This document shows, in pieces, positions 1 through 64,000 of a stretch of DNA of 64,000 bases. The notes beneath the pieces are model-generated. The model ran no database searches. It was not told the DNA's origin and worked only from the letters and a program-made list of their open reading frames with translations. The DNA comes from Thiobacillus sp. SCUT-2. GTDB lineage: Bacteria > Pseudomonadota > Gammaproteobacteria > Burkholderiales > Thiobacillaceae. Within the stretch, counting starts at the first letter, position 1, and each line of letters opens with the position of its first letter. Location of the stretch: contig NZ_CP141769.1 in the NCBI RefSeq assembly GCF_035621355.1, forward strand, positions 620,001 to 684,000, in the 5' to 3' direction. The translations under genes were made by a program, and so were the position numbers.

Positions 1-224
1 TCCGCGGTCTGGGTCACCTGCACCCGGTCGGCGCGCAGCAGCATCGTCCCCTGGCTCAACACCACGTTGCCCTGGTAGACGCTGACCTTGTGGATGTCGT
101 CGAGGGTGACGGTGTCGGCCTCGAGGTTCACCGGCTTGTCGCGGTCGGCCTTCTCGGCATGGGCGGCACTCGCCATCAGGCCGGCGAACAGGGCCGCGCA
201 GAGGCGTGTTCTGGATCGTTTCAT
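1..224 (-). CDS. lptA: LptA, periplasmic LPS transport protein (partial, N-terminal part)
   Basis: The first 74 codons are in the window and the C-terminus runs off the left edge. The protein starts MKRSRTRLCAALFAGLMA and has a signal peptide ending near AHA, followed by mature sequence with the VNLEADTVTLDD and YQGNVVLSQG elements typical of the OstA/LptA beta-jellyroll. LptA forms the periplasmic bridge that carries lipopolysaccharide from LptC to LptDE. The start lies 3 bases beyond the lptC stop, so the two are almost certainly co-transcribed. The order kdsD-kdsC-lptC-lptA is the usual proteobacterial one. Confidence 0.9.
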   Translation of the reverse strand, partial: MKRSRTRLCAALFAGLMASAAHAEKADRDKPVNLEADTVTLDDIHKVSVYQGNVVLSQGTMLLRADRVQVTQTA

Positions 225-227
225 GGG

Positions 228-800
228 TCAGCCTTTCCCGGAAATGTAGCGGGCATGCACCCGCCCTGTCAGTCTGAGGACGCGTTGCCTGGCGTCGTAT
301 GCCATCGCGCTCGCGCGCAGATCGAGCGTGTCGTCGTGAATCTCGACCGGCCCGGGCGAGCGCAGCTCATCGCGGTCGGGATAAACGAGCAGCCGCGCCG
401 AGCGCAGCGTCATGCGCGACTGCCCGGGGCGGGCGGCACGCTCCACCTGCACGTCGCCGCGCAGCTCGACCTCGTTGCCGTCCGGCGATACGGTCGCCTC
501 GCGGGACACCGCGGTGACGTCGCCCGACTGTTCATCCAGCTGGACGAAGCGCGGCGATTCCAGCTCGGTGCGCTTGCTGTTTGCGTAATGGCGCAGCCGT
601 TTGGCCGACAGGCGATAGTGCGGCTTGCCGGTCGCGTCGGTGCGCATGGCGTCGAAATTCTCCATGATGCCCTCGGGATCGCTGCGAGTCGGTGCATTGC
701 CGTTGCCCGGCGTCTCCACCAGGCGGTCGATCCAGAAGCTCAGGATGCCCAGCAGCAGCAGGATGGCCAGCGGCAGCCACAGCGTTCCGCGCGAGATCAT
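228..800 (-). CDS. lptC: LptC, inner-membrane LPS export protein
   Basis: This 190-residue protein has one N-terminal membrane segment (about residues 7-24, LWLPLAILLLLGILSFW) and a periplasmic LptC/OstA-like beta domain. The length is normal for the family. LptC takes LPS from the LptBFG extractor and passes it to LptA. It sits between kdsC (46 bases upstream) and lptA (3 bases downstream) in one minus-strand operon. Its membrane partners lptF and lptG are in this window too, at 45058-47204, and are not linked to this operon, as is common in betaproteobacteria. Confidence 0.92.
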   Translation of the reverse strand: MISRGTLWLPLAILLLLGILSFWIDRLVETPGNGNAPTRSDPEGIMENFDAMRTDATGKPHYRLSAKRLRHYANSKRTELESPRFVQLDEQSGDVTAVSREATVSPDGNEVELRGDVQVERAARPGQSRMTLRSARLLVYPDRDELRSPGPVEIHDDTLDLRASAMAYDARQRVLRLTGRVHARYISGKG

Positions 801-846
801 GCCGTCCCCGGCCGGGGCGCAGCTGCTGCGCGTCGTGTGCGACCGG

Positions 847-1374
847 TCATTTCAGATACGGCGCCAGCGCCGCGTCGAGCGTCCCCTGCGCGCGCATCAG
901 GAACTCGCAGGCTTCGCGCACCGCACCGCGGCCGGCTTCGCGCGTCGTCGTGTAATGGCTGTAGGCCTTGACCAGGTCGGGTGCGGCCGGCACCGTGATG
1001 GCCAGGCCTGCGCGCCGCATGACCGGGAGGTCGACCACGTCGTCGCCCATGTAGGCGGTGGCTTCGCAGCCGATCTTCAGGTCGCGGCACAGCGACTCGT
1101 AGACGGCCAGCTTGTCGTGCGCGCCCTGGTGGACGATTTCGATACCGAGGTTCTTCGCGCGGTGTTCGACGACGCGCGAGCTGCGTCCGGTGATGATGGC
1201 AAGTTCGACGCCGCTGCCCTTGAGCATCTTGAGGCCGTGGCCGTCCAGCGAGTTGAAGCCCTTGTATTCCTGGCCGTCGTCGGCGAGGAACAGCGTGCCG
1301 TCGGTCATGACGCCGTCGACGTCGAAGGCGATCAGCTTGATTTTTCGCGCGCGCGCGAGGAGGTCGGCTGTCAT
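847..1374 (-). CDS. kdsC: KdsC, 3-deoxy-D-manno-octulosonate 8-phosphate phosphatase
   Basis: This 175-residue HAD-family phosphatase removes phosphate from KDO-8-phosphate in the cytoplasm, the third step of KDO synthesis for LPS. The HAD motif I is IAFDVDGVMTDG with the two catalytic aspartates, motif II is AIITGRSS, and the acidic motif is YMGDDVVDLPVM. I placed the start at MTADLLARARKIK because its ATG overlaps the kdsD stop as TGATG. The open frame extends much further upstream but there only shadows kdsD. Lack of a long cap domain and the size fit the tetrameric KdsC type. Confidence 0.95.
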   Translation of the reverse strand: MTADLLARARKIKLIAFDVDGVMTDGTLFLADDGQEYKGFNSLDGHGLKMLKGSGVELAIITGRSSRVVEHRAKNLGIEIVHQGAHDKLAVYESLCRDLKIGCEATAYMGDDVVDLPVMRRAGLAITVPAAPDLVKAYSHYTTTREAGRGAVREACEFLMRAQGTLDAALAPYLK

Positions 1375-2360
1375 CACACCACTCCCGCTTTCAGCAGGTC
1401 GTGCATGTTGAGCGCGCCGACCAGCAGCTTGTTTTCGTCGACCACCAGCAGGCCGTTGATCTTGAGGCTTTCCATTTTTTCCACCGCCGCGACGGCGAGC
1501 TCGTCCGCGCGGATCGTCTTCGGGTTTCGGGTCATGAGGTCGGCGATCTTCGACTGCTGCAGATCGAGCGGGCGCTCCAGCGCGCGCCGCAGGTCGCCGT
1601 CGGTGAAGAGGCCTGCCACCTTTCCGGCGGCGTCGACCACGGCGGTCATGCCGAGGCCCTTCTGCGTCATTTCGAACAGCGCGGCCTTGAGCGTCGCGTC
1701 GAGGCCGACCTGGGGCAGCGCGTCGCCGCCGTGCATGACGTCGCGCACGTGAATGAGCAGGCGGCGGCCGAGGCTGCCGCCCGGATGGGTGCGCGCGAAG
1801 TCGTCGGCCGAGAAGCCGCGGGCGTCGAGCAGCGCCACGGCGAGCGCGTCGCCCAGCGCGAGCGCGGCGGTGGTGCTTGCCGTGGGGGCCAGGTTGAGCG
1901 GGCAGGCTTCCTTGTCGACGCCGGCATTCAGATGGACGTCGGCCTCGCGCGCCATGGTCGAATTCGCGTTGCCGGTCATTGCGACGAGCTTGGCGCCGCG
2001 GCGCTTGATCAGCGGCACGATGCTGACGATCTCGCTGCTCTCGCCCGAGTTCGACAGCGCCAGCACGACGTCGTCGTGGGTGATCATGCCGAGGTCGCCG
2101 TGGCTGGCTTCGCCGGGGTGCATGAAGAACGCGGGCGTTCCGGTCGAGGCCAGGGTGGCGGCGATCTTGCTGCCGACATGTCCCGACTTGCCCATGCCCG
2201 ACACCACGACGCGGCCGGTGCAGGCCAGGATCAGGTTCACCGCCTCGGCAAAGCCGGCGTCGAGGCGGGCCGATATCGCATGCAGCGCATCGGCCTCGAT
2301 CTCGAGGACCTGACGCGCCAGGGCGAGCAAATGTTCGGGCGAAGTGGCTTGGGGACGCAT
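1374..2360 (-). CDS. kdsD: KdsD, arabinose-5-phosphate isomerase
   Basis: The 328-residue protein has an N-terminal SIS domain followed by two CBS domains, the arrangement of KpsF/GutQ/KdsD. It interconverts ribulose-5-phosphate and arabinose-5-phosphate, the first step of KDO synthesis. In the SIS domain GRVVVSGMGKSGHVGSKIAA and the SNSGESSE motif are visible; the CBS pair covers roughly residues 205-328. The start MRPQATSPEH was chosen because the 60 extra upstream codons overlap the kefB promoter region and do not look like the family. Its stop overlaps the kdsC start. Confidence 0.94.
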   Translation of the reverse strand: MRPQATSPEHLLALARQVLEIEADALHAISARLDAGFAEAVNLILACTGRVVVSGMGKSGHVGSKIAATLASTGTPAFFMHPGEASHGDLGMITHDDVVLALSNSGESSEIVSIVPLIKRRGAKLVAMTGNANSTMAREADVHLNAGVDKEACPLNLAPTASTTAALALGDALAVALLDARGFSADDFARTHPGGSLGRRLLIHVRDVMHGGDALPQVGLDATLKAALFEMTQKGLGMTAVVDAAGKVAGLFTDGDLRRALERPLDLQQSKIADLMTRNPKTIRADELAVAAVEKMESLKINGLLVVDENKLLVGALNMHDLLKAGVV

Positions 2361-2376
2361 GGGCGGCAAGTATACT
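2349..2376 (+). promoter_or_regulatory. Probable sigma-70 promoter of the KefB-type antiporter gene
   Basis: TTGGGG at 2349-2354 and TATACT at 2371-2376 are separated by 16 bases. The predicted start near 2383 leaves a leader of about 25 bases before the antiporter ATG at 2408. The -35 element overlaps the first codons of the divergent kdsD. This is seen in sequence only. Confidence 0.5.
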
Positions 2377-2407
2377 AAAGCCTGCCTGTCCCACCCCGTT
2401 TTCCCCG

Positions 2408-4378
2408 ATGCATTCCAGCCTCCAGCTCGTCCTGATTCTGCTTGCCGTGGCCGTGCTGGTGGCCGCTGCCGCGCGGGCCCTTCGGCTGCCGACCATGCTC
2501 GGCTACCTGCTGACGGGCATCGCCATCGGGCCGTTCGCACTGGGCTGGATTCCGGACCGTCCGGACGCGCGCTACCTCGCCGAATTCGGCGTCGTCTTCC
2601 TGATGTTCTCGGTCGGCCTCGAATTCAGCCTGCCGCGCCTGATGACGATGCGCCTGACCGTATTCGGCTTCGGCGGCGCGCAGGTCGTCGCCACCATCGC
2701 CCTCACGGCCCTGATCGCCTGGCTGCTGCACCTGCCGCTGCTTGCCGCGCTGGCGCTGGGCGGCATCATGTCGATGTCGTCGACCGCGATCGTGTCGAAG
2801 CTGCTCGCCGAGCGCCTGGAACTCCAGACCCCGCACGGCCGGCAGATCTTCGGCGCCCTGCTGTTCCAGGACCTCGCCGTCGTGCCGCTGCTGATCCTGA
2901 TCCCGGCCTTTGCGCAGGAATCCGGCGCCATGGCGACCAAGCTGGCGCTGGCTGCGCTGAAGGCGGTCGCCGTACTCGGCTTCCTGCTGTTCGTCGGGCA
3001 GCGGATCATGCGGCCGTGGTTCCAGTGGGTGGCGGGCCACAAGTCGCCCGAGCTGTTCACGCTCAATCTGCTGCTGTTCACGCTCGGCCTTGCCTTCCTG
3101 ACCGAGAGCGCAGGGCTGTCGCTGGCGCTGGGCGCCTTCCTCGCGGGCATGCTGATTTCCGAAACCGAATACCGCTACCAGGTGGAAGACGACATCAAGC
3201 CCTTCCGCGACGTGCTGCTCGGCCTGTTCTTCGTCACCATCGGCATGCGGCTCGACCTGATGCAGGTGCTGCTCAACTGGCGCGACGTGCTGCTGCTGGT
3301 GATGGCGATTCTCGTCGGCAAGGGGGCGCTGGTCGCCGGGCTGGCGATGGCCTTCGGAAGCAGCCGCCCGACCGCGGTGCGCACCGCGCTGGGGCTGGCG
3401 CAGGCGGGGGAATTCGGCTTCGTGCTGCTGGCGCAGGCGGCGGACCTGCATCTGCTCGGCGCCGGCATCACCCAGCCGGTGCTGGCGGCGATGGTCGTGT
3501 CGATGCTGATCGCACCGCTGGTCTTCCATCGCATGGACGTGTTGACGCGGCTGATCGCCGGCAGCGAGTGGGCGGGCCGCGCCAAGGAGGTCCACGACAT
3601 TGCGGTCAAGACCTTCGGCAAGAACCAGCACGTGATCGTCTGCGGCTACGGGCGCAGCGGGCAGAACCTGGCGCGGCTGCTGGAGGCCGAGGGGCTGAGC
3701 TTCATCGCGCTCGATTCCGATCCCGAGCGCATCCGTGCGGTGGCGGCGTCCGGCGTGTCCGTGGTCTACGGCGACGCCAGCCGGCGCGAGGTGCTGGTCG
3801 CTGCCGGCCTCAGCCGTGCGCAGGCCGTGGTCGTGACCTACGCCGACGTCCACTCGAGCATGGCGATCCTGCGCCACGTCCGGGAACTGCGGCCGGAGCT
3901 GCCGGTGATCGTGCGCACCATCGACGACACGCACATCGATGCGCTGAAGGCCGCGGGCGCGGCCGAGGTCGTCTCGGAGGTGATGGAAGGCTCGCTGATG
4001 CTGGCCTCGCATGCCCTGATGCTCCTCGGCGTGCCGCTGTCCCAGGTGCTGAAGCGCATCCGCGACGTCCGCGAAACGCGCTACGCGATGATGCGGGGCT
4101 TCTTCCGCGGCGCCAGCGACGTCGACGACGAACTGGACCAGGACGCGCAGCCGCGCCTGCACACGGTGCTGATCACCCAGGGCGCGGCCGCGCCCGGCCA
4201 CACGCTGGAGGAACTGAAGCTCGACGACCTGCTGGTGGAGGTCGTCGCGATCCGCCGCCAGGGCATCAAGGGCGTCGACCCGCAGCCCGATACGCGCATC
4301 CAGGTCGGTGACGTGCTGGTGCTGCGCGGCGCCGCAGACGGACTCGCGGCGGCCGAGTTCAGGGTGCTGCAGGGGTAG
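2408..4378 (+). CDS. KefB/KefC-type monovalent cation:proton antiporter with RCK domain
   Basis: The 656-residue CPA2-family membrane protein has about a dozen hydrophobic segments (residues 1-380). A cytoplasmic RCK/TrkA-N domain starting at HVIVCGYGRSGQNLARLL (about residue 410) contains the nucleotide-binding glycine motif. A TrkA-C domain ends the protein, with PDTRIQVGDVLVLRG near the terminus. Members exchange K+ or Na+ for H+ and are gated by nucleotide or thiol signals. The cytoplasmic residues that bind glutathione in E. coli KefC cannot be assigned by eye, so the trigger is open. It is divergent from kdsD, a frequent betaproteobacterial neighbour. Confidence 0.9.
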   Translation: MHSSLQLVLILLAVAVLVAAAARALRLPTMLGYLLTGIAIGPFALGWIPDRPDARYLAEFGVVFLMFSVGLEFSLPRLMTMRLTVFGFGGAQVVATIALTALIAWLLHLPLLAALALGGIMSMSSTAIVSKLLAERLELQTPHGRQIFGALLFQDLAVVPLLILIPAFAQESGAMATKLALAALKAVAVLGFLLFVGQRIMRPWFQWVAGHKSPELFTLNLLLFTLGLAFLTESAGLSLALGAFLAGMLISETEYRYQVEDDIKPFRDVLLGLFFVTIGMRLDLMQVLLNWRDVLLLVMAILVGKGALVAGLAMAFGSSRPTAVRTALGLAQAGEFGFVLLAQAADLHLLGAGITQPVLAAMVVSMLIAPLVFHRMDVLTRLIAGSEWAGRAKEVHDIAVKTFGKNQHVIVCGYGRSGQNLARLLEAEGLSFIALDSDPERIRAVAASGVSVVYGDASRREVLVAAGLSRAQAVVVTYADVHSSMAILRHVRELRPELPVIVRTIDDTHIDALKAAGAAEVVSEVMEGSLMLASHALMLLGVPLSQVLKRIRDVRETRYAMMRGFFRGASDVDDELDQDAQPRLHTVLITQGAAAPGHTLEELKLDDLLVEVVAIRRQGIKGVDPQPDTRIQVGDVLVLRGAADGLAAAEFRVLQG

Positions 4379-4385
4379 GGGGCAA

Positions 4386-4409
4386 CAAAAAGCCCGCCGA
4401 GGCGGGCTT
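4386..4409 (-). terminator. Rho-independent terminator of the pilin gene
   Basis: AGCCCGCC (4391-4398) and GGCGGGCT (4401-4408) form a GC-rich stem. Read on the minus strand it is followed by TTTTTGTTGCC. It lies 20 bases beyond the pilin stop and 8 bases beyond the convergent antiporter stop, so it mainly serves the pilin transcript. Confidence 0.75.
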
Positions 4410-4428
4410 GGGTTGGCGGGTGGGGGAA

Positions 4429-5079
4429 TCAGACCCCCATGCAGACCGTGTAGGCAGTGGAGTCGACGATGCTGGCGGTGGCGACCGGTGCGCCGGCGGG
4501 GCTCGTGACGGTGCCGACCATCAAGGAGCCGGTCGCGGTGTTGCCGTCGTCCAGTTGAGTGTCGAGCTGCTTGGCATACTTGCCCAGTATGCTGCCTGAG
4601 CAGATGAAATAGGTCCCGTTCATCCCCGTGAACGGGGCGGTGCTCTGGATGCCGACGATGCCACCTACCGCGTTGCGTTGTTGAAAAGTCGATGCAGTGA
4701 GATCAGTGGCCCCGGGGGCGAGTCCTGCCATCCGCACATGTTGCCAAAAGAGAACGGAATTCGAGGATGAGGCCCCATTTGGCGCGTCATCCCAATTGCC
4801 TCCGATTATGCCGTCGCCGTCCCCGTTTGTTGCCGAGGCGCCAACGTGTGTCTGCGCGGCATTGTCATCACCCGGGAGCGCCCTGAATTTGTCCTGATAG
4901 CCGTAGATGAACACCGGGACATTGCGGAAATCCGTGGCGAGATTCTTCACGCGGGCGCTGTTGATCAGTTCCTGGCCCTTGAGGATGCCGCCGAGCAGCA
5001 GGCCAATGATGACCAGGACGATCGCGATCTCGATCAGGGTGAAGCCCGACTGGCGTCGCGCGAAGTGGGGGTGCGGCAT
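4429..5079 (-). CDS. Type IV pilin-like protein (prepilin), monocistronic
   Basis: The 216-residue prepilin has leader MPHPHFARRQSG and the cleavage/methylation site G12|FTLIE with the conserved glutamate at mature position 5. The hydrophobic alpha-1N helix (IAIVLVIIGLLLGGI) follows. The globular part has cysteines in YFICSGS and near the C-terminus (YTVCMGV), positioned for a D-region disulfide. The start was chosen by a GGAGAG ribosome site 4 bases before ATG; the longer open frame upstream runs through the promoter. It is the best candidate for the major pilin of the adjacent Msh system because it stands alone with its own strong promoter and terminator. Confidence 0.85.
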   Translation of the reverse strand: MPHPHFARRQSGFTLIEIAIVLVIIGLLLGGILKGQELINSARVKNLATDFRNVPVFIYGYQDKFRALPGDDNAAQTHVGASATNGDGDGIIGGNWDDAPNGASSSNSVLFWQHVRMAGLAPGATDLTASTFQQRNAVGGIVGIQSTAPFTGMNGTYFICSGSILGKYAKQLDTQLDDGNTATGSLMVGTVTSPAGAPVATASIVDSTAYTVCMGV

Positions 5080-5113
5080 GGCGCTCTCCGTTGTTATTGG
5101 CCAGTCGTGCATT

Positions 5114-5129
5114 TGCAATTTGCGTGCCA
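5114..5129 (-). promoter_or_regulatory. Consensus sigma-54 (-24/-12) promoter of the pilin gene
   Basis: Read on the minus strand the sequence is TGGCACG-CAAA-TTGCA, matching the RpoN consensus TGGCACG-N4-TTGCW at every defined position. The GG is at 5128-5127 and the GC at 5116-5115. Transcription should start near 5103, about 24 bases before the pilin ATG at 5079. An enhancer-binding regulator that could activate it is encoded at 17575-19005. Confidence 0.85.
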
Positions 5130-5232
5130 CCTGGCGCAAATTGCTAAACGATTGATGATAAATTACAAATTTCCATAAAACAGGTCTGGATGGGCATCCG
5201 GTTGACGAAATTGCGACGGCGGTGCGGGATTT

Positions 5233-5258
5233 CCGTCATGGGCGGCCTGCAAGAAGGG
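5233..5258. other. Stem-loop between the divergent pilin and histidine kinase genes
   Basis: GGCGGCC and GGGCCGCC arms flank a loop of 9-10 bases. It lies in the 259-base gap (5080-5338) that also holds the sigma-54 promoter. No U-tract follows, so it is not an obvious terminator. It may be part of the histidine kinase leader or a protein-binding site. Confidence 0.4.
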
Positions 5259-5338
5259 CCGCCTACTCCATTTCCTCCAGGCAATGCCGTTAGCAAGGGC
5301 ATGCCGATCGTCTCCCTGTCCGAACTGCATTCGCATCC

Positions 5339-7075
5339 ATGACCGAACGTACCGAAACGGTGCCCGGGCGGGCCTGGCTGCCGGCGCTCGCAAGCCTTTT
5401 CACGCGCGTGGCGCCAGGCCGCTGGCTGGCGCTGATGCTCCTCGCCCTGCATGTGGCCGTGGTTTACGACGCGGATCTCTCGGTGACCCGTGCGTTCCTG
5501 CTCGCGCACTATGGCCTGTTCCTGCTCTGGCAGCCGCTGGTGCGCAGCGAGGCGCGCATCGAGCCGCGCCTCGCGCTGCCGGTGTTCGCGATGGCGGCGC
5601 TGCTGGTCCTGGTCGACAGCACCTGGGTCATGGCCCTGTGGCTCGCGATCCTGGCCGGCCTGGTCGGCGCGGTGGCGGCGTCGCAGAACGCGCGCAGCCA
5701 GCACCTCGCCTACCTGCTCGCGCTGGGTTATCTGCTCGCCTTGCTGCTGGCATGGGTGCTGCCGCAGAGCCTGGGTGGCACCTCGCTGCCGGAAGAACTC
5801 CGGGCGGCCGTGCGCTATGGCTTGCCCGTGTTGCCGCTGGCGATCCTGTTCCTGCCCGGCGGCTGGCAGCGCACGGCGTCGTCGACGCTGGACTTCATCT
5901 ACGGCCTGATGCTGTCGCTGCTGATCGTGGTGATGGCGCTGGGCGTCTTCGCCGTGGTGGCGATTGCCAAGGTCAGCTATGCCTGGGCGCTGGTGCAGAC
6001 GCTGCTGGGCATGGCGGCGCTGCTGCTGGCCTTGTCCCTGCTGTGGAATCCGCGCGCCGGCTTCGCCGGCCTGGGCCAGGTGACGTCACGCTATCTGCTG
6101 TCGGTCGGTCTGCCGTTCGAAGGCTGGGCGCAGCGGCTGGCGACCCTGGCCGAGCGTGAGCGCGATCCCGAATCCTTCGTCCGCGATGCGCTTGCCCGCC
6201 TCGACGAGCTACCCTGGATCCGCGGCGGGCACTGGCAGGCCGCGCGCGGCGAAGGCAGCTTCGGCGAGCCGGCCGCGCATCGGGTCGACCACGCGTTCCA
6301 TGGCCTGTCGCTGACCTGGTATTCGGCGCGCCCGCTGACGCCGGCGCTGGCGCTGCACGTGCGGCTGCTGTCGCAGCTACTCGGCTATTTCTATGCCGCC
6401 AAGGTGCGCGAGCAGACGCTGCGCGAGCAGGCCTACAGCCAGGCGATCCACGACACCGGCGCGCGGCTGACGCACGACGTGAAGAACATCCTGCAGTCGC
6501 TGAAGACCCTGCTGGCCGCCGCGGACGTGTCGACGCCGGAAGACAGCGAACGCCTGCTGGCATTGATGAAGCGCCAGCTTCCGCAACTGGCGACGCGGCT
6601 GTCGCAGACGGTCGACAAGCTGAAGCAGCCGGCCGAGATGGACGTCGCGCATGTCCCCGCGCAGGCCTGGTGGGCGGCCTTGCAGACGCGCTACGAGCAC
6701 GACGAAGTGCGCTTCGTCGGGGAGGAGCTGGACGACACGCCCTTGCCGCAGGATCTGTTCGACAGCGTGGCCGACAATCTCCTGACCAACGCCCTGCGCA
6801 AACGGCAGGGCCAGCCGGATGTCGCCGTCGAAGTCCGCCTGGCGCTGCATCCGCTGGTGTGCCTGACGGTGACCGACAGCGGCGCCGCCGCGCCCGAGCA
6901 TGTGGCGCGCAACCTTTTCCAGAGTCCCGTCGCGTCGGATTTCGGGCTCGGCGTGGGCCTCTACCAGGCGGCGCGGCAGGCAGCGCGCACGGGCTTCCGG
7001 ATGGAACTGCCGGAGAATCGCCCCGGCCGCGTGACGTTCAGGCTGCAGGCTACGGATTGCAGTCCGAACCCGTAG
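5339..7075 (+). CDS. Membrane-bound sensor histidine kinase of the pilus locus
   Basis: The 578-residue protein has about seven hydrophobic segments in residues 20-250 and then a soluble linker. The kinase core has an H-box at LTHDVKNILQSLKTLL with His379, an N-box at DNLLTNALRKR, and a short glycine region (DFGLGVGLYQ) for ATP binding. The layout resembles PrsK-type kinases that pair with sigma-54 regulators. The likely partner is the regulator at 17575-19005, since no other two-component protein is nearby. The gene is on the opposite strand to the pilus operon and its last 26 bases overlap the 3' end of the pseudopilin gene. The signal sensed is unknown. Confidence 0.85.
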   Translation: MTERTETVPGRAWLPALASLFTRVAPGRWLALMLLALHVAVVYDADLSVTRAFLLAHYGLFLLWQPLVRSEARIEPRLALPVFAMAALLVLVDSTWVMALWLAILAGLVGAVAASQNARSQHLAYLLALGYLLALLLAWVLPQSLGGTSLPEELRAAVRYGLPVLPLAILFLPGGWQRTASSTLDFIYGLMLSLLIVVMALGVFAVVAIAKVSYAWALVQTLLGMAALLLALSLLWNPRAGFAGLGQVTSRYLLSVGLPFEGWAQRLATLAERERDPESFVRDALARLDELPWIRGGHWQAARGEGSFGEPAAHRVDHAFHGLSLTWYSARPLTPALALHVRLLSQLLGYFYAAKVREQTLREQAYSQAIHDTGARLTHDVKNILQSLKTLLAAADVSTPEDSERLLALMKRQLPQLATRLSQTVDKLKQPAEMDVAHVPAQAWWAALQTRYEHDEVRFVGEELDDTPLPQDLFDSVADNLLTNALRKRQGQPDVAVEVRLALHPLVCLTVTDSGAAAPEHVARNLFQSPVASDFGLGVGLYQAARQAARTGFRMELPENRPGRVTFRLQATDCSPNP

Positions 7076-7763
7076 GACAGACGCGGGCGATCAGGTAGCT
7101 TCGCGAGGCCCAGGCGGCCAAATCGTCGAATTCCCCGCTGGCCGAGTCGGGCTTGGTCGGCGAACGGCTGATGTAGATCAGGTTCGTGTTGAGGTTTTCC
7201 GTTTCGTCGAGTCCACTTGGCGCCGCGAGGGTGTTGCCGTTGACGTTTCGCGCGCCCCACCCGTTGGGGCCGTGGGATACGAGCACGAACACGACGTCCT
7301 TGGCGACGTCCGGATTCGTCTTGTCGCAGGTGTGCGTGGTGCACACGGCGAGCATGTCGGGGAACACGGTGCTGGCCGAGAATCCGCTCGAGGTGTCGGC
7401 AAAGGCCGAGATGACGGCGTAGCGCAGACGGTTGCCCCAGGCGTCCTGCGGCGCGGTGCCCAGGTCGACCCATGGCAACAGGCCGTGCTGGGCGGCGCAA
7501 CTCGTGCCGACGCGATCCTCGCGCCCGTCGCCGGTGGTGTCGGGGCACGGCAGGTAATGGTTGGTCGCCGGGCTGCTTGCGTAATGCGTCATGGCGTAGC
7601 CGAGAAGCGCCGTGCGCGCGTCCTCCAGCGTCCGGTTCGTCTCGGCAACCCGCCGCGCCTGGATTTGCGCCGTCAGCGGGACGGCCAGCCCGCCGATCAG
7701 GATGGTGACGATGATCAGCACGATGGCCATCTCGATCAGCGTGAAGCCGCGTGCGGTTCTCAT
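7050..7763 (-). CDS. Pseudopilin (prepilin with N-terminal methylation motif)
   Basis: This 237-residue prepilin has a very short leader, MRTARG, before FTLIE (cleavage after Gly6), then a hydrophobic helix. The globular domain has several cysteines (YLPCPDT, GTSCAAQ, VCTTHTC, RVCPTGSDC). It is the last gene of the msh-like operon and overlaps the MshK-like gene by 4 bases. Size and position suggest a minor pilin or tip subunit rather than the major pilin, but no named family is certain. Its 3' end overlaps the convergent histidine kinase gene by 26 bases. Confidence 0.8.
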   Translation of the reverse strand: MRTARGFTLIEMAIVLIIVTILIGGLAVPLTAQIQARRVAETNRTLEDARTALLGYAMTHYASSPATNHYLPCPDTTGDGREDRVGTSCAAQHGLLPWVDLGTAPQDAWGNRLRYAVISAFADTSSGFSASTVFPDMLAVCTTHTCDKTNPDVAKDVVFVLVSHGPNGWGARNVNGNTLAAPSGLDETENLNTNLIYISRSPTKPDSASGEFDDLAAWASRSYLIARVCPTGSDCNP

Positions 7764-8188
7764 GGTGCGGGTTCCTTGGCAGGGGGAAGCGGGGCCGGCG
7801 GGGTGGGCCGGACCACCTGATAGGGTTCGTAGATCCGCCCCTCGGCGCGAAGCTGGCCGGGTTTCAGGCCGGCGACGGCCGCGCCGTCGCGCGCGGCCTT
7901 GCCGTCGATCCAGCGCGTGGTGCGGCCGTCCGAGCGGACGACGATGCCGTCGTAGCGAAGCGGTGGCGGGGCCGTATCAGGCGAGGCCGGCGTGCCCGGG
8001 CCACGGGCTTCCGGGGCGCGCGCCCGGATCGCTTCGAGCCGGGCACGTTCGGCCGGCGTGAAGAACAGTCGGCCCGGGTCGGGCGGCGGCGCGGCGAGCG
8101 CGGCGCCGAGGCCCGCCAAGCACATGCCCAGGATGGCCAGGCAGCGTTCGATCATCGGCTTGCGGGAACGCGGCCGCGGGTCATTCAT
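7760..8188 (-). CDS. MshK-like small periplasmic protein of the pilus operon
   Basis: The 142-residue protein has a signal peptide or anchor (CLAILGMCLAGLGAALA). A proline/alanine-rich linker is followed by a short domain (LRYDGIVVRSDGRTTRWIDGKA) resembling the HR region of GspC/PilP-type proteins that contact the secretin. The name MshK rests on position between the MshJ-like gene and a pilin. MNDPRPRSRK was chosen as the start; it overlaps the MshJ gene by 8 bases. A second ATG, MIERC, 11 codons later, is equally close to the signal sequence. Confidence 0.65.
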   Translation of the reverse strand: MNDPRPRSRKPMIERCLAILGMCLAGLGAALAAPPPDPGRLFFTPAERARLEAIRARAPEARGPGTPASPDTAPPPLRYDGIVVRSDGRTTRWIDGKAARDGAAVAGLKPGQLRAEGRIYEPYQVVRPTPPAPLPPAKEPAP

Positions 8189-8783
8189 GGCGGCCTCCGG
8201 CGGCCGTCGCCACGGTAAACCAGAGCAGGTCGCACTGCGCACGCAGGTGCGGGCGGCTCGCATCGTCGGCGGTTGCGGCGTCGAGGCGCGACAGCTGGCA
8301 GCCCTGGACCCGCACCATGCCCGGTGCGCGCGCCTTCAGCGCCTCGAGGAATCGCAGCAGATCGGTTTCCACCAGCAACGGCAGCGTCAGCGTCATCCGT
8401 GTCTGCCCCAGCGGCAGGCCCTGAGCCAGCACGGCCGGCGCGGGCGTGCGGGGGGTCAGGCGGTAGGTCAGTCCATACAGCCCGGCATCCCGGTTGGCGA
8501 GCTGCACCGCTTCGATCCAGGCGAGCCGGTCTTCCTCGCCCACGAATCCGTGTGCGGCAAGGGCGCGGTAGTCGGCCAGATGCGAGGCGATGATCTGTTG
8601 CTGCTGGCGGCTGCGGTCGAGCTGCTGGCGAGCCTGGTTGACCGCGGTCTGCTGCTGGAGCAGCTCCGCGCGTGCCCGCGTGGCCTGGCTGAGCCCCCAC
8701 AAGGTGCCGGCGCCGGCGAGCACCAGGGCAGCCAGGAGCAGCAGCAGCGGCAGCTTGAGGACCGCAAAGGGCGGGCGCGTCAT
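8181..8783 (-). CDS. mshJ: MshJ/PilO-like inner-membrane protein
   Basis: The 200-residue protein has one membrane segment near the N-terminus (LKLPLLLLLAALVLAGAGTLWGL), a heptad-rich coiled coil (about residues 35-75) and a C-terminal ferredoxin-like fold, which is the PilO/GspM/MshJ plan. It is expected to sit in the inner-membrane platform with the MshI product. It overlaps the mshI stop by 4 bases (ATGA) and the MshK-like start by 8 bases. Confidence 0.75.
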   Translation of the reverse strand: MTRPPFAVLKLPLLLLLAALVLAGAGTLWGLSQATRARAELLQQQTAVNQARQQLDRSRQQQQIIASHLADYRALAAHGFVGEEDRLAWIEAVQLANRDAGLYGLTYRLTPRTPAPAVLAQGLPLGQTRMTLTLPLLVETDLLRFLEALKARAPGMVRVQGCQLSRLDAATADDASRPHLRAQCDLLWFTVATAAGGRHE

Positions 8784-10279
8784 GAGCGCGCCTCCCGGTA
8801 CAGCAGGCGCAGGCTGAAACGGGCCATGGGGGCGCCGGCGGCATCGGCATCGAGTGTCTTGCCCGATAAGGTGCTGCCGGAATCGGCATTCACCGGGCTG
8901 CTGCGCAGCGTCACCTCGCGCACGCCGGGCATGGACTCGAGCATGTGGATGAAGGCTTCGATGCGTTGCATCGCGGCGCGGTAATTGCCGTCGAAGGAGG
9001 CCACGGCGGCGTCGATGTCGACCCGCACGCCGTCCCCGGCGGCCGGCGAATCGTCGCTCCAGTCGAGCCTGTCGAGCATGATGTCGGGTGCGGAAAGCAG
9101 GGGCTGGCCGACCACCGCGAGAAGCCGCGCGATGTCGGGTTGCGGGGCCGTCAGCCGGCGGGCCACGGCCACGGTCTGCACGAGCTGATCCGGCGTGGCG
9201 GCGTCGGCCGGGAAGCTGCGGGCGATGGCGCGATAACGGGCGTCGTATTGCTGATGTTGCTGTGCCAGCAGGCGTGCCTGGTCGGCCAGGTCCTGGGCGT
9301 GCAGCCAGAAGGCTGCGGTGAGGCCCAGCCCCGCCAGCGCGACGAGCCCGGCGGCGCCATGCAAGGCGCGCCGCCAGCGAAATTCCGTATGGTGCTGCAG
9401 CAGTTCGGGCGGGGCCAGGTTCAACTTCGGCACTTCGCCGGCGATCGCCGCCAGGGGCGCGACTTCCGGCGTCGCGGCCAGGAAGTCGTCGGGAATGCGC
9501 AGCGCGTGCGCGAGCGCCGGCATGTCGATCAAGCGGGTGCTGAAAGCCGGGTCCGCGTTGAGCGGCGCCTGGGCGCTGTCCAACTGCCCGCTCGGGTCGA
9601 GCAGAAGCACGTGCAGACGGGCCTCGCGGGGCAGGATGCGCTGGCCGCTGAGATACAGCTGGGTCTTGGCGATTTCGTCGGCCGCGTTGCCCGGCAGCTG
9701 GGTCGGCGATTCGCCGCCGATCAGCCGCGAGAAGCGCAGCAGCCCATTGTGGTAGTAGGACAGCCGCAGGCCGCTGCCGAGGCGGCATGCCAGCAGCGTG
9801 TGCGCGGACTGCTCGCGCAGTTTTTCCAGAAGGTGCTGGTACGCCAGGGCCATCGGGGCGATGCCCGCGAGCGGAACGCGTTCGCGATGCAGGATGCCGA
9901 GCCAGGGCGTCAGCCATTCCGCGTCCGGCAGCGCGGCCAGCAGGTAGCGATCGTCGCGGCGGCCGGTCGTCTCGCGCGTCTGCCGCCATGCACCGGTGAA
10001 GCGTGTGTTGCGGAATACCTGCTTGAGCTTGCGCGCAAGCAGTTCGTCGCGGGCATGCCCTTGCACGTGCGGCATGACCTCGCACCGATAGTCCTCGTCC
10101 ACGGTGTCGGCGACCACCAGCGTGGGCAGATGGGCGTGCCGGGCGATGATCTTGCGGAACGCGCCCAGGCCTTCGGCATTGGGCAGAAAGTCGCCCAGCC
10201 AGTGCATGTGGCCGGGGCGCCAGTCGAGCACGCCGACCTGGCGCGGCGTGGCGAAGAGGAGAAGGCGGTGGCCGAGCAT
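8780..10279 (-). CDS. mshI: MshI-like protein (PilM-like plus PilN-like regions)
   Basis: This 499-residue protein combines an N-terminal actin-like region resembling PilM (about residues 1-280) with a membrane segment (about 300-325, AAGLVALAGLGLTAAFWL). A periplasmic coiled-coil and PilN-like domain follow. In type IV pilus systems these are two proteins; in MSHA systems they occur as one. The start MLGHRLLLF overlaps the mshG stop by one base (TGATG). It should bridge the cytoplasmic motor and the periplasmic MshJ/MshK complex. Confidence 0.78.
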   Translation of the reverse strand: MLGHRLLLFATPRQVGVLDWRPGHMHWLGDFLPNAEGLGAFRKIIARHAHLPTLVVADTVDEDYRCEVMPHVQGHARDELLARKLKQVFRNTRFTGAWRQTRETTGRRDDRYLLAALPDAEWLTPWLGILHRERVPLAGIAPMALAYQHLLEKLREQSAHTLLACRLGSGLRLSYYHNGLLRFSRLIGGESPTQLPGNAADEIAKTQLYLSGQRILPREARLHVLLLDPSGQLDSAQAPLNADPAFSTRLIDMPALAHALRIPDDFLAATPEVAPLAAIAGEVPKLNLAPPELLQHHTEFRWRRALHGAAGLVALAGLGLTAAFWLHAQDLADQARLLAQQHQQYDARYRAIARSFPADAATPDQLVQTVAVARRLTAPQPDIARLLAVVGQPLLSAPDIMLDRLDWSDDSPAAGDGVRVDIDAAVASFDGNYRAAMQRIEAFIHMLESMPGVREVTLRSSPVNADSGSTLSGKTLDADAAGAPMARFSLRLLYREARS

Positions 10280-11484
10280 CACAGCGGCATGTTCCCGATG
10301 AGGTCGTAGACCGGCAGCAGCACCGACACCAGGATGCCGCCCAGCACGAGGCCGAGGATGGCGGTCAGCATCGGCTCGAGCACGCGCAGGCCGTTCTCGA
10401 TCGAATCGAGCACCTCGCGGTTGTAGAAGAACGTGACATTGTCGAGCGCTTCGTCGAGCGCGCCGGTCGTCTCGCCGACGCGCAGCATGCGGATCACCAG
10501 CGGCGGGAACAGCGCCAGCGACTGGAAGCTCTCGGACAGCCCGCGGCCGTCCGCGATCTGCTGCCCCGCGCGCCGCAGGCCGGCGGCAATCACGCGGTTG
10601 CCGGCGATCAGTTCGCAGGCACGGAGCGCCTCGAGCACGGTGACGCCCGAACGGTACATCATCGCCAGCGTGTTGGTGAAGCGGGACAGCACGATCTTCT
10701 GGACGATCGGGCCGACGATGGGCAGGCGCAGCTGGGTGCGGTCCCACCATTCCCGCCCGGCTTCGCTCTTCCGCACCCACAGCGGCAGCCCCACGCTGAT
10801 CGCCAGCACGACGAGGAGACCCAGCAACCAGTAGGAGCGAAGCGCATTCGAGACCGCCATCAGGACGAGCGTCGGCATCGGCATGGCCACGCCCATCGTT
10901 TTGATCAGGCCCAGGACCTGCGGCACCAGGTAGACCAGCAGGAACACGATTGCGGCGCCGACGACGGCCAGAACCATCGCGGGATAGATCATCAGCCGCT
11001 TGGCTTTCGCCGCAACTTCCTCCTGCCACTTGAGCGACTCGGACAGCCGCTCGAAGACCGCATCGAGCAGGCCGGTCTGCTCGCCGGCGCGCACGCTGTG
11101 GACGAACACGGCGCCGAAGACCGAGGGGTGCGCCGCCAGCGCCTGCGACAGCACCTTGCCGCCCTCGAGGTCTTCCAGGAGCGCGGTCAGCACGTCGCGG
11201 AAACCGCGCTTCTCCATGCTGTCGCGCAAGTCGCGCAGGCCCTCGAGCAGGGGAATGCCCGCGCGCGTGATGTAGCGCATGTGGATGCAGAAGGTCACCA
11301 GGTCGCGTCGGGTGACGCGCTCGCGACCGGTCGGTGCGTATTGCCGCGACAGCTCCGACAGCGTGACGAGGTCGAGCCCCATGCGCTTGAGGCGCAGTTC
11401 GAGATCGACATCGTTGACTGCCGACAGCGTACCCCGGACGGTACGGCCGGTCTGGTCGATCGCGCGGTAGTCGAAGAAGGGCAT
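10279..11484 (-). CDS. mshG: MshG, GspF/PilC-family inner-membrane platform protein
   Basis: The 401-residue protein has two T2SSF domains, each with a cytoplasmic helical bundle. Three main membrane stretches are seen, around AMVLAVVGAAIVFLLVYLVPQ, LLGLLVVLAISVGLPL and the C-terminal ILGLVLGGILVSVLLPVYDL. The FFDYRAIDQTGRTVRGTL opening and GIPLLEGL are typical family features. It couples ATPase motion to pilin insertion. A 106-base gap separates it from mshE, the only sizeable gap in the operon. Confidence 0.92.
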   Translation of the reverse strand: MPFFDYRAIDQTGRTVRGTLSAVNDVDLELRLKRMGLDLVTLSELSRQYAPTGRERVTRRDLVTFCIHMRYITRAGIPLLEGLRDLRDSMEKRGFRDVLTALLEDLEGGKVLSQALAAHPSVFGAVFVHSVRAGEQTGLLDAVFERLSESLKWQEEVAAKAKRLMIYPAMVLAVVGAAIVFLLVYLVPQVLGLIKTMGVAMPMPTLVLMAVSNALRSYWLLGLLVVLAISVGLPLWVRKSEAGREWWDRTQLRLPIVGPIVQKIVLSRFTNTLAMMYRSGVTVLEALRACELIAGNRVIAAGLRRAGQQIADGRGLSESFQSLALFPPLVIRMLRVGETTGALDEALDNVTFFYNREVLDSIENGLRVLEPMLTAILGLVLGGILVSVLLPVYDLIGNMPL

Positions 11485-11590
11485 CGCTAGTCGCCTCTCG
11501 CGCCGGCCCGCGGGAGGGGGGCGACCGACGGGCCGCTGCAGGAACGGAGCAACGCACGCGGCTCACGAAGGCGAGCGAGCGGGGCCATCG

Positions 11591-13288
<1,698 letters not shown>

Positions 13289-13297
13289 CGCGGGCGC

Positions 13298-14464
13298 CTA
13301 TCGAAGCGACTGGAGTTGCTGCACGCGGGTTTCGGCCTGGGCACGATCGAAGCGATGCGCGCCGCTGCCCGCGAGCGCCTTCTGGTAATACGTCAGCGCG
13401 CTGGGATACTGGTGCAGTTGATCGAGGCTGACGGCGAGGTTGAAGGCGTAGTCGCGGTTGCCGGGCGCGCCCCGGTAGGCCTCGAAGTAGGCTGCCTGGG
13501 CCTCGCTCCAGCGCCCCTCGCCGGCGTAGAGGTCGCCGAGCGTCTGGTACAGCTGCGGGCTCGGGTCGCGGTCGAGCAGGGTCTTCAGGCGGCTTTCGGT
13601 TGCCTGGCCGTCGGCGCTGCCCAGCAGGTCGAGCAGGGCGGCCTGTGCGACCGCATTGCGGGGATCGATGTCGAGCACCTGGCGATACAGGGCCTGGGCG
13701 TCGGCGTCGCGATTCTGCGCGCTGGCGATCACCGCCAGGCCGAGCAGGGCGTCCGGATTGCGCGCATGGGCCGCAGCCTGCCTATACAGGCGCTGCGCGT
13801 CGCTCAAGGCGCCACGCTGATACGCGGCGTAGGCCTGGGCCAGCAGCGTCGTCTCGGCGTCCGGCCGGAACACCGGCGCGCCGATCGCCGCTGCCGTGGC
13901 GGCGCGCGGGGCGGGCTCGGCCGCGCTCGCGCGCGGCGCAGGTGCATGGCCGGGGTGCGCCGCCGGTGCGGTCGTGGCAGGGGCGGTCGTGGGCTGCGCG
14001 GTCGAGTCGAGCGGAGCCGGCGTCGTCGCGCGCGGGACGGAAGGCGACCCCGGCGCGGAGGGTTTCGGCAATGCGGCGGGCACACCGGGCAGGACGGGCG
14101 GGGCGGGCTCCGCGATGCGGGGCGATGGCGGCTGCTGCGGTGCCGTCTCGACCGGCTGCAATGCGAAGTAGAGATAGACCCCGTAGCCGAGCGCAATGAT
14201 TGCGGCGACGACGGCGGTGAGTGGTACCAGCGACAAGTGCGGCAAGCGCAGCCGAAAGCGGGGGGGCGTACCCGCCGTGGCGTCGCTGCTGCCGAACAGC
14301 AGGCCGGGGGGCTCCACCCATTCGCGCGCCTTCGCGGTACCCGGAACCGCCGGTTCGAGTTCGAGATCGCCCTCGATGCGCAGTTCCGGCTCGGCCGTGC
14401 CGCTCCCCCCGCGCGCGGGGTTTGCCGCCTCGGCCTGCTTCAGGGCCTTGAGCAGCAGGCTCAC
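13298..14464 (-). CDS. mshN: MshN-like TPR protein
   Basis: The 388-residue inner-membrane protein has a cytoplasmic N-terminus of about 80 residues, one membrane segment (LTAVVAAIIALGYGVYLYFA) and a long Pro/Ala-rich linker. At least four tetratricopeptide repeats cover about residues 210-388. The opening MSLLLKALKQAEAA is characteristic of MshN and related GspB-like proteins. In MSHA loci MshN sits between the secretin and ATPase genes, as here. It probably links the cytoplasmic motor to the periplasmic secretin. Confidence 0.8.
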   Translation of the reverse strand: MSLLLKALKQAEAANPARGGSGTAEPELRIEGDLELEPAVPGTAKAREWVEPPGLLFGSSDATAGTPPRFRLRLPHLSLVPLTAVVAAIIALGYGVYLYFALQPVETAPQQPPSPRIAEPAPPVLPGVPAALPKPSAPGSPSVPRATTPAPLDSTAQPTTAPATTAPAAHPGHAPAPRASAAEPAPRAATAAAIGAPVFRPDAETTLLAQAYAAYQRGALSDAQRLYRQAAAHARNPDALLGLAVIASAQNRDADAQALYRQVLDIDPRNAVAQAALLDLLGSADGQATESRLKTLLDRDPSPQLYQTLGDLYAGEGRWSEAQAAYFEAYRGAPGNRDYAFNLAVSLDQLHQYPSALTYYQKALAGSGAHRFDRAQAETRVQQLQSLR

Positions 14465-14489
14465 CGGGCGCTCCGTGCGCGCGCGGCGC

Positions 14490-16250
14490 TCATGGCGCGC
14501 TCCGCGCGGTGGGCAGCAGGCGCTGGAACTGCCGCAACTCCTCGCTTTCCAGCGTCGGGTTGGAAACGACGATGGGGCGCAGGAAGATCACCAGCTCCGT
14601 CTGGTTGTTCATGCGCTCGTGCTGGCCGAATACGGCGCCGATGCCTTCCGGGCGGGACAGAACCGGCAGGCCGTCGCGCGCATTGTTGCTGTCGTCCTGG
14701 ATCAGGCCGCCGAGAATGACGGTCTGGCCGCTGCGCACCTGCAGCAGCGATTCCATCTCGCGCACCTGGATGACAGGAATGGAGTTTTTGACGCCTCCGG
14801 CTTTAAGATCGGGATTGGGGTCGTCTACGGCCCCCACCTTGCGTGAGATGGTGGGACGCACGGTCAGCGACACCATGCCGTTCTCGTTGATCTGCGGCAG
14901 CACCGACATCACGATACCGACTGGCACCGTATGGGCGGTCGTCGTAAACGTAGTTGTCGTGTTGTTGGCATTCTGGTTGGTGTCCGCCTTGAGCGTGAAA
15001 TACACCAGATTGTCGACCACCTTGAGCAGGGCGGTCTGGTTGTTCAGCGCCATGAGTTTGGGGCTGGACAACACCTTGGTCTTGCCGAACGATTCCAGCA
15101 GGTCGATTGCTGCCGTGAAGCCGTTGTTGCCGGAATTGGTGTAGGTGGCCTGGATAAAAGGCGACAGCGCCCCCGCCAGCGCACTGGCGCCGCCGCCTGC
15201 GGACGTGGTGATCTTCCAGCCGGTGGTGCCCTGCAGCGCTTTCGACCAGTCGATACCCGCGCGGTACTGGTCCTTCAGCGTCACTTCGACGATGGTCGCT
15301 TCGATCAGCACCTGGCGTTGCGCGGACTGCATCACGCGGTCGAGGTATTGCTGCACCAGTTCCTGCTGGCGCGCGGTGCCGAGCACCGTGACCGTGCCGG
15401 CGACCGGGTTGACGGCAACGTCGTATTTCCCGTCGCCGGACGGCCGGTTGGCGAACGCCGCGTTGAACAGGCTGGCGGCGCCGGGGCCGGCCTTGCTCGC
15501 GGCCTCGGCCTGGGAGACCCGCTCGGCGCGCTCGGCCTTCTCGGCCTCCAGCTGGGCGGCCCTTTCCTCGGTGCTCTGGGTGACGGCGCGCGTGCCGGCG
15601 AGGATGGTGCGGATGTTGTCGGCGAGCACCGCCCACAAGTCGTTGTTCGAGCGGCTGGCGACCGTGGTGGTCGAGGAGTTGCCGCTCGTCGCGCCCGGCG
15701 CGAGGCCGGAGGTGCCTGTGCCGATGTTGCCGACGCCGGTGCTGGCGATCTGGGCCGCCACGCCGACGCTGGAGGTGGTGTCGCGGGCGACGTTGACGTA
15801 GTTGACCGCATAGGTCTTGGCGTAGGGGGTGTCGGGCATGATCGACACCGTGCGGCCGTTCATCTCGTAGCGCAGGTCGGCCTGCCGGGCGATGCGGTCG
15901 AGGATGGCGGGCAGCGGCTCCTGCACGGCATTGAGCGAGACGCGCCCCGAGATGCCGGGGTAGAGGTCGATGTTGTACTTCGTGTCGCGGGCGATCGAGA
16001 ACAGCAGGTCCTTCACCGGCACGTCGTTGACGACGACGGTGTAGGTCGGCACGGGCGGGCTCGGTTTCGGCGGCATCAGCGCCGGCACCGCCTTCACGGG
16101 CGCGGGCGGCGGCGCCACCGGCGCGGCGGCGGGGCGCGTGATATGGTCGGGGGAGGTATCGAACGCCCGCGGCGGGACGCAGCCCGCCAGCGCGACGGCG
16201 GACAGCGCCAGGCCGGTCACTATGGAGCGTTTCAACAGCGCATTCCTCAT
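14490..16250 (-). CDS. mshL: MshL, outer-membrane secretin
   Basis: The 586-residue lipoprotein secretin has a lipobox in LSAVALAGC. A secretin/TonB N-terminal domain covers about residues 70-155 (VNDVPVKDLLFSIARDT). N-domains, then the secretin barrel domain (about residues 320-575), follow; the latter includes VGIVMSVLPQINENGMVSLTV. It forms the outer-membrane pore for the pilus or substrate. A Glu/Ala-rich charged stretch (about residues 225-265) interrupts the N-domains and looks like a coiled coil. Ten bases separate it from the MshM gene. Confidence 0.92.
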   Translation of the reverse strand: MRNALLKRSIVTGLALSAVALAGCVPPRAFDTSPDHITRPAAAPVAPPPAPVKAVPALMPPKPSPPVPTYTVVVNDVPVKDLLFSIARDTKYNIDLYPGISGRVSLNAVQEPLPAILDRIARQADLRYEMNGRTVSIMPDTPYAKTYAVNYVNVARDTTSSVGVAAQIASTGVGNIGTGTSGLAPGATSGNSSTTTVASRSNNDLWAVLADNIRTILAGTRAVTQSTEERAAQLEAEKAERAERVSQAEAASKAGPGAASLFNAAFANRPSGDGKYDVAVNPVAGTVTVLGTARQQELVQQYLDRVMQSAQRQVLIEATIVEVTLKDQYRAGIDWSKALQGTTGWKITTSAGGGASALAGALSPFIQATYTNSGNNGFTAAIDLLESFGKTKVLSSPKLMALNNQTALLKVVDNLVYFTLKADTNQNANNTTTTFTTTAHTVPVGIVMSVLPQINENGMVSLTVRPTISRKVGAVDDPNPDLKAGGVKNSIPVIQVREMESLLQVRSGQTVILGGLIQDDSNNARDGLPVLSRPEGIGAVFGQHERMNNQTELVIFLRPIVVSNPTLESEELRQFQRLLPTARSAP

Positions 16251-16260
16251 CAGCGAGCCC

Positions 16261-17565
16261 TTATCCCAGTGGCAAGACTACCGCGCGCATTTTGCCGACC
16301 GTGCGCAGAAACGGCGTACCGGCGGGGGCGGGAGGCAGGGCATGCAGTGCCGCCAGGGCTGCGTCGCGGCTGGGAAACTCGCCGGCGAGGATCATCCAGG
16401 CGGGCGCGCCCTGACTCAGCCCGTGCAGCACCCGCACCGGTCGCGGCGTGGCGGCATCCAGCCCACCCAATAATACGGCTGCCTCGGCCGCTTCTTTAGC
16501 GGAAGCGATCTGGATCACGCGGGTGCCGGGCGCGGCGGTGGCCAGCCAGCGCTCGGTCTGCCGGGCCAGCTCGGTCACCCGGGCCGCCGGGTCGGCCAAT
16601 GGCGGACGGGGCGCGTCGGCGGCGCGTGCCGGTGTGGCGGGCGACGCCAGCGAGTGCGCCTGCCAGGCGACGAACGCCAGCAGCCCGAGGCCCGTCGCGA
16701 CGCCGGCCGCCAGCGCGGCCCAGCGCGGCAGCTGCCTGCCGCCCGCCGCCCGTTCCGCCGTCCGGATGTCGGCATCGCCGGCGGCGGCATCGAGGTGCGC
16801 CGGGGTGAGCGTATGGGTTTGCGCGGCGTAGGCGGCGAGCAGGGTCTTGTCGGCCAGCACGTTGATGCGGCGCGACAGGCCGCCGGAGAGCCGGGTCATG
16901 CGCGCGATCAGCGCCGGGGGAAAGAGGTCGGGGCCGCGGTAGCCCGCCACCGACAGCCGGGCGCGGAGGTACTCGGCGACCTCGTCCTGGGTCAGCGGCG
17001 AGAGGTCGAGGCTCAGCGTGACGCGGTCCTTGAGCTGGCGGATGCGCGGGTCGGCAAGGTGGGCATCGAGCTCGGGCTGCCCGAACAGCACGATCTGCAA
17101 CAGCTTGTCGGTCGCGGTTTCCAGGTTGGTGAGCAGCCGCAGGAACTCCAGGTTGTCCAGCGCGATGCCCTGTGCCTCCTCGACGAAGACGACGACGCGG
17201 CGTCCGGCCTCGTGGCGGGCCAGCAGCGTGGCGTTGAGTTGCGCCAGCCGGGCCTGGCGGCCGGTCTCGGGCGCATCGACGCCGAGGTCGGCGAGGATCG
17301 CCGCCAGCATGTCGTCGGGCGACAGCGTGGGGTTGCCCAGATAGACACTGTCGACGGTGGCGGGCAGCTGCGCCGCGAGCTTGCGGCACAGCATGGTCTT
17401 GCCGCTGCCGACCTCTCCCACGACCTTGATGATGCCTTCGCCCTGGCCGATGGCATACACCAGCGCCGCGAGCATTTCCCCGCGCTGGCCACCGGGATAC
17501 CAGTATTCGGTGTTCGGCGTGATGCGAAAGGGCGCTTCTTTCAGGCCGAAATGGTCGAGATACAC
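16261..17565 (-). CDS. mshM: MshM/ExeA-type AAA ATPase with C-terminal SPOR-like domain
   Basis: The 434-residue protein opens MYLDHFGLKEAPFRITPN, typical of ExeA/MshM, with Walker A GEVGSGKT at residues 50-57 and a Walker B region VVVFVEEAQG. One membrane segment follows at about residue 285. The last 85 residues (RVIQIASAKEAAEAAVLLGG onward, with WMILAGEFPSRDAALAAL and TPFLRTVG) resemble a SPOR peptidoglycan-binding domain. ExeA proteins use ATP and peptidoglycan binding to help place the secretin. The gene follows the response regulator gene by 9 bases. Confidence 0.85.
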   Translation of the reverse strand: MYLDHFGLKEAPFRITPNTEYWYPGGQRGEMLAALVYAIGQGEGIIKVVGEVGSGKTMLCRKLAAQLPATVDSVYLGNPTLSPDDMLAAILADLGVDAPETGRQARLAQLNATLLARHEAGRRVVVFVEEAQGIALDNLEFLRLLTNLETATDKLLQIVLFGQPELDAHLADPRIRQLKDRVTLSLDLSPLTQDEVAEYLRARLSVAGYRGPDLFPPALIARMTRLSGGLSRRINVLADKTLLAAYAAQTHTLTPAHLDAAAGDADIRTAERAAGGRQLPRWAALAAGVATGLGLLAFVAWQAHSLASPATPARAADAPRPPLADPAARVTELARQTERWLATAAPGTRVIQIASAKEAAEAAVLLGGLDAATPRPVRVLHGLSQGAPAWMILAGEFPSRDAALAALHALPPAPAGTPFLRTVGKMRAVVLPLG

Positions 17566-17574
17566 AGCGACGGC

Positions 17575-19005
<1,431 letters not shown>

Positions 19006-19029
19006 ATATCCTCCGGGTCGATTGGTGCC

Positions 19030-19044
19030 GCAACGCCTCTGCCT
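19030..19044 (-). promoter_or_regulatory. Possible weak sigma-54 promoter before the regulator gene
   Basis: On the minus strand AGGCAGA-GGCG-TTGC keeps the GG-N10-GC spacing and the TTGC of the -12 element, but differs from the -24 consensus at three positions. The GC lies about 25 bases before the GTG start. If real, the regulator would activate its own operon. It could be chance in such GC-rich DNA. Confidence 0.3.
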
Positions 19045-19189
19045 CTGTGGGCAGACTTGAATTGTCGTGCGCATGTCGGTTTTTCGACGATTGTGCCAGA
19101 GAGCCCGTGAAAGTAAAACGGGGGCGGCACGGCGGGGAGGCGCGCCGCGAGCATCCTGCTGCCGCGGCGCTGTCCGGGGGAACGGGCGA

Positions 19190-20884
19190 TCAGGTGCTGA
19201 CGGGTTCGGCCAGCACCCGCGTCCAGCCCTCGCTGCGGTCGACGGGATTGCCGAGCGCAACGAACCTGCGCTCCTGCGACGCGCCCCCGTGAAGCTGGAA
19301 GACCTTGCCCAGCGCGAAGTGGACGGGGTCGAGGATGAGGGTGGCCGGGTCGCTGTCGAGCCACAGCCCGGGGTGCGGCAGGCTGGCACCGCTGTTGTCG
19401 AAGCCGTTGACGGTATAGCCCGAGTCGACGGTGTCGTGCAGCATGACCAGCGCCGGCCTTGCCGCGAGGGTTTCGATGCCCACCGAACTGGTCTCGTCGT
19501 TGAGCCGGGACAGCCGCCGCACGATGCCAAGCCGCCATTCGTGATCGTCGTGCGACTTGATGCCGATCAGCGCGCCGACCCGCAGCCAGTCCTTGTCGCG
19601 CGTCTCGACGATCGCGCCGTAGCCGTATTCGCTTTCGTCGTGCATCACCCAGCGCTCGACGTCCGGGGAGTTCTGGAAGGCCGGCATTTTCAGTTGGGAA
19701 ACCCGTTCGCGCGTGCGGTCGGTGATGAAACCATAGACCTGGACGTCGTCCGCTTCGTTGTAATTGATGCCGATGCCATAGGGCGACACGCTGGCAGGGG
19801 CGGCGGCGGCCTTGATCTGGCCGATGATGGCATTCAGGCCGTGTGCGACGTCGAGCAGCCGCTTGACGGTCTCGCGCGGCGCACGGCGCTGTTCCCGGTT
19901 GGCCAGGGAGGCCCATTGCCGGTGCAGGTGTTCGAGCAGTTCCTGGCTTTCCGCCGTGCGGGCCAGTTCGGTGAGGCCAAGCCCGGTCGGCGCCGTGCCG
20001 TCGCGCAGGCCTGCCTGGATCTGCTGCAGCCGCTGCAGCAGGTCGGCGGTGGCCCAGAAGCGCAGGGGCTTGTCGCTGTCGGCCTTGCGTACACGGCGCG
20101 GGCCGTGGTCGGCCGACAGGTCGACGACGAAGTTGTGGACGTTGGTGTCGATGCGCTCGTCGAGCCGGAGCATGCCGTGCCAGCCGCACAGCCAGCGGTC
20201 GACCAGATCGAGCTGTCTCGGATAGAGGGTGCCCGAGTTGGCCAGGTTCAGCATCAGGATATGCAGGTAGGCCGTTTCGCAGCTGCAGTCGGCACTGTCG
20301 TCGGCGTATGCCCGCTGGGTTCGCCGCGGGAAACCGCCGGTTTCGGCGATGCGATAGAGATTGTGCAGGCGCAGCCAGAGCTTCTCGCCGGCGGGGAGGT
20401 AGCGGATCGCCCGCCATTTCAGGAGCTGGCCGAAGGTGCGGATGGCGCGTAGCGTGAGGAGGGGGATCGTCTCGTCCTGGAGGGCGCCGGCGCCTTCGCG
20501 CGACAGGTGCAGCACGAAGGTGTGGTAACCGCGCGCAATTTCCCAGTAGAGGCCGTACACGGCGTGCCAGAGCTGGCTTTCGAGCGGCCGCGACATGCGC
20601 GGATTGCGCAGGTACTGGCGCACCAGCGTGTCCTGCAGGTCACGGCACCTTTCGTCCAGCAGCATGAAGACCGCGAGGCGATCTTTCGTGTATTCCGTCG
20701 AGTTTTCGTTAAACCGCCGGAGTGCCCCGAGAATCGCTTCCTGGCACTTGAAGGCGTCGCCGATGGGCAGGGACTCGAGCCAGCGGGTTGCCGTCTTGAG
20801 ATTGGCCAGCGGGTCGTCGGTTCGCTTGCCGAAAGGCGCCAGCTGGGCGAGGCGCGAAGCAAATTTGTTTGCCAGTGAAGTCAT
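19190..20884 (-). CDS. Conserved-looking protein of unknown function (564 residues)
   Basis: I do not recognise this protein. It is soluble, with no signal peptide or membrane segment. It is rich in helix-forming sequence up to about residue 390, followed by a beta-rich C-terminal part. Around residues 445-470 the stretch RRLSR followed by NDETSSVGIE loosely resembles the RxxxR and (D/N)xSxxG motifs of PilZ cyclic-di-GMP-binding domains, but spacing and residues are imperfect. It lies between alaS (81 bases upstream) and the pilus regulator. The gene starts at MTSLANKFASRLAQ. A role in c-di-GMP response is inference only. Confidence 0.75.
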   Translation of the reverse strand: MTSLANKFASRLAQLAPFGKRTDDPLANLKTATRWLESLPIGDAFKCQEAILGALRRFNENSTEYTKDRLAVFMLLDERCRDLQDTLVRQYLRNPRMSRPLESQLWHAVYGLYWEIARGYHTFVLHLSREGAGALQDETIPLLTLRAIRTFGQLLKWRAIRYLPAGEKLWLRLHNLYRIAETGGFPRRTQRAYADDSADCSCETAYLHILMLNLANSGTLYPRQLDLVDRWLCGWHGMLRLDERIDTNVHNFVVDLSADHGPRRVRKADSDKPLRFWATADLLQRLQQIQAGLRDGTAPTGLGLTELARTAESQELLEHLHRQWASLANREQRRAPRETVKRLLDVAHGLNAIIGQIKAAAAPASVSPYGIGINYNEADDVQVYGFITDRTRERVSQLKMPAFQNSPDVERWVMHDESEYGYGAIVETRDKDWLRVGALIGIKSHDDHEWRLGIVRRLSRLNDETSSVGIETLAARPALVMLHDTVDSGYTVNGFDNSGASLPHPGLWLDSDPATLILDPVHFALGKVFQLHGGASQERRFVALGNPVDRSEGWTRVLAEPVST

Positions 20885-20965
20885 GGTGTGCGAACTATCC
20901 GGTGGTCACGATGCGCGTTTCGACGCTTTACGGCAAATTTAGCAATATCCGTACCGGGACTCCAG

Positions 20966-23584
<2,619 letters not shown>

Positions 23585-23672
23585 TTTTTGAAGAGGGTGA
23601 GCGTGAACGACGGACAATAAGCGATTGTATCCGCTAAAGTTCCGGGCTCACAGGCGGCACGGGAAGGAAAAA

Positions 23673-24221
23673 ATGGACGAAGCGGCGGTCGACGCGGCGA
23701 TGCGCGAATGGATCGAAAAGGCGGTGATCGGGCTGAACCTGTGCCCGTTCGCCAAGGCGGTGTACGTGAAGAACCAGGTGCGCATCGTCGTGAGCCGCGC
23801 GCCGCATCTGGACGGTCTGCTGGAGGAGCTCGACCGCGAGCTGGATTTCCTCGCGGCGGCCGATCCGGCTGCGGTCGATACGACGCTCCTGGTTCATCCG
23901 ACCCTGCTGGCGGATTTCCTCGATTTCAACGACTTCCTGCAGATCGCGGAGGCGGCGGTCGGCGAGCACGGGCTCGAGGGCGTGATCCAGATCGCCAGCT
24001 TCCATCCGCGCTTCCAGTTCGAGGGGACCGCGCCCGACGACATCGGCAACTTCACCAACCGCGCGCCATTCCCCACGCTGCACCTGCTGCGCGAATCGAG
24101 CATCGAGCGCGCGGTCGCGGCTTTTCCGGAAGCCGAAACGATCTTCGAGCGCAACATCGAGACGCTCCGGCGGCTCGGCGAAACGGGCTGGGCGGCCCTG
24201 TGGCGCAGGGGCGACGACTGA
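23673..24221 (+). CDS. DUF1415 family protein
   Basis: The 182-residue protein has the family start pattern AMREWIEKAVIGLNLCPFAK and the ending TIFERNIETLRRLG. The function is unknown; the family is widespread in proteobacteria and is presumed cytoplasmic. The start was chosen by a GGAAGG ribosome site ahead of ATGGACGAAG; codons further upstream lie in the alaS promoter region. It is divergent from alaS and convergent with soxB, sharing a terminator with it. Confidence 0.85.
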   Translation: MDEAAVDAAMREWIEKAVIGLNLCPFAKAVYVKNQVRIVVSRAPHLDGLLEELDRELDFLAAADPAAVDTTLLVHPTLLADFLDFNDFLQIAEAAVGEHGLEGVIQIASFHPRFQFEGTAPDDIGNFTNRAPFPTLHLLRESSIERAVAAFPEAETIFERNIETLRRLGETGWAALWRRGDD

Positions 24222-24226
24222 GCCAA

Positions 24227-24254
24227 AAAAAAAAGGGGCCGCGGCCCCTTTTTT
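24227..24254. terminator. Bidirectional terminator between DUF1415 and soxB
   Basis: GGGGCC-GC-GGCCCC is flanked by A10 on the left and T6 on the right, giving a U-tract in both directions. It sits between two convergent stops (24221 and 24279). Confidence 0.9.
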
Positions 24255-24278
24255 GTCCGTTGGCGCTGCGCGCCCGCG

Positions 24279-26021
24279 TCAGGAATACGAATTGTTGTAG
24301 TCGGCGATGCCGGGGTTCTGCTTGCCGACGCCGACGATCCTGGGCGAGTTCAGCTTGACGCCCTTGATGACCTGCTTGTCGCGCAGATAGGCCGACACCA
24401 CCTCCCAGATCGGCTCGCCCTGCACGCCCTCGCCGACCGGCGCCCAGCCGGCGACCTTGTAGGTCTTGTCGGCGTCGACCGGCTTGCCCTTCAGCATCAT
24501 GTTGCTGATGCGGTTGCCGATCGTCTTGGTCGGGTCGATCGTGTACTCGATGCCGCCGACGCGGACCATGTCGCCCCCCTGCTGGTAGTAGGGGTCGGCG
24601 TTGAAGAGGTTGTCGGCCACGTCTTCCATGATGCTCTTGATGGTCGCGCCGGTCATCTCGGTCAGCGTCGTCTCCGGATACGTGATCGCGGTCTGGTCCA
24701 TCAGGCGCTCCATCGTGATGGCGTCGCCCGGCAGCAGCGTGGTGCCCCAGCGGAAGCCCGGCGAGAAGGCCGCATCCGCACCCTTGACCGCCATCAGCGC
24801 GTCGACGATGAGCTGGTCCCAGGTGCCGTTGAAATTGCCGCGGCGATAGAGGAAATCGTCGGTGACCGCGAGCTTCTCGTTGAGCTTGTCCTCGTAGGGC
24901 GCGCGCACCTTCTTGATCAACGCGTCCATCCCCGGGTCGGCCGGCAGCAGGTTGGAGAACACCGGCAGCAGGCGGTACTTGTAGCTCTGGATCTTGCCGC
25001 CGCGCACGTCGAAGTCCATGACGCCGAGGAACTTGCCGTTGGACCCGGCATTGGTGACCAGCGTGACGCCCTTGGCGTTCTTGACCTGGACCGGACGCGG
25101 CACCCCGTCGTGCGTGTGGCCGCCGAAGATGGCGTCGATGCCGGTGACGCGGGTCGCCATCTTGAGGTCGACGTCCATGCCGTTGTGCGACAGCACGACG
25201 ACGACCTGGGCGCCCTTGGCGCGCGCCTCGTCGACCCACTTCTGCATGCTGTCGTCACGGATGCCGAAGCTCCAGTCCGGCACCATGTAGCGCGGGTTGG
25301 CGATCGGCGTGTAGGGGAAGGCCTGGCCGATCACGGCGACCTTGACGCCGTTCATTTCCTTCATCACGTAGGGCTTGAAGACCTGGTCGCCGAAGTCGTT
25401 GGTGACGATGTTCTGCGCGACGAAATCGACGCCGGCGTTCTTGAAGTCCTTGTTGACGATCTCCGTCACGCGGTCGGCGCCGAAGGTCGCCTCCCAGTGT
25501 GGGGTCATGACGTTGACGCCGAGCGCGATCCCGGCGTCGACCATGTCCTGGGCGTTGGTCCACAGCGAGGTCGCCGAACCCTGCCAGGTATCGCCGCCGT
25601 CCAGCAGCAGGGCCCCGGGGCGCTGCACGCGCATCCTGTCGACCAGCGTCTTCAGGTGGGCGAAGCCGCCGACCTTGCCGTAGACCTTCGCCGCTTCGGT
25701 GAAGTCGAGGTAGGTGAACGCATGCGCCTCGGCGGTCCCGGGCTTGATGCCGTAATACTTCAGCAGGTGCTGTCCGACGAGATGCGGCGGCTTGGCGTAG
25801 GCGACGCCGACGCCGAGGTTGACGTTGGGTTCGCGGAACCAGACCGGGGTCAGCTGGGCGTGGCAGTCCGTGAAGTGCAGGAAGGACACGTTGCCATGGC
25901 GCGGCACATCGTAGAAGTTGGCGGGGGCCTGGCCGGCCAGGGCGGACTTGCTGTCCAGGGCCATGCCGGATGCTGCGGCGACAGCGAGCAATTGCAGAAA
26001 CTCGCGGCGGTTCATGTGCAT
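24279..26021 (-). CDS. soxB: SoxB, thiosulfohydrolase of the Sox system
   Basis: The 580-residue periplasmic enzyme has a Tat signal (NRREFLQLLAVAAA). The metallophosphoesterase-like domain carries TDCHAQ (Asp52, His54), GGDTWQGSATS, LSHNGMD and GGHTHD metal-site motifs, and a 5'-nucleotidase-like C-terminal domain follows. SoxB hydrolyses the sulfone group from the S-thiosulfonate bound on SoxYZ, releasing sulfate. The first ATG (MHMNRREF) has GAGGAC about 6 bases before it. It is separated from soxA by a terminator and palindrome and so is probably transcribed apart from soxXYZA. Confidence 0.97.
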   Translation of the reverse strand: MHMNRREFLQLLAVAAASGMALDSKSALAGQAPANFYDVPRHGNVSFLHFTDCHAQLTPVWFREPNVNLGVGVAYAKPPHLVGQHLLKYYGIKPGTAEAHAFTYLDFTEAAKVYGKVGGFAHLKTLVDRMRVQRPGALLLDGGDTWQGSATSLWTNAQDMVDAGIALGVNVMTPHWEATFGADRVTEIVNKDFKNAGVDFVAQNIVTNDFGDQVFKPYVMKEMNGVKVAVIGQAFPYTPIANPRYMVPDWSFGIRDDSMQKWVDEARAKGAQVVVVLSHNGMDVDLKMATRVTGIDAIFGGHTHDGVPRPVQVKNAKGVTLVTNAGSNGKFLGVMDFDVRGGKIQSYKYRLLPVFSNLLPADPGMDALIKKVRAPYEDKLNEKLAVTDDFLYRRGNFNGTWDQLIVDALMAVKGADAAFSPGFRWGTTLLPGDAITMERLMDQTAITYPETTLTEMTGATIKSIMEDVADNLFNADPYYQQGGDMVRVGGIEYTIDPTKTIGNRISNMMLKGKPVDADKTYKVAGWAPVGEGVQGEPIWEVVSAYLRDKQVIKGVKLNSPRIVGVGKQNPGIADYNNSYS

Positions 26022-26079
26022 GGGAGTGTCCTCAGAAAAAGCATGGCGGACATTGTCGGTGGCACAAAACGGCCCGTAA

Positions 26080-26085
26080 ATAGTA
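26080..26085 (-). promoter_or_regulatory. Possible -10 element for a separate soxB promoter
   Basis: TACTAT on the minus strand lies about 60 bases before the soxB ATG. No good -35 is present at the right spacing; that position is covered by the 24-bp palindrome at 26094-26117. This would fit a regulated promoter, but the evidence is thin. Confidence 0.3.
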
Positions 26086-26093
26086 GCTCCCGC

Positions 26094-26117
26094 TCATTTC
26101 CTGCCGGCAGGAAATGA
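26094..26117. promoter_or_regulatory. Perfect 24-bp palindrome upstream of soxB
   Basis: TCATTTCCTGCC (26094-26105) is followed directly by its exact reverse complement (26106-26117). It abuts the soxA terminator and is 73 bases before soxB. It could be an operator at the -35 position of a soxB promoter or a second hairpin reinforcing termination. Confidence 0.6.
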
Positions 26118-26142
26118 AAAAGCCCGGCGAACCGGGCTTTTT
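26117..26142 (-). terminator. Terminator between soxA and soxB
   Basis: An 11-bp perfect stem (AAAAAGCCCGG / CCGGGCTTTTT) with a CGAA loop has A/T tracts on both sides. It lies 16 bases beyond the soxA stop. It should end most soxXYZA transcription before soxB. Confidence 0.88.
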
Positions 26143-26158
26143 CGTGGGTCGGCGCCGC

Positions 26159-27004
26159 TTACTTGCGGAACACCGAGGCCTTCATCGGCAGTCCGTTGGA
26201 CATCGCCGAGTGGAAATACTCCAGATCGTTCATGGCGGTGCTGTCCTCGGCGGGCGGCACGGCGCGGATCATCTTGAAGCAGCCGGTATAGCGGCCCTGC
26301 AGGGTCACGAGGTTGTCGCCGCCACGGAACACGGGCCAGTGGACGGCCTGGCCAATGACCGGAGAGAGCACTTCGGAACGCAGGCGGGTGCCGGCATTCT
26401 GGATGTGGCACGTCGCGCACGCGAAGTTGAGCTGACCCGTGCGGCGGAAGAACATGTTCTTGCCCTCTTCGTAGGCAGCCATGGCCTTCGGACCCTGAAC
26501 CTTGACGTTCATGATCATGCCGTCAGACAGCGTACGCATGTACGCCGTCAGCAAGCCGATGGTCTTCGGATCGCTCAGCTTGAACGGTGCCTCGCCATTC
26601 GCCACGCGGCAGTCGTTGATGGCATCTTCCAGCGTCACGACCTTGCCCTTGGCCTCGTCGAACATCGGATAGTTGCCGGCGATCTGCTTGCCGCCATTGG
26701 GCAGGCAGTCGGCGTAGGTCTTGCCATTCTTGAAGGGCGTCTCCCACAGCTTGCGGCCGGCGTCGATCTGCGAATCGAAGGGCGGGAATTCCATGATCGC
26801 GTCGTACTGCGCCTTGCTGTCGGGATCGAACGCCAGCGCGCCGTAGACGTAGTCGTCGATCTTGACGTTGGGGTACTTGGATGTGAAGTACTTGATGAGA
26901 TTCTGCTTGTCCTGTTCGGGCGAAGCATGGGCAGTAGCGACGCCCAGCGCGATGCCCAAGCCGGCCATCCCTGTCAGCAGTTTCATGATGATTTTTTGTT
27001 TCAT
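26159..27004 (-). CDS. soxA: SoxA, cytochrome c subunit of SoxAX (single-heme type)
   Basis: The 281-residue periplasmic protein has a signal peptide ending near ATAHA. A single c-type heme motif, CATCH, is at residues 196-200. The catalytic heme-ligand cysteine is Cys242 in GRYTGCFKM. The first-heme region has lost CxxCH and instead has a lone Cys100 and Cys132, as in single-heme SoxA where a disulfide replaces the heme. With SoxX it oxidatively joins thiosulfate to the SoxYZ carrier cysteine. GGACGG precedes the ATG. Confidence 0.96.
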   Translation of the reverse strand: MKQKIIMKLLTGMAGLGIALGVATAHASPEQDKQNLIKYFTSKYPNVKIDDYVYGALAFDPDSKAQYDAIMEFPPFDSQIDAGRKLWETPFKNGKTYADCLPNGGKQIAGNYPMFDEAKGKVVTLEDAINDCRVANGEAPFKLSDPKTIGLLTAYMRTLSDGMIMNVKVQGPKAMAAYEEGKNMFFRRTGQLNFACATCHIQNAGTRLRSEVLSPVIGQAVHWPVFRGGDNLVTLQGRYTGCFKMIRAVPPAEDSTAMNDLEYFHSAMSNGLPMKASVFRK

Positions 27005-27073
27005 GCCGTCCTCCAGAAACCTGATGATTGACGCGGGAGCGGGACCGCGGGTCCCGCTCGGGTTCAGGCCGAC

Positions 27074-27388
27074 TCAGCCGATGACGGCTTCGGCGCTGTT
27101 CTTGTCGCCTTTGTTGTCGACCCAGTTGACGACGACCTTGTCGCCCTTTTTCGGGCCCTTCACCTTGAACCCGAGGTAGGGGTTCTTGGAGACGCCGCCG
27201 GAGAGACCGGCGTCCAGCACTTTCGCGCCGTTGACGGTCGCGGTCACGTCGGTGATGTAGTGGGCGGGCACCAGTTGGCCGGTTTTGGCGTCCTTGCGCA
27301 GGCCGGTTTCCATGGGGTGGTTCATCAGCACTTTGACATCGGCAACATCGCCGGCCATCGTGGCTCGAATACGCATCGGTTCAGCCAT
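27074..27388 (-). CDS. soxZ: SoxZ, sulfur carrier complex subunit
   Basis: The 104-residue protein has an immunoglobulin-like fold and the family features MRIRA, VKVLMNHPMETGLRKD and HYITDV. It has no signal peptide and is carried to the periplasm with Tat-exported SoxY. It scaffolds the SoxY carrier arm. It is 69 bases upstream of soxA. The 80-base gap before it contains a GTCCCC-GGT-GGGGAAC-like stem that may tune translation or mRNA stability. Confidence 0.96.
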   Translation of the reverse strand: MAEPMRIRATMAGDVADVKVLMNHPMETGLRKDAKTGQLVPAHYITDVTATVNGAKVLDAGLSGGVSKNPYLGFKVKGPKKGDKVVVNWVDNKGDKNSAEAVIG

Positions 27389-27468
27389 TGGGCTTTCCTT
27401 TCCTTGTAACAGATGTCCCCGGTGGGGAACTCAATTCGACAAATTCGGTGGGTGCGACGTGAGGCGAT

Positions 27469-27936
27469 TCAGCCGCCGCAGCCACCGATGGTGACCTTGA
27501 CTTCCTTGGCGGCGGTGTAGGACTTGCCGCCAGCGGTGATCACCGCGCGCACCAGCGAGGTCTGGCCCATCTTGATGCGGGTCGAGATATAGCCTTCGGC
27601 GCCGCCCATCAGGCCGAAATCGGCGACCAGCGGGGTCTGGTTCTTCTCGGCCAGGATCGCGATGGCAGAAGTGCCGGGGATATTGCTGGTGACTTCCACC
27701 GGGACGACCGCGCCGTTTTCGGCGATGTCCGGTGCCTTGATGGTGATGTCCTTGGAGTCGGCCGGGGAGACGGCTCCCATGTTTTTCAGGGCGTCGCCGA
27801 CGCTCTTGGCCTCGAAGGCGCTGCGCGGGACGCCCGCGAGGGCCTGGGTGGGCTTCAGCAGCCCGGCAGCCACGGCCACGGCCACGGTGCCGGCGCCGGC
27901 AGCGCCTTTCAGTACGTTTCTACGAAGTGCATTCAT
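27469..27936 (-). CDS. soxY: SoxY, sulfur-carrying subunit
   Basis: The 155-residue protein has a Tat signal (ALRRNVLKGAAGAG) and ends in GGCGG, whose cysteine carries the sulfur intermediates on a swinging arm. The start MNALRRN was chosen because GGAGAT lies 8 bases upstream; eight further in-frame codons upstream lack support. It lies between soxX (36 bases away) and soxZ in the usual X-Y-Z-A order. Confidence 0.97.
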   Translation of the reverse strand: MNALRRNVLKGAAGAGTVAVAVAAGLLKPTQALAGVPRSAFEAKSVGDALKNMGAVSPADSKDITIKAPDIAENGAVVPVEVTSNIPGTSAIAILAEKNQTPLVADFGLMGGAEGYISTRIKMGQTSLVRAVITAGGKSYTAAKEVKVTIGGCGG

Positions 27937-27972
27937 TGAGCGTATCTCCTGATTGAACAATGCAACGGGTAA

Positions 27973-28335
27973 TTACAGACCGTAGATGAAGTCGGTCACT
28001 TTATCGATCTCCGCTTCGGTCAACACCCCGTGCTTGCCGAAAGGAATCATGCTGCTGGAGGGGTTGGCGACGGTCGCATCCCAAATCTGGGCACGCAGCT
28101 TCGCCTTGTCGGGATAGCGGGCGCTCATGGCGATGAGGGGCGGACCGATCAGGCCGGGCGATTCGGCATCGGGTACGGTCGGCATGGCGTGGCAGGCAAG
28201 GCAGTTGCCCTTGGTGCGGTCAAACGCGATCTGCTTGCCGGTAAGCTCCTTCGCGGCATCGGCCGCGAGCGCGCTGCCCGTCAGCGTGATTGCGCCCAAC
28301 GCGCAGGCCGTGATTAGCTGATGCATCTTTCGCAT
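27973..28335 (-). CDS. soxX: SoxX, cytochrome c subunit of SoxAX
   Basis: The 120-residue monoheme cytochrome c has a signal peptide ending near ALA and heme motif CLACH (residues 45-49). The distal ligand is probably the methionine in SSSMIPFG. Two ATGs are close. AGGAGG touches the first (28341) but lies 6 bases before the second (28335), so I take MRKMHQ as the start. It is the first gene of soxXYZA; its promoter should lie in 28342-28539. Confidence 0.95.
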   Translation of the reverse strand: MRKMHQLITACALGAITLTGSALAADAAKELTGKQIAFDRTKGNCLACHAMPTVPDAESPGLIGPPLIAMSARYPDKAKLRAQIWDATVANPSSSMIPFGKHGVLTEAEIDKVTDFIYGL

Positions 28336-28405
28336 GGTCATCCTCCTGGTTCTTGACGTGGTAGTGAAAGCGTCTGCCGCTTGGAAGTGCCGTGCAGTCA
28401 ACGCT

Positions 28406-28419
28406 ATCCAGTGATGGAT
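28406..28419. promoter_or_regulatory. Possible operator upstream of soxX
   Basis: ATCCA-GTGA-TGGAT is a perfect dyad in the 204-base gap between soxX and the protease gene, 71-84 bases before the soxX start. An outer CTATCC...GGATAG repeat overlaps it. No regulator gene is adjacent, so the binder is unknown. Confidence 0.3.
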
Positions 28420-28539
28420 GGGTTCAAGGATAGTGGAATTGCTTTTTGCCACGCAAGGCCGCACGGGCATATTTCCGGCCCAATCGCAGGGTAAATTCCT
28501 ACCAGCGGCGGCGGCGCGCTCGAAAACGCTGCGCGCGGC

Positions 28540-29961
28540 CTATTTCTTCTTGCGCTGTTCCTTTTCCATTTCCACCCATTCGCGGCGCTGCGCTTCCGCC
28601 GCGGACATCTCGTGGAAATCGCCATCCCCGGCCTTGATGCCGAGGTTGATCTGTTCGATCGCGGCGACCAGGTCGCCGCTCAGGGCGTCGGCTTCGGCCT
28701 GCGCGCGATGGCTCTGCAGGCGGTGGCCGAGCTGCGCGTGTGTCTGGGCTGCGAGGCGCCACAGCCGACGATCCTGCGGGTAGAGCGCCAACTGCCCGTT
28801 GGCGACCGCGAGGGCGTCCTGGCTGCGCTGCGCGCTCAGCAGCGCTTCGAGATAGCCATACTGCAGCGGGCGGTATCCGGGATAGGCCGTGGTCGCCTGC
28901 TGGTAGCGCTGCAGGGCAAGTGGCAGGTTGCCCGCGGCGGATGCCGCATAGGCGCCCAGCTGCAGGATCATCGGATCGGCGTTCTTGCCGGACGGGAGTT
29001 TCTGCAGTTCCGCCTCGGCTTCCTTGAACCGTCGTGCGCGCAGCAGGGCGCTGACCAGGCCGTAGCGGGCGGCGACCTCGCTGCTGTAGCGCTTGTCCTT
29101 GAGCATGCCGCGTGCGGCGATGACCGCGTCGTCCGGCGTGTTTTCCCGTGCGCGCAGGCGTGCGCGCACCAGCTGGAACTCGAGGCTGCCCTGCACCTGC
29201 CGATACGGCGCGGAGTCGCTGCGCGCTTCCATGTCGGCGATACGCTCGCTGGTGAGAGGGTGGGTGCGCAGGTAGGCCGGGGCGCTGGTGTCGTAGAACC
29301 GGTTGGCGCGCTGGAGCCGCTCGAAGAACGTGCTCATTGCGCGCGGATCGAAGCCGGCCCGCGTGAGCATGTCGTAGCCGAGGCGATCGGCTTCCCGCTC
29401 GTATTCCCGCGTGTAGGCCAGCTGATTCTGGATCGAGTAGGCCTGGGTCGAGGCGATGGCGGCGCCGGCGACGTTGGGATTGGAGCGTGAGGCCAGCAGC
29501 GCGAGCGCCAGCGCCGCCATCGTCGGCCAGTAGCTCTGGCTTTGCGCCTCGACCATGCGGGCGAGATGGTTCTGGGTGACGTGGGAGATCTCGTGTGCGA
29601 TGACGCCAGCCAGCTCCGACTCGCTCTGCGCCGCGAGCAGGAGCCCGGTGTGGACGCCGATGTTGCCGCCGGGCAGCGCAAAGGCGTTGATGGTGGGGTC
29701 GTCGACGACGAAGAAGGTGAAGGTGCGCTGGTTGCGCCCGCTCACCGACACGAGCCGGTAGCCCAGCTGGTTGAGGTAGGTCTCGATCTCGGGATCGTCG
29801 AGATAGCGCGGGTCAGCGTAGACGTCGCGCATGATGGCGCGTCCGAGCGCCTGTTCGTCCTGATCGGAAAAGTATTGCCGCGACACTTCGCCGAGGTCGG
29901 GCAGGTCGGCCGCCAGCACGGGCTGAACGGCGAGCATGAAGGCGAGGAACAGGCGCAGCAT
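28540..29961 (-). CDS. BepA-like M48 metalloprotease with TPR repeats
   Basis: The 473-residue periplasmic protein has a signal peptide ([14 protein letters not shown]) and the zinc-protease motif HEISH. A downstream [10 protein letters not shown] supplies the third ligand. Several tetratricopeptide repeats occupy the C-terminal half (about residues 280-450). BepA/YfgC proteins help assemble or degrade outer-membrane proteins such as LptD. The start MLRLFLAF fits a signal sequence; the open frame extends upstream without one. It is divergent from moaC with an 81-base gap. Confidence 0.88.
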
Positions 29962-30042
29962 CAGCGAGGCGTGCCGCAGCGGGCAGGGAGAGGCGTCGTC
30001 ATTTGGTTTAGGATGCCGGAATTCCCGACTAGGTTCCTGACT

Positions 30043-30522
30043 ATGAGCGAATTCACCCATTTTGACGAGCGCGGACAGGCCGTGATGGTCGACGTGGCGG
30101 ACAAGGCCGAGACGCGCCGCGTCGCCGTTGCGGATGGGCGTATCCGCATGTTACCCGAAACGCTTGCGCGCATCCTGAAGGGGCAGGCCGCGAAGGGTGA
30201 CGTGCTCGGCATCGCGCGCGTGGCGGCGATCCAGGCGACCAAGCGAACCGCCGAGCTGATCCCGCTGTGCCATCCGATCGCCTTGACCAAGGCGCGCGTC
30301 GAGTTCAGCCACGATGCCGTGGAGTCGTGGATCGCCTGCACGGTGACCGCCGAGACCGTCGGCAGGACGGGCGTGGAAATGGAGGCGCTGACCGGCGTGT
30401 CCGTTGCACTGCTGACGATCTACGACATGTGCAAGGCGGTCGACCGCGGCATGGTGATAGGCGACGTCCGCCTGCTGGAGAAGCAGGGCGGCCGCTCCGG
30501 CCACTGGCGGGCGCCGGCCTGA
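30043..30522 (+). CDS. moaC: MoaC, cyclic pyranopterin monophosphate synthase
   Basis: The 159-residue protein carries the family signature from [14 protein letters not shown] through [18 protein letters not shown] to [20 protein letters not shown]. Together with MoaA it converts GTP to cyclic pyranopterin monophosphate, the first step of molybdenum cofactor synthesis. No other moa gene is in the window. Its position 1.6 kb before soeA, which needs the cofactor, may be meaningful. Confidence 0.96.
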
Positions 30523-30601
30523 GCGGACGCTGGTCATAACGTTCTCTTGCGTGCCCCGGGGGCTGCGGCAAGATTGCCGCGTCCTGTTCCAGAGCCTGCC
30601 T

Positions 30602-31303
30602 ATGCCGCGTTTCGGATTGATGTTGATCGGCCTGTGGGCGTATGCCTGCGCCACGTATGCCGCCTTGCCCGATTCCCAGGTCTTTCCGGCCACGGGTGAA
30701 CGGCTGCTGCTGTGGATGGCGTCCGAGCACGGTCGCAGCGAAGCGGAACTGGATGCCGCGCGGAAACTGGCCACGCAGGGCGTCGAGGTCTGGTCGCTGG
30801 ATTCGGCAAATGCCTATTTTCTGCCTCCGTTGCCGAGCAGCATGGACGCGCTGCCCGTTGCGGACGTGGCCGACTGGCTGCGTGCGGCGCAGGCAAGCGG
30901 CAAGCAGGTGACGGTAGTCGCGGTGTCGCGCGCGGCCGTGCCCGTGTTGCGGGGGGCGGCCCTGTTGCCGCCTGAACGGCGCAAACACCTGTGCGTGATG
31001 CTGGTGCATCCGAATCTCTACACGGACGTCGAGCCCATGGCCGATCCGGACTATCTGCCGCTGGCCGATCTGTCCGGCCTGCAGGTGCGGGTCCTGCAGC
31101 CGCGTCGCTCGGCGGCGACACCGTGGCTCGCAGGCTTGCTCGACCATCTGATGCTTCACGGCGCCGACGTGACCGACGTGGTGCTGGAGAATCTGCGCGA
31201 GAATTGGTGGGCGCGGGAGACGCCGACGGCGTTCGAGCAGGCCGAAAGTCGGCGCCTGGATGCCCTGCTGCTGCGCCAACTGACGGACTGGGGATGCAAG
31301 TGA
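30602..31303 (+). CDS. Secreted protein of unknown function, paired with a TlpA-type thioredoxin
   Basis: I cannot name this 233-residue protein. It has a signal peptide (FGLMLIGLWAYACATYAA). The sequence alternates beta-strand and helix stretches (LLLWMASEHG, VEVWSLDSANAY, VTVVAVSRAAVPVL, KHLCVMLVHPNLY) in a way that recalls an alpha/beta-hydrolase fold with a degenerate nucleophile elbow (AVSRAA). That is inference. It overlaps the thioredoxin gene by 10 bases, so the two are translated together and probably act together in the periplasm. The start MPRFGLM has no strong ribosome site. Confidence 0.7.
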   Translation: MPRFGLMLIGLWAYACATYAALPDSQVFPATGERLLLWMASEHGRSEAELDAARKLATQGVEVWSLDSANAYFLPPLPSSMDALPVADVADWLRAAQASGKQVTVVAVSRAAVPVLRGAALLPPERRKHLCVMLVHPNLYTDVEPMADPDYLPLADLSGLQVRVLQPRRSAATPWLAGLLDHLMLHGADVTDVVLENLRENWWARETPTAFEQAESRRLDALLLRQLTDWGCK

Positions 31304-31827
31304 AACATTTATTGAATGTGATGGCGATCGGCCTGCTGTGGATCGCGGGCGCGCAAGCCACCGGCTTCGAAAAGCGCGCGGCCGTGCCGGCGCCGGACCT
31401 GCAGGCGCGTGAGGTGAACGGCTCCGTGCGCAGCATGGCGGACTTCCGCGGCAAGGTGGTCGTAGTCAATTTCTGGGCGACATGGTGTCCCCCCTGCCAG
31501 CGCGAGATGCCCTCCCTGGAGCGCCTGCGGGCGAAAATGGCTGGGCGGCCGCTGGCGATCGTCGCGGTGTCCAGCGCCGAGGCGCCCGATGACGTGAAGG
31601 CCTACCTGTCCCGCATGAAGCTCGGGTTTCCGGTGTGGCTCGATCCTGACAGCGACAATACCCGGCGCTGGAAGGTCTTTGCCCTGCCGACCACGTTTCT
31701 GCTGGATCCCGCCGGTCGGGTACGTTATGTCCTGACCGGGCCGGCCGAGTGGGACGAGGGCGAGGCCCTGGCCTTGATTGAGTCCTTGCTGGCGGAAAGG
31801 CCGGAAAGCGCGAAACAGACGAAATAA
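31294..31827 (+). CDS. TlpA/ResA-family periplasmic thiol-disulfide protein
   Basis: The 177-residue protein has a signal peptide ending near GAQA and the thioredoxin-like AhpC/TSA fold. The active site is WATWCPPC (Cys65, Cys68) and the cis-proline loop is ALPTTFLLDP. Such proteins reduce periplasmic disulfides, for example in cytochrome c maturation. Here it may serve Sox cytochromes, SoxY or the partner protein encoded just upstream. The ATG is inside the end of the upstream gene. Confidence 0.88.
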   Translation: MQVKHLLNVMAIGLLWIAGAQATGFEKRAAVPAPDLQAREVNGSVRSMADFRGKVVVVNFWATWCPPCQREMPSLERLRAKMAGRPLAIVAVSSAEAPDDVKAYLSRMKLGFPVWLDPDSDNTRRWKVFALPTTFLLDPAGRVRYVLTGPAEWDEGEALALIESLLAERPESAKQTK

Positions 31828-32085
31828 AGATGCGCAAGTCTTGAATAAATAAGGATTTTTCATTGGTTGACCTTATGCCCCCATCAAGCATTTTGCTTGC
31901 CATGACGCGGGCAGCGCGTGCAAAATAACAAAATATTCGGATTGTTTAATATAGCCGTCCCCGCAGCATCCAGCGCCGATGCGCTGGCGCTGCTTCCAGC
32001 AGTCACCTAGTGTGTTATATCCGGGTAGGGAAAGGTCGGCTCCTGAAAAGGAGCCGTCGGGGGCTTTTTTGAACCTAGAGACCGC
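31828..32085 (+). promoter_or_regulatory. Structured leader region upstream of soeA
   Basis: This 258-base gap is AT-rich at its left and structured at its right. GCAGC...CAGCGC-CGAT-GCGCTG...GCTGC (about 31962-31992) can fold into a long stem. CGGCTCCT-GAAA-AGGAGCCG (32037-32056) forms an 8-bp stem with a GNRA tetraloop, and a T6 run follows at 32065-32070, 15 bases before the soeA ATG. It could be an attenuator or a metabolite-sensing leader. I cannot match it by eye to a known riboswitch class. Confidence 0.45.
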
Positions 32086-34962
32086 ATGAACGCCAAGATC
32101 AAACTCGAAAATCACGACGCGCAGGAAATCAAGTACACCACTTGTTATATGTGTGCCTGTCGCTGCGGCATCAAGGTGACGCTGGAGGACAACAAGGTCC
32201 GCTTCATCCAGGGCAACCGCAATCACCCGACCAACCAGGGCGTGCTGTGCGCCAAGGGCTCGGCGGGCATCATGAAGCAGTATTCGACGGCGAAGCTGAC
32301 CCAGCCGCTGATGAGGAAGCCCGGAACCGAGCGCGGCGAGGGCATCTACGAGGCGATCTCCTGGGAGCAGGCACTCGACATCCTGACCGACCGTCTGGAG
32401 GAGATCCGTTCGACGGACCCCTCGAAGCTGGCCTTCTTCACCGGCCGCGACCAGATGCAGGCGCTCACCGGCCTGTGGGCGCAGCAGTTCGGCACCCCGA
32501 ACTGGGCGGCGCATGGCGGCTTCTGCTCGGTCAACATGGCGGCGGCCGGCCTCTACACCATCGGCTTCTCGTTCTGGGAATTCGGCGCACCGGACTGGGA
32601 CTACGCCAAGTACTTCATCATGTGGGGCGTCGCCGAGGACCACTCCTCGAACCCGATCAAGATTGGCCTCGAGAAGCTCAAGCGCAAGGGGGGCAAGTTC
32701 GTCACCGTCAACCCGGTGCGCACCGGCTACTCGGCGATCGCCGACGAATGGCTGCCGATCAAGCCCGGCATGGACGGCCTGCTCGCCATGTCGATGGTGC
32801 ACGTGCTGCTGAAGCACGAGAAGTTCGACTACGAATTCCTGGTGCGCTACACCAACGCCTCGTGGCTGGTGGTGCAGACCCCGGGCCAGAAGGGCGACGG
32901 TCTCTTCCTGCGCGACGAGAACAACCAGCCGCTGATCTGGGACATCGAGAAGGAAGCGTTCCGCAACGGCATGGATGGCGACATCGCGCCGGCGCTGTTC
33001 GGCGAATATGTCGCGCCCGACGGCCGCCGCGTCAAGACCGTGATGTCGATGGTCGCCGAGCGCTACCTCGATTCGCGCTACGCGCCGGAAAACGTCGCGC
33101 TGGAAGTGGGCCTGCCCGCCGAGACGATCGAGCGCATCGCGCTGGAAATGGCGCACGTCGCGTTCAAGGAAACGGTCGAGCTGCCGATCGAGTGGACCGA
33201 CGTCTGGGGCAGGAAGCACGACAAGGTCGTCGGCCGTCCGGTCGCGATGTACGCGATGCGCGGGATCTCCGCGCACTCCAACGGCTTCCACGCCTGCCGC
33301 GCGGTGCACTTCATCCAGATGCTGCTGGGCGCGCTCGACGCGCCGGGCAACTTCCGCGCCCGCGCGCCGTACCCGAAGCCGATTCCGCCGCACCAGTTGC
33401 CGGAAAACAACATCGACATCATCAACGCGCCGAACACCCCGCTGTCGCGTCCGCCGCTCGGCTTCCCGACGCGCCCGGAAGACCTCGTGGTCGACGAGTT
33501 CGGCAACCCGCTGCGCATCGACAAGGCCTACTCGTGGGAGGTGCCGATCGCCTCGCACGGCCTGATGCACATGGTCATCACCAACGCCACCAACCATGAC
33601 CCGTACGCGATCGACACGCTGATCCTGTTCATGGCCAACATGGCGTGGAACTCGACCATGAACACCAAGAACATCCAGGACATGCTGCGGATGAAGGACC
33701 CCGAGGAACCGGGCGAGTACAAGATCCCGTTCCTCGTCGTCATCGACGCGTTCCACTCGGAGATGACCAACTTCGCCGACCTGATCCTGCCGGACACGAC
33801 CTACCTCGAGCGCCACGACTGCATCTCGCTGCTCGACCGTCCGATCTCCGAGCCGGACGCCGCCGCCGACGCGATCCGCTATCCGCTGGTCAAGCTCGAC
33901 CGCGACGTGCGCCCGTGGCAGGAAGTCATGGTCGAGCTCGCCTCGCGCCTGAAGTTCCCGGCCTTCACCAACCAGGACGGCAGCCGCAAGTTCAAGGACT
34001 ACCCCGACTTCATCGTCAACTACGAGCGCTCGCCCGGCATCGGCTTCCTCTCCGGCTGGCGTGGCAAGGACGGCACGAAGTCGCTCAAGGGCGAGCCGAA
34101 CCCGAAGCAGTGGGACAAGTACATCGAGAACCAGAGCTTCTTCGCGCACCACTGGCCCGACAACCAGAAGTACATGCGCTACGCGAACAAGGACTACCTC
34201 GACGTCGCGGCCGACGCCGGCTTCGTTGGCAAGCCCGAACCGATCATCATGCAGTTCTATTCCGAGCCGCTGCAGAAGTTCCGCCTCGCCGGCATGGGCC
34301 TGTACGACGGCCCGCAGCCGAACAACCAGGTCGACCGCGAGCGTCTCGTGAAGTACTTCGACCCGCTGCCGATGTGGTACGAGCCGCTCGAGCAGCAGCG
34401 CGTCGACGCCAAGGAATACCCGTTCTTCGCGCTGACCCAGCGCCCGATGTTCATGTACCACTCGTGGGATTCGCAGAACGTGTGGCTGCGCCAGATCATG
34501 GCCCAGAACTACCTCTACATGAACGCCCGCAAGGCGGCCGAGATGGGCATCCAGGACTTCGACTGGGTGTGGGTCGAGTCGCACAACGGCAAGATCCGCT
34601 GCCAGGTCAAGACCATGGAAGGCACGCAGGAAGATACCGTGTGGACCTGGAACGCCATCGGCAAGCAGAAGGGCGCCTGGGGCCTCAAGGAAGAGGCGTC
34701 CGAAGCGACCAAGGGCTTCCTGCTGAACCACCTGATCTCGGAGCTGCTGCCGGAGAAGGCCGGCGAGCGCCGCGTCACCAACTCCGACCCGGTCACCGGC
34801 CAGGCGGCGTGGTTCGACCTGCGCGTGAAGATCTGGAAAGCGGAACCGGGCGAGACCGGCTCGTGGCCGCAGTTCGACGTGCTCAAGCCCTACCCGGGCG
34901 ACGAGCGCTACGAGCGCCCCGACGTGCTGCGCTACGACGCCCGCAGCCACGAGAAGAACTAA
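32086..34962 (+). CDS. soeA: SoeA-like molybdopterin catalytic subunit of sulfite:quinone dehydrogenase
   Basis: The 958-residue molybdopterin oxidoreductase of the DMSO reductase family has a 4Fe-4S motif Cys20-x2-Cys23-x3-Cys27-x27-Cys55. Cys147 in HGGFCSVN is the probable molybdenum ligand. There is no Tat signal, so it is cytoplasmic, which separates it from periplasmic PsrA/PhsA relatives. With SoeB and SoeC it would oxidise sulfite to sulfate and feed quinone. Adjacent rhodanese, tusA and dsrE2 support sulfite oxidation. A reductase working in the other direction cannot be ruled out from sequence alone. Confidence 0.88.
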   Translation: MNAKIKLENHDAQEIKYTTCYMCACRCGIKVTLEDNKVRFIQGNRNHPTNQGVLCAKGSAGIMKQYSTAKLTQPLMRKPGTERGEGIYEAISWEQALDILTDRLEEIRSTDPSKLAFFTGRDQMQALTGLWAQQFGTPNWAAHGGFCSVNMAAAGLYTIGFSFWEFGAPDWDYAKYFIMWGVAEDHSSNPIKIGLEKLKRKGGKFVTVNPVRTGYSAIADEWLPIKPGMDGLLAMSMVHVLLKHEKFDYEFLVRYTNASWLVVQTPGQKGDGLFLRDENNQPLIWDIEKEAFRNGMDGDIAPALFGEYVAPDGRRVKTVMSMVAERYLDSRYAPENVALEVGLPAETIERIALEMAHVAFKETVELPIEWTDVWGRKHDKVVGRPVAMYAMRGISAHSNGFHACRAVHFIQMLLGALDAPGNFRARAPYPKPIPPHQLPENNIDIINAPNTPLSRPPLGFPTRPEDLVVDEFGNPLRIDKAYSWEVPIASHGLMHMVITNATNHDPYAIDTLILFMANMAWNSTMNTKNIQDMLRMKDPEEPGEYKIPFLVVIDAFHSEMTNFADLILPDTTYLERHDCISLLDRPISEPDAAADAIRYPLVKLDRDVRPWQEVMVELASRLKFPAFTNQDGSRKFKDYPDFIVNYERSPGIGFLSGWRGKDGTKSLKGEPNPKQWDKYIENQSFFAHHWPDNQKYMRYANKDYLDVAADAGFVGKPEPIIMQFYSEPLQKFRLAGMGLYDGPQPNNQVDRERLVKYFDPLPMWYEPLEQQRVDAKEYPFFALTQRPMFMYHSWDSQNVWLRQIMAQNYLYMNARKAAEMGIQDFDWVWVESHNGKIRCQVKTMEGTQEDTVWTWNAIGKQKGAWGLKEEASEATKGFLLNHLISELLPEKAGERRVTNSDPVTGQAAWFDLRVKIWKAEPGETGSWPQFDVLKPYPGDERYERPDVLRYDARSHEKN

Positions 34963-34998
34963 AACCGCCCAGCCAGAACATCAAGACGAGAGAGCATC

Positions 34999-35694
34999 AT
35001 GAGACTAGGTTTGGTCATTGACCTCGACGTGTGCGTGGGCTGTCATGCCTGCGCCATCGCCTGCAAGGAATGGAACGCCTCCGGCACCATCGGCCCGCTG
35101 TCCGACTACCAGCCCTACGGCGCCGAGCCGTCGGGCGTGTGGTTCAACCGGATCCGCCATTTCGAGATGGACGAGTATCCGAACAACAAGACGATCAACT
35201 TCCCGATGTCGTGCATGCACTGCGAGGACGCCGACTGCGTCACCGTGTGCCCGACCGGCGCCTCCTACAAGCGTGCCGAAGACGGCATCGTGCTGATCGA
35301 CCAGAACAAGTGCATGGGCTGCAACTACTGCTCGTGGGCCTGCCCGTACGGCGCGCGCGAGCTCGACCGTTCGTCCGGCACCATGAAGAAGTGCACCCTG
35401 TGCATCGACCGCATCTACGACGAGAAGCTGCCGGTCGAGGAGCGCCAGCCCTCGTGCGTGCTGACCTGCCCGGCGCACGCGCGCATGTTCGGCGACTTCG
35501 ACGATCCGGACTCGGCGGTGTCGCGCGTGGTGCGCGAGCGCGGCGGTTATCCGCTGATGCCCGAGCTCAACTACAACCCGACCAACACCTATCTGCCGCC
35601 GCGCCGCAAGCCGGTGATCGAGATCGAGACCAAGCCCAAGGGCGGCCTGAAGGAAAGCATCAAGCAGTTCGCCAACAGACTGGTGCGCCGCTGA
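34999..35694 (+). CDS. soeB: SoeB-like iron-sulfur subunit
   Basis: The 231-residue ferredoxin-type protein has four cysteine clusters: CVGCHACAIAC, CMHCEDADCVTVC, CMGCNYCSWAC and CTLC...CVLTC. This is the four-cubane pattern of DmsB/PsrB/SoeB electron-transfer subunits. It passes electrons from SoeA to the membrane anchor. It has no signal peptide and follows soeA by 36 bases, with a GAGAGA-type ribosome site. Confidence 0.92.
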   Translation: MRLGLVIDLDVCVGCHACAIACKEWNASGTIGPLSDYQPYGAEPSGVWFNRIRHFEMDEYPNNKTINFPMSCMHCEDADCVTVCPTGASYKRAEDGIVLIDQNKCMGCNYCSWACPYGARELDRSSGTMKKCTLCIDRIYDEKLPVEERQPSCVLTCPAHARMFGDFDDPDSAVSRVVRERGGYPLMPELNYNPTNTYLPPRRKPVIEIETKPKGGLKESIKQFANRLVRR

Positions 35695-35722
35695 ACCGCG
35701 CTGAATTAATTAGGAAATCACC

Positions 35723-36661
35723 ATGCATCCAGCCTTTTCAGTCATTTTCTTCACCGTCGCGTCGGGTGCCGGCTTCGGCCTGTTCTCGCTGCTGTTCATC
35801 ACCGACGTGTTCAAGCTTGGCGGCGGCTTCAGCCGCGAACAGCTCGTGATCGGCGGCATCGTGGCGATGGCCCTGATCGTCTTCGGCCTGCTGTCGTCGA
35901 CCTTCCACCTTGCGAATCCCAAGAATGCCTGGCGTGCGGTCAGCCGTTTCCGCACCTCGTGGCTGTCGCGCGAGGGCGTGTTCGCCATCGTCTTCATGCC
36001 GCTGGCGCTCGTCTATCTCGCCAGCATCTGGTTCGAGGCGCCCGCCTGGCTGCGTGACACCGTCGGCTTCATGACCGCCGTGCTCGCCTGGGTCACGGTC
36101 TTCTCCACCGGCATGATCTACGCCTGCCTGAAGACCATCCGCCAGTGGAACACGCCGCTGGTGCCGGCCAACTACCTGGCGCTGGGCTATGCGAGCGGCA
36201 GCCTGCTGCTGCTGGCGGGTGCGGTCCTGGCGGGCCTCCAGACCCTCCCGTTCATCGCGATGGCGGCGCTGATCGTGTCGATTGCAGCGGTGCTGAAGGC
36301 GATCTACTATTTCTGGATTCGCAGCCCCGGCCTGACCCCGACGATGAACACCGCGACGGGCCTGACCCGCGCCAAGCTCAAGCTGCTGGACACCGGCCAT
36401 ACCCACGGCACCTTCCTCACCCAGGAGTTCGGCTTCCAACTCGCGCGCGAAAAGGCGAGCCTGCTCAAGGTGGTCGTGTTCGGGCTGGGCTTCGCCGTAC
36501 CCGGCCTCATGCTGGTCTGGGTGTTCAACGAGCAGGGCGGGCAGGGCGCGGCCATCGTCGCGGCGCTCGCGGGCATCGCGGGTGCGGCGGTCGAGCGCTG
36601 GCTGTTCTTCGCAGAAGCGCGCCATGTGGTGAACCTGTACCACGGCGCCCAGCGCTGCTGA
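35723..36661 (+). CDS. soeC: SoeC-like membrane anchor subunit (DmsC family)
   Basis: The 312-residue protein has about eight hydrophobic segments, consistent with the DmsC family of quinone-interacting anchors. Examples are AFSVIFFTVASGAGFGLFSL and LVIGGIVAMALIVFGLL. It holds SoeAB to the cytoplasmic face and donates electrons to quinone. It starts 28 bases after soeB, with a weak ribosome site (AGGAAA). Confidence 0.9.
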   Translation: MHPAFSVIFFTVASGAGFGLFSLLFITDVFKLGGGFSREQLVIGGIVAMALIVFGLLSSTFHLANPKNAWRAVSRFRTSWLSREGVFAIVFMPLALVYLASIWFEAPAWLRDTVGFMTAVLAWVTVFSTGMIYACLKTIRQWNTPLVPANYLALGYASGSLLLLAGAVLAGLQTLPFIAMAALIVSIAAVLKAIYYFWIRSPGLTPTMNTATGLTRAKLKLLDTGHTHGTFLTQEFGFQLAREKASLLKVVVFGLGFAVPGLMLVWVFNEQGGQGAAIVAALAGIAGAAVERWLFFAEARHVVNLYHGAQRC

Positions 36662-36760
36662 TCGCAACCCCCTCGTCAGGATGGGGGGTGCCTTGGCGGA
36701 GCGCCCGCTTTGAGATATATTAGCGAGTTCTAATTTATCCTTTGCAGGAGTGTGACACGA

Positions 36761-37090
36761 ATGTTCGGATTGTCAGGTTTCAAGGAAGTCGATCCCGGCT
36801 ACGTCGCTGAACTCGCCGCCAAGGGCGCGCACCTGATCGATGTCCGCACCGAGGCCGAAGTGGCCCAGGGCGTCATCGACGGCGCGATCCACATCCCGCT
36901 GCACCTGCTGCCGCTGCGCGCGGCAGACATCCCCCAGGACAAGCCCGTCGTGATCTACTGCCGCTCGGGTGCGCGCTCCGCACAGGCCTGCGCGTTCATG
37001 GCGTCGAAAGGCTATGACAACATGCACAACCTCGCCGGCGGCATCATGGCCTGGGCCCGCTCGGGAAACACGATCAGCCTGCCGCGCTGA
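36761..37090 (+). CDS. Single-domain rhodanese
   Basis: The 109-residue cytoplasmic sulfurtransferase has the active-site loop YCRSGARS with Cys67 and the LIDVRTEAEV region. It probably transfers sulfane sulfur to TusA, as rhodanese-TusA-DsrE2 sets do in other sulfur oxidisers. The start is the ATG after AGGAG at 36747-36750; an upstream GTG would sit too close to that site. It follows soeC by 99 bases. Confidence 0.92.
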   Translation: MFGLSGFKEVDPGYVAELAAKGAHLIDVRTEAEVAQGVIDGAIHIPLHLLPLRAADIPQDKPVVIYCRSGARSAQACAFMASKGYDNMHNLAGGIMAWARSGNTISLPR

Positions 37091-37223
37091 TCCAGACGAA
37101 GAAGCAAGAACTGGCCGGTTTTTCCCATTGCGCAGCGATATGAGTTGCAATAGGGGAACTTCTGGTTTAAGGTACCGCAGCATTTTTTTAGTACATGCCG
37201 ATTTAATGTAAGGAGAACAAAAG

Positions 37224-37451
37224 ATGAACTTTGATAAAGAACTGGACGCGCGCGGCCTCAACTGTCCCCTGCCCATCCTGCGTGCCAAGAAGGCCCTGGC
37301 TGAAGTCGCCAGCGGCCAGGTGCTGAAGATCCTGTCGACCGACCCGGGCTCGGTCAAGGACTTCGCCGCTTTCGCCAAGCAGACCGGCAACGAGCTGCTG
37401 TCCACCGCCGAAGCGGGTGGCGAGTTCACCTTCTTCATGAAGAAAAAATAA
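37224..37451 (+). CDS. tusA: TusA-family sulfur carrier protein
   Basis: This 75-residue protein carries the NCPLPILRAKKAL motif with Cys14 as the persulfide carrier (CPxP). The two-layer sandwich fold and length are typical. In sulfur oxidisers TusA collects sulfur from rhodanese or DsrE-type proteins and hands it to the reverse Dsr or sHdr pathway. It has a strong AAGGAG ribosome site and a terminator directly behind it, so it may be highly expressed. Confidence 0.95.
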   Translation: MNFDKELDARGLNCPLPILRAKKALAEVASGQVLKILSTDPGSVKDFAAFAKQTGNELLSTAEAGGEFTFFMKKK

Positions 37452-37466
37452 TACGAAACGAAACCG

Positions 37467-37505
37467 GCGCCGTCTGTTCAAACGAACACACGGCGCTGTT
37501 TTTTT
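37467..37505 (+). terminator. Terminator after tusA
   Basis: GCGCCGT / ACGGCGC outer stem and GTTC-AAAC-GAAC inner stem are followed by a T-rich run. It lies 16 bases after the tusA stop and before dsrE2, so dsrE2 expression would come from read-through or its own start. Confidence 0.85.
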
Positions 37506-37528
37506 AACCGGTACAGGAGAGACAGAGC

Positions 37529-38038
37529 ATGGATACCAAAAAAATGGCCATCATCGCCACCAAGGGCACGCTGGACTGGGCCTACCCCCCGTTCATCCTC
37601 GCTTCGACGGCGGCCGCGCTGGGCTATGAGACCCAGATTTTCTTCACTTTCTATGGCCTCCAGCTCGTCCGCAAAGACCTGTCTGGGCTGAAGGTCAGCC
37701 CGCTGGGCAACCCCGGCATGCCGATGAAGATGCCGTTCGGCCCGAAGTGGTTCAAGAGCATCAACTGGAACATGCCCAACGCCATCCAGTCGCTGATTCC
37801 CGGTTACGAGAGCGTCGCCACGGCGCTGATGAAGCAGACCATCGCCAACAACGGCGTGGCCACCATCCCCGACCTGCGCAGCCTGTGCCAGGAAGCCGAC
37901 GTGAAATTCATCGCCTGCCAGATGACCGTGGAACTGTTCGGCTTCGACCATTCCGACTTCATCGACGGCCTCGAATACGGCGGCGCCGCCACCTTCTTCG
38001 AGTTTGCCGGCGAAACCGACATCTGCCTGTTCATTTAA
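37529..38038 (+). CDS. dsrE2: DsrE2-family sulfur transferase
   Basis: The 169-residue protein matches DsrE2: the opening MAIIATKGTLDWAYPPFILA, the FFTFYGLQLVRKD segment and conserved cysteines Cys120 and Cys130 (SLCQEADVKFIAC). Such proteins accept persulfide sulfur and work with TusA and rhodanese. A membrane-associated character is likely from the hydrophobic N-terminal region, but this is not certain. It has a CAGGAGA ribosome site and lies between two terminators. Confidence 0.9.
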   Translation: MDTKKMAIIATKGTLDWAYPPFILASTAAALGYETQIFFTFYGLQLVRKDLSGLKVSPLGNPGMPMKMPFGPKWFKSINWNMPNAIQSLIPGYESVATALMKQTIANNGVATIPDLRSLCQEADVKFIACQMTVELFGFDHSDFIDGLEYGGAATFFEFAGETDICLFI

Positions 38039-38060
38039 GAATCGGCACATTCAGTCCGCT

Positions 38061-38093
38061 AAAGAGAGCCGAAGCAATTCGGCTCTCTTTTTT
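38061..38093 (+). terminator. Terminator after dsrE2
   Basis: A 13-bp stem (AAAGAGAGCCGAA / TTCGGCTCTCTTT) with a GCAA loop is followed by further T residues. It is 23 bases beyond the dsrE2 stop. Confidence 0.92.
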
Positions 38094-38233
38094 GTGTCTT
38101 TTGTACCACATCGGTCGTGCATCGTCCGCTCCATTACGGCCGCTGCCTTGTCTAAAAGCAAGCACGGGCGTAGCCTTCGGGGCGGGTCATACAAAAAGTT
38201 GATCTGTAGCAATTTCGCCCAAAGGAGACATCA

Positions 38234-39469
38234 ATGAAGTTCACCCGCGTATTCGCATTCATGGCGCTGGCCGGCCTGGCCGGCAGCGCCTATGCCACCA
38301 ACGGCTATTTCTCGCACGGCTACGGCATGAAGGCCAAGGGCATGGCTGGTGCCGCCACGACCAATACGGACGACGCCTTTGGCGGCGCCAACAACCCGGC
38401 TGCGATGGCTTTTGCCGGCAACCGTTTCGACCTGGGTGTCGACCTGTTCAGCCCGCGTCGCGAGGCCACCATGTCTAACCCGATGAGTACCGTGACGGTC
38501 AAGAGCGACTCCAACTACTTCTTGATCCCGGAATTTGGCTACACGCATCAAATGAATAGCGATCTGGCGCTGGGCGTAACCGTGGTTGGCAACGGCGGCA
38601 TGAACACCGACTATCCCGCATTCGCTAACGGCTACAACATGTTGGGCGGCCAAGGCCGGCTCGGCATCGATCTGATGCAGTTGATTGTCGCGCCGACCGC
38701 CGCATACAAGATTACCCCCAACCACTCGATTGGTATTTCGCCTCTGATCGGCTACCAGAGGTTCCGGGCCGAGGGTATGGCGGACCCCAGCACGTTCCCC
38801 CCTGCCCCTACCCCGATCCCGAACAAGGGCTATGACGATTCCTTCGGCTACGGGGTGCGCGTGGGCTACCTCGGCAAGATTACCCCGACGGTGACGATTG
38901 GTGCCGCGTATGCCAGCAAGATGAACTTCGAGCGGTTCAAGAAGTACAACTGGCTGTTCCTTGAGAACGGCGACTTCGACATCCCCGAGAACTACAACCT
39001 CGGTGCGTCGTGGCAGGCAACCTCGGCGCTGAAGCTGGCGCTGGACTACCAGCGCATCAACTACTCGGGCGTGAAGGCCGTGGGTGCGCCGCCCACGCAA
39101 GGTGGCTTCGGCTACGACGACGTCAATGTGTGGAAACTGGGTGCCGAGTATAAGCTCAACTCGGCCTGGACGCTGCGCGCGGGTTACAGCCACACGAACA
39201 ACCCGATCAAGGGGGCGAGCGCAGCCGACTGTGGCGCGGGTTCGGAAAACTGCATGGAGGTGACAACGAACATCCTGGCGCCCGCCGTCATCAAGGACCA
39301 CGCCACGCTGGGCTTCACGTACACGCTGGCATCTGGCAACGAACTGACCATGGCGTACATGCACGCCTTCAAGAACGACGTGTCTGGCTACAATGCGATG
39401 TCGACAGGAACTGATACCATCCGCATGTATCAGGATTCGTTGGGCATCCAGTACAGCTGGAAGATGTAA
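38234..39469 (+). CDS. FadL/TodX-family outer-membrane transporter
   Basis: The 411-residue protein has a signal peptide ending at AYA and the FadL N-terminal hatch feature TNGYFSHGYGMKAKGMAGA with the NNPAAMAFAG motif. Beta-barrel strands follow, ending in the aromatic terminus YSWKM. Members pass hydrophobic molecules across the outer membrane. Placement directly after the sulfur-carrier genes raises the idea that it imports elemental or organic sulfur, but fatty acids or hydrocarbons are equally possible. It has an AAAGGAG ribosome site and its own terminator. Confidence 0.88.
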   Translation: MKFTRVFAFMALAGLAGSAYATNGYFSHGYGMKAKGMAGAATTNTDDAFGGANNPAAMAFAGNRFDLGVDLFSPRREATMSNPMSTVTVKSDSNYFLIPEFGYTHQMNSDLALGVTVVGNGGMNTDYPAFANGYNMLGGQGRLGIDLMQLIVAPTAAYKITPNHSIGISPLIGYQRFRAEGMADPSTFPPAPTPIPNKGYDDSFGYGVRVGYLGKITPTVTIGAAYASKMNFERFKKYNWLFLENGDFDIPENYNLGASWQATSALKLALDYQRINYSGVKAVGAPPTQGGFGYDDVNVWKLGAEYKLNSAWTLRAGYSHTNNPIKGASAADCGAGSENCMEVTTNILAPAVIKDHATLGFTYTLASGNELTMAYMHAFKNDVSGYNAMSTGTDTIRMYQDSLGIQYSWKM

Positions 39470-39492
39470 GCATCAGCGATTTCATGCTGCTT

Positions 39493-39525
39493 AAAAGCCG
39501 GGATCGTAAGATCCCGGCTTTTTTT
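39493..39525 (+). terminator. Terminator after the FadL-type gene
   Basis: A perfect 12-bp stem (AAAAGCCGGGAT / ATCCCGGCTTTT) is followed by more T residues, 24 bases after the stop codon. Confidence 0.93.
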
Positions 39526-39560
39526 CGGCTGGATAGGTCGGACCCGGATGGGCGGAGCAC

Positions 39561-39590
39561 AAAAAAGCGCGATCCCCGTCGCGCCTTTTT
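39561..39590 (-). terminator. Terminator of valS
   Basis: GCGCGA / TCGCGC stem with A6 on the left, which reads as a U-tract on the minus strand. It lies 18 bases beyond the valS stop. A T5 run on the right may also stop read-through from the plus strand. Confidence 0.85.
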
Positions 39591-39607
39591 GCTGGGCAGC
39601 CTGAAAA

Positions 39608-42370
39608 TCAGCCCAGCCGTGCGTGCTGCGCCTGCAGCTTGTCGAGCATGGCGCCGAAGTCGGCGAGTCGGCCTTTTTCCTGTTCAACGACGGCGGCAGG
39701 GGCCTTATCGACGAAGCTGGGATTGGCGAGCTTGCCTTCGGCCTTTCTGATCTCGCCCTGGATGCGGGCGATTTCCTTGGCGAGCCGCGCACGTTCGGCT
39801 TCCTTGTCGATTTCCACCACGAGCATCAGCCGCATGTCGCCGACCAGTGCGACCGGAGCGTCGGCGTCGGCGAGCGTCGCGACGGCGCTCACCTCGGAGA
39901 GCTTGGCGAGCGCGCTGATGTAGGGGGCGAGGGCACCCACCACGCCCGCATCGCCCTCGACGACAAGCGGCACCCGCTGCGCGGGCGACAGGTTCATCTC
40001 GCCGCGCAGCGTGCGGCAGGCGTTGACCAGTTCCTTCAGCAGTTGGATCCGCGCGGCGCTGTCGGGATGGCGCCGCGAGTCATCGACCTGCGGATAGGAC
40101 GCGAGCATGAGGCTTTCGCCCGCCACGCCGGCGAGCGGCGCGACCTTCTGCCACAGCTCCTCGGTGATGAACGGGATGACGGGATGCGCCAGCCGCAGCG
40201 TGGCTTCGAGCACCGTGGCAAGTGTGCGGCGGGTCGCACGCTGCTGCTCCGGCGTCCCGTTGTTGAGCTGGACCTTGGCGAGCTCGAGGTACCAGTCGCA
40301 GTACTCGTCCCAGACGAATTCGTAGACGGCGCGGGCCGCCTGGTCGAAGCGGTAGGCGGCGAAGGCGTCGTGGACGTCGGCAACGGCCTGCTGCAGGCGC
40401 GTGGCGATCCAGCGATCGGCGTCCGAGTATTCAAACCCTCCCTCTTCCCCGCTTGCGGGGGAGGGGGGCGCGTCTTGCCCGCAGTCGTGGCCTTCGAGGT
40501 TCATCAGCGCGAAGCGGGTGGCGTTCCACAGTTTGTTGCAGAAGTTGCGGTAGCCCTCGGCGCGCTGCAGGTCGAACTTGATGTCGCGGCCGTGGGTGGC
40601 CAAGCTCGCGAAAGTGAAGCGCAGCGCATCGGTGCCGTAGGCCGCGATGCCCTCGGGGAATTCCTTGCGGGTGCGCTTCTCGATGCCGGCGGCCTGCTTG
40701 GGGTTCATCAGGCCCTGGGTGCGCTTGGCGACCAGATCGTCTACGGCAATGCCGTCGATGAGATCGATCGGGTCGAGCACGTTGCCCTTCGACTTGCTCA
40801 TCTTCTGGCCTTCGGAGTCGCGCACCAGCCCCGTCACGTAGACCTCGCGGAACGGCACCTTGCCGGTGAAGTGCAGCGACATCATCACCATGCGGGCGAC
40901 CCAGAAGAAGATGATGTCGAAGCCAGTCACGAGCACCGAGGTCGGCAGATAGCGTTCGAGCTCGGGCGTCGCATCCGGCCAGCCCAGCGTCGAGAAGGGC
41001 CACAGCGCGGACGAGAACCAGGTGTCGAGGACGTCGTTGTCCTGCGTCAGTTCGCGGCCGCCGGCCTGTTTTCTCGCTTCCTCCGCGGTGTGGGCGACGT
41101 AGAAGTTGCCGTCTGCGTCGTACCAGGCGGGGATGCGATGGCCCCACCACAGCTGCCGCGATACGCACCAGTCCTGGATGTTTTCCAGCCACTGGCGGTA
41201 GGTCGTGGTCCAGTTCTCGGGGACGAATTTCAGCTCGCCCGAATCGACCACGCCGAGCGCCCGCTTCGCCAGGTCTTCCATGCTCATGAACCACTGGTCG
41301 GTGAGCATCGGCTCGATCACGGCGTGGGTGCGGTCGCCGCGCGGGATCATCAGCTTGTGCGGCTTGGCCGAAACCAGCAGACCTCTGGCCTGCAGTTCGT
41401 CGAGCAGCTTCTGGCGCGCGTCGTAGCGGTCGAGGCCCTGGTATTCGGTGGGGCAGAGGTCGTTCATCTTCGCGTCGAGCGTCAGCACGTTGATCGCCAC
41501 CAGCTTGTGGCGCTGGCCGACCTGCCAGTCGTTGAAGTCGTGCGCGGGGGTGATCTTGACGACGCCGGTGCCAAAGTCGCGGTCGACGTAGTCGTCGGCG
41601 ATCACCGGGATGCTGCGCTCGGCAATCGGCAGGCGCACGTGCGTGCCGATCAGGTGCTTGTAGCGCTCGTCGTCGGGGTGGACGGCAACGGCGGTGTCGC
41701 CGAGCAGGGTTTCGGGCCGGGTGGTGGCGACGGTGAGGTGCCCGCTGCCATCCTCGAGCGGGTAGTTGATTTCCCAGATGAAGCCGTCTTCCTCGGAACT
41801 GACGACCTCGAGGTCAGAGACTGCGGTGCCGAGGACCGGGTCCCAGTTCACCAACCGCTTGCCGCGGTAGATCAGGCCCTCGCGATACAGACGCACGAAG
41901 ACCTCGGTGACGGCCCTGGACAGGCCTTCGTCCATGGTGAAGCGCTCGCGGCTCCAGTCGGGGCTGGTGCCCAGCCGCCGCATCTGGCGGGTGATGGTCG
42001 AGCCGGAGTGTTCCTTCCATTCCCACACCTTTTCGAGGAACTTCTCGCGGCCGAGATCGTGGCGCGAGACGCCTTGCGCGTCGAGCTGGCGCTCCACCAC
42101 GATCTGCGTGGCGATGCCGGCATGGTCGGTGCCTGGCTGCCATAGCGTGTTGTCGCCCATCATGCGGTGGTAGCGCGTCAGCGCGTCCATCAGCGTGTGC
42201 TGGAAGGCGTGCCCCATGTGCAGCGTGCCGGTGACGTTGGGCGGCGGCAGCATGATGCAGTACGAACGGGCGTCGGGCGCATCGCCCGCTCTGAAGTAGC
42301 CGGCGCTTTCCCACTGCGCGTACCAGCGCTTTTCGATTTCGGCCGGTTCGAAGGATTTGGCGAGTTCCAT
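39608..42370 (-). CDS. valS: Valyl-tRNA synthetase
   Basis: The 920-residue class I enzyme has HIGH-type motif [15 protein letters not shown] and [12 protein letters not shown]. The editing domain and C-terminal coiled-coil arm ([17 protein letters not shown]) are both present. It charges tRNA-Val. About residues 634-648 ([13 protein letters not shown]) look foreign: they are encoded by a GC-rich palindromic repeat that recurs before rlmN. The insertion keeps the frame and lies at the junction to the anticodon-binding domain, where it should be tolerated. Confidence 0.97.
40436..40468. repeat. Palindromic repeat inserted in frame in valS
   Basis: A stem-forming sequence centred on CCCGCTTGCGGG with pyrimidine-rich and purine-rich flanks (CCCTC... 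/ ...GAGGG). A second copy lies at 53505-53530. On the coding strand it reads through as a Pro/Ser/Gly/Glu-rich peptide. Confidence 0.75.
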
Positions 42371-42488
42371 GGCGTGCGCGCAAAACCGCCATTATCCCAA
42401 AAAAAGGCCTGGAACGAGACCTAAAGAAGCCTGGGGCGCGCCTGCAGGCATCGCCGGCCGCGTCTTCCCGCGGGGGCGTTCCATGCGT

Positions 42489-42968
42489 TCAGGGCGACGG
42501 ATCGCGTGGCTGCTTGAGCTTCTCGGCCACCGCGTCGCGCACGATTTCGCGCACGTTGACGTCGAGCTGCGAAAGCAGCGTGGCGACGGTCTGGTCGATG
42601 TTCTTGCGCAGCTCGGCGGCGACCTGCTTCTCCATCACCTCGGAGAGGCGCGGGGCGAGTTCGCTCATGAGTTGTTCCGCCAACGTGTCGCTGACGATCG
42701 CCGGCGGCGCCTCGTCAGCCGGGGCCGGAGCTGGGGCGGCCGACTCGGCGACACGGGGCGCCGGCGCGGGCGTTGCGGCGGGCGTCGGGGGTGGGGTTCC
42801 GCGTGCGATCACCTGCGTCAGGACGGGCAGCCAAGCGCCGGGCGGGGCGGCTGGCTCCGCGGCGGCGGCTGGCGCGGGCGGCCGGGGGGAGGCCGGCTCG
42901 TCGTCGGCGCTGCCGCGGTGTTTCTTCAGCAGCGCGTCCATCTTGCTCAACAAGGGGCTATCGCTCAT
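42489..42968 (-). CDS. Unknown Pro/Ala-rich protein between holC and valS
   Basis: The 159-residue protein has a short N-terminal helix (LLSKMDALLKKHRG), a long Pro/Ala-rich linker (about residues 25-90) and a C-terminal amphipathic helical region (LAEQLMSELAPRLSEVMEKQ onward). It has no signal peptide. It lies 10 bases after holC, so they are co-transcribed. I do not recognise the family. The low-complexity linker between two helical ends suggests an adaptor. Confidence 0.7.
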   Translation of the reverse strand: MSDSPLLSKMDALLKKHRGSADDEPASPRPPAPAAAAEPAAPPGAWLPVLTQVIARGTPPPTPAATPAPAPRVAESAAPAPAPADEAPPAIVSDTLAEQLMSELAPRLSEVMEKQVAAELRKNIDQTVATLLSQLDVNVREIVRDAVAEKLKQPRDPSP

Positions 42969-42978
42969 CGAGGCCTCC

Positions 42979-43407
42979 CTAGCCGGCGTTCTGCCGGAGA
43001 TCGTGCGTTTTCAGCGCGTAGCCGCGCGCCTGGTAGAAGCGGTAGCGCGTCCGGCCCTGTTCGCGCCCGGCATCGTCCTGACCGACGATCTCCACCAGGC
43101 GCTCGAAGCGGCCGAACGCCGGCGGCTGTTCGCTGTGCAGGTTGATCATCACGTCGGCCTGGCGCAGGGCATCGGCATCGGTTCCGATGAGGACGGGGGT
43201 TTCGCTCGCCAGCGCGTCGCGGTCCCGGCAGTGCGGGACGAAGCTCAGCGCGGGCGTCGCCCACAGCAGGCGGTCGATGGCGTCGGCGACGGCGGCGTCG
43301 GGCGCGTAGATCATCACCTGCTTGCCCTGGCCGTGTGCCTTGGCCGCGACGCGGCGGGCGACGTCGAGGGGATCCTCGGCAAAGGTATAGAAGGTGATTT
43401 CGGTCAC
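42979..43407 (-). CDS. holC: DNA polymerase III subunit chi
   Basis: The 142-residue protein matches HolC with ITFYTFAEDPLDVARRVAAK at the start, a LLWATPALSFVPHC segment and VLIGTDADALRQADVMINL. Chi binds SSB and links the clamp loader to the lagging strand. It is 9 bases after pepA and near valS, the common proteobacterial pepA-holC-valS order. Confidence 0.92.
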   Translation of the reverse strand: MTEITFYTFAEDPLDVARRVAAKAHGQGKQVMIYAPDAAVADAIDRLLWATPALSFVPHCRDRDALASETPVLIGTDADALRQADVMINLHSEQPPAFGRFERLVEIVGQDDAGREQGRTRYRFYQARGYALKTHDLRQNAG

Positions 43408-43416
43408 GACGGCAGC

Positions 43417-44928
43417 TTACCTCTGGGCGCGGTTCAGCAGGAAATGCACCAGCAGCGACACGGGGCGGCCGGTCGAACCCTTGTCGCGCCCGCCCTTGTA
43501 CGCAGTGCCGGCGATGTCGAGGTGGGCCCAGTGATACTTCTTGGCGAAGCGCGACAGGAAGCAGGCCGCCGTGATCGACCCGGCCGGACGGCCGCCGATG
43601 TTGGCCATGTCGGCGAGGCTGCTCTTCAGCTGGTCCTGGTAGTCGTCCCACAACGGCATGCGCCAGACGCGGTCCCAGGCGTGGTCGGCGGCATGCTCGA
43701 TCTCGCGCGCCAGCGGGTCGTGGTTGCTGTAGAGTGCGCTGGGGTGGGCGCCGAGCGCGATCACGCAGGCGCCGGTGAGGGTGGCGAGGTCGACCACCGC
43801 GTCGGGCTCGAAGCGCTCGGCGTAGGTCAGGGCGTCGCACAGGATGAGGCGGCCTTCGGCGTCGGTGTTGAGGATCTCGATGGTCTGGCCCGACATCGAG
43901 GTGACGATGTCGCCCGGCTTGTTGGCGTGGGCGTCGGGCAGGTTCTCGCACGACGGAACGAGGCCGATCACGTTGAGCGGCAGGCCGAGCTCGCCGATGG
44001 CGCGGAAGGCGCCGAGTACCGCGCCGCCGCCGCTCATGTCGTAGTTCATCTCGTCCATCTCGGCGGGCGGCTTGAGCGAAATGCCGCCGGCGTCGAAGGT
44101 GATCGCCTTGCCGACGAGCACGACCGGCTTGTCGTTCTTGTTGCCGCCCTCGTGCTTCAGCACGATGAAGCGCGGCGGCTTGTCGCTGCCCTTGCCGACC
44201 GAAAGGAAGGAGCCCATGCCGAGCTTTTCGCAGGCGGCCTGGTCGAGGATTTCGCAGCCGAAGCCGTAGGCCTTCGCCAGCTTTTTCGCCTCGGTGGCCA
44301 GGAACTCGGGCGTGCAGACGTTGGATGGCGTGTTGCCGAGATCCTTGGCGAGGGTGATGCCGCGGGCGATGGCGAGGCCATGGGCGAGGCCCGCCTCGCC
44401 GAACTTCAGCTCGCCCCGCCGCGACACCGCGAAGATCACCCGCTTGAGCGGACGGCGGGCTTCGCCCGGCTTGCTCTTCATGCGGTCGAAGCGATACAGC
44501 GCATCGTGGGCGCTGACGACCGCCTGCTCGATGTTCCAGGTGACGTCGCGCTTGCGCACGGGGATTTCGCTGAGGGTGATGACGGCTTCCATCGAGCCGG
44601 TGTCGCGCAGCGTCCTGACGGCGCTCGCAATGGCGTCGCGATAAGCCTTTTCGTGGAAGTCGCGCTCCTTGCCAAGACCGACGAGCAGCACGCGGTCGGC
44701 CAGGATGTTGGGCACCCGGTGCAGCAGCAGGGTGCTGCCGGCCTTGCCGTCCATGTCGCCGCCGCGCACGATGTCCGAGAGGTAGCCGTCGCTGGCGCGG
44801 TCGATGTCGATCGCGGGAGGCGACAGTTTGCGGCTCTCGAACACGCCGACGACCACGCATGCGGTGCGCTGCTTTTCGGGGGCGCCGCTTTTTATGCTAA
44901 ATTCGACTTCGATTTCCCTGTTTTCCAT
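43417..44928 (-). CDS. pepA: Leucyl aminopeptidase (PepA/M17)
   Basis: The 503-residue enzyme has the M17 signature NTDAEGRL and metal-site residues in VGKAITFDAGGISLKP, MSGGGAVLGAF and the NIGGRPAGSITAACFL helix. It removes N-terminal amino acids from peptides in the cytoplasm, and in E. coli also acts in site-specific recombination. The start MENREIEVEF was chosen over an upstream frame extending into the lptF leader. It is divergent from lptF with a 129-base gap. Confidence 0.95.
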   Translation of the reverse strand: MENREIEVEFSIKSGAPEKQRTACVVVGVFESRKLSPPAIDIDRASDGYLSDIVRGGDMDGKAGSTLLLHRVPNILADRVLLVGLGKERDFHEKAYRDAIASAVRTLRDTGSMEAVITLSEIPVRKRDVTWNIEQAVVSAHDALYRFDRMKSKPGEARRPLKRVIFAVSRRGELKFGEAGLAHGLAIARGITLAKDLGNTPSNVCTPEFLATEAKKLAKAYGFGCEILDQAACEKLGMGSFLSVGKGSDKPPRFIVLKHEGGNKNDKPVVLVGKAITFDAGGISLKPPAEMDEMNYDMSGGGAVLGAFRAIGELGLPLNVIGLVPSCENLPDAHANKPGDIVTSMSGQTIEILNTDAEGRLILCDALTYAERFEPDAVVDLATLTGACVIALGAHPSALYSNHDPLAREIEHAADHAWDRVWRMPLWDDYQDQLKSSLADMANIGGRPAGSITAACFLSRFAKKYHWAHLDIAGTAYKGGRDKGSTGRPVSLLVHFLLNRAQR

Positions 44929-45057
44929 GTCCGTGCTCAAAAATCCACAATTTGCCGCTGCGCCGACGATCGACGCCGCCATGACGGCGATTATTGGCGC
45001 GGGCACGGTGGAATGTCAAAAGTGCGCCCTTTCGGGGGGCAAAACCATGGTTCCGCC

Positions 45058-46137
45058 ATGCTCTACCGGCGCGCGCTGACCCGCGAGATGACCCTCACCG
45101 CCGGCGCCGTCCTGACGGTGCTGATCGCGATTGCGCTGGTGGTGCTGTTCATCCGCCTGCTCGGTGACGTGGCGCGCGGCGAACTGGCGAACGAGGCGGT
45201 GTTTTCCTTCCTCGGGTTCTCGCTGCTGTTCTTCCTGCCGGTCCTGATGACGATCGCGCTGTTTGCCGGCGTGCTGCTGCCGCTGGCGCGCATGTGGCGC
45301 GACAGCGAAATGGTGATCTGGTTCAATGCCGGCATCTCGCTCACGCAATGGATACGGCCGGTCCTGGCGTTCGCCGTGCCGTTTTCCCTGGTGATCCTGC
45401 TGGTGACGCTGGTGCTCAACCCATGGGCGCAGACCAAGAAATTCGAGTACCGTCAGGACCTGCGCAGCCGCAGCGAAAGCGCGCTGATCGCGCCCGGGCT
45501 GTTCGCCGAAGCGAGCGGCGGACAGCGCGTCTACTACGTCGAATCGCTCAATCCGCTCACCGGCATCGTGCGCAACGTGTTCATGCAGTCGCTCGTCGAC
45601 GGCCGGCTGGGGCTGGTGGTCGCGCGCGAGGGTAGCCAGGTCGAACTGCCGGACGGGTCGCGCTATCTGGTGTTCCGCAACGGTCGCCGATACGAAGGCG
45701 TGCCCGGCCAGCTCGACTATCGCGTGGTGCAGTTCGAGCGCTACTGGATGCGGCTCGATCCGGTTCCGGTGGGCGGCAAGGAAACCGGCATCCGCCAGGC
45801 GCCCCTGAAGGAACTGCTCGCCGATCCGTCGCCGCAGGCGCGGGCGGAGCTGCTGTGGCGGGTCGGGGTGCCGGTGATGGCGCTGGTGCTGGCCGTCCTG
45901 GCGATTCCGCTCAGCTTCGTCAACACGCGGGCGCGCCGCTCCTACGGGCTCGTCGTCGCGCTGCTGGTCTACTTCGTCTACAACAACCTGCTCTCGCTGT
46001 CGCAGGCCTGGGTGGCGCAGGCCAAGTTGAACCCCTGGGGCGGGATGGTCGCATCGCACGTGATCATGCTGTCGGTCGTGGTCGTCCTGTTCTACCTGCG
46101 CGTCCGCCAGTCGGCGCCGCGGCGGAGACGGCCATGA
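45058..46137 (+). CDS. lptF: LptF, LPS export permease
   Basis: The 359-residue permease has six membrane segments in two sets of three, flanking a periplasmic jellyroll domain (about residues 130-260). With LptB2 and LptG it extracts LPS from the inner membrane. The opening LYRRALTREMTLTAGAVL and the motif PLARMWRDSEM are typical. The stop overlaps the lptG start as ATGA. Confidence 0.94.
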   Translation: MLYRRALTREMTLTAGAVLTVLIAIALVVLFIRLLGDVARGELANEAVFSFLGFSLLFFLPVLMTIALFAGVLLPLARMWRDSEMVIWFNAGISLTQWIRPVLAFAVPFSLVILLVTLVLNPWAQTKKFEYRQDLRSRSESALIAPGLFAEASGGQRVYYVESLNPLTGIVRNVFMQSLVDGRLGLVVAREGSQVELPDGSRYLVFRNGRRYEGVPGQLDYRVVQFERYWMRLDPVPVGGKETGIRQAPLKELLADPSPQARAELLWRVGVPVMALVLAVLAIPLSFVNTRARRSYGLVVALLVYFVYNNLLSLSQAWVAQAKLNPWGGMVASHVIMLSVVVVLFYLRVRQSAPRRRRP

Positions 46138-47204
46138 GGCTGCTCGCGCGCTATCTCGGGGGGCAGGTGCTGTTCGCCTCCGGCTTCGTGCTGCTGGCGC
46201 TGCTGGTGCTGTTCGCGTTTTTCGACGTGATCCAGGAACTCGGCAGCCTGGGGCGCAATTACGGACTTGCGCAGGCAACCGTCGTGGTGATGCTGAACGT
46301 CCCCGGGCACCTCTACGAAATCCTTCCGGTCGCGGTGCTGATCGGCACGCTGTTCGCGATGTCGCGGCTGGCCGGCAACTCCGAGTATGCGGTGATGCGC
46401 GTGTCGGGCCTGTCGAACTGGCGCGTGGCGGGCTACTTCAGCGTGATCGGCGTGCTGCTGGCGCTGCTGGTGCTGGTGATCGGCGAGTTCATCGCACCCT
46501 GGTCGGAGCAGGCGGCACAGCGCTACAAGCTGCTCGCCACCCATTCCGTCGTCGCGCAGCAGTTCCGCACCGGCCTGTGGGTCAAGGATCGCAACGCCTT
46601 CATCAACGTGCGTGAGGTGATGCCCGACAACACCTTGCGCGACATCGAGATCTACGGCTTCGAACCCGACGGCCGGCTGGGCTGGATCCGCGGGGCGGCG
46701 GAAGCGCACTGGCGCCGCGACCAGACCTGGGATCTGCGGGGCGTCGTCGAAACCCGCTTCGATGCGGACGGCATTCATGCCGCCCACCGCGACCACGAGG
46801 ACTGGCAGTCCGTGCTCACACCCGACATTCTCAGCGTTCTCCTCGTCGCACCGGAGAAGATGTCCGCGCGCACGCTGTGGCGCTACGTCGAGCACCTCCG
46901 GGAAAACGGCCAGAAGGCCACGCGCTACGAGCTCGCGCTGTGGTCGAAGTTCATCAGCCCGTTCGTGATCCCGATCATGATGCTGATCGCGATGCCGTTC
47001 GCGATCCAGGGGCCGCGCAGCGGCGGCACCAGCGGCAAGATCTTCGTCGGCATCCTCGCCGGGCTCGGCTTCCACCTGCTGAGCCGCCTGTTCGGCCATC
47101 TCGGGCTGCTCAACGACTGGCCGGTCATCGTGGTGTCGGTGCTGCCGCTGCTGATATTCCTGGCGATCGCGCTGGCGGGAATCCGGTGGGTGGACCGGCG
47201 CTGA
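46134..47204 (+). CDS. lptG: LptG, LPS export permease
   Basis: The 356-residue partner of LptF has the same two-by-three membrane layout, with a periplasmic domain in the middle. It opens RLLARYLGGQVLFASGFVLL and contains LAGNSEYAVMRVSGLS. It overlaps lptF by 4 bases and the next gene by about 19 bases. Confidence 0.94.
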   Translation: MRLLARYLGGQVLFASGFVLLALLVLFAFFDVIQELGSLGRNYGLAQATVVVMLNVPGHLYEILPVAVLIGTLFAMSRLAGNSEYAVMRVSGLSNWRVAGYFSVIGVLLALLVLVIGEFIAPWSEQAAQRYKLLATHSVVAQQFRTGLWVKDRNAFINVREVMPDNTLRDIEIYGFEPDGRLGWIRGAAEAHWRRDQTWDLRGVVETRFDADGIHAAHRDHEDWQSVLTPDILSVLLVAPEKMSARTLWRYVEHLRENGQKATRYELALWSKFISPFVIPIMMLIAMPFAIQGPRSGGTSGKIFVGILAGLGFHLLSRLFGHLGLLNDWPVIVVSVLPLLIFLAIALAGIRWVDRR

Positions 47205-48016
47205 CGCCGCTGCCGGAGCGGCTCGCCGACTGCCTGAAGGTGCGCGAGCCTGCCGCCAAGGTGGACTGCGTGCATGGGCTTTACGCCGATTGGCAGGCCG
47301 GCCGGGTCGACGTGGCGGCCGATGCTGCTCGCACGCCGGTCGATCGCCCCGGCCAGCCCGACAGGCCCGAGCTGGTGCCGCCCGACAAGGTGCCGCGACG
47401 CCGTGCCGACACGCCGGCCGGCCGTGCTGCGCTGGTCCATGCCCTCGCGCACATCGAGTTCAACGCGATCAACCTTGCGCTCGACGCCGCCCACCGCTTC
47501 GCCGGCATGCCGAAGGACTTTTACGCCGACTGGCTGAAGGTGGCGGACGAGGAGGCCCGGCATTTCGATCTGCTGGCGGCGCATCTGGGGACGCTCGGTC
47601 ATGCCTATGGCGACTTCAGGGCGCACACCGGGCTGTGGGACATGGCGCGGAAGACCGCGCACGACCCCTTGGTGCGCATGGCACTGGTGCCGCGCGTGCT
47701 GGAGGCGCGCGGGCTGGACGCGGCGCCGCTCATCGTCGCGAAGCTGAAGGCGGCCGGCGATACGCGGCTGGTCGAGATCCTTGGCATCGTCGAGCGCGAC
47801 GAGATCGGCCACGTCGCCATCGGCAGCCGCTGGTACGGATGGCTGTGCGCGGCGCGTGGCGTGGAGCCGGAAGCGACCTTCCGCCGCCTGCTGGTCGATT
47901 ACGACGCGCCGCCGCTGAAGCCGCCCTTCAATCTGGCCGCGCGCCGCCGGGCGGGATTCAGCGAAACCGAGCTTGCGTGGATGGCGGCGGTTTCAGAGGC
48001 CGAGCGTCGTCGCTGA
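47186..48016 (+). CDS. DUF455 ferritin-like protein
   Basis: The protein of about 276 residues has ferritin-like metal ligands in HALAHIEFNAINLALDAAHR, KVADEEARHF and VERDEIGHV, which is the DUF455 pattern. Its biochemical role is unknown; a di-iron or hydroxylase-like activity is plausible. No ATG fits the N-terminus. The best start is a GTG at 47186 with GGGA ahead, inside the end of lptG, but this is uncertain. Its last 24 bases overlap the convergent small gene at 47993. Confidence 0.82.
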   Translation: MGGPALTPLPERLADCLKVREPAAKVDCVHGLYADWQAGRVDVAADAARTPVDRPGQPDRPELVPPDKVPRRRADTPAGRAALVHALAHIEFNAINLALDAAHRFAGMPKDFYADWLKVADEEARHFDLLAAHLGTLGHAYGDFRAHTGLWDMARKTAHDPLVRMALVPRVLEARGLDAAPLIVAKLKAAGDTRLVEILGIVERDEIGHVAIGSRWYGWLCAARGVEPEATFRRLLVDYDAPPLKPPFNLAARRRAGFSETELAWMAAVSEAERRR

Positions 48017-48463
48017 GACCTGCTCGGGCGCGCGCTGCCACATCGATTCGAATTCGTGATTCAGCTCGGTCGCGCGGGCGGGATCGTCCTCGTGGACCGT
48101 GCCATGGATGGCAGACTTGTCGGCACGCAGCAGTACGCCGCGGCGGTCCGCGAGCACGAAGGCCTGGTCGGGGCGCGGCGCGTCGGGATCGGCCTTGCGG
48201 ATCTCGAGCACATGGCCGAAATCGCGCAGCAGCAGCATCAGGCGCGGGTGGTCGCGCGCGACGCGGCTGATGTCGTCGAGCAGCAGTTCGATGCGGCGGC
48301 CGCCGCCCGCCACGCACAGTGCGCGCAGCGCCGCGAGCCGCGTCGGGTCGTCGATGTCCAGCAGGTCGAGGTCGCGATCATAGAGCCGCAGCTGGCGGCG
48401 GGTGCCGGCCAGCAGGGCATCGAAGGCGGCGCGAAAGCCGGAGGGCGTGTCGAACGGATTCAT
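47993..48463 (-). CDS. Small conserved protein of unknown function (DUF7931-like)
   Basis: The 156-residue soluble protein has QLRLYDRDLDLLDIDDPTRL followed by a basic and acidic helix-strand series (RRIELLLDDISRVARDHPRL). This resembles phospholipase D-like or DUF7931 proteins, but no catalytic HKD motif is present. It overlaps the RoxA gene start by 4 bases and so is translated from the same mRNA. A link to ribosomal oxygenase function is possible but unproven. Confidence 0.7.
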   Translation of the reverse strand: MNPFDTPSGFRAAFDALLAGTRRQLRLYDRDLDLLDIDDPTRLAALRALCVAGGGRRIELLLDDISRVARDHPRLMLLLRDFGHVLEIRKADPDAPRPDQAFVLADRRGVLLRADKSAIHGTVHEDDPARATELNHEFESMWQRAPEQVSATTLGL

Positions 48464-49578
48464 GCTGCGTCGATCTCCAGCCAGCCGGCTTCATACCATT
48501 CGTAAAGCTGCTCGCGCAGCGCGGCCGGAACCGGCGCGGCGAGGCGTCGACGGTCGGCCAGCTGCTTCAGGGCGGCGACGGCGTCAGCGCGGGGCGTGAA
48601 GGCTTCGCCGTTGATGAAGAAACGTCGGCCGGTGAACAGCAGGCGCGAGCGCGGGTCGAGCGCGACGCCGCTCCGGTTGGCCTGTTTGTTGAATGCGGCA
48701 CGGTTGAGCGGGGTGGACGGCGGTTCGAAGAACACGTTCGGCTTGGGCTCCGAGAGGTAGCGTCCGGCGAACTCGGCGACGTCGCGGCGGTTCCAGCGGA
48801 TCCTGGCGATCATCGCCTCGATCTGGTCGATCATCGCGCGGCCGATTTCGCCGGGGTGGGCCTGCCGCCGCAGGTCGGGGTCGGCATAGCGGCCTTCCAG
48901 CGCGAGCGTGTCCTGCAGGTGCATCAGGAAGCCCTGCGCGAGTTCTTCCGCCGTGGGGGCGCGGAAGCCGATCGAGTAGGTCATGCACGCGTCCTCGGCG
49001 ACACCGAAGTGGGCGACGTGGGGGGGCAGGTAGAGCATGTCGCCGGGGCCGAGCACCCACTCGTCCTCGACCTCGAAATGGCGCAGGATCTTCAGCGGCG
49101 CATCGTCCAGGAGCGCAAGGTCGGTCTGCGTGCTGATCTGCCAGCGCCGGTGGCCCATCCCCTGAAGGAGGAAGACGTCGTAGGAGTCGAAGTGCGGGCC
49201 CACGCTGCCGCCCGGCGCCGCGTAGCTCACCATGAGGTCGTCCAGGCGGGCGTGCGGGATGAAGTCGAAGCGCCCGAGCAGCGCATCGGCCTCGGGCAGG
49301 AAATGGTTCAGCGACTGCACGAGCAGCGTCCATTCGGCCCTGGGCAGGCGCTTGAAGTCGCTCTTGCGGAACGGGCCGTGATCGAGCTGCCAGTCGGTGC
49401 CGCTGCCCCGGATCAGGCGCGATTCGACGTCGTCGCGGCAGGCCAGCTGCTGCATCTCGGCGGGGGACAGGAGTCCGCCAAAACCCGGGACGGCGTTACG
49501 GATCAGCAGCGGGCGCTTGTGCCACACCTCGCGCAGGAAACGGGAGGGGCTGAGGCCCCCCAGCAGGAAATTCGTCAT
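48460..49578 (-). CDS. roxA: Ribosomal protein 3-hydroxylase of the YcfD/RoxA type (JmjC cupin)
   Basis: The 372-residue Fe(II)/2-oxoglutarate oxygenase has the JmjC facial triad HFD in GPHFDSYDVF and the distal histidine in PHVAHFGVA. A C-terminal dimerisation and winged-helix region follows. YcfD hydroxylates an arginine of ribosomal protein uL16. The start MTNFLLGGLS is supported by the family, yet no ribosome site precedes it and a TATAAT lies only 8-13 bases upstream. Confidence 0.9.
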   Translation of the reverse strand: MTNFLLGGLSPSRFLREVWHKRPLLIRNAVPGFGGLLSPAEMQQLACRDDVESRLIRGSGTDWQLDHGPFRKSDFKRLPRAEWTLLVQSLNHFLPEADALLGRFDFIPHARLDDLMVSYAAPGGSVGPHFDSYDVFLLQGMGHRRWQISTQTDLALLDDAPLKILRHFEVEDEWVLGPGDMLYLPPHVAHFGVAEDACMTYSIGFRAPTAEELAQGFLMHLQDTLALEGRYADPDLRRQAHPGEIGRAMIDQIEAMIARIRWNRRDVAEFAGRYLSEPKPNVFFEPPSTPLNRAAFNKQANRSGVALDPRSRLLFTGRRFFINGEAFTPRADAVAALKQLADRRRLAAPVPAALREQLYEWYEAGWLEIDAA

Positions 49579-49585
49579 GGTCGCA

Positions 49586-49591
49586 ATTATA
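49586..49591 (-). promoter_or_regulatory. TATAAT element just before roxA
   Basis: A perfect -10 hexamer on the minus strand would place transcription start at or next to the roxA ATG (49578), giving a leaderless mRNA. The -35 match is poor. This 73-base gap also serves the divergent bcp, where TGATAGAAT (49611-49619) looks like an extended -10. Confidence 0.4.
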
Positions 49592-49651
49592 GCGATGCGG
49601 CCCGACGGGGCCTGATAGAATGCCGCAAGAAAGATACGCGGCGGAGTCCCG

Positions 49652-50116
49652 ATGCTGAAAGCAGGCGATCGCGCGCCGGATTTCTCGAATCCGGACGCGG
49701 ACATGAACATCGCAGAACTGTCCCAGTTCCGGGGGCGGACGCTGGTGCTGTATTTCTACGTGCGCGACGACACGCCGGGCTGCACGACCGAGGCGCTCGA
49801 GTTCTCCGAACTGGAAGGAGAGTTCGCCAAGCTGGGCGCCACGGTGCTGGGGGTCTCGCGCGACGACTGCATCCGGCATGGCGAATTCCGCGACAAGCAC
49901 GGTATCGGCGTGCGGCTGCTGGCCGACAAGGACCAGACCACGAGCGAGGCGTACGGCGTGCTGCAGGACAAGGAGGTGGACGGCGCCATGCGCAAGAGCA
50001 TGGTGCGCTCGACCTTCGTCATCGACAAACAGGGCATCATCCGTCATGCCCTGTACGGCGTTTCCAGCCGCGGCCATGCGGCGGAGGTGCTTCAACTGGT
50101 AAAGGAACTGAAGTGA
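49652..50116 (+). CDS. bcp: Thioredoxin-dependent peroxiredoxin (Bcp/PrxQ)
   Basis: The 154-residue peroxiredoxin has TPGCTTE with peroxidatic Cys44. The usual Bcp resolving cysteine five residues later is absent; Cys73 in SRDDC is a possible alternative. It reduces hydroperoxides using thioredoxin. GGCGGAG lies before the ATG. Its stop overlaps the slyD GTG start. Confidence 0.93.
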   Translation: MLKAGDRAPDFSNPDADMNIAELSQFRGRTLVLYFYVRDDTPGCTTEALEFSELEGEFAKLGATVLGVSRDDCIRHGEFRDKHGIGVRLLADKDQTTSEAYGVLQDKEVDGAMRKSMVRSTFVIDKQGIIRHALYGVSSRGHAAEVLQLVKELK

Positions 50117-50595
50117 ACATTGGCAAGGACACGGTCGTCACCATCACCTACATCGTCCGCGACCTGGACGGCAAGCTGCTGGAGGAGAGCGACGAACCGG
50201 TCAGCTACCTGCATGGCGGCTACGACAACATCTTCCCGCTGGTCGAGCAGGCGCTCGAAGGCAAGGTGATCGGCGAGACGATCGATCTCAAGTTGCAGCC
50301 TGCGGATGCGTTCGGCGAATTCGACGAAGATCTCGTGCGCGTCGAGCCGCGCGAGGCGTTCCCGCCGGAGATCGAGATCGGCATGCAATTCGTGGGGTCG
50401 CCGCTCGAGGGCGGCGAGGAACTGCTCTATACCGTGACCGACATCGCCGAGGAAAAGGTGGTCGTCGACGGCAATCATCCCTACGCCGGGCAGGCGGTGC
50501 ACTTCCAGTGCAAGGTCGCGGGCGTGCGCGCCGCGACGCCGGACGAGGTGGCGCACCGCCACGCACACGGCGAGCACGGCCATCACCACCACTGA
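50113..50595 (+). CDS. slyD: SlyD-like FKBP peptidyl-prolyl isomerase
   Basis: The 160-residue protein has an FKBP domain interrupted by an IF chaperone domain (about residues 70-125). A histidine-rich tail, HRHAHGEHGHHHH, should bind nickel or other metals. SlyD aids protein folding and hydrogenase nickel insertion; no hydrogenase gene is in this window. The start is GTG, overlapping the bcp stop (GTGA). Confidence 0.92.
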   Translation: MNIGKDTVVTITYIVRDLDGKLLEESDEPVSYLHGGYDNIFPLVEQALEGKVIGETIDLKLQPADAFGEFDEDLVRVEPREAFPPEIEIGMQFVGSPLEGGEELLYTVTDIAEEKVVVDGNHPYAGQAVHFQCKVAGVRAATPDEVAHRHAHGEHGHHHH

Positions 50596-50623
50596 GCCCC
50601 GCCCGCATTCGACGGCCGAGGGC

Positions 50624-50646
50624 GCCGGGCTGCTAAAATGCCCGGC
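50624..50646 (+). promoter_or_regulatory. Inverted repeat with a -10-like core upstream of accA
   Basis: GCCGGGC (50624-50630) and GCCCGGC (50640-50646) flank TGCTAAAAT, which has an extended -10 form. It lies 25-47 bases before the accA ATG. It may act as a promoter or as a weak slyD terminator stem; no good -35 is visible. Confidence 0.4.
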
Positions 50647-50670
50647 TAACCTGTTTTCTAAGACTGTTTG

Positions 50671-51639
50671 ATGAAAATCACCTTCCTCGATTTCGAGCAG
50701 CCGATCGCGGAACTCGAAGCCAAGATCGAAGAACTGCGCTTCGTGCAGGACGATTCCGCCCTGGACATCTCGGAGGAAATCCGCCGTCTGCAGAAGAAAA
50801 GCCAGACGCTGACCAAGGATATATACGCCAAGCTCAATGCCTGGCAGGTTTCGCAGGTGGCGCGGCATCCGCAGCGCCCCTACACGCTCGACTACGTGCA
50901 GGGCCTGTTCACCGATTTCGTCGAGCTGCACGGCGACCGTGCCTACGCCGACGACGCGGCGATCGTCGGCGGCATGGCCCGCTTCAATGGCGAGCCGGTG
51001 ATGGTGATCGGTCACCAGAAGGGTCGCGACACCAAGGAAAAGATCTTCCGCAATTTCGGCATGCCGCGCCCCGAAGGGTATCGCAAGGCCCTGCGGCTGA
51101 TGCGTCTGGCAGAGAAATTCGGCCTGCCGATCTTCACCTTCATCGATACGCCGGGGGCCTATCCGGGCATCGGCGCCGAGGAGCGCGGCCAGTCCGAAGC
51201 CATCGCGCGCAACCTCTACGTGATGGCCGAACTGAACACGCCGATCATCTGCACCATCGTGGGCGAAGGCGGATCCGGCGGCGCGCTGGCGATCGGCGTC
51301 GGCGACCGCATGCTGATCCTGCAGCATTCCACCTACTCGGTGATCTCGCCCGAAGGCTGCGCCTCGATCCTGTGGAAGAGCGCGGACAAGGCTTCGGTTG
51401 CGGCCGAGACGCTCGGGATCACTGCCGATCGCCTGAAGGCCAACGGGCTGGTCGACCGCATCGTCGAGGAACCCTTGGGGGGGGCGCAGCGCGACTGGGA
51501 TGCCATGTTCCAGTCGATGCGGCGTGCGCTGACCGACACGCTCGCCGACTTGCGCAAGCAGCCGCTCGACGCCCTGTTGAATGCGCGATATCAGCGATTG
51601 CGGGCGTATGGCAGCTACAAGGAATCTCCCGCCAAATAG
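50671..51639 (+). CDS. accA: Acetyl-CoA carboxylase carboxyltransferase subunit alpha
   Basis: The 322-residue enzyme carries out the carboxyl transfer that makes malonyl-CoA with AccD. The hallmarks [36 protein letters not shown] and [15 protein letters not shown] are all present. The ATG at 50671 is preceded by a TTG that is less likely. Its 3' end overlaps tilS by 32 bases. Confidence 0.96.
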
Positions 51640-52993
51640 GCTGGCGATTTCGGCGGTGGCGGCGGTGCTGGGCCGCCACGTTCCGCCGCACGCGCGACTG
51701 GTTCTGGCGCTCTCCGGCGGACTCGACTCGGTCGTCCTGCTGCATGCCTTGCTGGCGCTGCGCGACGCCCATCCCTTCGAGTTGCGTGCCCTGCACGTGC
51801 ATCACGGACTGTCGCCGCATGCCGACGCCTGGGCGGATTTTTGCGGCAGCCTATGCACAGCCGGCGGGGTCGAATTGGCGGTCCATCGCGTGCAGATCGC
51901 GCGCGACGATCCGGCCGGCGTCGAGGCCGCAGCCCGGCGCGAGCGGCAGCGCGTCTTCGCCGCTGCCGACGCGGACTTTCTGCTCACGGCGCACCACCAG
52001 GACGATCAGGCCGAAACGCTGCTGCTGCAGCTGCTGCGCGGCGCCGGACCGAAGGGCCTGGCGGCGATGGCAGAGCAGGTGGCGCCACGAGGCTGGCGAG
52101 CGGTCCTGTTGCGTCCCTTTCTGAACGTCGCGCGCGCGGAGCTGTCGCGTGCGGCGGAAGCGGCGGGCCTCGCGTGGGTCGACGACGAGAGCAACGTCGA
52201 CGTGCGCTATCGCCGCAATGCGCTGCGGCATGAAGTGATGCCGCTGCTGGCGCGGCACTTTCCCGGCGCCGGCCGGACACTGGCGCGGGCCGCGGCACTG
52301 CAGGCGGATGCGGCGGAGCTGCTCGACGATCTGGCCCGGCTCGACGGCTGCGAGGCGATCGCCGGCGAGCGCCTCGACTGCGCCGCGCTGGCGCGCCTGC
52401 CTCCCCCCCGTGCCCGCAATCTGCTGCGTCACTTCTTCGAGCAGTCTGGCCAGCCGATGCCGCCCGCCCGCCGCCTCGACGAAGCCTTGCACCAGCTGCG
52501 CGACGCGCACCCGGACGCGCGGGTACGGGTCGATTTCGGTCCGGTCGCGTTGTGGCGTTATCGCGGCGGCGCCTACCTGGTGCCGCTCGGGCCGCCGCCG
52601 GCGCCCCCCGTTCGCTGGCAGGGGGAAGCGCGGATCTGGGTGCCCGCCGCAGGCGTGGCTGTGCAGATGGCGACCGTGGTCGGCGCCGGACTGAGGCGCG
52701 CTGCGCTCGAGGCCGGGAACGTTACCCTGGGGGTGCGGCAAGGCGGCGAACGGCTCCGGCTTCATGCCGACGGCCCGCATCGGAGCCTGAAGAACCTGCT
52801 GCAGGAGCATGCGATTCCGCCGTGGGCGCGTGGCCGGCTGCCGCTTCTGTGGTGCGACGGGCGTCTGGTGTGGGTGGCCGGCATCGGTTTCGACGCCGAC
52901 CACGTCGCGGCGCCTGGCGAGGCGGGGGTGCTGCCATGCGTGGTCGAATCGGCGCCGGAACAAGACAGCAGGGGGCCGGGCGTGCTATCCTAG
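51608..52993 (+). CDS. tilS: tRNA(Ile)-lysidine synthase
   Basis: The 461-residue enzyme adds lysine to the wobble cytidine of tRNA-Ile(CAU). It has the PP-loop [13 protein letters not shown], the [17 protein letters not shown] motif, [14 protein letters not shown], and a C-terminal TilS domain ([20 protein letters not shown]). The start [10 protein letters not shown] overlaps accA; earlier in-frame codons are also open, so the start is not certain. Confidence 0.93.
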
Positions 52994-53048
52994 CGGGCTG
53001 ATTTTCATGGTTTTTTGAACCGTTTTCTCATTCCTCTGGAGCATGCAC

Positions 53049-53477
53049 ATGGCTGTTCAGCGTACCTTTTCCATCATCAAGCCCGACGCCGTCAAAAAGA
53101 ACGTGATCGGCAAGATCGTCAGCCGCTTCGAGAGCAACGGCCTCAAGGTCGTCGCCTCGAAGATGAAGCATCTGTCGCGCCAGGAAGCCGAAGGGTTCTA
53201 CGCTGTGCACAAGGACCGTCCCTTCTTCAAGGACCTGGTCGACTTCATGGTGTCCGGCCCCGTGGTGCTGCAGGTGCTGGAAGGCGAGGACGCGATCGCC
53301 AAGAATCGCGCGCTGATGGGTGCAACCGACCCGAAGAAGGCCGAGCCGGGCACCATCCGTGCCGACTTCGCCGAGAGCATCGACGCCAATGCCGTGCACG
53401 GCTCCGACGCCCCCGAAACTGCGGCGATCGAGATCGCCTACTTCTTCCCCGCCTGCGAAGTCTACGCGGGCCGTTGA
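53049..53477 (+). CDS. ndk: Nucleoside diphosphate kinase
   Basis: The 142-residue enzyme transfers phosphate among nucleotides through the active histidine in [10 protein letters not shown]. The fold opens with [19 protein letters not shown]. Two ATGs lie 6 bases apart; GGAG at 53038-53041 is correctly spaced only for the second, so I start there. It precedes rlmN as in many proteobacteria. Confidence 0.97.
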
Positions 53478-53504
53478 TGTGAAACTCGCGAAGCGAGACC
53501 TTGT

Positions 53505-53542
53505 CCCCCTCTCCCGCTTGCGGGAGAGGGCGGGGGAGAGGG
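53505..53542. repeat. Palindromic repeat between ndk and rlmN
   Basis: CCCTCTCCC-GCTT-GCGGGAGAGGG is followed by a partial copy, CGGGGGAGAGGG. It shares its CCCGCTTGCGGG core with the repeat inside valS at 40436-40468. The end of the element provides GAGAGGG about 6 bases before the rlmN ATG, so it may supply the ribosome site. A small CTCGC-GAA-GCGAG hairpin sits just upstream. Confidence 0.75.
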
Positions 53543-53548
53543 AAACGC

Positions 53549-54648
<1,100 letters not shown>

Positions 54649-54652
<4 letters not shown>

Positions 54653-55419
54653 GGAGATGGATCGGCGTGGTGGCGGTGGCGGCGTGCCTGACCGGGTGCG
54701 CGGCGCAGCAGGTCGACAGCGGCGCTGCGGCGAGCGAGGCCGACAGCCAGGGCCACGAGCGGGCGAAGGTGTTCACCGACCTGGCCGGGGCCTACTTGTC
54801 GCGCGGGCAGTACAAGGTGGCGCTCGACGAGCTGCGCAAGGCGATCACGGCCGACAGCCGCTTCGGCCCGGCCTACAACGTCTACGGCATGATCTACATG
54901 GATCTCGGCGAGGACCAGCTGGCGGAGGAGAACTTCCGCCGCGCCATCGACCTGAACCACAACGATTCGGACACGCGCAACAACTACGGCTGGTTCCTCT
55001 GCACCCGCGGGCGCTATGACGAAGGGCTCGCGCAGTTCACGGCGGCCTTGCGCAACCCCTTGTACACCCAGCCCGAACTGGCCATGGCCAATGCCGGATT
55101 GTGCGCCGAGAAGAAAGGCGACATTGCGCTGGCCGAGGCGAACCTGTCGAAGTCGCTCAAGCTGCAGCCCGACAACGCGGGCACCCTGCTGAAGCTGGCG
55201 GGCCTCTATTACCGGCAGGGGCGGCTGCAGGAGGCGCAGCGCCAGCTGGCGCGCCATGACGAACTGGCGCCGCCGTCGGCCGCAAGCCTGTGGCTGGGCG
55301 TGCTGCTCGAGCGCAAGCTCGGCGATCGCGCGCAGGAAACCGCCTACGCCGCTCAGCTGCGCAAGCGCTTCCCGGATTCGAACGAAGCGCAGCGACTGAT
55401 GTCTGGACAATTCGAATGA
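54649..55419 (+). CDS. pilW: PilF/PilW-type TPR lipoprotein
   Basis: The 256-residue lipoprotein has a lipobox in CLTGC and at least five tetratricopeptide repeats. PilF/PilW proteins assist outer-membrane secretin assembly for type IV pili. The start is a GTG overlapping the rlmN stop. The gene belongs to the conserved rlmN-pilW-rodZ-ispG order and need not serve the Msh locus in this window. Confidence 0.9.
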
Positions 55420-56249
55420 GCGAAGCCGGGAGCGCGTCGATCGGGCAGGCCCTGCGGGACGCGCGCGAAGCCCAGGGAATTTCGCTGGATGACGCGGCCG
55501 TCCGCCTGCGCCTGATGCAACGCCAGATCGAGGCGATGGAGCGGGACGACTTCGAGAGCCTCGGGCAGCCCGTTTTCGCCCGCGGCTTCGTGCGCAACTA
55601 TGCGCGGCTGCTGGGGCTTGCGCCCGAGCCCTTGCTCGGCCGGATGGAGGGTGCGCCGGCGGAGCCGCCTGCCGTCAGCCGCGTCGAGCCGATCCCGTCG
55701 CGGCCCTGGTTTGCCTCCCCGTGGCTGATCGTGTCGCTGCTGGCGCTGGTGCTGGCCGTTGCCGTCCCGGTCGCGCTCTACATGTGGCTCAGCAGCGAGC
55801 CCGAGGAGCCCGCGCGCACGGCTGCGCCGCTCGCCCGGCATCCGGCAGAGGGCGCGCCGGCAACGCCAGGTGCGGCCAAGCCGGAGGCGGCTGCCCCGGC
55901 GACCACGGCAGCGAACTCGCCCGCAGCACCGCCCGTAGTCGGCGACGGGCAGGGTGAGTCCGGCGACCCGGCCTCGCCCGCGCCGGTGGCCACTGAGTCG
56001 GCGCCGGCCGGAAGCGTGCTGCATCTCGAGTTCGTCGGCGATTCGTGGACCGAAGTCCGGGATGAGAGCGGACGCATGCTGATGCGCCAGCTGAACCATG
56101 CGGGGGGCAGCGCGGATGTGCGCGGCCAACCGCCCTTCGATCTGGTCATCGGCAATGCGGCGCAGGTGCAGTTGACCTACAACGGCCGTGCCATCGACCT
56201 CAAGCCGTTCGTCGACGGAACGGTCGCGCGTTTCACGCTTGAAGAATAG
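55416..56249 (+). CDS. rodZ: RodZ-like cytoskeletal membrane protein
   Basis: The 277-residue protein has an N-terminal HTH domain (SIGQALRDAREAQGISLDDA) and one membrane segment (WLIVSLLALVLAVAVPVALY). A long Ala/Pro-rich linker and a C-terminal DUF4115 domain (EFVGDSWTEVRDESGRML) follow. RodZ links MreB filaments to the membrane and helps set rod shape. It overlaps pilW by 4 bases. Confidence 0.92.
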   Translation: MSEAGSASIGQALRDAREAQGISLDDAAVRLRLMQRQIEAMERDDFESLGQPVFARGFVRNYARLLGLAPEPLLGRMEGAPAEPPAVSRVEPIPSRPWFASPWLIVSLLALVLAVAVPVALYMWLSSEPEEPARTAAPLARHPAEGAPATPGAAKPEAAAPATTAANSPAAPPVVGDGQGESGDPASPAPVATESAPAGSVLHLEFVGDSWTEVRDESGRMLMRQLNHAGGSADVRGQPPFDLVIGNAAQVQLTYNGRAIDLKPFVDGTVARFTLEE

Positions 56250-56279
56250 CCCTCGTTTGCGAACAGCCTTCCCGGAAGA

Positions 56280-57500
56280 ATGATGTCCCAGATTGTCCGT
56301 CGTTCCACCCGCCAAGTGCGGATCGGTTCCGTGCTGGTCGGCGGCGATGCCCCCGTCGTCGTGCAGTCGATGACCAATACCGACACGGTCGACGTCACCG
56401 CCACGGTGCGCCAGGTGCAGGCGCTCGCCGAAGCCGGTTCCGAACTGGTGCGGATCACCGTCAATACGCTCGAGGCGGCCGCCGCGGTGCCGCGGATCCG
56501 CGAGCGCCTCGATGTCCTTGGCTGCCGGGTGCCGCTGATCGGCGATTTTCATTTCAACGGCCACAAGCTCCTGACGCAGGTGCCGGAATGCGCCCAGGCG
56601 CTCGCCAAGCTCAGGATCAACCCCGGCAACATCGGACGCGGCAACAAGCGCGACGAGCAGTTCGCCACGCTCATCGAGGTCGCGTGCAAGTACGACAAGC
56701 CGGTGCGCATCGGCGTCAACTGGGGCAGCCTCGACCAGGCGCTCGCCGCGCGCATGATGGACGACAATGCGCGCCTGGCGCAGCCGGAGGATGCCGAAGT
56801 GGTGATGCGCCGCGCGATGGTGGCTTCGGCACTGGAATCGGCCAGGAAAGCGGAGGAACTGGGCCTTGCCGGCGACCGCATCATCCTGTCATGCAAGATG
56901 AGCCGGGTGCAGGACCTGATCGGTGTCTACCGCGACCTGGCGGCGCAGTGCGACTATCCGCTGCATCTCGGGCTCACCGAGGCGGGCATGGGGTCGAAGG
57001 GCATCGTGGCGTCGACGGCGGCCCTGTCGGTGCTGTTGCAGGAAGGCATCGGCGACACCATCCGCATTTCGCTGACGCCCGAGCCGGGCGGCGAGCGCAC
57101 GCAGGAGGTGCGCGTCGGCCAGGAGATCCTCCAGGCCCTCGGCCTGCGCGCGTTCACGCCGCAGGTTACCGCCTGCCCGGGGTGCGGACGCACGACCTCG
57201 ACCGTGTTCCAGGAACTCGCGCAGGACATCGAGACCTACCTGCGCAACCAGATGCCGCTGTGGCGCAGCCAGTATCCCGGCGTCGAGTCGATGCAGGTCG
57301 CGGTGATGGGCTGCGTCGTCAACGGACCCGGCGAGTCGAAGCACGCCAATATCGGCATCTCGCTGCCGGGCACCGGCGAGGTGCCGGTCGCGCCGGTTTA
57401 CGTCGACGGCGAAAAGACCGTGACCCTGAAGGGCGAGCGGATCGCCGAAGAATTCCAGGCCATCGTCGAGGACTACGTGCAACGGCGGTACGGGCATTGA
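56280..57500 (+). CDS. ispG: 4-hydroxy-3-methylbut-2-enyl-diphosphate synthase
   Basis: The 406-residue 4Fe-4S enzyme of the MEP isoprenoid pathway converts ME-cPP to HMBPP. The iron-sulfur cysteines are in ACPGCGRT and GCVVNGPGE. The TIM-barrel part has VQSMTNTDT and [10 protein letters not shown]. Two consecutive ATGs are possible starts; GGAAGA lies directly before them, and the second may be favoured. Confidence 0.96.
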
Positions 57501-57509
57501 ACGAGTCTT

Positions 57510-57600
57510 TATCCGCGAAGGGATGCGAAGGAAGAATCTAACAATCAAGAAGAACCGCGATTGGGTTTTCTGCGCGCTTCTTCGCATTCTTCGCGGATAG
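57510..57600. repeat. Long imperfect inverted repeat between ispG and hisS
   Basis: The arm TATCCGCGAAGGGATGCGAA (57510-57529) pairs with its near-complement ending in TTCGCGGATA (57580-57599), with about two mismatches in the first 20 positions. The 118-base gap contains little else. The TCTTCGCG-type arms look like a dispersed element or a strong mRNA hairpin. Confidence 0.7.
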
Positions 57601-57618
57601 ATAATTAATTTCGGGAAC

Positions 57619-58881
<1,263 letters not shown>

Positions 58882-58899
58882 CTCAATAAGGCACAGCAG

Positions 58900-59541
58900 A
58901 TGGCAACGTACGATCTCGACGAACAGGAACGGCTGGACGAGCTCAAGGCCTGGTGGAAGCGCTGGGGCAACCTGGTGATGACCGCCCTCGCGGTGATGAT
59001 CGCCGCAGGCGCCGGCTGGCGCTACTGGCAGAACCGCGAAGTCACCCAAAGCCTGGAGGCGGCCACCGTTTATGAAAAGCTGACGCAATCGCTTGCCGCG
59101 AACGACACCAAGGGCACGCGGGAGGCCGGCGCGATGCTGATCGAGCAGTACAAGGGCACGGCCTATGCGCCGCGCGCTGCCCTGCTGCTCGCCAAGGTGA
59201 ATGCCGCCGCGAATGACCTGAAGAGCGCGCAAAGCCAGCTGGAATGGGCCGCGGCCCATACGAAGGAGCCGGCCCTCAAGGACCTCGCGCATCTCCGTCT
59301 GGCCGGCGTGCAGCTCGACCAGAAGCAATACGATGCGGCGCTGAAGACGCTCGCCGGCACGCACAGCGACGCGTTCGCGTTCCGCTTCGAGGACCTGCGC
59401 GGCGATGTCCTCATGGCCCAGGGCAAGCGCGACGAGGCGCGTTCGGCATACCAGGCGGCCTACACGAAGATGGAAGCCGACAACCCGTATCGGAGCATCG
59501 TCGAACTGAAGCTCGACGCCCTTGGAGGAGAAGCCAAGTGA
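58900..59541 (+). CDS. yfgM: YfgM-like SecYEG ancillary protein
   Basis: The 213-residue inner-membrane protein opens ATYDLDEQERLDELKAWWKR, has one membrane segment (LVMTALAVMIAAGAGWRYW) and ends in TPR-type helices. YfgM works with PpiD near the translocon. Its position between hisS and bamB is strongly conserved. It overlaps bamB by 4 bases. Confidence 0.92.
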   Translation: MATYDLDEQERLDELKAWWKRWGNLVMTALAVMIAAGAGWRYWQNREVTQSLEAATVYEKLTQSLAANDTKGTREAGAMLIEQYKGTAYAPRAALLLAKVNAAANDLKSAQSQLEWAAAHTKEPALKDLAHLRLAGVQLDQKQYDAALKTLAGTHSDAFAFRFEDLRGDVLMAQGKRDEARSAYQAAYTKMEADNPYRSIVELKLDALGGEAK

Positions 59542-60677
59542 AGATGCGCTTGATTGCTCTCGGCCTTGCGCTGGCCGTGTCCGGATGCAGCACGGTGTCG
59601 GGATGGTTCGGCCACGGTCCGGCCAAGCCGAAGCCCGCCGAACTGGTCGAATTCAAGCCCACCGCCAGCCTCGCGGAGGCCTGGAAGGCGGAGACGGGTG
59701 AATCGGCGGCCGACCGGTTCCGGCCCCAGGCCGAAGGCGGCGATGTCTTTGCCGCCGGCGGCAGCCGCGTGGTGCGCATCGCGCTCGCCAACGGCAGCAC
59801 CGTCTGGAAAACCGATGCCGGGGCCAAGCTCTCGGCTGGCGCTGCCGCCGCGAACGGACTGGTGCTGGCGGGCAGCGCACGTGGCGAATTGATCGCGCTG
59901 GACCGGAACACCGGGCAGGTGCGCTGGAAAGCTGCCCTGTCGAGCGAGGTGACAGGGCCGATCCTCGTCGTCGGCGACATGGTCGTCGTGCGGACCGGCG
60001 ACGGCCGGGTGCAGGGCCTGGCGGCCGCGGACGGCAGCCGCAAATGGCTGTATACCCGCAATCTGCCGGTGCTGAGCCTGCGCGGGTCGGGCGGCATGGT
60101 CGCGCGCGACGACGCGCTCTATATCGGTTTCCCCGGCGGCAAGCTGGTTGCGCTGAATGCCGCCAACGGTGCGCAGCTGTGGGAGGTGACGGTGGCGGTG
60201 CCGCGCGGCGCGAGCGAACTGGAACGGGTGGCCGACGTGATGGGCGACCCGGCGGTCGACAATACCCAGGTCTGCGCCGTCACCTACCAGGGGCGGGTGG
60301 CGTGCTTCGACCGCCGCAACGGCGCGCTCGTGTGGGCGCGCGACACGTCGAGCAACACCGGTCTTGCGATGGACGAGCGCGACGTCTACGTGACCGACGA
60401 CAAGGATGCCGTGACCGCCTACGACAAGGATACCGGTCGCGCGATCTGGCGGCAGGACAAGCTGGCGCGCCGCGAGGTGACCGCGCCCATGGCGCTCGGT
60501 GCCTGGGTGGTGGTGGCCGACGGCGAAGGCTACGTCCATGTGCTGTCCTCGGCGGATGGCAGCTTCGTCGCGCGCGCCAAGGTCGATAGCGGCGTGCGTG
60601 CGGCGCCGGTCGACATCGGGCCTGGCTTCGCCGTGCAGACCGCCAAGGGCAGCGTCGTCGCTTTCAGACTCAAGTAA
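59538..60677 (+). CDS. bamB: Outer-membrane protein assembly factor BamB
   Basis: The 379-residue lipoprotein has a lipobox in LAVSGC and an eight-bladed PQQ-type beta-propeller with repeats such as LIALDRNTGQVRWKA, LVALNAANGAQLWEV and VTAYDKDTGRAIWRQ. It is part of the BAM complex. GGAGGAG is best spaced for the GTG at 59538, which overlaps the yfgM stop; the ATG at 59544 is also possible. Confidence 0.94.
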   Translation: MKMRLIALGLALAVSGCSTVSGWFGHGPAKPKPAELVEFKPTASLAEAWKAETGESAADRFRPQAEGGDVFAAGGSRVVRIALANGSTVWKTDAGAKLSAGAAAANGLVLAGSARGELIALDRNTGQVRWKAALSSEVTGPILVVGDMVVVRTGDGRVQGLAAADGSRKWLYTRNLPVLSLRGSGGMVARDDALYIGFPGGKLVALNAANGAQLWEVTVAVPRGASELERVADVMGDPAVDNTQVCAVTYQGRVACFDRRNGALVWARDTSSNTGLAMDERDVYVTDDKDAVTAYDKDTGRAIWRQDKLARREVTAPMALGAWVVVADGEGYVHVLSSADGSFVARAKVDSGVRAAPVDIGPGFAVQTAKGSVVAFRLK

Positions 60678-60716
60678 TCGTGCGCCGGCCGCGCCGGCGC
60701 ACCAGCAAGGATCAAC

Positions 60717-62126
60717 ATGCTCCCGACCCTGGTTCTTGTCGGACGTCCCAACGTCGGCAAGTCCACGCTCTTCAACCGGCTGACCGGCACGCGCGACGCG
60801 CTGGTGCACGACATGCCCGGCATGACGCGCGACCGCCACTACGGGCGCGGCCGCATCGGCGGCAAGCCGTACCTCGTGGTCGACACCGGCGGGCTCGAGC
60901 CCGTCGCCAAGGACGGCATCATGGCCGAGATGGCGCGCCAGACGCTGCAGGCGATCGACGAGGCCGACGCGATCATCTTCATGGTCGACGGCCGCGCCGG
61001 CCTCACGCCGCAGGACAAGGTCATCGCCGACCGCCTGCGGCGCGCGCACTGTCCGGTGTTCCTCGCGGTGAACAAGGCGGAGGGCATGAACCGCGCCGTC
61101 GTCACCGCCGAATTCCACGAGCTTGCCCTCGGCGAACCGCTCGCGATCTCCGGGGCGCACGGCGACGGCATCGGCGATCTCGTCGCCGAGGCGCTGGCAC
61201 CGTTTCCCGCCGAGGAAGCCGAGCCCGACGAGCATGGCGTCCCGAAGATCGCGCTGGTGGGGCGCCCCAACGTCGGCAAGTCGACGCTGGTCAACGCGCT
61301 GGTCGGCGAGGAGCGCGTGATCGCCTTCGACCAGCCCGGCACGACGCGCGACTCGATCTACGTCGAGTTCGAGCGCGACGGCAAGCCCTACATCCTCATC
61401 GACACTGCCGGCGTGCGCCGCAAGGGCAAGGTGTTCGAGACCGTCGAGAAGTTCTCCGTCATCAAGACGCTGCAGGCGATCGAGGACGCCAACGTCGTGG
61501 TGCTGGTGCTCGACGCGCGCGAGAACGTCTCCGACCAGGATGCGCACCTCGCCGGCTTCGTGCTCGAGACCGGGCGCGCGCTGGTGGTCGCGGTCAACAA
61601 GTGGGATGGGCTCTCGCCGGAGCAACGCGACGACATCAAGCGCGACATCGGCCGCAAGTTGGCGTTTCTCGACTTCGCCCGCTTCAACTACATCTCGGCG
61701 CTCAAGGGCAAGGGCCTCGACGCGCTGCTGAAGGATGTCGAGGCGGCGCACGCCGCCGCCTTCATCAAGATGTCGACGCCCAAGCTGACGCGGGTGCTGG
61801 AGGCGGCGGTCGAGCAGCATGCGCCGCCGAAGAACGGCCTGTTCCGGCCGAAGCCGCGCTACGCGCACCAGGGCGGCAAGAACCCGCCGGTGATCGTGCT
61901 GCATGGCAACGCGCTGGAAGGCCTGCGCGACGATTACAAGCGCTATCTGGAGTCGAGTTTCCGCAAGGCGTTCAAGCTGCAGGGCACGCCGCTGCGGATC
62001 CAGGTCAAGGAAGACGAGGGCAAGAACCCGTTCGAGGGCAAGAAGCGCGGCCCGCTCTCGGCGAGCGATGAGACGCGGCGGCGGCGCGAGAAGCGGATCC
62101 GGCGCAAGGTCTACGGCTCGACCTGA
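60717..62126 (+). CDS. der: Ribosome assembly GTPase Der (EngA)
   Basis: The 469-residue protein has two GTPase domains in tandem, each with GRPNVGKST and DTxG (VDTGG, IDTAG). The second has NKWD; the first has NKAE where NKxD is usual. A KH-like domain and a basic tail ([15 protein letters not shown]) end the protein. It assists 50S subunit assembly. Confidence 0.97.
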
Positions 62127-62157
62127 GCCGGATGGGCGATGGTGTTTGCCGCGAATG

Positions 62158-62188
62158 GCGGGGCGTGGCTACGCGGGGCGTCCCGCCA
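62158..62188. other. GC-rich hairpin after der
   Basis: GGCGGG and CCCGCC arms enclose about 19 bases in the 71-base gap between the convergent der and small gene stops. There is no U-tract, so termination is doubtful. Confidence 0.35.
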
Positions 62189-62197
62189 CGACCGCGC

Positions 62198-62449
62198 TCA
62201 ATCGAGCCAGCGCACCAGATAGAACAGCCTGAATCCTTCCGAGGAGCGCGACGGGCCGCTGGCGATCGCCGCGTGGCGGTGCTGCGCGGGATCGGCGTGC
62301 GCGAGCGCCTCGGCCTCGGTGGCATGGACCTCGACCACGCCCTCCGGGAAGCGCTTGCGGGTCTTGCCGGACGGCGAATAGATCACCACCGGCGCCGTGC
62401 CGACGATCTTGGATTCGACGTCCGTGAAGAGGCTGGTGGCCTGCGGCAT
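62198..62449 (-). CDS. Small protein of unknown function
   Basis: This 83-residue soluble protein has alternating strand-like segments (SKIVGTAPVVIYSPSGKTRK, VVEVHATEAEALAHA) and ends RLFYLVRWLD. No family is recognised. It is 7 bases after the next small gene (62457-62738) and probably shares its mRNA. Codon use and the operon position support a real gene. Confidence 0.6.
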   Translation of the reverse strand: MPQATSLFTDVESKIVGTAPVVIYSPSGKTRKRFPEGVVEVHATEAEALAHADPAQHRHAAIASGPSRSSEGFRLFYLVRWLD

Positions 62450-62456
62450 GACGGGT

Positions 62457-62738
62457 TCAGTGCGTCTTCTTCGAGATGCCGCTGATCTTGACGGCGTGGC
62501 TGGTCGGCGTCTCGTCGGTGAAGTGGGGGCGTTCGTCGAGGGTGCGGCCGGTCAGCCTGGCGAGTTCGGTTTCGCGCGTCGAGATCACCATCAGGCAGTC
62601 CTTGATGTTGAGGATGGTGGCTTCGGACAGCGGGCTGGGGTTGCCGTCGCGCGGCGCGGTGTCGCGCACGATGGAAGTCAGGGTCTTGCGCATCATGCGC
62701 ATGAGGCGCTGCTCGTCGTGCAGGGCTTTTTCGTCCAT
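62457..62738 (-). CDS. Small protein of unknown function
   Basis: This 93-residue protein is helical in its first half (LHDEQRLMRMMRKTLTSIVR) with a central NIKDCLMVISTRETELARLT segment. A ribosome site (GGAGGC on the mRNA side) precedes the ATG. It is divergent from the GalT-family gene; the 170-base gap between them shows no clear promoter. The function is unknown. Confidence 0.65.
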   Translation of the reverse strand: MDEKALHDEQRLMRMMRKTLTSIVRDTAPRDGNPSPLSEATILNIKDCLMVISTRETELARLTGRTLDERPHFTDETPTSHAVKISGISKKTH

Positions 62739-62908
62739 GGGGAGGCTCCGGAAAGCGGCAAAGAGTGTCCATTGTCGGCGCCGGATCGGCCTTCGTCAAC
62801 GCAAGCCCTTGTCTGGCGAGGGGGATAAAAAGCCTGATGGGGTCATAAGCAGAATGAACAGCCTTCGTGCGGCCGCTGCTTTATGCTTCCGGGGCAAAGG
62901 AGACCCCC

Positions 62909-64000
62909 ATGTCCGAACAGCCCAAGACCCCCGACGAGGTTCGGGAAATCCGCATCAATCCCGTTGTTCCCGCCGAATCCGTACTGGTCGCCACGGCGCG
63001 CAGCATGCGCCCGAAGAAGGCCGAGGAACTGGCACCGCGTGACACCCGCAAGCACGTCGAGACCTGCCCGTTCTGCCGCGGCAACGAAGACAAGACGCCG
63101 CCGGCGATCCTGGCCTGGCCGGAGCACGGCGACTGGCAGATCCGCATGGTGGAGAATCTCTATCCGGTGCTGGGCGACGACCGCGCCCAGGCGGGCTTTG
63201 CCTTCGGCCTGCAGCAGACGATCGACGGCTACGGCCGGCACGAGGTCATCATCGACCATTTCGAGCACGGCATCGCGATCCACGACATGGCCGAGAGCCA
63301 TCTGGCGGCGCTGTTCGGCGTCTACCAGACGCGCATGCGGCAGCTGTTCGAATCCGACGAGCGGCTGAAGTACGTGCTGGTGTTCAAGAACTTCGGCCCG
63401 GCCGCCGGCGCGTCGATCCCCCACACCCACAGCCAGGTCATCGCGATGCCGGTGGTGCCGGAGAACGTCGACGCCGAGGTGAGGAACAGCGCCGCCTACT
63501 ACGCCAAGCACCACCACTGCATCTTCTGTGCGCTGATCGACGAGGTGCTGACCTTCGAGGCGACGATCTACGACCGCAATTCCGGTGCAGTGCGGCGCAA
63601 GATCAACGTCGGGCAGTACGTCGTCGAGCGGGGCGAAAAGTTCATCGCCATCAAGCCCTTCGCCAGCCGCTACGAGTGGGAGGTGCATATCCTGCCGCTT
63701 GCGCACCAGGCCGATTTCCTGGACGTGCGCGGCGACGACCTTGTCGATCTGGCGCGGGTGCTGAAGCGCACCATGGCCCGGCTCGACGCGGTCATCGGCG
63801 GGGCGCAATACAATTTCTTCCTCCACTCGGTGCCGCACGGCGGCGCGGAGGCCGCCCACGTCCCCTACGCCGCGAGCTACCACTGGCACCTGGAAATCTG
63901 CCCCCGCACGTCCATTCCGACCGGGTTTGAACTGGGCTCCGGGCTGTTCGTCAACACGATCAATCCCGAACAGGCGGCGGAACGCCTGCGCGCGGTCGAA
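62909..64000 (+). CDS. GalT-family nucleotidyltransferase (partial, C-terminus outside window)
   Basis: 364 codons are present and open to the right edge. Metal-type cysteine pairs CPFC and CIFC are seen, with the catalytic HIT motif HTHSQ (ASIPHTHSQVIAMP) and a second histidine motif HWHLE. This is the galactose-1-phosphate uridylyltransferase family, though divergent members act on other sugar or nucleotide phosphates. AAAGGAG lies 5-6 bases before the ATG. The exact substrate is not determined. Confidence 0.85.
   Translation, partial: MSEQPKTPDEVREIRINPVVPAESVLVATARSMRPKKAEELAPRDTRKHVETCPFCRGNEDKTPPAILAWPEHGDWQIRMVENLYPVLGDDRAQAGFAFGLQQTIDGYGRHEVIIDHFEHGIAIHDMAESHLAALFGVYQTRMRQLFESDERLKYVLVFKNFGPAAGASIPHTHSQVIAMPVVPENVDAEVRNSAAYYAKHHHCIFCALIDEVLTFEATIYDRNSGAVRRKINVGQYVVERGEKFIAIKPFASRYEWEVHILPLAHQADFLDVRGDDLVDLARVLKRTMARLDAVIGGAQYNFFLHSVPHGGAEAAHVPYAASYHWHLEICPRTSIPTGFELGSGLFVNTINPEQAAERLRAVE

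Follow-up and report, generated by a model that had tools for sequence, protein, structure and literature searches.

The MSHA-type locus of Thiobacillus sp. SCUT-2

The 64,000-nt stretch of Thiobacillus sp. SCUT-2 DNA that was analysed (positions 620001-684000 of its contig; hereafter, the window) contains an MSHA-type pilus locus with homologues of MshL, MshE, MshG, MshM and MshN and a second pilin-like gene. Its assignment to the MSHA type follows from an MshL secretin that scores above its model cut-off and an MshE-type ATPase with a c-di-GMP-binding N-terminal domain. The machinery operon occupies positions 19005 to 7050 of the minus strand, with a regulator gene in first position, and a histidine kinase gene lies tail-to-tail with it and divergent from a type IV pilin gene. 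This pilin gene, described as 'stand-alone' in a previous sequence-only reading, in fact sits at one end of the pilus locus and probably encodes the major pilin of this MSHA-type system. The features of the locus are listed below.

4429..5079, minus strand: type IV pilin, 216 aa, with GFTLIE prepilin motif and ATG at 5079
5129-5114, minus strand: -24/-12 (sigma-54) element of the pilin gene, TGGCACGCAAATTGCA, a perfect match with predicted +1 at ~5103
5145..5156, minus strand: candidate IHF-like site ATCAA-TCGT-TTA, in the stretch separating enhancer from promoter; conserved in Thiobacillus
5203..5238, minus strand: putative enhancer of two 16-bp dyads, TGACGGAAATCCCGCA (5238-5223) and CGTCGCAATTTCGTCA (5218-5203), with a 4-bp gap and centre at ~-118
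5339..7075, plus strand: membrane histidine kinase, 578 aa, with H-box LTHDVKN (H379) and HATPase_c
7050..7763, minus strand: second pilin-like protein, in the operon, without a sigma-54 element
7760..8188, minus strand: MshK-like protein (by position and size)
8181..8783, minus strand: MshJ-like protein (by position and size)
8780..10279, minus strand: MshI-like protein (by position and size)
10279..11484, minus strand: MshG/PilC-like inner-membrane protein (T2SSF)
11591..13288, minus strand: MshE-type extension ATPase with c-di-GMP-binding MshEN domain (NF053729, 50.9 versus cut-off 38; MshEN, 63.9 versus 23.1 bits)
13298..14464, minus strand: MshN-like TPR protein
14490..16250, minus strand: MshL secretin (258.9 bits versus cut-off 250.2)
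16261..17565, minus strand: MshM/ExeA-like AAA ATPase with SPOR domain
17575..19005, minus strand: NtrC-type response regulator/enhancer-binding protein (D58, GAFTGA, Fis-type HTH), heading the pilus machinery operon
19074..19089, minus strand: single dyad CGTCGAAAAACCGACA, candidate autoregulatory site
19117-19090, minus strand: weak sigma-70-like promoter of the regulator operon, TTTACT-N16-CACAAT
19190..20884, minus strand: 564-aa protein, between alaS and the regulator
20941..20956, minus strand: second -24/-12 element, CGGTACGGATATTGCT, upstream of the 564-aa gene

The locus resembles the MSHA loci of Vibrio and Shewanella in its single operon with MshL, MshE with a c-di-GMP domain, MshG, MshM and MshN homologues, but differs from them in that its pilin gene stands apart, is divergent from a kinase gene and is predicted to be under sigma-54 control. 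In other lineages (L161 3432-5314 and L177 3356-5345), kinase and pilin are separated by two genes, one ABC-permease-like and the other for a ~240-aa protein, and at L093, L107 and L115 the apparent end of an ABC ATPase gene lies directly upstream of the regulator. These genes seem to form a second pair split across the locus halves, which was not seen in Thiobacillus. Elsewhere in the window, a SoxB thiosulfohydrolase is encoded at 24279-26021 (minus strand), which fits a sulfur oxidizer.

The pilin promoter and its upstream region

Positions 5129 to 5114 read TGGCACG-CAAA-TTGCA on the minus strand, exactly the RpoN consensus match that the sequence-only reading had reported. With the C of TTGC (5115) set as -12, the predicted start falls at ~5103, which leaves 24 nt to the pilin ATG, in agreement with the distance given there; a GGAG at 5089-5086, between these two points, constitutes the ribosome-binding site. 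The element is the sole exact consensus match in the window. One- and two-mismatch variants are no more frequent than chance predicts (3 found, 8 expected), so the weight rests on the exactness of the match and on where it lies. In the 3.01-Mb genome, TGGCACR-N4-TTGCW has six exact sites, compared with two for the reversed control pattern. The hallmarks of a sigma-54-dependent promoter occur together here: a GG-N10-GC element close to TGGCACG-N4-TTGCW, a putative upstream enhancer of the bEBP type, and rpoN, which has a single match in the genome (one contig; G000:617457-618896), ~2 kb before the window and within the order lptB-rpoN-hpf-ptsN-hprK. A sigma-70 promoter scan across the pilin region gave no match, and the Rfam and tRNA scans returned none.

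A scan of relatives for the element, which had been put forward as a check on the first reading, found it in all 31 Thiobacillus copies of the pilin promoter: GG-N10-GC is retained in every one, the element starts 83-89 bases before the GFTLIE codon, and the promoter alignment shows it as a conserved island whose position does not vary. Scored with a sigma-54 matrix that was drawn from general knowledge, without training on the analysed sequences, the kinase-linked pilin promoters of most other families were also high, with weaker values in G045, G046 and G058, the last of which has a truncated kinase-adjacent pilin copy with a poor -12. In a second set, comprising 44 loci beyond the close Thiobacillus group and compared with 1062 control stretches, 39 loci lay above the 99.9th percentile of the controls and 41 above the 99th. 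The element is absent before the pilin homologues of G038, G039 and G049, which lack both kinase and regulator and are the only three genomes in this control set. Near-matches are unenriched in the window, as would be expected if the match were a chance resemblance, but this explanation is extremely improbable and was rejected because the element is conserved, at a fixed position, within the genus and beyond. On sequence grounds, a real sigma-54 promoter of the pilin gene is supported.

The pilin coding sequences behind this promoter (window 4429-5079 and its orthologues in L004-L033) fall into three sequence classes at one locus. L027 and L029 share 95% identity across 360 bp spanning the promoter and N-terminus and 41% in the remaining protein, which suggests that the 3' part of the gene was exchanged behind a conserved promoter. 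Tandem pilin genes occur in L094 (292-1851), each with its own sigma-54 element, and in L090 (17-1781), where the kinase-adjacent copy is without the prepilin motif.

The alignment also revealed a second conserved block, ~100-140 bp upstream of the predicted start, which was resolved by family comparison into two TGTCG-N6-CGACA dyads, 4 bp apart and 20 bp from centre to centre. The pair in the window is a degenerate version of the consensus obtained across lineages, TGTCGAAAATTCGACA, which shares the TGT-N10-ACA form of NifA sites, and paired dyads with the same gap recur before the pilins of many lineages. Among the 11 strongest pairs across the 408,646 positions of the reference loci, nine fall in the interval that separates kinase from pilin and one at the regulator promoter. 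The last is within the kinase gene of L098 (3656-3691), ~1.4 kb from the pilin promoter; it is the sole strong pair of that locus, none being seen in its kinase-pilin gap. The block is inverted in the G058 reference locus, which is compatible with its proposed role because enhancers allow either orientation. When a pair was required to score at least 15 and to lie within 300 bp upstream of the -24/-12 element, pairs with a 4-bp gap were found in 28 of the 44 distant loci versus 1-9 for the other gaps from 0 to 11, and 16 loci had no dyad pair reaching the threshold; this set is mostly, not fully, independent of the motif definition, since some of its loci (e.g. L185 and G051) come from motif-defining genomes. 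These comparisons support the dyad pair as a putative enhancer of the bEBP type. The candidate IHF-like site between enhancer and promoter was assigned from the IHF consensus; it is clear in Thiobacillus only, and an IHF site was rejected as a general feature of these promoters. Close to the kinase start, Thiobacillus has yet another conserved block (window ~5290-5330; TGCTATCGGCATT...GGAAATGGAG when read in the direction of the pilin gene), which may act as the promoter of the kinase gene or as a further operator. No conserved sigma-54 element was found for the kinase gene.

The pilin had also been said to be switched on separately from the assembly machinery, and this is only partly right. 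The pilin gene does have its own promoter, and none of the regulator, machinery and second pilin genes has a strong sigma-54 element immediately upstream, but a second conserved element precedes the regulator-machinery operon. This element (20941..20956) is conserved in 30 Thiobacillus loci, with GGGTACAGAATTTGCT as its typical form; no strong dyad turned up in its vicinity, the 564-aa protein encoded downstream has no Pfam match, and no terminator was detected in 18960-19240. RpoN may therefore also reach the 564-aa gene and perhaps the machinery. The best-looking sigma-54 candidate before the regulator itself, TGGCACAATCGTCGAA, was rejected, being without the -12 GC and overlapping the sigma-70-like -10. 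The sigma-70-like promoter in question was not called by a simple sigma-70 scan, and the single dyad lies directly downstream of it.

The kinase and regulator and their relation to PilS/PilR and PrsK/PrsR

The two signalling proteins carry the residues that their proposed functions call for, as the sequence-only reading had held. The kinase possesses the phospho-acceptor H379, N480/N484, D513-x-G515 and G536-x-G538, all invariant among 12 orthologues, and its phospho-acceptor His and HATPase_c domain identify it as a sensor histidine kinase, with no HisKA match in Pfam. In the regulator, D58, Walker A (GESGSGKE) and the GAFTGA loop are intact and likewise invariant in 12 orthologues; the receiver Asp, GAFTGA loop and Fis-type HTH together place it among the NtrC-type bEBPs.

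The kinase lies beside the pilin and the regulator ahead of the machinery genes in the loci that were read. Among 60 relatives, regulator orthologues occur in exactly the 11 other kinase-bearing families and are missing from the other 13. In a sample of 150 genomes of the order, each with completeness of at least 95%, 55 have both proteins and 92 have neither, while the kinase occurs alone in two and the regulator alone in one (Fisher p ~2e-37, a value inflated by shared ancestry). Both are retained even where their genes are ~169 kb (G055), 724 kb (G057) or 766 kb (G169) apart, and these unlinked-gene genomes argue for a partnership. The pairing of kinase and activator, which had been proposed from a single locus, is in this way well supported by the sequence comparisons, with the proviso that linkage and co-occurrence fall short of proof of phosphotransfer. 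A regulator that activates the pilin but is served by another kinase or by none, and not by the divergent kinase, would be in keeping with genes that lie at least 10 kb apart without co-transcription and with a kinase that has no recognisable HisKA domain. This arrangement is nevertheless decidedly unlikely, given the co-occurrence counts, which include genomes with far-apart genes, and given that no kinase match adjoins the window regulator, unlike several other activators of the genome. There are about ten such other activators, one of them PilS-linked.

The last of these belongs to a canonical PilS/PilR pair elsewhere in the genome (2038315-2041151), in which the bEBP adjoins a true PilS; 6TM_PilS (PF25323) matched at 2038315 with 101 bits and weakly at 2884876, and not in the window kinase. 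In a phylogenetic tree, the window regulator falls with its orthologues in a single clade of 100/100 support that stands apart from the PilS-adjacent bEBP, and the family models and the tree led us to reject PilS/PilR as the identity of the window pair. The arrangement is similar to the control of pilA by PilS/PilR in Pseudomonas aeruginosa in that a type IV major pilin gene has a sigma-54 promoter, combined with a membrane kinase, an NtrC-type activator and TGT-type upstream sites (PMC6058289). It differs in the lack of 6TM_PilS in the kinase, in the MSHA type of the pilus, and in the position of the kinase and regulator genes, which lie at opposite ends of the pilus locus or in separate loci. 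A real sigma-54 promoter driven by the canonical PilS/PilR pair would have a genuine PilS and adjacent bEBP at its disposal, and the P. aeruginosa PilR sites, NifA-like TGT-N11 elements with GTCT nearby, broadly resemble the dyads found here (PMC6058289). We nonetheless consider such control unlikely: PilS is present in 120 of the 150 genomes, 64 of which are without a window-type kinase, so that its distribution does not explain the co-occurrence pattern; G038 (weakly), G039 and G049 have a PilS-domain match and yet no sigma-54 element before their pilin homologues; and it is the window kinase and regulator that are specific to the pilin's own locus.

The PEP-CTERM system PrsK/PrsR is encoded at 253007-256407 (PrsK at 254395-256407), and a PEP-CTERM-type protein just outside the window (L002 11275-12102; genome 611275-612102) fits its presence. 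PrsR is both the best-scoring model for the window regulator and, at 41% identity, its closest paralogue among those compared, and sigma-54 elements occur upstream of PEP-CTERM genes (PMC1569441), so that control of the pilin by PrsK/PrsR might be envisaged. This is highly unlikely, since the published 17-nt PrsR motif, with TTTACA at its end, differs from TGTCG-N6-CGACA, PrsK and PrsR sit at their own locus, and the pilin is linked to different kinase and regulator genes. The window pair is not itself PrsK/PrsR, an identity rejected on family models and tree: the regulator scores 371.9 bits against TIGR02915 (PrsR), 131 bits short of the cut-off of 502.6, and the kinase has no match to PrsK (TIGR02916). 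The two systems share a membrane kinase and a Fis-type sigma-54 activator that co-occur with a DNA motif and a sigma-54 element (PMC1569441, PMC9850573), and they differ in the regulator falling below the PrsR cut-off, the lack of a PrsK match, the enhancer, and the pilin as target.

A proposed circuit for pilin control

Taken together, the promoter element and dyad pair with their conservation, the intact catalytic residues and the co-occurrence of the two proteins, all established by comparing sequences, make it quite probable that the sigma-54 element and its enhancer work with the kinase and the regulator as a single module, which would control the probable major pilin of the MSHA-type pilus in many lineages of the order. 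The membrane kinase (5339-7075) would act as the sensor and phosphorylate the regulator upon a signal. An oligomer of the phosphorylated regulator would then bind the paired dyads (5238-5203), ~118 bp upstream of the start, and DNA bending, aided by IHF in Thiobacillus, would bring it to the polymerase. Its contact with sigma-54 RNA polymerase at 5129-5114 would open the promoter for transcription of the pilin gene (5079-4429). The signal, phosphotransfer, regulator binding and sigma-54 transcription of the pilin are thus steps that we infer, as is the 'closed circuit' envisaged in the sequence-only reading.

That a type IV pilin can be under sigma-54 control is textbook knowledge from PilS/PilR-PilA, in which PilS senses PilA. 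The sigma-54 logic of the present locus is ordinary and its class of mechanism known, whereas the two-component system is apparently undescribed. A literature search, with subscription journals largely outside its range, returned no description of this two-component system, its enhancer or its link with an MSHA pilin, and no paper on sigma-54 or NtrC-type control of an MSHA pilin. It is conceivable, though somewhat short of probable, that the pair represents a third, undescribed two-component family, which evolved separately from PilS and is devoted, in much of the order, to the major pilin of MSHA-type pili. Since kinase and pilin travel together, as do regulator and assembly machine, even where these two halves lie apart, the circuit may serve to balance pilin supply against machine capacity.

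Here, the same sigma-54 logic would serve another type of pilus through a different kinase and activator and an enhancer found across lineages. The split of kinase with pilin and regulator with machine provides a natural test of how unlinked two-component partners stay matched. A named partner, a putative binding site and a promoter are now open to testing in Thiobacillus denitrificans, which may lead to the signal by which sulfur oxidizers and related environmental bacteria turn on their attachment to surfaces.
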